From a virus, in the IMG/VR virus record IMGVR_UViG_3300008107_002648, positions 1 to 20,890 of that record: a DNA stretch of 20,890 nt; one strand, 5' to 3'. Position 1 is the stretch's first letter; each line of letters begins with the position of its first letter. A program made the translations under genes and the position numbers. This document shows positions 1 through 20,890 of this stretch, in pieces. The notes under the pieces are model-generated. The model did no database searches. It was not told the origin of the DNA and saw only the letters and a program-made list of their open reading frames with translations.

Positions 1-135
1 GTAGGCGTACAGCGTGCGCTTGCTAATACCCAGGGCCCGCGCCATTTGCGGGATCGCCACAGGGTCAAGGCGTGTGTAATGCGTGGCGAGGATGCTCCTT
101 AGGTGCGCGCCATTAATGCTGCGAACTTGGATCAC
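1..135 (-). CDS. Helix-turn-helix DNA-binding protein, cut by the window edge
   Basis: Only the first 45 residues are inside the window. I chose the GTG at 135 because an AGGGAGG ribosome binding site sits about 5 bases upstream and the reading frame stays open to the edge. The visible part contains AIPQMARALGISKRTLYAY, which has the spacing of a Fis/sigma-type helix-turn-helix with a recognition helix starting at SKRTL. A role as a transcriptional regulator or DNA-architecture protein is inferred from this motif only. The gene follows the double-psi beta-barrel gene by an 18-base gap in the same operon. The family cannot be named without the missing C-terminus. Confidence 0.6.
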   Translation of the reverse strand, partial: MIQVRSINGAHLRSILATHYTRLDPVAIPQMARALGISKRTLYAY

Positions 136-153
136 GAACGCCTCCCTCTCCTG

Positions 154-618
154 CTATGGCAGGACTGTGACTCTGACTTTCTGCACTCCATTCCCGAGCG
201 GTACCCCGAGCGCGACGAACGCGGCGGGCGATAGGTCTACCAGTTTCTCGTTGTTCTTCTGCCCTCGGCATTGGCACCAATCCACCACCCACGCCACGAT
301 TGCCCTGCCGTTTTTCAGGTTCTCCACGATAATGCGGTACGGCTTCTTGCCCCAGCGGAAGTCCTTGATCTTACGGAGGGCTGGCCCCGCCGCTGCGTAG
401 AACTGATATCCCTCACGCACATACCAAGTTGACTGCCCGTCGCGCTCAGCGTCAAAGAAAGTTGCCTTGCCCTTCACGGATAAGACGAGCGGCTCGGCGG
501 TCGCCGTAGGCTCTGGCTTGAATGAATCCCGCAGCGGTGCCTCGGGAGCGCTCGGAAAGGCAAAGATGATGGCAGCGGTGATCAGCACCGTGAGCATCCA
601 TAGCCAGGCCGCGCGCAT
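154..618 (-). CDS. Exported double-psi beta-barrel (RlpA/expansin-like) protein
   Basis: The 154-residue protein starts at ATG 618, overlapping the upstream stop as TGATG; a GTG one codon earlier is an alternative. The first 22 or so residues are a basic start followed by a hydrophobic stretch (LWMLTVLITAAIIFAF), a signal peptide or anchor. A short Pro/Glu/Thr linker follows, then a domain of about 110 residues. This has the landmarks of a double-psi beta-barrel: GKATFFDA, then YRIIVENLKNGRAIVAWVVD, the DWCQC segment, and VDLSPAAFVALGVPLGNG near the end. RlpA, barwin and expansin proteins share this fold and bind or cleave cell-wall glycans. Acting outside the membrane on the wall is an inference. 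It is unusual between a nuclease gene and an HTH gene in a replication-type operon. Confidence 0.62.
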   Translation of the reverse strand: MRAAWLWMLTVLITAAIIFAFPSAPEAPLRDSFKPEPTATAEPLVLSVKGKATFFDAERDGQSTWYVREGYQFYAAAGPALRKIKDFRWGKKPYRIIVENLKNGRAIVAWVVDWCQCRGQKNNEKLVDLSPAAFVALGVPLGNGVQKVRVTVLP

Positions 619-1028
619 CACTTGCGGCGAGTCTCAATCTTGCGCTTCACCACGGACTGCTCGATCGCGGGTTGATCCTTGCCAAACCACTGCACGAAGT
701 CGTCCAGGTCTAGCACGATCATCGTCCTCCGCCTGCCGCCAGCCCCTGGCGAGTCGCCAACCACAAGGGCTGCCAACTGATCGCCTTTGACGGGAATGCT
801 CCGAAGCCAGCCATCTAGCCGCTCTGGATAAGATTTACCCACTTTGCATTGAACCGCGATCCACTCGTTGGCGACATCCTGCTTCCCGCCAAACTGTCCG
901 ACGCGAGCCGCGCCCAAGCGCTTTGCCACCTCGCGTTCAAAGGCATTGCCCCTTGCCCTGGCAGTGCGTCCGCGCCGTGACTTCACGGCATTCTGCTCTT
1001 GGACATCGAGGTCGCTGTGGTAACTCAT
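618..1028 (-). CDS. PD-(D/E)XK nuclease, Holliday-junction-resolvase-like
   Basis: The product has 136 residues from ATG 1028, which overlaps the previous stop as ATGA; a longer in-frame start at 1061 would run through the neighbour and lacks support. After a basic N-terminus (SRRGRTARARG) comes GNAFEREVAKRLGA, typical of the first helix and catalytic Glu of archaeal-type resolvases and related nucleases. It is followed by GGKQDVANEWIAVQCKVG, where the Asp and the Q-C-K pair occupy the positions of the metal-binding D and (E/Q)xK. This suggests a small structure-specific or resolvase-type DNase working with the recombination genes in the operon. The Gln in place of the usual Glu before CK is seen in some resolvase relatives. 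Substrate specificity is not determined by sequence. Confidence 0.6.
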   Translation of the reverse strand: MSYHSDLDVQEQNAVKSRRGRTARARGNAFEREVAKRLGAARVGQFGGKQDVANEWIAVQCKVGKSYPERLDGWLRSIPVKGDQLAALVVGDSPGAGGRRRTMIVLDLDDFVQWFGKDQPAIEQSVVKRKIETRRK

Positions 1029-1213
1029 TTCCAGCACCCGCGGTGGGCCCACGAGTACCATTTACGGTCAACGGCGTAATCCAAGCGCTGTACGCGGAGC
1101 GCCTGTTTGCCGTCCGCAATCATCCCCGAGCAGATGAAGCAGGGTGCCGTAGTCCAGGATGCGCCACTGCCCTTAGTTGCCGCAGTCTTCGCAGGTGCCT
1201 TCTTCGCCGCCAT
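1025..1213 (-). CDS. Small putative zinc-binding protein
   Basis: This is a 62-residue basic protein with an Ala/Lys-rich N-terminus and a C-terminal part holding CFIC (residues 25-28) and HRGCW (57-61). The C-x2-C and H-x2-C pairs are spaced like a small treble-clef or zinc finger. The stop TGA overlaps the next ATG as ATGA, which supports this frame. The start at 1213 lies inside the upstream gene and gives a 41-base overlap, longer than the other junctions in the operon, so a later start is possible. No family is recognised; a nucleic-acid-binding role would be a guess. Confidence 0.5.
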   Translation of the reverse strand: MAAKKAPAKTAATKGSGASWTTAPCFICSGMIADGKQALRVQRLDYAVDRKWYSWAHRGCWK

Positions 1214-1415
1214 TGTGATGCCCTCCTTCCAGCATTGCGCTGAGCCGATGGATCATACCCATCACGGCATCTTCCTGCGTGTCTGCTTCGCAGGCGATTT
1301 CGCTGCCATCGCGGTCAGCGATCACGACCACCCAGGTCTCGTGCTCCGTCTTTAGGATCTGCTTGTATTCGTAGCCGCACATCGCGGCCCATTGCACCAA
1401 GTCTGTGAATGCCAT
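1173..1415 (-). CDS. Hypothetical protein with C-terminal CxxC
   Basis: This 80-residue protein starts at ATG 1415 (TGATG overlap with the upstream stop; GTG 1418 is also possible), with AAGGGGG 5 bases upstream. It is acidic overall, with a predicted alpha/beta pattern (QILKTEHETWVVVIADRDG, then a helix EDAVMGMIHRLSAML). The tail is rich in Gly, His and Glu and ends in CEDCGN. The terminal CxxC plus the nearby HH might bind a metal, but only two Cys are close together. I do not recognise a family. Operon position between the LexA-like regulator and a small Cys-rich protein gives no clear function. Confidence 0.5.
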   Translation of the reverse strand: MAFTDLVQWAAMCGYEYKQILKTEHETWVVVIADRDGSEIACEADTQEDAVMGMIHRLSAMLEGGHHNGGEEGTCEDCGN

Positions 1416-1618
1416 CACATCCCCCTTAGGCGGTAGCCGCGGGCTACCCGCTCCTTCTTCTCGATCTTACCCGTTCGGGCAAGATCTTCCAACGCGCGTT
1501 GCGCGGTGCCGTGCCCTACGCCCAAGATCTCGGCGATTTCCCTGACCGTTGGGGCGAAGCCGTGCTCTGCCACGAATGCTCTGATCGCCAGAATCAACAT
1601 CTCCTCCTTGCTTGTCAT
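1415..1618 (-). CDS. LexA-type winged-helix DNA-binding protein
   Basis: The 67 residues are essentially one LexA N-terminal-type winged helix: AIRAFVAEHGFAPTVREIAE, then ILGVGHGTAQRALEDLARTG, then a wing (KIEKKERVARGYRL). LexA itself carries an equivalent helix-turn-helix, but here the autocleaving peptidase domain is absent, so the protein cannot be a self-cleaving SOS repressor. The start ATG at 1618 overlaps the replisome-organiser stop (ATGA). The product is probably a small phage regulator. Its operator is not identified. I saw no copy of a LexA box near the promoter at 6488-6517. Confidence 0.68.
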   Translation of the reverse strand: MTSKEEMLILAIRAFVAEHGFAPTVREIAEILGVGHGTAQRALEDLARTGKIEKKERVARGYRLRGM

Positions 1619-2070
1619 CGGCTTCCTCCTCGCCGAATGATGTCGCCCACGCTCATCAACTGGTTATTAGAATAAGACTCTTTTCTGTTCTGTTCTACTC
1701 TACTCTTCTCTGGGGCGTTCTGATTCCGTTCTGATTCCGTTCCGTGCGCGTTCCGATAGCGTTCCTTTCTGGCTGCCGCCGTAGGGTCAGCCTGGTGCTT
1801 TCCCCAGTTTGTCACAGCGATCGAGCCGTCGTCGGCCCGCGTGAGCAGCCCCAGGGCCACCAGGCGCTTGAGGTGCCTGACATCGGCAACGCCGCCCACG
1901 CAGGCCCTAAAGTGCGCCTCGTTCTGAAAGCGCCCCTTCGGGGTCTGGTGGTACGCCTCAAACAGGGCGGCGTCCCAGAGGACATACGCCTCCGCGCCCT
2001 TCGCCTCACCGAGCAGTTGGACGATCTTGGGGTCTTTTAGCGTACCCGTATCCTTCTTGATCCAAGCCAT
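1615..2070 (-). CDS. Phage replisome-organiser N-terminal-like protein
   Basis: The 151-residue protein begins WIKKDTGTLKDPKIVQLLGE and continues GAEAYVLWDAALFEAY, HLKRLVALGLLTRADDGSI and VTNWGKHQADPTAAARKERYR. This order matches the N-terminal winged-helix domain of phage replisome organisers and DnaD-like initiators, which bind the origin and recruit the helicase loader. The C-terminal 40 residues are polar (many N, E, S, R) and look disordered. The segment ends with VGDIIRRGG. It overlaps metK by TAATG. The usual C-terminal helicase-loading domain is missing, so it may be a dedicated DNA-binding subunit or a regulator. The assignment rests on motif similarity read by eye. Confidence 0.6.
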   Translation of the reverse strand: MAWIKKDTGTLKDPKIVQLLGEAKGAEAYVLWDAALFEAYHQTPKGRFQNEAHFRACVGGVADVRHLKRLVALGLLTRADDGSIAVTNWGKHQADPTAAARKERYRNAHGTESERNQNAPEKSRVEQNRKESYSNNQLMSVGDIIRRGGSR

Positions 2071-3125
2071 TACTCCTCCTCCCAGGGCCGCCCAGCCACC
2101 CCGAAATGCCCATATGCCGCTGTCTCGCGGTAAATCGGGCGGCGTAGCCCGAAGCGCTCGATCATTGCCGCTGGCCTGAAGTCCCAGCCACCCCTCACCA
2201 ATGCGGTGGCAGCAGCCTCGTCTCCCGTCCCGAAGGTGTCCACCGTGACCATCACGGGCTCAGCCACCCCGATTGCATAGGCGACCGCAACCTCAGCGCG
2301 CTTTGCCAGCCCATTCCGCACGATAGCCTTTGCCGCGTGCCGAGCCGTATATGCGCCTGAACGGTCTACCTTCGTAGCATCCTTGCCGCTGAAGGCCCCG
2401 CCACCGTGCCTACCCTCTCCACCGTAGGTGTCCACGATGATCTTGCGGCCCGTCAGCCCAGCGTCCGCCTCTGGCCCGCCCTGGACGAACCGCCCAGTCG
2501 GGTTGATGAGGATCGCCACATTCGGTGCGAGCGTGCCATCAAGCGCGGTGCGGACGAACCGCTCCAAGTCCTGGCGTAGCGTCCCGATCGCGTATTCGGC
2601 GTCGTGTTGCGACGAAAGGATGACCGTGGAGATCAACCCGTGATCGCCAACCGTGACCTGTGCCTTGCCGTCTGGCCCAAGCCCGCTCAGCGCATCGGCC
2701 TTACGAACCTCCGCCAACCGCCTGGTGAGGCTATGCGCCGCCGTGATCGGGAGAGGCATCAGGTTTGGGCATTCGTTGCTGGCATAGCCATAGACGATGC
2801 CCTGATCCCCCGCCCCAATCGCATCGGGCCGAATAACCCCCATTGCGATGTCGGGCGACTGTTGCTTGATTGCGACACTAATGTCGAGCGCCTCTAGATT
2901 CTTGTGCCCGATCTGAAGCAGCATCGCCCTGGCCACGCCAGCGTGATCCACCTCCGCGTCCGAGGACGCCTCGCCAAAGATCCAAATCTCACTGCCGCTC
3001 GCCGCCACCTCGCACGCCACCCTTGCCATCGGGTCTTGCTGAAGATAGGCGTCGAGGATCGCGTCGCTGATCTGATCGCAGATCTTGTCAGGATGTCCTT
3101 CCGTGACTGATTCCGCCGTTCGCAT
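2070..3125 (-). CDS. metK: S-adenosylmethionine synthetase (methionine adenosyltransferase)
   Basis: The product makes S-adenosylmethionine from methionine and ATP. The 351 residues carry the MetK landmarks in order: TEGHPDKICDQISDAILD near the N-terminus (catalytic His and Mg-binding Asp), KQQSPDI, GAGDQG, the GKAQVT lysine, GLTGRKIIVDTYGG, HGGGAFSGKD with TKVDRSGAY, and IYRETAAYGHFG. All catalytic and metal-binding positions known from the E. coli enzyme that I could compare are kept, so it looks active. It is slightly short at both ends compared with the usual 380-400 residues. The ATG at 3125 follows a perfect AGGAGGT that overlaps the annealing-protein stop, so it is translated within the recombination operon. 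There is no room for a SAM riboswitch (9-base gap). No methyltransferase that would use the product is in this window. Confidence 0.95.
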   Translation of the reverse strand: MRTAESVTEGHPDKICDQISDAILDAYLQQDPMARVACEVAASGSEIWIFGEASSDAEVDHAGVARAMLLQIGHKNLEALDISVAIKQQSPDIAMGVIRPDAIGAGDQGIVYGYASNECPNLMPLPITAAHSLTRRLAEVRKADALSGLGPDGKAQVTVGDHGLISTVILSSQHDAEYAIGTLRQDLERFVRTALDGTLAPNVAILINPTGRFVQGGPEADAGLTGRKIIVDTYGGEGRHGGGAFSGKDATKVDRSGAYTARHAAKAIVRNGLAKRAEVAVAYAIGVAEPVMVTVDTFGTGDEAAATALVRGGWDFRPAAMIERFGLRRPIYRETAAYGHFGVAGRPWEEE

Positions 3126-3134
3126 TGGTACCTC

Positions 3135-3851
3135 CTAGAATGGGAGTGCCTCGAGGTCGTCCTCGGGCACGAGTTTGGTTGGGGCTGGCTCCGCCTTCTG
3201 CGAGGCGATCCACTTGATGCTCGGCTTCTCCTTGCACCACGATCCATCAGGCGCCTTGTGCGAGGCCGCCCAGAATGGGTTGTAGGGCTTGCCGCTGGCC
3301 TTGCTAATGCCGCCTGGCTTCAGGCTCCAGGCTTCGCCGTGGCTGCACGCGCCGTCGGCGGCGTTCTCGGCGAAGATCATTGCAGCCTTTGCCGCGATCA
3401 GGTCGTCGTCGCTGAAGCCCCTCAAAGGCGCTGGCTTGGCAGTTTGCGGGCCCGTGACGGGCGCTGCCGCCCTAACTGGGGCCTGGGTACCCTTCTCTGG
3501 GCTGTAGAGGCTCCTGCCCACCCCGATCTGCGCGGCGCACCTGCGGAGCGCATCCGAAGCCGCGCTCTTCAGCGGCTCGTCATCCTGTGCCGAGTTCGGG
3601 TAGCCGAAGTCCTGTCGGATGGTGGTCTTGCCACCAATCACGACAGCGAGTGAGCCGTGGACGACATTGCGTGCGGCGTCTGCAACCTTCACCTCAAACT
3701 GCCAGCCCTCAATGCCGAGCACATCGTCCAGCCGCTGCGCCACGGCCCGAGCGTCCGCGTATGTGAAGGTCATCCCAGCCCGACCTGGGCGATGCTTTAG
3801 ATCCTTCTCCTCGAATGGCGCCGCGAGCGCCTGTGCAATCTGCTTAGTCAT
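3135..3851 (-). CDS. Rad52-type single-strand annealing protein with SSB-like C-terminal tip
   Basis: Residues 15-118 match the Rad52/Rad22 annealing core used by phage recombinases: LKHRPGRAGMTFTYADA, then GWQFEVKV, GSLAVVI, TIRQDFG, and DEPLKSAASDALRRCAAQIGVGRSLYS. These proteins anneal complementary single strands produced by an exonuclease, here likely the YqaJ-type nuclease upstream. Residues 120-145 are a Pro/Ala-rich linker. Residues 168-215 contain CSHGEAW, SGKPYNPFW and GSWCKEKP, resembling a degenerate zinc-binding module with one Cys missing from each end. The protein ends EDDLEALPF, an acidic tip ending in Pro-Phe like that of bacterial SSB. The start ATG 3851 overlaps the preceding gene by 8 bases. 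Confidence 0.82.
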   Translation of the reverse strand: MTKQIAQALAAPFEEKDLKHRPGRAGMTFTYADARAVAQRLDDVLGIEGWQFEVKVADAARNVVHGSLAVVIGGKTTIRQDFGYPNSAQDDEPLKSAASDALRRCAAQIGVGRSLYSPEKGTQAPVRAAAPVTGPQTAKPAPLRGFSDDDLIAAKAAMIFAENAADGACSHGEAWSLKPGGISKASGKPYNPFWAASHKAPDGSWCKEKPSIKWIASQKAEPAPTKLVPEDDLEALPF

Positions 3852-4416
3852 TTTCGCCTCCTCTTAGTGCCTCAATGGATTCCAACGCGTGGTACTCAAT
3901 GTTCAGGCTTACAAAGCCAGCCTCCTGTCCGTTTGGCAAATGTCCCCCTTTCTCTACAACGAATGCCTTATCACTGAAACGGTCATAGGGGATGCAGCCC
4001 ATCACCCATCCCGCCTCGTATTTCTCCAGCGTCGGCGCAGACGCCTTGTCGTACCCAGGCGCAAACTTGAGCGACACAAAGCCAATCCAGTCAGGCCGCT
4101 GCCACGCCTGGTTATAGGCGTAGGCGCTGCCTTCGTAGTCTGGCCTCGGCTCGACCGAGCGCTCTTTTGTCTTGACCTCAAGACGGCCCGCAGGTACGCG
4201 GTAGTCGTGGGTGATTACGGCATCGGTGCCAAAAGCCACCCCGTACTCCTCCATCGCGCGCTCAAAGACTGCCTGACCAATCGCGCCGCACCACACGGCG
4301 CGGTCACCCTTGCCGCTAATGCTGCGATCCTGTGCCCCAGGCGGCAAGATGTTCTCCGCCCGCCTGATTTGCTCAGCGCGATGAAGGATCAGGCTATCAA
4401 TGTCCACGCGGATCAC
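3844..4416 (-). CDS. PD-(D/E)XK nuclease-like protein
   Basis: The 190-residue protein starts at GTG 4416 (GTGA overlap with the exonuclease gene). It holds GAIGQAVFERAMEEYGV, then THDYRV, and RLEVKTKERSV. The last is an E-x-K strand preceded by a Tyr/Arg strand, as in the restriction-endonuclease-like fold. A further segment, QRPDWIGFVSLKF, fits the buried beta-strand that follows the active site. A fold assignment as a PD-(D/E)XK nuclease is moderate; the catalytic Asp is likely in the DYRV strand. It sits between a YqaJ-type exonuclease and a Rad52-type annealing protein, so a recombination or DNA-end-processing role is inferred. No named family is recognised. Confidence 0.55.
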   Translation of the reverse strand: MIRVDIDSLILHRAEQIRRAENILPPGAQDRSISGKGDRAVWCGAIGQAVFERAMEEYGVAFGTDAVITHDYRVPAGRLEVKTKERSVEPRPDYEGSAYAYNQAWQRPDWIGFVSLKFAPGYDKASAPTLEKYEAGWVMGCIPYDRFSDKAFVVEKGGHLPNGQEAGFVSLNIEYHALESIEALRGGEND

Positions 4417-5372
4417 TCGCCGTCCTCAACCCTCTTGAATCTGAAGACCCGCGCACCAGGCTTTTCTACGGTGTGCGTCTTGATCGCCGCCTCGTAGGTG
4501 TCTGGCGCGACCGCCTTCGCGATCTCTGCCACGGCCTCCCAGTCCGTCTTGACGGTCGGCTTGTTCTGCTTCCAGGTCGCTTGCCACCCGCTGCCATAAA
4601 CGCCCGCCTTTTCGCCAATCGCCTCTTTGATTGAGATAGCCAGATTCGCCAACTCCTCATCGAGCAGGCGTGATTCGTATTGGCGCTCCGCGTATAGAGC
4701 AGCGACCCGCTCGATGCCGTCCGTTGCCGTCGCGAACTCGTCGCTGGCCTGCGGCTTTACGGATGCCAACGCATCCGAGTCCGCGCCCTGCAACGCGGGC
4801 GGCGTGCCGTTGATGACCGCGTCGCGGAAATCTATGGCTCTCTGGTATAGCCGCGTCTGATACTCGATGTCCTCGTCTACGCGCTGGATGCGGAATACCA
4901 GGCCGCCAAGCAGGGCAGCCACATCCACCCAGGGCGCGCCTGTCACGAACATTTGCCACTGAACTTGGGCCTCGACCTCAGGCGGGATCGGGTACATATT
5001 CCAGCGAGGCGACGCGCTCGTCTTGATCTCAACAAGGCCGTCATCCCCTACCACCGTCCGATCCAGGCTTGCCATTGCCCAGGGGATCTCTTTGATTCTC
5101 ACGATGCCGTTGCTGCGACGCAACTCGCGCCCTGTCTCCATCTCGTAGAACTCGGCCACCGTGTTCTCCAAGAGGATGCCGCGTACCGCCGCCGCGCCAG
5201 GGGCGTCGGGCGTGTATTCGCCACGCTTCTCGGCCCACAGTTGATACGGCGTTTTGTAGGGCGATAGCCCTGCGATGACTGCGGCATCCGTTGCAGTGAT
5301 GCCATCCTTGCGAAGCGCAAACCATTCAGGTGACCGCTGTTCAGCCTTGACGAACTCGAACCTCTTACTCAT
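4413..5372 (-). CDS. YqaJ / lambda-exonuclease-family viral recombinase nuclease
   Basis: From ATG 5372, with a strong AAGGAGGGG site, the protein has 319 residues; the in-frame extension to 5504 runs through the neighbouring zinc-ribbon gene and is rejected. Residues 11-52 (RSPEWFALRKDGITATDAAV, then GLSPYKTPYQLWAEK) are the signature N-terminus of the YqaJ family. The catalytic set follows: LLEN near 70, SLDR with Asp about 104, LVEIKTS with Glu 115 and Lys 117, and QVQWQM near 136-141. The enzyme should be a 5'-3' double-strand exonuclease that makes single strands for the Rad52-type annealing protein two genes downstream. The C-terminal third (residues 230-319) is helical and ends with a wing-like segment. 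Confidence 0.88.
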   Translation of the reverse strand: MSKRFEFVKAEQRSPEWFALRKDGITATDAAVIAGLSPYKTPYQLWAEKRGEYTPDAPGAAAVRGILLENTVAEFYEMETGRELRRSNGIVRIKEIPWAMASLDRTVVGDDGLVEIKTSASPRWNMYPIPPEVEAQVQWQMFVTGAPWVDVAALLGGLVFRIQRVDEDIEYQTRLYQRAIDFRDAVINGTPPALQGADSDALASVKPQASDEFATATDGIERVAALYAERQYESRLLDEELANLAISIKEAIGEKAGVYGSGWQATWKQNKPTVKTDWEAVAEIAKAVAPDTYEAAIKTHTVEKPGARVFRFKRVEDGE

Positions 5373-5526
5373 TTCCCCTCCTTCTTGCGATCTTTCTTGG
5401 CAAACCCGTCGCCGTTGTAGACGAGCGACCGCACTTCGCGCATCGCGGCGTATAGATTTGTTGGATCGAGTGCGTGTGCTCCTCACGCGCGCCGCACTCG
5501 CCACAGCGATATTCGTAAGTCGGCAT
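5365..5526 (-). CDS. FmdB-like zinc-ribbon protein
   Basis: A 53-residue protein that begins MPTYEYRCGECG and later has PRCAKCGRSSTTATG. The two CxxC knuckles, about 20 residues apart and preceded by PTYEY, are the hallmark of the FmdB-type zinc ribbon. A basic tail (RKIARRRG) follows. The start at ATG 5526 overlaps the upstream stop as TAATG. Such ribbons bind zinc and often nucleic acid or protein partners; the exact role in phages is unknown. It overlaps the exonuclease start by 8 bases, so the two are translationally linked. Confidence 0.8.
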   Translation of the reverse strand: MPTYEYRCGECGAREEHTHSIQQIYTPRCAKCGRSSTTATGLPRKIARRRGNE

Positions 5527-5687
5527 TAGCCGAGCACCGCGAACAGGAACACGATGAACGCAAAGCCCCAAATGCCGATGGCCAAATCCATCAGCGCCTG
5601 GGCGCGCCTGCGCTCAGCGGCAATGATGTCTGTCTTGATCGCAACTCGCCGATAGACGAGCGGCTGTGTCTTGCGGTTGATTCTCAT
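5526..5687 (-). CDS. Small single-span membrane protein
   Basis: A 53-residue protein whose ATG 5687 overlaps the previous stop (ATGA) and whose TAA overlaps the zinc-ribbon start (TAATG). The first half is basic (MRINRKTQPLVYRR, then AAERRRAQ). The second half is one hydrophobic helix (LAIGIWGFAFIVFLFAVLG) reaching the C-terminus. This is the layout of a tail-anchored inner-membrane protein with a cytoplasmic positive head. Function is unknown. Tight coupling on both sides argues strongly that it is a real gene despite its size. Confidence 0.65.
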   Translation of the reverse strand: MRINRKTQPLVYRRVAIKTDIIAAERRRAQALMDLAIGIWGFAFIVFLFAVLG

Positions 5688-5851
5688 TTTGCCTCCTTCT
5701 TCGCCTTGCGCGCTTTGCGTGGCTTGGGCTTGTATGGCCCATCCAGGTCATCCGCAATCTTGGCGATCAATGCCTTCTTGATCTTTGCGTTCGTTTCGTC
5801 ATCCTGTCCAATGACAACGAACAGATCATTGAGATTCAGTTTCTCGCTCAT
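5684..5851 (-). CDS. Small hypothetical protein with Lys-rich tail
   Basis: A 55-residue protein with ATG at 5851 and TGA overlapping the next ATG. The first 35 residues look like a compact helical unit (NLNDLFVVIGQDDETNAKIK, then KALIAKIADDL). The C-terminal 18 residues are almost all Lys, Arg, Pro and Ala (KPKPRKARKAKK), which could bind nucleic acid. I do not recognise a family. The gene is kept because of its overlaps on both sides and the ribosome binding site GAAGGAGG near its end that serves the next gene. Confidence 0.6.
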   Translation of the reverse strand: MSEKLNLNDLFVVIGQDDETNAKIKKALIAKIADDLDGPYKPKPRKARKAKKEAK

Positions 5852-5934
5852 CGCATTGACCCCAATGCCAAGAGCAGAACCATCGCTGCGATAAATGTTG
5901 CGAGTGCAAGTCCGTCCAAGATTATCGTCCTCAC
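5848..5934 (-). CDS. Tiny single-span membrane peptide
   Basis: A 28-residue open frame from GTG 5934 (GTGA overlap with the upstream stop) to TGA 5848 (ATGA overlap with the next ATG). It is almost one transmembrane helix: GLALATFIAAMVLLLALG, with an Arg near each end. Such peptides in phages can be toxins, modulators or minor holin-like factors, but nothing decides between them here. The start codon follows a GAGGAGG site about 10 bases upstream. Confidence in it being translated comes from the overlaps at both ends. Confidence 0.5.
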   Translation of the reverse strand: MRTIILDGLALATFIAAMVLLLALGSMR

Positions 5935-6134
5935 TTTGCTACCTCCTCGAATACAGCCTGCTGTGGGTTACGGTTCACGCCCCAATAAATCGCGTGGCCC
6001 AGGCAGAGCCACTTCGTCTTGATCCGCTTGCCAGTCGTGAGATCCCAGTTGCCCGCCGCCCGCATACCGCACTTGTCCTTGACGGTGCCAACCTGCTCGC
6101 ATCGCTTGGTTGTTGGGTCTACTCGCCTGTACAT
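5931..6134 (-). CDS. Small Cys/His-containing hypothetical protein
   Basis: A 67-residue protein from ATG 6134, coupled to the upstream stop (TGATG). The longer frame up to 6221 overlaps the previous gene and is not used. It contains single cysteines in KRCEQV, DKCGMR and WLCLGH plus a His, so it might bind one metal ion as C-C-C-H. It is basic in the middle (TTGKRIKTKW). No family is recognised. It lies in a run of six very small genes ahead of the recombination module. Confidence 0.55.
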   Translation of the reverse strand: MYRRVDPTTKRCEQVGTVKDKCGMRAAGNWDLTTGKRIKTKWLCLGHAIYWGVNRNPQQAVFEEVAK

Positions 6135-6445
6135 CAGCGCACCGCCTTCGCGCGCGCTGCGCGTCGCTTGGCAACCAGGGCCGAATGCTTGTCGCACATC
6201 TGCACATCGTGCTTCTGCCAAACAGCGTCAACCCAGATCTTGTTTGCGCCGAAGTGACCTGGGATTGCCTCCACTGGATACTGCTCAACGATTGTGGTCG
6301 CTGCCTTCTTGCAGAAGAACTGTGAATGATTTCCAGCCAGGTTGCTGTTGCGAAAACCGTTCCCTGTTCGGTCGCTCATCACGATGTAACTGCAACCATT
6401 TGCATTGATTCCGTTCGTTCGTTCCGCCACCTGGTGCTCGATCAT
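6134..6445 (-). CDS. Hypothetical protein, first gene after the promoter
   Basis: A 103-residue protein starting at ATG 6445 with AGGAGGGCAAG in front, about 35-40 bases downstream of the predicted transcription start. It is the leading gene of the leftward operon. It has an N-terminal segment rich in Asn and Gly (TNGINANG, RTGNGFRNSNLAGN), a FFCKKA segment, then KIWVDAVWQKHDVQMCDKH, and a strongly basic tail (KRRAARAKA). The two Cys and several His could bind zinc. I recognise no family. First position and a basic tail would suit an early host-takeover or DNA-binding protein, but that is speculation. Confidence 0.55.
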   Translation of the reverse strand: MIEHQVAERTNGINANGCSYIVMSDRTGNGFRNSNLAGNHSQFFCKKAATTIVEQYPVEAIPGHFGANKIWVDAVWQKHDVQMCDKHSALVAKRRAARAKAVR

Positions 6446-6487
6446 CTTGCCCTCCTTTTTCTGGGGCCACCTGCCCCTTACACCCAT

Positions 6488-6517
6488 AAGATACACCCGT
6501 ACCCCCCAGGGTGTCAA
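6488..6517 (-). promoter_or_regulatory. Sigma70-type promoter for the leftward operon
   Basis: Minus strand: a perfect TTGACA (6517-6512), 18 bases, then TATCTT (6493-6488), which matches the -10 consensus at four of six positions. Transcription would start near 6481, about 36 bases before the ATG at 6445. The promoter sits in the only sizeable gap of the window. The perfect -35, the Shine-Dalgarno site just downstream and the gap make it credible. Confidence 0.62.
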
Positions 6518-6518
6518 C

Positions 6519-6544
6519 CCCCTATTTCACGCACGAAATAGGGG
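6519..6544. repeat. Perfect 10-bp inverted repeat abutting the -35 box
   Basis: CCCCTATTTC and GAAATAGGGG are separated by ACGCAC. The repeat ends one base from the TTGACA of the leftward promoter. As DNA it is a good operator candidate. As RNA it is a 10-bp hairpin with a 6-base loop but only two following Us on the minus strand, so it is a weak intrinsic terminator for the late operon. Either role, or both, is inference. Confidence 0.55.
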
Positions 6545-6683
6545 TCTTGGCGGGCTGGAGATGGTCAGGCAGCGGGAGGCTCGCGCCCAGCCACCTCCAG
6601 CCCTAGACCGCTCGCCCGAAGGCGAAGCGGCGTAGTTATTGGGGCAGTTGATCGTCTAGAACGAGATCAATGAGGCGCAGGTC
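6545..6683 (-). other. Structured non-coding intergenic segment
   Basis: No gene is visible in these 139 bases. It holds three nested or successive foldable elements on the minus strand. TTGATC/GATCAA lies at 6648-6670 right after the late-operon stop, the UUCG hairpin at 6608-6630, and a GGGCTGGAG (6552-6560) / CTCCAGCCC (6595-6603) pair encloses further GC-rich sequence. It separates the two transcription blocks and could be a terminator region or a small structured RNA. Confidence 0.4.
6608..6630 (-). terminator. UUCG-capped hairpin at the end of the late operon
   Basis: On the minus strand, CCGC plus TCGCC pair with GGCGA plus GCGG around a TTCG loop, with one bulged T. This is nine GC-rich pairs closed by an extra-stable tetraloop, lying 54-76 bases after the metallophosphoesterase stop. 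No U-tract follows, so it may be a factor-dependent terminator or a 3'-end stabiliser rather than a classical intrinsic terminator. Confidence 0.4.
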
Positions 6684-7733
6684 TCAGGGTCGCGGCGCTT
6701 TGCCACCGTTACCATCGAGCCGCACCAGATACTCCGCTGTCGGGCCGTCCTTGCCAAAGAAGATCGCCCACTGCGCTGGCGTGCCAGATGCTGCGAGCCA
6801 CTCCTGGGCGTAGCGGTTGCTGGACTCGATGCTTGCATTGCCCCATACGGTATGCGCTCCATCGCTCAACACGAGTCGGGCTGGCGTATGCCAATGCCCA
6901 TAAAACAGAAAGTCAAATGGCTGGACGCTTAGATTCCAGCCTTGTGATCGTTTCGCAATAGCATAATAGGGCAGTCCAAAGGCTCCACCACGGAACTGAT
7001 CGCCGTGCACCAGCATCGCTGTCTTGCCGTTAGGCATTTCCAGCGTGTCGTACCAGTGGCGACCGCCCATCGTCAGCGATTCTTTCCAGCCGATGCGCTT
7101 CTCGTCTTTCACCAGGTCGCGTGCTACGCGATACAGGATCGCGTCGGCGTTTGATTCGTTGCTGTGGTCGCCGTAGCGTCCCAGCCTCCCGTGATTGCCG
7201 ATGGCCCCACGGACGGTGACCTTCGGCGCGAGCGCCGCCATCGCGCGCACGAACTGCGCGAGCATTGCAGCGCCCTCAAAGATCTGAACATACAGGCCGC
7301 CCTGCTCTACTTCGTAAGCCTGGCTCGGGAAGATGTTGCCGTCGGACTCCACGAAGTCGCCGAGGAGCGCGCATTGGATTTCGTTGACGGGGACGCCGTG
7401 CAACTCGATGAGCCGCGCAACTTTCTTGGCGAGCAGATCAATGCGCTGCTTTGCCACCTCGATGCCGTAAGTCTCGGACTGTTTCCCCAACTGCCAGTCA
7501 CCGAGCAGGATCGTCAGCGTTTCTGGCGATCCTTTCTTGCCTGATGGCCTGGGCGCTGGCACGGGAGCAATCTTCATCCCCAGCGCCGCATCCTTTGCTG
7601 CGCGGTAGACCGCCTCGGTCAGTTCAGCCTGATCTGCCTCTCGCCTGGATAGGCTGCGAAGCGCCCGATTGTGCGCCGCGCGCAACTCTTCATATGCCTG
7701 CGTCTCCGCCAGGGCTTTATCTAGATCGCTCAT
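6684..7733 (-). CDS. Metallophosphoesterase, Mre11/SbcD-type phage nuclease
   Basis: The 349-residue protein starts at ATG 7733 (ATGA overlap with the HTH gene; an in-frame GTG at 7742 is less likely). An N-terminal helix of about 55 residues and a Pro-rich linker lead to a calcineurin-like phosphoesterase domain. Its motifs are GDWQLGK (motif I, Asp with Gln instead of the usual His), LLGDFVES (motif II), IGNHGR (motif III), VHGDQFRGG (motif IV) and YGHWHTPAR (motif V). The enzyme binds two metals and should cleave phosphodiesters; phage relatives are annotated as Mre11-like DNA exonucleases. It is paired with a small HTH protein upstream and is the last gene of the late block. Substrate is inferred. 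Confidence 0.82.
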   Translation of the reverse strand: MSDLDKALAETQAYEELRAAHNRALRSLSRREADQAELTEAVYRAAKDAALGMKIAPVPAPRPSGKKGSPETLTILLGDWQLGKQSETYGIEVAKQRIDLLAKKVARLIELHGVPVNEIQCALLGDFVESDGNIFPSQAYEVEQGGLYVQIFEGAAMLAQFVRAMAALAPKVTVRGAIGNHGRLGRYGDHSNESNADAILYRVARDLVKDEKRIGWKESLTMGGRHWYDTLEMPNGKTAMLVHGDQFRGGAFGLPYYAIAKRSQGWNLSVQPFDFLFYGHWHTPARLVLSDGAHTVWGNASIESSNRYAQEWLAASGTPAQWAIFFGKDGPTAEYLVRLDGNGGKAPRP

Positions 7734-7972
7734 CGTGGGCACTTACAATAGCCGCGCATATGGCGGGCTAGTGTCTCTTGGGCGATCTCTATGCGGTAGG
7801 CGTTTCTGATTGCCTCGGCGAGGATGCGCCTGTTGCGAGTCTGATCTGCAAGCGCTGCCACCAGCGCTTTTCGCTCTTCTTTATCCACCGAGGCGAGAAG
7901 CCCAGCGACTGAACACTGCGGCCCCTTCTTCGTTGGCGTCGCTGCTTCAAGAGCAGCCTCGAGTTTAGACAC
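7730..7972 (-). CDS. Small helix-turn-helix protein paired with the phosphoesterase
   Basis: I place the start at GTG 7972 because AAGGAGG (7981-7987) is 8 bases upstream; the TTG at 7993 would put the Shine-Dalgarno inside the gene. The 80 residues include a helical repeat-like region (KEERKALVAALADQ) and a C-terminal helix-turn-helix, RILAEAIRNAYRIEIAQETLARHMRG, ending in YCKCPR. From general knowledge, proteins with the pattern 'TxxRHxxGxCxC' precede Mre11-like phosphoesterases in some actinobacterial phages; here the pattern is LARHMRGYCKC. It likely binds DNA and may target the nuclease. ATGA overlap couples the two genes. Confidence 0.65.
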   Translation of the reverse strand: MSKLEAALEAATPTKKGPQCSVAGLLASVDKEERKALVAALADQTRNRRILAEAIRNAYRIEIAQETLARHMRGYCKCPR

Positions 7973-7980
7973 GGTGATTG

Positions 7981-7987
7981 CCTCCTT
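7981..7987 (-). promoter_or_regulatory. Ribosome binding site deciding the GTG start at 7972
   Basis: AAGGAGG on the minus strand, 8 bases before GTG 7972. It lies within the alternative TTG-started frame, which is why the shorter protein is preferred. Confidence 0.6.
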
Positions 7988-7988
7988 C

Positions 7989-8003
7989 CACAAGCGGCTT
8001 GTG
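7989..8003. repeat. 15-bp perfect dyad upstream of the HTH gene
   Basis: CACAAGC and GCTTGTG around a single central G. The overlapping sequence GCGGC-TTGT-GCCGC (7994-8007) can form a competing hairpin in RNA. The dyad lies just upstream of the ribosome binding site of a gene for an HTH protein, so it could be an autoregulatory operator. The 55-base gap at 7994-8048 is the only break between the lysis genes and the HTH/phosphoesterase pair. Confidence 0.4.
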
Positions 8004-8048
8004 CCGCAACCACCAGCATATCTGTCTACCTATGCCAAGTGTGTGGCA

Positions 8049-8294
8049 CTACTTCTTGGGCTTTGTCTTGAGCCCGTAGCGGTCATTGGACGGATCGAGG
8101 TAGGTCTGCAAGACCTGGAGGCCCGCCGCGAGGGAGGCGCTAATGATCGTGCGGAAGTCGCCGCCCGAGATGTCCATCAACGGGATGCCCAGGCCGAGGC
8201 TGACGGCGATTGCCGTGCTCAGACCCGTGCGCAGGAAGTCAATGATTGCCTCGTCTACCGAGGTCGTTGCGAGGAATGCTGTGAACTTGCTCAC
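8049..8294 (-). CDS. Putative holin (r1t-like, two hydrophobic segments)
   Basis: An 81-residue protein overlapping the endolysin candidate by ATGA. It has two hydrophobic stretches (residues ~20-42, GLSTAIAVSLGLGIPLMDI; and ~47-66, IISASLAAGLQVLQTYLD) and a charged Lys-rich tail (LKTKPKK). The order short N-terminus, 'FLRTGLST' helix, Asp-containing turn, second Ala/Leu helix, then 'YLDPSNDRYG' resembles r1t-type holins of Gram-positive phages. Location directly after a peptidase gene and in a lysis-like segment supports the call. Holins make membrane lesions that release endolysin. Family naming is tentative. Confidence 0.6.
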   Translation of the reverse strand: MSKFTAFLATTSVDEAIIDFLRTGLSTAIAVSLGLGIPLMDISGGDFRTIISASLAAGLQVLQTYLDPSNDRYGLKTKPKK

Positions 8295-8827
8295 GCTTTC
8301 TCCTTCTTCGTCACGATGACGATGTGTGATGCGGGCGAGCCTGGCTTGCCCGATGCAATGGCCTTGAGGTCAGCCTCCGTGATCGGCACGGCAAACTGCT
8401 CCTCGGCGATCACCTTTGGATCTTTCTTTTGCCAATAGGATGCCCAGTTGCGGTGCCACTTTGAGAGCGCCTGGGCTGGGTACCCGCTGGGCGCTTGCAC
8501 CCACACGATGAGGGCCGCGCCCGCTTTAGCCGCCTCAACCGCCTCGGCGAAGGTGTCGGCTGGCTTTGCCTTGCCGCCCAGTTCACGCACTGTTTTCATT
8601 AGTTCAGGGAGGCTGGAGCCGTTGTCGCTGACGCCCTGCTTTTCAGTGAACCCTGTAGCGCGGGCCTTTGCCGCGACGCCATCGGATGCCTGGAGGTCAG
8701 GGTTATAGCCGTTGACATAGGCGACCGCCGCAGCCGCGCTCGATGGGCCGCAGTCGTCCAGGATGGCCCCAACCTTTTTCTGCGCCTCAGCGTCAGAGTA
8801 GAGTTGCGACTTGATCCGCATCTTCAC
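8291..8827 (-). CDS. C39-like cysteine peptidase, candidate endolysin
   Basis: A 178-residue protein from GTG 8827 (GTGA overlap). Near the N-terminus is DDCGPSSAAAAVAYVNGY, matching the catalytic-Cys helix of C39-like/papain-fold peptidases (Cys 26). The fold then continues with VRELGGKAKPADTFAEAVE, an ALIVWVQAPSG strand, KWHRNWASYW, and near the C-terminus SHIVIVTKK, which carries the likely catalytic His. In phages of Gram-positive-like hosts such domains cut peptidoglycan stem or cross-bridge peptides. No wall-binding domain is present and the protein is short for an endolysin. An alternative role in peptide processing cannot be excluded. It sits between holin-like genes. Confidence 0.6.
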   Translation of the reverse strand: MKMRIKSQLYSDAEAQKKVGAILDDCGPSSAAAAVAYVNGYNPDLQASDGVAAKARATGFTEKQGVSDNGSSLPELMKTVRELGGKAKPADTFAEAVEAAKAGAALIVWVQAPSGYPAQALSKWHRNWASYWQKKDPKVIAEEQFAVPITEADLKAIASGKPGSPASHIVIVTKKEKA

Positions 8828-9081
8828 GATGGATTCTCCTGCTTCACGATCACCGCGACGGCACGCGCCGCGTTCTCAAAACCCAGCGCGGCGCTGACGG
8901 GATGTCCCGCCGTGCAGCCTTCACTGTAATCAGTGCCATCCTCGCCACGCTTCCATAGCGTGCCGCCAAAGGCGCTGTTGTCGTCATTCGGAACGAGAGC
9001 GACCCACTCGCCTGGTGCGGTATCAACCCGCGTCCATCCCTGCTCGTGAATGTCCTCAATGTGATCTTCGCTTCGTGCCAT
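8824..9081 (-). CDS. Hypothetical protein in the lysis segment
   Basis: An 85-residue acidic protein (MARSEDHIEDIHEQGW start). It has a plausible small beta-rich core (TRVDTAPGEWVALVPND, GGTLWKRGEDG) and an Ala-rich C-terminal helix (FENAARAVAVIVKQ). It contains one Cys and no signal or membrane segment. The start ATG 9081 follows the upstream TAA directly, and the stop overlaps the peptidase start. I recognise no family. Its place between a two-span membrane protein and the peptidase suggests a lysis-associated or accessory function only by position. Confidence 0.55.
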   Translation of the reverse strand: MARSEDHIEDIHEQGWTRVDTAPGEWVALVPNDDNSAFGGTLWKRGEDGTDYSEGCTAGHPVSAALGFENAARAVAVIVKQENPS

Positions 9082-9252
9082 TTATTCCCTCCAGCGTAGT
9101 GGCCCCGTGCCGATCCACACGATCGTCAACAGGATGAATAGTGCAGCCATCGTGCTCTGGGTCTGGCCCTCTGGGAGCACTACGACAGCGAATAAGAGGC
9201 CGAGGATCGTCCAGGCCCCGCCGATGAGATCGAGGATAATATTCTTGAACAT
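9082..9252 (-). CDS. Two-span small membrane protein, holin candidate
   Basis: A 56-residue frame from ATG 9252 (TAATG overlap with the proline-rich gene) to TAA 9082, immediately before the next ATG. It has two hydrophobic helices (LIGGAWTILGLLFAVVVLP and MAALFILLTIVWIGTGPL) linked by a short polar loop (EGQTQST), with Lys at the start and RWRE at the end. Two-span proteins of this size in lysis cassettes are often class II holins or antiholins. No family signature is visible, so the function is inferred from topology and neighbours. Confidence 0.6.
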   Translation of the reverse strand: MFKNIILDLIGGAWTILGLLFAVVVLPEGQTQSTMAALFILLTIVWIGTGPLRWRE

Positions 9253-10406
9253 TATTGACGGCCCTTTCTGCTACGCGCAGCCTTCATATCGCCGCCTCCG
9301 CCACCGCCACCTCCGCCGCTTGTGCCGCCTGTCGTGCGTGCGGCATTTGCTGCCGCCGCTGCAACGCTGGCGATTTGGCTGGAGACAACGGCAACCGCCA
9401 TTGGTTGCGCCTCTTCTTTCTCAGTTGCGTCTAAGTCTTTCCCGATCTCGCCGATTGCAGCGATGTCGCCGAGCGCATCGGCGACGGCTTCCACGGCTGC
9501 GCCTGCAACCTCGGCGACCGCTTCAGCGGCCTCGCCTAGATCTGGCAGATCGGGCTGTGTTGGCTCAGGATCAGGAATGCTAGTGGGATCAGGAGATACC
9601 ACAGGAGATTCCGACGGCTCCTCTGATGGAGCGGGCGTCGGCTCGGGTGAGGCAGTCTCGTTTGGTTGCGTTGGATCAGGTGTTGGCTCATTTGATGGCT
9701 CCTCGCTTGGCTCTGGCGTCTGCTCTGGCTGCGTTGGCTCAGGCGACGGCTCAGGCGTGGCTGGTGCCTCCGTAGGTTGGGGTGTCGGCGTAGGCTCTAC
9801 GCTTGGCTCAGGAGTAGGGCTAGGCTCGGGCGTAGGTGGCTCTGTAGGCGACGGAGACGGCTCTACGCTCGGTTCTGGCGTAGGTGTCGGGGTCGGCTCA
9901 GGAGTCGGCTCTGGGGACGGCGCAGGGCTGCCTACGACCCAAGTCGTATTGTTGATCTGCAAGAAGCCCGCGCCGCAGCACGAGTCCGTGCTCATAATGC
10001 GGAATCCGAACAGGCCGCCAGCCGCGATGTAGACGACTTGGCTGCCGCTCTGTTGCAGCGGGTTGTAGCCAGCCTGATCCCAGATCGCGAGGTCAGTCCA
10101 GCTCTCATCGAGCAGCATCTGCGCTCGGTCGTAGAAGGCACCATCGGTCGTCCAGTACGCCCAGTCAAAGGTGACCGTCTCGCCAGTGGACGAATCGGTC
10201 GTCAAGCCAGTCACCGTGTTCTGCCAGGGATAGCCAGGGCCAGCGTTGTTGCTGCCTTGAATCAGGATCGTGCCTTCGGTCAGCGTGATCGTGCCGTTGG
10301 AATCAACCTGTTGATCCCACTCGTCGGCGCTGTCAAGCGCATAGACAGGCGCGAACGGCAAGAAAACCGCCGCTGCCGCCACGAAAGCGACAAGACGGCG
10401 GTTCAC
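9252..10406 (-). CDS. Exported protein with beta domain and long Pro-Glu-Thr rod
   Basis: The 384-residue protein starts at GTG 10406 (GTGA overlap). A clear signal peptide (NRRLVAFVAAAAVFLPFAPVYA, likely cut after YALD or VYA) precedes a domain of about 135 residues. That domain has GETVTFDWAYWTTDG, RAQMLLDESWTDL and LFGFRIMSTDSCCGAGF, patterns found in secreted beta-sandwich surface domains. Residues ~165-295 are a PEPTP/PSPEPS repeat rod. An acidic Ala-rich segment, a run of about ten Gly, and a basic tail (MKAARSRKGRQ) finish it. There is no LPXTG or clear C-terminal anchor. It lies between holin-like genes in the late operon. Possible roles include wall-spanning lysis factor, superinfection exclusion or adhesion; none is proven. 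Confidence 0.75.
   Translation of the reverse strand: MNRRLVAFVAAAAVFLPFAPVYALDSADEWDQQVDSNGTITLTEGTILIQGSNNAGPGYPWQNTVTGLTTDSSTGETVTFDWAYWTTDGAFYDRAQMLLDESWTDLAIWDQAGYNPLQQSGSQVVYIAAGGLFGFRIMSTDSCCGAGFLQINNTTWVVGSPAPSPEPTPEPTPTPTPEPSVEPSPSPTEPPTPEPSPTPEPSVEPTPTPQPTEAPATPEPSPEPTQPEQTPEPSEEPSNEPTPDPTQPNETASPEPTPAPSEEPSESPVVSPDPTSIPDPEPTQPDLPDLGEAAEAVAEVAGAAVEAVADALGDIAAIGEIGKDLDATEKEEAQPMAVAVVSSQIASVAAAAANAARTTGGTSGGGGGGGGGDMKAARSRKGRQ
9570..9930 (-). repeat. Degenerate tandem repeat encoding the Pro-Glu-Thr rod
   Basis: Short imperfect units of the type GG(C/A)(T/G)C(A/T)GG-CG read on the plus strand as repeated ggctc-aggcg-tagg words. They encode (P/S/T)EP(T/S)P-type peptides on the minus strand. 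Unit lengths vary in multiples of three, as expected for a coding repeat that grows and shrinks by slippage. It also creates a spurious Gly/Ser open frame on the plus strand. Confidence 0.7.
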
Positions 10407-10582
10407 TTATTAGATAGCCACGCGGTCAAGCCTCCCAGCCCGCTCAATCCAAGCAGCGCGATGACGAACTTCGCCAATCGGTAGGCTCCTCGGGTCTCTG
10501 CCATCTCAACGCGCACGCAGGCAAGATCGGATTCAATCCGATCAAGCCGCTCTAGGATCGCGTCAACTTGGCTCTTGGTCAT
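10403..10582 (-). CDS. XhlA-like coiled coil plus membrane helix, holin-associated
   Basis: A 59-residue protein from ATG 10582 (ATGA overlap) to TGA 10403 (GTGA overlap with the proline-rich gene). Residues 1-30 form a heptad-patterned amphipathic helix (AILERLDRIESDLACVRVEM). Residues ~38-56 are one membrane span (FVIALLGLSGLGGLTAWL) followed by SNK. This helix-plus-span plan is that of XhlA/haemolysin-type phage proteins that partner holins in lysis. It is the first gene of the lysis segment after the fibre genes. Function is assigned by architecture, not by recognised sequence identity. Confidence 0.6.
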   Translation of the reverse strand: MTKSQVDAILERLDRIESDLACVRVEMAETRGAYRLAKFVIALLGLSGLGGLTAWLSNK

Positions 10583-10812
10583 TCAGGATCAGCGGGAGTT
10601 TCTGGCTCTGGCTCTGGCTCTTCGGAGATCACAGGGTCAACCCAGCCTGCGCGCACGACAAGCGCGGTGCCGTCAAAGAGATACTTTGCCGTTCGGAAGA
10701 TCTCCCAATCGGATGGAATCTCTGCCGCTGGAATCTCTGTTCCGCCAGGAAATTCCTCTCCCCAAGTGATGATTTCACCGTCAGCGTTTGTGGCGATAAG
10801 AAGTTTTGGCAT
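10579..10812 (-). CDS. Small acidic protein downstream of the tail fibre
   Basis: A 77-residue acidic protein (MPKLLIATNADGEIITWGEE...) with GGAGCC 4 bases ahead of ATG 10812. The first 60 residues look like a small beta domain (EIFRTAKYLFDGTALVVR, then AGWVDPV). The end is a Pro-Glu tail (EEPEPEPETPADPE). Proteins of this size right after fibre genes are often fibre chaperones or extra virion parts. I recognise no family. It overlaps the XhlA-like gene by ATGA. Confidence 0.6.
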   Translation of the reverse strand: MPKLLIATNADGEIITWGEEFPGGTEIPAAEIPSDWEIFRTAKYLFDGTALVVRAGWVDPVISEEPEPEPETPADPE

Positions 10813-10821
10813 ACTGGCTCC

Positions 10822-12603
10822 TTATGCTAAATCAATTGTTCGCACTGCAAACGATACAGTGCTAGCCGTAGTGAATGTTGTCTGAGTTGTGTTTTCGCCC
10901 AGATATTGATTCCTAGAAAATGTTGCGGAAAGCGATGTATTTGCTGGTAAATACATCGGGAATGCTCCCCCAGCAAAAATGTGGCGTTGATTATAACTAG
11001 CGCCATACTGCACTTCGCCTTGATTCGCCATCAGAGGGTATGCGGAACTTGCTGTAATTGTAACTGGATAAAATTGATCGCTATTGACGAGATCAGCAAA
11101 TACCATTCTTCCCTTGCTTGTTGCTGGCAAAATTGTTGTTTCTGATATTGCAGCGTTGATTGGATATACAACGACAGAACTTCCAGCCGCTGTATTTCTT
11201 ACAATGAGATGCGTTGCTGATCCGACTCCAGCAAGCCACGACATACTCGTATCGGTATAGAAACTAGGCGCAGGGAATTGCTGTGAGTCGAATAGCGCCA
11301 TTCTCGGTGCATACATATATCCAGGCGCGCCCCATTTCACAAGCATTGTAGCGCTGGAGGCCGCCCAAGCACTAAATCGAGTTGTTGCGTCCCACGCTGG
11401 CACGGTACGATTATATTGACCAGACACTGTTCCAGCCTGAATGACTGATCGCCATAATTTAGTGCCAGCAGTGCGGTCAATGGCGACGACGGCATTGTAT
11501 TTCTCGTCACTTGCACCGAGGAGCGCGCCAATCGTGTTGACGACGATTGCCGTATTAGCCGCATCCCAAAAACCCCAATAGGGTTGTTCGGCGAATCCAT
11601 TTCCAGCCCAAAAACCACTATACCCGTCACTTGAGGAAGCGGTAGCGGACGCGGTAATGCTTGTTCCGCTCACTGCGTAAGAGATGCGTTGATATGTTGT
11701 GGTTCCTGCATTATCAACGGTTCCCCAGGCGTGAATCGTTCCATCTCCAGACGAGACGGGAGGGACATATAACGCAAATTGAATTCCGCTTGCGATGGTT
11801 GATGAACTTGTTCCAAATGTCGCGCTGTAAACGGAGCCGCTGCTATCATTTACAATCCACAAGCGGCTAGATGTTCCAGTCGCATTGGTTGACATTCTAT
11901 CCCACGAGTACCAGATGCCTTTATCTGTTTCATAAATTGGAGGATTGTGCCCAAACGCTAAAGCCTGTCTATTCAAAGACGCTGCGTTGCTATAAATTGT
12001 TGCGTTCCACATATTGCTGGTCAATCCCTGATTGAATTTGCGTAGGGTGCCAGTTAGATTTGCGGTAGTCGTCGCGCTTACCATTTCTCCTACGACGACG
12101 GCGGTTCCTGCGCTAAATCCGTACCCAGCCGCGCTGGTGAAGTTCACTGTTCCAGCAACTGTAAGTGCAGGTGATGTGCTCGCCGCAACTGCCGTTGCAC
12201 CAAGAGCAAATTCTTTGATGCTTCTTTGTCCAGTGCTTACTTCAGAGATAACAGAATACAAAACTGATCCAGCCCCGCTAACAACCCATTGACTTCTTGT
12301 ACCGCAGGTATAGGTCAACTGCGTTGCGGTTGAGGAAGCGAAAGTCACGCTTACAGTTGTACCGCCATAGGTTCCTGCTCCAGCAAGCGTCGTAAACGCC
12401 GCGCCGCCAGCGCCGTCTGCCGCGAGCACCTGACCATTCGTTGCGCCTGTAGACGCAATCGCGCTGCCTTCAACCTTTTTCCCGTCTTCGGACGCGCCAG
12501 TATGCGTATGGCCCGTGCTGACATTGAGCACATCGTCGCGAAGGTTGTTGTATTGCGAGGCAAGTGCCGCGCTGCCCGCCGTTACGGTACCGCTGTTTGC
12601 CAT
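10822..12603 (-). CDS. Tail fibre / receptor-binding protein
   Basis: The 593-residue protein has a typical fibre N-terminus: repeated Gly/Ala/Thr/Ser, then VSTGHTHTGASEDGKKVEGS and ATNGQVLAADGAGGAAFT. The GHTH motif recurs in trimeric fibres, where it can bind metal on the axis. The rest (residues ~90-593) is beta-rich, full of Ser, Thr, Tyr, Asn and Trp (for example WDRMSTNATGTSS, GYSGFWAGNGF), consistent with a receptor- or sugar-binding head. The C-terminal coding DNA is much AT-richer than neighbouring genes, suggesting the head was acquired from elsewhere. AGGAGGC precedes ATG 12603. Exact receptor is unknown. Confidence 0.72.
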   Translation of the reverse strand: MANSGTVTAGSAALASQYNNLRDDVLNVSTGHTHTGASEDGKKVEGSAIASTGATNGQVLAADGAGGAAFTTLAGAGTYGGTTVSVTFASSTATQLTYTCGTRSQWVVSGAGSVLYSVISEVSTGQRSIKEFALGATAVAASTSPALTVAGTVNFTSAAGYGFSAGTAVVVGEMVSATTTANLTGTLRKFNQGLTSNMWNATIYSNAASLNRQALAFGHNPPIYETDKGIWYSWDRMSTNATGTSSRLWIVNDSSGSVYSATFGTSSSTIASGIQFALYVPPVSSGDGTIHAWGTVDNAGTTTYQRISYAVSGTSITASATASSSDGYSGFWAGNGFAEQPYWGFWDAANTAIVVNTIGALLGASDEKYNAVVAIDRTAGTKLWRSVIQAGTVSGQYNRTVPAWDATTRFSAWAASSATMLVKWGAPGYMYAPRMALFDSQQFPAPSFYTDTSMSWLAGVGSATHLIVRNTAAGSSVVVYPINAAISETTILPATSKGRMVFADLVNSDQFYPVTITASSAYPLMANQGEVQYGASYNQRHIFAGGAFPMYLPANTSLSATFSRNQYLGENTTQTTFTTASTVSFAVRTIDLA

Positions 12604-12613
12604 TTGAGCCTCC

Positions 12614-13540
12614 TTAGGCTGTCGTGGTCAGTGCCCAACTGACCGTGAGGATGGTATTAGGTTCCTTGTAGATTCCCGATCCCGAACCGTAGCCCGTGAT
12701 CGCCAAAAGATTCGTGTCTGCATCGCGCAGCCCAAAGATATAGAAGGTCTCGCCCACCGCAGTGTTCAAGCCCCAAGTTGCAGTCGAGGTGACCGTGCGG
12801 GTGACGCGCCCTACGCTCACCACCTGCGTGTCATAAACCGCAGGCACGGATGAGGCGGCAGACGAAAGATCATTGTTGCCGTTCACCACGAAGGCGTTGT
12901 CAATGTAGGCGGTCGCGGTGCCTGCCGTGCCAGCCACAAGGTTCAAGCCGATACCCGTGACGGCGTTCCACGATGGCGCGCCGCCCGTCACATTGAAAGA
13001 TGAGATCGGGATTCGGCAGATCTTCCAAGTCGCGTCGGCGAATGCGCCAAGCGCAGCCTCAATGCTGGTCACGCTGATGCCGTAGTAGTTGGACGAGTTG
13101 CCGCCTGTGAAGATTCGCAGTTCGGTGCTGGACTTGTTTACATTTGCGAGCGTGGTAAAGCGCAGGCTGACCTCGATGGATGACCCTGTCACCGCCGTGG
13201 ACGAGGTAATCGTCGTGGCATCGTAGACATACTGCGTGCCAGAGGCGGCAGCCTCGATCTTGAACGCCCCAGCGCCCTGACGGTAGATGGTCGTGTCAAT
13301 CGCCGCTGTGCCCGTGAAGCCAGAGGTCGAGTCAAAGTCATAGATGCGCGTGCCGCCAGAGGACGACTGAATATCGGTGCAGGTGATCGTGCCTGCCTCG
13401 CCTGCAAGTTTGGCGGCAAGTCGCGTGGCCCCAGCCAGCGTGAAAGTATTTGTCTGCACCTGCTCGCTCAACAGCGTGCCGTCGGCACGCATCAGTCGGA
13501 CAGTGACGACGCCAGTTGGCTTCCAAATAGAATCAAACAT
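12614..13540 (-). CDS. Tail adsorption protein with jelly-roll-like domain
   Basis: The 308-residue protein begins MFDSIWKPTGVVTVRLMRA and continues DGTLLSEQVQTNTFTLAG, an N-terminal unit that seems to dock onto the tail. The middle (residues ~65-230) reads like a concanavalin/carbohydrate-binding jelly roll: RIYDFDSTSGFTG, YRQGAGAFKIE, SIEVSLRFTTLANV, GIGLNLVAG, and TATAYIDNAFV. The C-terminal ~75 residues are another beta segment (TWGLNTAVGETFYIFGLRD) that commonly ends phage appendage proteins. It lies between the hub and the fibre gene, so a baseplate upper-fibre or receptor-binding role is likely. The family is not named with certainty. Confidence 0.65.
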   Translation of the reverse strand: MFDSIWKPTGVVTVRLMRADGTLLSEQVQTNTFTLAGATRLAAKLAGEAGTITCTDIQSSSGGTRIYDFDSTSGFTGTAAIDTTIYRQGAGAFKIEAAASGTQYVYDATTITSSTAVTGSSIEVSLRFTTLANVNKSSTELRIFTGGNSSNYYGISVTSIEAALGAFADATWKICRIPISSFNVTGGAPSWNAVTGIGLNLVAGTAGTATAYIDNAFVVNGNNDLSSAASSVPAVYDTQVVSVGRVTRTVTSTATWGLNTAVGETFYIFGLRDADTNLLAITGYGSGSGIYKEPNTILTVSWALTTTA

Positions 13541-13543
13541 TCA

Positions 13544-15287
13544 TCAACCCCACGGATTCACATCCCAATACCCAGAATCCCAGGTTAGGACTTGGACTAC
13601 GCTTGTCGTGATCGTATCAGTGACGGCTCCCACAGAATCGCCAACAGGTGTCGGCGCGTCTAGTGGCCCCCACAGGCTGTTATCCCAGGTGAGTGCATTC
13701 TTGTCGGGATCGCCCGTTGGCGCCCAATACCACGGCCCTTCGTTAGATGCCGTGCTGATTGTATCGCTGATCGCGCCGACGATATCGCCGATCTCGATCT
13801 GCAACGGCCCTGGCAGCGCAGGCAGGCCTTCAATGCTGCACTCGTAGCCGCTCTGCGCGTTGAAGCGCCAGTTGATATTGGCGACCTGTTGGAGGTAGGT
13901 CTTGTTGCGCGCCGAGTCAATAACACCGAACACCTCGCCCGCCTTCAGCGGAACGCCTGGCGCAGAGTCTAGGGTCACGCGTACTCGGGAGGTACGGATT
14001 CTTGAGGCTCAACGGCAGGATTTGCCCGCCGAGGAGTTCCTGGCCGTCAATATCATCGGCCTGCGTCGCATAAAGCGAGGAGAGGCGAGCAGGCTTACCA
14101 ATGAGGGTAAAGCCCGTGACATAAACCGCAGCGGTGCCTGCAAGATTCTTGAAGGTCACCTGGGCGCGGTTGCCGTCGCCTGTAGCCGTGCCGCCGACCG
14201 TGAGTTCGTAGTAGAGGTTCCCATCAAGGGTAGTGACGGAGGCTGGATCGCCCTGCACCATCGGGATCGCTGTCCCGCCTGTGGGCGCAGAGGCCGCCGT
14301 AGCGACGCTGGGATTATTCCCCCCAGCCGTTCCAACAGACGCCCAAGTCACGGGCGTGTAGTCAATCCAGCGAGTCTTATCCTGGGCCTCAATGCTCAGG
14401 GTGATCTCGCCAGGCACAAAGAAGCCGCTTGCCGACCCTGCCGCTGGGATCGTGATCGGCGTGGTGATCTCAAAAACCGTTTCATCGCTGACCGATGAGG
14501 CGCGATCCTCGTACTCAAGCAGCGCTCGGTTGATCGCTGTCTCCGTGTTGCGAAGGACGCTGACCTCAAACGGATAAGATTCCTTATCCAAAGTGATCAA
14601 CGGCGAGCGTAGGCTTTCTGTCTGCGTGTTGCGGTCATTGAAGGTGAGCACGCCATCCTCGTCTACGAAGATGCGCCCGCCCTCGGCAATGGCAAGGAGG
14701 CCCAGTTCGGTGCCAAGCGGCTGCCCAGTGGAGGCGGCAAAGAGGGCGGTGCCAAAGGCAGTGCCTGCGGTGGTATACGACGAGATGCCCAGGCCTGCTT
14801 TACTCGCATAGGCGCTGAACACGGTATCAAGCGCGACATTGGCGCGAGGGCCGTAGTAGGTCGGCGTGTTGGCGAAGCGCGCAGAGATATCGAGGAGACG
14901 CATCTGAGCGACTCGGCCCTGCTCCTTTGGCACGAGTGAGCGCACGATGTAGATGCCCAGTTGTCGGAACTGCGCCGCGCCGTTGTAGTAGTAGCCCAGG
15001 CTGATCTTTGCCTTTGTCGTCAGGAAAGCGCCCTGGAGGTATTGCCAGATCGGGCTGCTCTCGTTCTCGGCGCTAAAGCGCTGGTTGAGATTGTCTAGCG
15101 TGATATTGCACTCGCCTGGCTGGAGCGCGCCCGTATCAGGATCAAATGATTCCACGCCAGCGGCGTCTAGAACATAGCCAGTCTCGTCGTCGTATACGCC
15201 ATCGCCATCCCAGTCAATCTCAATCCTGAGGACGGGACGGTGCTGCTTATCTGCGATCGCGGCGATCAGGTTCGCGCTTAGTGCCAC
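13544..15287 (-). pseudogene. Tail hub/baseplate protein gene, disrupted by a frameshift near 13990
   Basis: The 5' part (15287 down to about 13995, GTG start after AGGAGG) encodes a tail hub-like protein: PVLRIEIDWDGDGVYDDETG, ALQPGECNITLDN, FRQLGIYIVRSLV, MRLLDISARFANT, LNLL-type repeats, and QELLGGQILPLSLKNPYLPS. That frame then runs through meaningless Arg/Gly sequence to a stop at 13917. The conserved continuation, VRVTLDSAPGVPLKAGEVF, VIDSARNKTYLQQVANINWRF, lies in the +1 frame and runs to 13544. A helix normally separates the NPYL-type motif from the VTL strand in such proteins, so about 20 codons may be missing. Either a real lesion or an assembly error. DWDGDGVYDDE could bind calcium. 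Confidence 0.7.
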
Positions 15288-15296
15288 GGTCGCCTC

Positions 15297-15701
15297 CTAA
15301 CTTGTGCGGGCGTCAACCTCAACAAGCGTGATCTGGTAATCGCCCTTCGTCACATCGGGGTAGGTCGTCACCAGATCGCTGATTGAGTCAATGCGGACGG
15401 TCACGCCAGACTGTGCGGCAGTCCACGGGCCGCCCGACCAGAGGAAGGTCGTCGTCTGTTGATTGCTCACATTCGCCCAATAGAGCGCCACGAGCGCGTC
15501 GTAAGTCGTGATGTTCTCGTACTCAAATGAGAGCGTGTAGCCGTATCGGTAGCCGACAGACCACGATCGGATTGAGCCGTTGACGGTAAGGCGGCTGCCG
15601 CCGACCGTGCTGAACTCAAGTTTATTGGCGGTCGTGCGCGTAGGATATGGCAGCGTGATCGTCGTCGCGCCAGAAGATAGCGTCGGCTGGCTTACGCTCA
15701 T
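15297..15701 (-). CDS. Small tail protein upstream of the hub
   Basis: A 134-residue beta-rich protein starting at ATG 15701 (ATGA overlap with the correct C-terminal frame of the tape measure). It has TTITLPYPTRTTANKLEFST, GSIRSWSVGYRYGYTLSFEY, then WANVSNQQTTTFLWSGG and KGDYQITLVEVDART. Its size and place, between tape measure and hub, fit a distal-tail or minor tail protein linking the tube to the baseplate. It lacks Cys and any membrane segment. I do not recognise a named family. Confidence 0.7.
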   Translation of the reverse strand: MSVSQPTLSSGATTITLPYPTRTTANKLEFSTVGGSRLTVNGSIRSWSVGYRYGYTLSFEYENITTYDALVALYWANVSNQQTTTFLWSGGPWTAAQSGVTVRIDSISDLVTTYPDVTKGDYQITLVEVDARTS

Positions 15702-17256
15702 CGAGCACCCCCGAGCACGGTGCCTCGGCGCTTGGCCTCGTCATTGAGCGCGCCGTAGATGCGGCGGGCGAACTCGCGGGCATCGTCAGACGAGCCGAGG
15801 AAGGCTCCCGCCTGGAGGGTGACATTGATCTGCCCGCCCAGGCCATTATTTGGCACGATGCTGCCTGACTGATTCGGCACAAAGAGTTCAGGCCCTCGCT
15901 CGCCGACCATATACTGTTGCCCGCCAGTGACGGGGCCGCCCAGTGCGCGTCCGCGCTCTCTCGCTGGGCCGCCTGCACCGCCGCGCGGCAGGAATCCCCG
16001 TCGCCCCACAGAATGCCGACCAGACTTTTGACGACATCAAATGCCGCGCCGAACGCGCGCACGATGTTCGTGCCAACCATCAGAACAAGATCGCCGACAA
16101 CTGTGATGACGGGCTTGAGCGCGGCAAACAGTTTGTCTACGAGTTCTCGGAATGGCGTGATGGTGTTGTAGGCGATGATGAATCCAGCGACAAGTGCGGC
16201 GATTGCCGCGACTACGAGCACGATCGGGTTCATTGCCATTATTGCGTTGAAGATGCCCATCGCGGTTGCGGCCAGGCGTGTCGCGGTAGCCGCAACATTG
16301 ACTGCGATCGTGAAAGCAGTGTAGGCGCCAATGATGGCGAGTACCAGGCCCGTGTTGTCGCCGATGAACTTGCCAAGTTCGCTCAGCGCCGCGACCAGCG
16401 TGCCGATGATGGCACCGCCTACGGCGATCACGACTGGTAGCACTCGGTTCACCATCGTGTCAATGAACGGGCGCAACTTATCAATGGCCTGGGTAAAGGC
16501 GTTGGCGAAGGCGATGCCAAACTCCTTGACGCGCGGCATAATCTCATCGCGGAAGGTGGTCAGCACCTCTGCCAAGATCGGCAGCACGACGCGCCCGATA
16601 TCTTCCACGGTGTTGTCAATAGCGATCTGAATACTCTCAAGAGCACCCTGCGTGGTGTCGCCATAGGCTTCGGCTTGCCCTGCGGCGGCCTGTTGAATCA
16701 TCGCCAGCGCTTCGGTTGAGGTTGCGCCCTTCTCTACCGTGAACCCGTAGCGGCTGAGGATGGAGGTGTTGCCGCTAAAGACCTTGCCGACGAGATCGGA
16801 TGCCGTGCTGAGGTCAACCCCGCGCAGGCGAGCAAAGTCCATCGCGATTGACTGGAGTTCAATCGCCTTCGTGACATCGCCCGTGCGTGGCACAAGGCGC
16901 GAGAGCGAGTCGCGGAGTGCGTCGTCGCTGAAGGCAAGATTCTGGCGAGCCTCGATCGCCGCATCCATCTGCTTAGTCTGCTCATCGGTGATCGTCGTGT
17001 TCGCGCTGATCGCGGCGTTGAGTCGGGCAATCGAGGCATCTTCCTCGGCTGCGGCCTTCGCCGCTGCAAACATCGCGCCGCCCACGGCAACGGCTGCACC
17101 CGCTGCAATGGCAAAGCCCTTCGCGGCAGCGGCAAACGGAGCGTTCAGCGTGCCAGCGGTTTTCTCTAGATTGCGCGCCGTCTTGTTGAGTTCGCGCATT
17201 CCTTTAGAGGCGGAATCCTTGAGAATGAAGGCGAGTGTCGTCGTTCGTTCAGCCAC
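15698..17256 (-). pseudogene. Tape measure protein gene, disrupted by a frameshift near 16000
   Basis: From GTG 17256 the protein has a helical N-terminus (LAFILKDSASKGMRELNK), a TMP conserved region (LSRLVPRTGDVTKAIELQS, DLVGKVFSGNTSILSRYG), and several hydrophobic helices (LPVVIAVGGAIIGTLVAA; IVLVVAAIAALVAGFIIAY) reaching SLVGILWGDG. After that the frame turns to nonsense and continues to 15622 through the next gene. A typical tape-measure C-terminus, RALGGPVTGGQQYMVGERGP then LFVPNQSG, lies in the -1 frame from about 16009 and stops at 15698 with an ATGA overlap. G-runs at 15996-15999 and 16004-16007 are the likely site of a lost or gained base; a larger deletion is possible because the segment usually found before GGPVTGG is absent. 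The protein sets tail length. Confidence 0.82.
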
Positions 17257-17730
17257 GCTTGCCCGCCTTTCTCGTCGTCACAGACGATTCAATCCGCATA
17301 AACTCAAGACCACGCAGCACCCATTCGCCTGGAGCCTCTTCCAGTTCCCACGGCGCTACGCCCCATCGCTGAGCCAGCGCATCGAGCGCGTACTCTAGCG
17401 GAACAGGAGCCTTAGCGTCTGGGTTTATTGCTGTTCTGGCGAGGGCTGTACGGAGTTGCTGCCCTGCTCTTTTGGGAGTGTAAGTTCCTCAATCCATTCG
17501 CGCATTCTGCCAGCGATGACAATCAACGCGCTAAGCGGAAGTTCGTCAAGGTCATCCACGCCGAGGTTGTGCGACGAGATGAGCGACAGGAGCCTGTCGG
17601 TACTCTCTTCTTCGGTCGCGTCTGCGGCGCGGATGGCCTTGATTTCTCCCCAAGTAAACTCTCTGACCTGAACCCAGTGCCCAGCGAGATCGCCGATCAA
17701 CTCAAGTTTGGTCGTCTTTGCCTTTAGCAT
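17249..17730 (-). CDS. Tail assembly chaperone, frameshifted long form (G-T type)
   Basis: A -1 shift on CCCAAAA (17470-17476) joins the first 87 codons of the short chaperone to 73 codons in the overlapping frame, giving about 160 residues ending at TGA 17249. The T part is open for its whole length and protein-like: ALDALAQRWGVAPWELEEAP, EWVLRGLEFMRIESS. The DALAQRWG..PWELEEAPGEW pattern is characteristic of this part of siphovirus chaperones. The long form, made in minor amount, recruits the major tail protein to the tape measure. The stop lies 8 bases inside the tape measure start. No ATG-led gene could encode the T part separately. Confidence 0.85.
17425..17730 (-). CDS. Tail assembly chaperone, short form (G type)
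   Basis: A 101-residue protein from ATG 17730 with AGGAGGCTAA in front. It begins LKAKTTKLELIGDLAGHWVQ and has a helical core (TWGEIKAIRAADATEEESTD, ALIVIAGRMREWIEELTLP). Its place between the major tail protein and the tape measure is that of lambda gpG. The short form coats the tape measure and keeps it soluble during tail assembly. The last 14 residues after the slippery site (EQGSNSVQPSPEQQ) are specific to the unshifted product. Confidence 0.88.
   Translation of the reverse strand: MLKAKTTKLELIGDLAGHWVQVREFTWGEIKAIRAADATEEESTDRLLSLISSHNLGVDDLDELPLSALIVIAGRMREWIEELTLPKEQGSNSVQPSPEQQ
17470..17476 (-). promoter_or_regulatory. CCCAAAA programmed -1 ribosomal frameshift site
   Basis: The heptamer is read C CCA AAA in the zero frame, exactly the X-XXY-YYZ phase needed for tandem slippage of the P- and A-site tRNAs. 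Slipping back one base enters a frame that stays open for 73 codons and encodes the T-type chaperone extension. Confidence 0.85.
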
Positions 17731-17748
17731 TTAGCCTCCTTATCCTGC

Positions 17749-18732
17749 TTAGGAAATCGCTGAGAGGTTATTCTTGACCGTGATGGAGAAGTCCGTTGAA
17801 GCGGACGAGTCCACAATGCCGCGATAGGTGATGTTCGCCACGATGACGCCATCAACTTCCGCGATGTCGTGCGTGTCTGCCACGCCGTAGAAGTCAAGCG
17901 TGAACTCATAGTTGCCCGCGCCAAGCGTCGGCCCAGTCACCGCGATGCGGATCTTGCGCTCGCTCTTGAGCAGGAACTTATCGAGTTCGTTGCGATTCGT
18001 GAAGTATCGGACGATCTCAAGTCGCGCCTGTCGCGCAACAGGAGCCACCGTATCCACGGCTGCCGAGGTGCCGTCAAGCACTTCGCGTCGGACGAGTCCG
18101 CGCGTGAGCGTGAAGGTTGCCTCTTGCACCGAGGTGTCGGCGGTCGAGCCGATAGTTGTCGCATCAATGTAGACGGCTGCGTCTACGCCGAGCACGCTGA
18201 TCTGGGTTGTATCGGCTGGGCTGGCGCTATACGCCGTGCCCAGGGCGACTGTGCCCGCAGCGATGGTTGTCGCCGTAAAGGCAACGGCTTCATCCTTCAC
18301 ATACGAGATGCTGAGTTCGTCTGTCGCGCACCCTGCAAGCAGATAGGTTGGCACGACCGTGCCGCCGTCTGCCCAGCCCCATTCAGCCGTGAAGGTCTTT
18401 GGGGCGTTCGCCGTGCCACTGTTGGGCGTGTAGGCCCAAGTGTATGGAGCAACGGTGCCAGAGGCGGTCACGCCGCCCTTGACGCTGCTCTCCAGCCAGA
18501 ACGGAATCTGGTTGTAGAGGACAGGGCCAGCGATGTTCAGCCCGTTGCGCTCGACGCCAGGGTTGATCTCATAGGCCTCAAAGTAGTTCCCACGCAGCGT
18601 CGTGTTCGCGATGCTGGTGACCTCCTGTGAAGGAGTTGCCTCGTTCACATAGAGCACTCGGGTTGCGGTGGCAGCGGAACCAGCCGTTGATTCAATCGCT
18701 CCCACGAGTTTCAATAACTGGTTGACTGCCAT
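17749..18732 (-). CDS. Major tail (tube) protein
   Basis: The 327-residue protein begins AVNQLLKLVGAIESTAGSAA and has features of phage tube proteins: EINPGVERNGLNIAGPVLY, then WLESSVKGGVTASGTVAPYT, TFTAEWGWADGG, and LAGCATDELSISYVKDEAV. The last third (ATFTLTRGLVRREVLDG, EFTLDFYGVADTHDIAEVDGV) is the usual beta-barrel end. The order neck protein, this gene, chaperone pair, tape measure is that of siphoviruses and fixes the role. Many copies stack as hexameric rings to form the tail tube. An AGGAG-type site precedes ATG 18732. Confidence 0.83.
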   Translation of the reverse strand: MAVNQLLKLVGAIESTAGSAATATRVLYVNEATPSQEVTSIANTTLRGNYFEAYEINPGVERNGLNIAGPVLYNQIPFWLESSVKGGVTASGTVAPYTWAYTPNSGTANAPKTFTAEWGWADGGTVVPTYLLAGCATDELSISYVKDEAVAFTATTIAAGTVALGTAYSASPADTTQISVLGVDAAVYIDATTIGSTADTSVQEATFTLTRGLVRREVLDGTSAAVDTVAPVARQARLEIVRYFTNRNELDKFLLKSERKIRIAVTGPTLGAGNYEFTLDFYGVADTHDIAEVDGVIVANITYRGIVDSSASTDFSITVKNNLSAIS

Positions 18733-18742
18733 TTGTTTCTCC

Positions 18743-19249
18743 TTATGCTGCTTCCACCGAGGTCAGGGCATTTGCCCGCTCGATGTATTTGCCGAGAACT
18801 GCGTCAGCCGCTTGCTGACCTGCTTCCTGTGCCGTGCTCGTTGACGGCGTGACGAATGGCTTGGCCTGCGCGCCTGAATGCTCACTCAGTTCGGCATAGC
18901 CCAGACCGATCTTGAGCGCGCTTGCATTGCGCGGTCGGATCAGGTGTGCCTTCGTGCCGTACTCAATGAGATGGCGGTGGTTGCTGCCCTTGCCCATCGC
19001 AGCCGCGATCACGCCGATAGTCCCAGGCTGCCTGCGGATTTTCTTCGCATTGATGGACTTGTAAAGATTGCCCGTGCGTCGCCCGACGCCTGCGGTGATG
19101 TAGAACTGTTGGATAACGCCACGCATCGCCTTACCAGCGGCGTCGCGCATCTCCTCTAGCAGTTTCTCAATCGGGCCTTCATAGAACTGCGCGGCATAGC
19201 GTTCGGTGAACTCGGTCTCGTACTTGAGGCTGAACGATGTCTGCGCCAT
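18743..19249 (-). CDS. HK97 gp10-like neck / tail completion protein
   Basis: A 168-residue protein starting at ATG 19249 (TAATG overlap). The N-terminal half is helical (LEEMRDAAGKAMRGVIQQFY). The signature follows: GRRTGNLYKSINAKK, then HRHLIEYGTKAHLIRPRNAS and GAQAKPFVTPS. 'H-x-HLIEYGT' and 'GAQAKPF' are diagnostic of the HK97 gp10 family, which sits at the head-tail interface. It lies directly ahead of the major tail protein, as expected. The C-terminal helix (AGQQAADAVLGKYIERANAL) completes the fold. Confidence 0.85.
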   Translation of the reverse strand: MAQTSFSLKYETEFTERYAAQFYEGPIEKLLEEMRDAAGKAMRGVIQQFYITAGVGRRTGNLYKSINAKKIRRQPGTIGVIAAAMGKGSNHRHLIEYGTKAHLIRPRNASALKIGLGYAELSEHSGAQAKPFVTPSTSTAQEAGQQAADAVLGKYIERANALTSVEAA

Positions 19250-19628
19250 TACGGTGCGATCGTGCCCAATACTTCGCGAGTCGTCACTTCCACCTGCATC
19301 TCAATCACGGCGAACATCTCGCCGCCGTATTCAGATTCTCCCATACGAATGTCAGGCGCGAGTGCGCGTACCACGACAGTTGGCAATCCAAGTTCCATCT
19401 TGTTGACGACCTGCTCAACGAGCACATCGCGCCAGGCGTAGAGCGCCTTCACGACTCGATCGGTGCCCGATGCCTTTGCCACATAGAAACGCACAGGGAA
19501 TCGGTGCACCTGGCGCACAAGGCGATTAGGGCCGTATTCCGCCGTGGTGGAAGGGGGGAAAACCACCACGGACGGAAACACGGAGATCATATCAGGCGGC
19601 AATGCATGGCATAGGTGTTGAGCGCCAT
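19249..19628 (-). pseudogene. Tail terminator-like protein gene with a 5' frame break
   Basis: The natural start is ATG 19628: it overlaps the connector stop as TAATG and has AGGCGG in front. That frame reads MALNTYAMHCRLI and stops at TGA. The conserved body lies in the -1 frame: LPPDMISVFPSVVVFPPSTT, RFPVRFYVAKASGTDRVVKA, LYAWRDVLVEQVVNKM, and FAVIEMQVEVTTREVLG. This order is that of tail terminator/completion proteins. Either a base is lost or inserted around 19595-19610 (or a short N-terminal helix segment is missing), or translation truly begins at TTG 19602 or ATG 19590, which lack ribosome binding sites. Confidence 0.6.
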
Positions 19629-20230
19629 TAGACCGCCTGGGCTGGAATGCGATACGCGCGCAGCATCTGCTCAACATCAGGGTCGAGTCGCGCCAGGAGG
19701 CGCATCTGGCCCACTTCGGGAGCACCCGCAATGCCGAATGGCGTGTTGCGGCGATTGAAGATACGCCCGCTCTGAATGATGCAACTCATCTCGATCGGTC
19801 GCGGCACGGCAGGCCAGCCGCGTGTGCCGACGATCTTGACTCCCTTGACGATCTCCACAGGGAAGGTGTTTGCGCCTTCAGTGAGCGCGATTACTTCGGT
19901 GAACGGTCGTCCAGTTGTTGCAGCGTTGAATGGCGCGAGCGCGCAGTCCGTGTTGATGACCCAAGAGGTGCTATAGGTGCCGTTGGCATCGCCATCGGTC
20001 GTGATCGCTGAAACGGAGGCGAAATCGTCAATCGGCTGCACAAGGTAATCTTGCGCCGTGTAGAAGGCGGTGGATGCAGCGGACTGATAAAAGAAGCGTC
20101 CGCAGTAATCGTCAATCAGGCGGCTGACGGACTCAATGACGAGTTCCAACTCGCCGTCGGAGGTCGCGTCAATGATGCCGAGAGCCTGCTTGACTGCGCT
20201 CCCCGTGGTATAGCCGTTCGTGATTGCCAT
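19628..20230 (-). CDS. Head-tail connector (gp6-like adaptor)
   Basis: The 200-residue protein begins with a helical bundle: YTTGSAVKQALGIIDATSDG, then LELVIESVSRLIDDYCGRFF. The AVxxALGI.D...D..L...I..AS..ID.Y.GR.F pattern is that of head-tail connector proteins of the HK97 gp6/SPP1 gp15 kind. A beta segment (YLVQPIDDFASVSAITTDG) and a C-terminal helical part (LARLDPDVEQMLRAYR) follow. The protein forms the ring under the portal. ATG 20230 overlaps the nucleotidyltransferase stop region directly (one shared base). Confidence 0.82.
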   Translation of the reverse strand: MAITNGYTTGSAVKQALGIIDATSDGELELVIESVSRLIDDYCGRFFYQSAASTAFYTAQDYLVQPIDDFASVSAITTDGDANGTYSTSWVINTDCALAPFNAATTGRPFTEVIALTEGANTFPVEIVKGVKIVGTRGWPAVPRPIEMSCIIQSGRIFNRRNTPFGIAGAPEVGQMRLLARLDPDVEQMLRAYRIPAQAV

Positions 20231-20850
20231 CAGGTCTCCTTGATTGGTTGGACACGCTTGAGCGCATCAGGGTCGCCAGCATCTTGCCAACCGCGCACGA
20301 TAAGTTCCGTGAGCGGCTGGTGAGGTGCATACGACCTCAGAACATCAGCCATATGCACTTCATTGGTTGAGCCGAGTTTGAGGTCATAGCAGATATCGTT
20401 GAGCAGTTCGCGATTGGTGAATCGGTAGATGCCGCAGCATACTAGAACCTGCGGCACGCCGCGCGTCCACCCGCCCTCTGCGTGTTCGTAGTAATCCCAG
20501 ATTCTCCAGGGTGCAGGCGCAACGCCCACCCAATCGCCGCGTTGCGTGGGCACCTGCGGGAGCAGGGTATCGGCAAAGAGCACCGTGAGGTCGCCCCCTG
20601 GAAGGCCTGTAGAGGCGCTCAGGAGCGCCCCAGAGGGGCCGTCTGCCTCATCGTGAGGAATCACCCCAGTTAGCCACGGAGCAGCGCTTAGCACCGCCTT
20701 CTCGTGCTCGCCTCGGACGACCGCGTAGGTCGCTTGATCACCAGCCGCGCGGCGATGCCATTCGTGCACGGGCAGTCCCGCTGCCTCCACGAGCAGTTTA
20801 TTGACGCCACCTAGTCGCGTGGCCTTGCCAGCGGCAAGGATGACGATCAC
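20230..20850 (-). CDS. Sugar-nucleotidyltransferase-like protein
   Basis: A 206-residue protein from GTG 20850. It starts MIVILAAGKATRLGGVNKLL, the nucleotide-binding loop of GT-A-type NTP transferases (LAAG-x2-TRL...K). It continues GPSGALLSAS, LTVLFADTLLP with the metal-binding Asp, VCCGIYRF, NEVHMADVLRSY and GWQDAGDPDALKRV, which matches the end of glucose-1-phosphate and related transferases (W-x-D-x-G-x-x-x-x-L). The enzyme would activate a sugar (or similar phosphate) as an NDP derivative. It is out of place between capsid-side genes and the head-tail connector. Possible uses are virion glycosylation or host surface change; no glycosyltransferase is in the window. Substrate unknown. Confidence 0.75.
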   Translation of the reverse strand: MIVILAAGKATRLGGVNKLLVEAAGLPVHEWHRRAAGDQATYAVVRGEHEKAVLSAAPWLTGVIPHDEADGPSGALLSASTGLPGGDLTVLFADTLLPQVPTQRGDWVGVAPAPWRIWDYYEHAEGGWTRGVPQVLVCCGIYRFTNRELLNDICYDLKLGSTNEVHMADVLRSYAPHQPLTELIVRGWQDAGDPDALKRVQPIKET

Positions 20851-20890
20851 GGTCGGCTCTCGTGAGGATGGCTTTCGGAAAGGTCGTAGT
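20847..20890 (-). CDS. C-terminal end of an upstream gene, cut by the window edge
   Basis: A frame open from the window edge reads YDLSESHPHESRP and ends with TGA 20847, overlapping the nucleotidyltransferase GTG as GTGA. The overlap matches the junction style of the other genes, so this is probably the tail of a real gene. The product cannot be identified from 14 codons. Confidence 0.4.
   Translation of the reverse strand, partial: YDLSESHPHESRP

Follow-up and report, generated by a model that had tools for sequence, protein, structure and literature searches.

A nucleotidyltransferase gene in a putative virion glycosylation cassette between the capsid and connector genes of uncultivated phages

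Phage capsid glycosylation is known from a small number of mycobacteriophages, and Che8, Corndog and Myrna are described as glycosylating capsid or tail proteins with glycosyltransferases of their own (PMC12363180, PMC11256854). The locus analysed in this study resembles these systems in having a set of phage-encoded glycosyltransferases. Che8 gp108 was found using the GT2 family described below (31 bits, hhalign probability 82), a match that is expected in a family as broad as PF00535. Che8 gp108-110 gave no significant match to the GT4 or to the nucleotidyltransferase, and the Che8 arrangement differs in that its three glycosyltransferases are located at the far end of the genome, outside the capsid-connector interval.

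The closest cultured phages are Pontimonas phage phiPsal1 and Microcystis phage Mae-JY09, whose hosts are an actinobacterium and a cyanobacterium. Of the cultured phages, phiPsal1 has the most similar capsid protein (35%), and the GT4 is 37.5% identical to its phiPsal1 counterpart and 37.9% identical to that of Mae-JY09. In phiPsal1 the same GT4 family occupies the same interval, in the order capsid, GT4, methyltransferase, GT2 and neck, but the GT2 is a different one, a methyltransferase is present and the nucleotidyltransferase is absent from the interval. Mae-JY09 also carries GT4 in its capsid-adaptor interval (capsid, a small gene, GT4, a GT2-like gene, an epimerase, another gene and the adaptor), whereas the GT2-like gene and the NAD-dependent epimerase replace the nucleotidyltransferase there. 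The function of these interval genes is not discussed in the paper on phiPsal1 (PMC6106888).

Position and linkage of the nucleotidyltransferase gene

The window, that is, the whole stretch of DNA analysed, is a virus record of 20,890 bases. Its minus strand encodes, in order, the last codons of GT2, the sugar-1-phosphate nucleotidyltransferase-like protein (NTase), the connector, two neck genes, the tail genes and an early region (Table 1); the GT4 and most of the GT2 lie beyond the window edge. Record L002 matches the window at 100% identity across an overlap of 1285 bases and provides the sequence upstream of that edge, and the full GT2 gene was read in L002 and in relatives such as L011 (9242-9784). 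An earlier note on this DNA had placed the NTase directly upstream of the connector with one base in common, and this is confirmed by the open reading frame and by the sequence TGATG, in which the NTase stop and the connector ATG meet. At the other end of the gene the GT2 stop overlaps the NTase GTG start as GTGA. Both overlaps are retained in 31 close relatives, and comparison with close relatives indicates purifying selection on the NTase (pN/pS 0.13-0.19).

Table 1. Features of the NTase gene and its immediate neighbours, in window coordinates
Feature	Position	Strand	Details
Sugar-1-phosphate nucleotidyltransferase-like protein (NTase)	20230..20850	-	206 aa, GTG start
Head-tail adaptor (connector)	19628..20230	-	phrog_442, 7e-15; ATG overlaps NTase stop
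GT2-family glycosyltransferase, 3' end (..YDLSESHPHESRP*)	20847..20888	-	Overlaps NTase start
Nucleotide-binding loop LAAGKATRLGG, residues 5-15	20806..20838	-	G8 and R12 invariant in 25 relatives
Lys18, after the nucleotide-binding loop	20797-20799	-	K18 invariant in 25 relatives
Catalytic metal-binding Asp94 (FADT)	20569..20571	-	Invariant in 25 relatives; aligned with MobA ..FCPCDTPYIP
Second catalytic motif W188-Q-D190-A-G-D193	20272..20289	-	Aligned with RmlA AWLDTGTHQSL

Relatives with enough flanking sequence share the order major capsid protein (PF05065), GT4 (PF00534), GT2 (PF00535), NTase and connector. In a set of related, partly redundant metagenomic contigs, where the counts therefore describe a lineage and not independent trials, GT2 lies directly upstream of NTase at 58 of 58 NTase loci and NTase directly after GT2 at 75 of 76 testable GT2 loci, while GT4 is upstream of NTase at 51 of 54 loci, the major capsid gene upstream at 46 of 49 and the connector immediately downstream at 46 of 55. 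The NTase and GT2 thus behave as a unit, and together with GT4 they constitute a predicted three-gene sugar-attachment cassette, which this virus group keeps between the genes for its major capsid protein and its connector. Phage-encoded glycosyltransferases, one mark of virion glycosylation and a class of genes that the earlier note had proposed seeking in the rest of the genome, are found as the GT2 end in the window and as GT4 and GT2 in the relatives. In the relatives, Pfam assigned both families (1.6e-13 for GT2 and 3.1e-13 for GT4), as did PHROGs, and a structure model of GT2 has the GT-A fold, with RmlT, TarP, WrtF and others nearest and TarS also among its neighbours.

The cassette is probably co-translated with the capsid and connector genes. 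Within L011 6400-11500, promoter-like sites were no more frequent than expected by chance, and terminator-like sites on the operon strand were confined to the connector and neck genes.

Several other features of the window were recorded. Near position 19606, the window lacks approximately 79 bases of the L002 sequence close behind the start of the first neck gene downstream of the connector, which breaks the frame of that gene; either a genuine deletion or an error of assembly may be responsible. Compared with L011, where each forms a single ORF, the tape measure gene (15622-17256 and 15698-16009) and the next large tail gene (13917-15287 and 13544-13978) appear split between frames, which points to indels or errors of assembly in the window record. 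On the minus strand at 2070-3125 is a metK gene for S-adenosylmethionine synthetase (421.6 bits with TIGR01034, whose cut-off is 309.4; phrog_1569), which occurs in a lineage where C5 DNA methylase was not found in five records, possibly fragments. A Rad52-like annealing protein (PF04098) near a YqaJ exonuclease (3135-3851 and 4413-5504, minus strand) forms a recombination pair. The minus-strand gene at 9252-10406 encodes a protein of 384 aa with no Pfam match, in which Pro-Glu-Pro-Ser/Thr repeats form a long tract, and this protein is a possible glycan acceptor.

Motifs, predicted fold and the relation to MobA

The NTase matches the MobA-like Pfam family NTP_transf_3 (3.3e-10, 40.8 bits, cut-off 27), and its C-terminal half reaches 17.2 bits against NTP_transferase PF00483, below the cut-off of 21.2. 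A first scan of viral contigs recovered 41 relatives at 47-100% identity, and a profile scan added others down to 43%. No bacterial homologue was found by tblastn across 84,980 genomes, a search whose sensitivity was limited by pattern seeding. The sole match in cultured phages was in Pseudoalteromonas phage XG4 (23.7%). In Arthrobacter phage Atuin, a gene annotated as "nucleotidyl transferase" lies beside a GT2 relative; it gave no match to the NTase profile.

The glycine-rich loop and the WxDxG-type C-terminus described in the earlier note (here WQDAGDP, residues 188-194) were both found. In an alignment of 25 NTase family members, G8, R12, K18, D94, W188, D190, A191, G192 and D193 are invariant, so that no member carries a substitution at the catalytic Asp, a change that the note had named as evidence against its reading. 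Of the features that define the superfamily, the glycine-rich loop with Arg and Lys, the catalytic Asp and the second metal-binding Asp in WxDxG are all present, and the predicted model has the GT-A-like NTP transferase fold across the full chain. This model is confident (pLDDT 88, pTM 0.86). The best of the PDB matches listed align approximately 200 residues at Z scores of 19-22 and rmsd of 2.6-3.3, and include glucose-1-phosphate thymidylyltransferase, UDP-glucose pyrophosphorylase, GlmU, inositol-1-phosphate cytidylyltransferase and PntC; Foldseek also matched MurU. The call of an RmlA- or GlmU-like fold, made originally from motifs, is therefore upheld by structure comparison. The NTase shares this whole-chain predicted fold and these residues with RmlA, GalU, the GlmU N-domain and MurU (PF00483/PF12804), but it is only 206 aa long and 14-22% identical to the solved members listed.

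Among solved structures, E. coli MobA is the nearest in sequence, in a match confined to NTase residues 3-77 (3.9e-5); hhalign with E. coli MobA gave a probability of 92.7. The likeness covers the first 75 residues (KATRLGGVNKLLVE in the NTase, KARRMGGVDKGLLE in MobA) and a ..DTxxxP segment, and this first half of the NTase is closer to MobA than to RmlA. The alignment gives MobA no counterpart to WQDAGDP, and the neighbours of the NTase are glycosyltransferases. Residues 138-200 align instead with E. coli RfbA (RmlA), placing WQDAGDPDAL on WLDTGTHQSL, a match that is weak alone (E 0.007). Judged from these alignments, the NTase sequence is a mosaic of an N-terminal part nearest MobA and a C-terminal part that aligns with RmlA. 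Among eight E. coli enzymes aligned for base specificity (MobA, GlmU, RfbA, CpsB, GalU, MocA, IspD and GalF), good alignment in the N-terminal half was limited to MobA and a short stretch of GlmU, and for this reason no base specificity was called. The similarity to MobA and the presence of GDP-mannose dehydratase as a neighbour in other phages weakly suggest a GDP-sugar product. For phage genes of this kind, annotation as MobA-like can mislead.

The capsid-connector interval and exchange of cassette parts

A search anchored on the connector, made without regard to sugar genes, yielded 67 loci holding both the capsid and connector genes. All 67 had a glycosyltransferase-like gene in the interval: GT4 in 38, and in the remaining 29 a homologue of L255 2416-3099, another GT2-like gene. 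The NTase was found in 29 of the 67. The L255 gene represents a separate capsid-slot family (L251-L291) that is GT2-like by a weak Pfam match, with PF00535 above cut-off in L291 (9.5e-6) and below it in two others. The earlier note had argued from the rarity of sugar enzymes in late operons; that argument fails in this phage group, because a glycosyltransferase between capsid and connector is the rule there. GT4 is more widespread than the NTase, and a GT4 scan found it at 80 loci, nearly all between capsid and connector. In the close siblings L077-L080, L084, L236 and L238-L243 it stands alone without the GT2-NTase pair, and at other loci it occurs with other glycosyltransferases, methyltransferases or NAD-dependent epimerases.

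Variation within the cassette was read from an identity table for loci in which the capsid protein shares 89-96% identity with its L011 counterpart. Relative to L011, the GT4 alleles are either 84-93% or 71-75% identical and the GT2 alleles either 81-97% or 64-68%, and in the same loci the NTase is 84-93% identical throughout. Three of the four GT4/GT2 combinations were seen (92/64 in L003, 73/97 in L017 and 92/96 in L006, as % identity to L011). This pattern in the sequences suggests that GT4 and GT2 alleles have been exchanged, independently of each other, around a constant NTase.

The GT2-NTase pair also occurs in phages where no HK97-type capsid gene adjoins it (L183, L184, L203-205, L208 and L210-214), so the capsid-adjacent position is not universal and the pair can be viewed as a portable unit. 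No Phage_capsid match was present in L183, L184, L203, L204 or L208 (records of 60.9, 43.7, 19.5, 90.8 and 22.6 kb), nor in L210-L214 where tested. L183, L184, L203, L204 and L208 carry both a GDP-mannose 4,6-dehydratase and an epimerase-type match, and in those examined (L183 and L052/L204) the dehydratase and epimerase adjoin the pair. A TET-associated glycosyltransferase, a PIG-L deacetylase and a C5 DNA methylase are close to the pair in the 58-kb record L205/G018, which also contains a match to TET/JBP dioxygenase; the locus in L205 is a candidate for DNA hypermodification. We tentatively suggest, as a possibility that falls short of the probable, that the GT2-NTase unit is portable, that the capsid-connector interval is a site of glycan-cassette exchange, and that the outcome would be a serotype-like variation of capsid glycans built on a phage-made nucleotide sugar.

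Proposed function and alternative explanations

The explanation that we favour, with a probability of roughly 0.6 for the whole, is virion glycosylation by NTase, GT2 and GT4. The NTase would convert a host sugar-1-phosphate and an NTP to a nucleotide sugar, GT2 would take this as its donor, and GT4, whose alleles and presence vary separately, would add the first or another sugar. The product would most likely be a short glycan attached to one of the virion proteins, the leading candidate being the major capsid protein. The separate steps differ in strength. Based on the fold and catalytic residues in the model and sequence, the NTase is very probably a catalytically functional sugar nucleotidyltransferase, and sequence and gene context make it quite probable that it supplies the donor to the adjacent GT2. 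That the target is a virion protein appears reasonably likely from the position of the genes and the precedent of Che8 and Corndog. The cassette is encoded together with the capsid and connector, and its products are probably made alongside them, so a virion protein is the likeliest acceptor. Capsid protein is usually the most abundant protein of a virion, and it leads the candidates for this reason and because its gene adjoins GT4.

Virion decoration is the better of the two roles offered by the earlier note, the other being a late change of host surface sugars. In that alternative the cassette would alter host surface glycans, or make a nucleotide sugar for that purpose, and so prevent superinfection or the renewed adsorption of progeny. 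Cell-surface glycan synthesis commonly involves GT4 enzymes, the hosts of the nearest cultured relatives are an actinobacterium and a cyanobacterium, and the structural neighbours of GT2 include the wall teichoic acid transferases RmlT, TarP and TarS; the last point carries little information, however, since most GT2 enzymes share this fold match. The NTase overlaps its neighbours at both ends between the capsid and connector genes, and a glycosyltransferase slot is kept at this position across divergent lineages, which makes a host-surface role unlikely. A role of NTase and GT2 in DNA hypermodification, by glycosylation of a modified base, would fit the neighbourhood of the pair in L205/G018 and the C5 DNA methylase of some cassette phages (G006-G008, G014). 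It is nevertheless improbable for the window lineage, which keeps these genes in the virion operon beside the capsid-slot GT4 and in which neither TET/JBP nor C5 DNA methylase was found in five records (7,990-33,483 bases, possibly fragments).

The earlier note had regarded closest relatives among molybdenum cofactor enzymes as evidence against its reading, and on this the results are divided. The best solved sequence match is indeed MobA, within its 75-residue span, and the fold is matched equally well by sugar enzymes and by inositol-phosphate and phosphonate cytidylyltransferases, as would be expected if the NTase were a cofactor enzyme of the MobA or MocA kind, or acted on a non-sugar phosphate (an alditol phosphate or phosphonate, for example), unrelated to glycosylation. 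Against this, the NTase scores 18.7 bits with the MobA equivalog TIGR02665 (molyb_mobA; cut-off 151.85) and 13.5 with that for MocA (186.45), its WxDxG half aligns with RmlA, and its invariant neighbour is a glycosyltransferase; we consider the cofactor or non-sugar reading highly improbable. The equivalog cut-offs for GlmU (21.9 bits against 505) and IspD (11.7 against 181.3) were likewise not reached. MobA does not appear among the 50 structural matches listed for the NTase model, a listing that does not exclude it.

A glycosyltransferase-like gene is present in every capsid-connector interval of the connector-anchored set of uncultivated phages, often with helper sugar enzymes, and one branch adds the NTase, which would provide an activated sugar of the phage's own making. 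The small cassette offers a defined set of enzymes for assay. Confirmation of virion glycosylation would establish glycans with exchangeable parts as a regular feature of the virions of many environmental phages.
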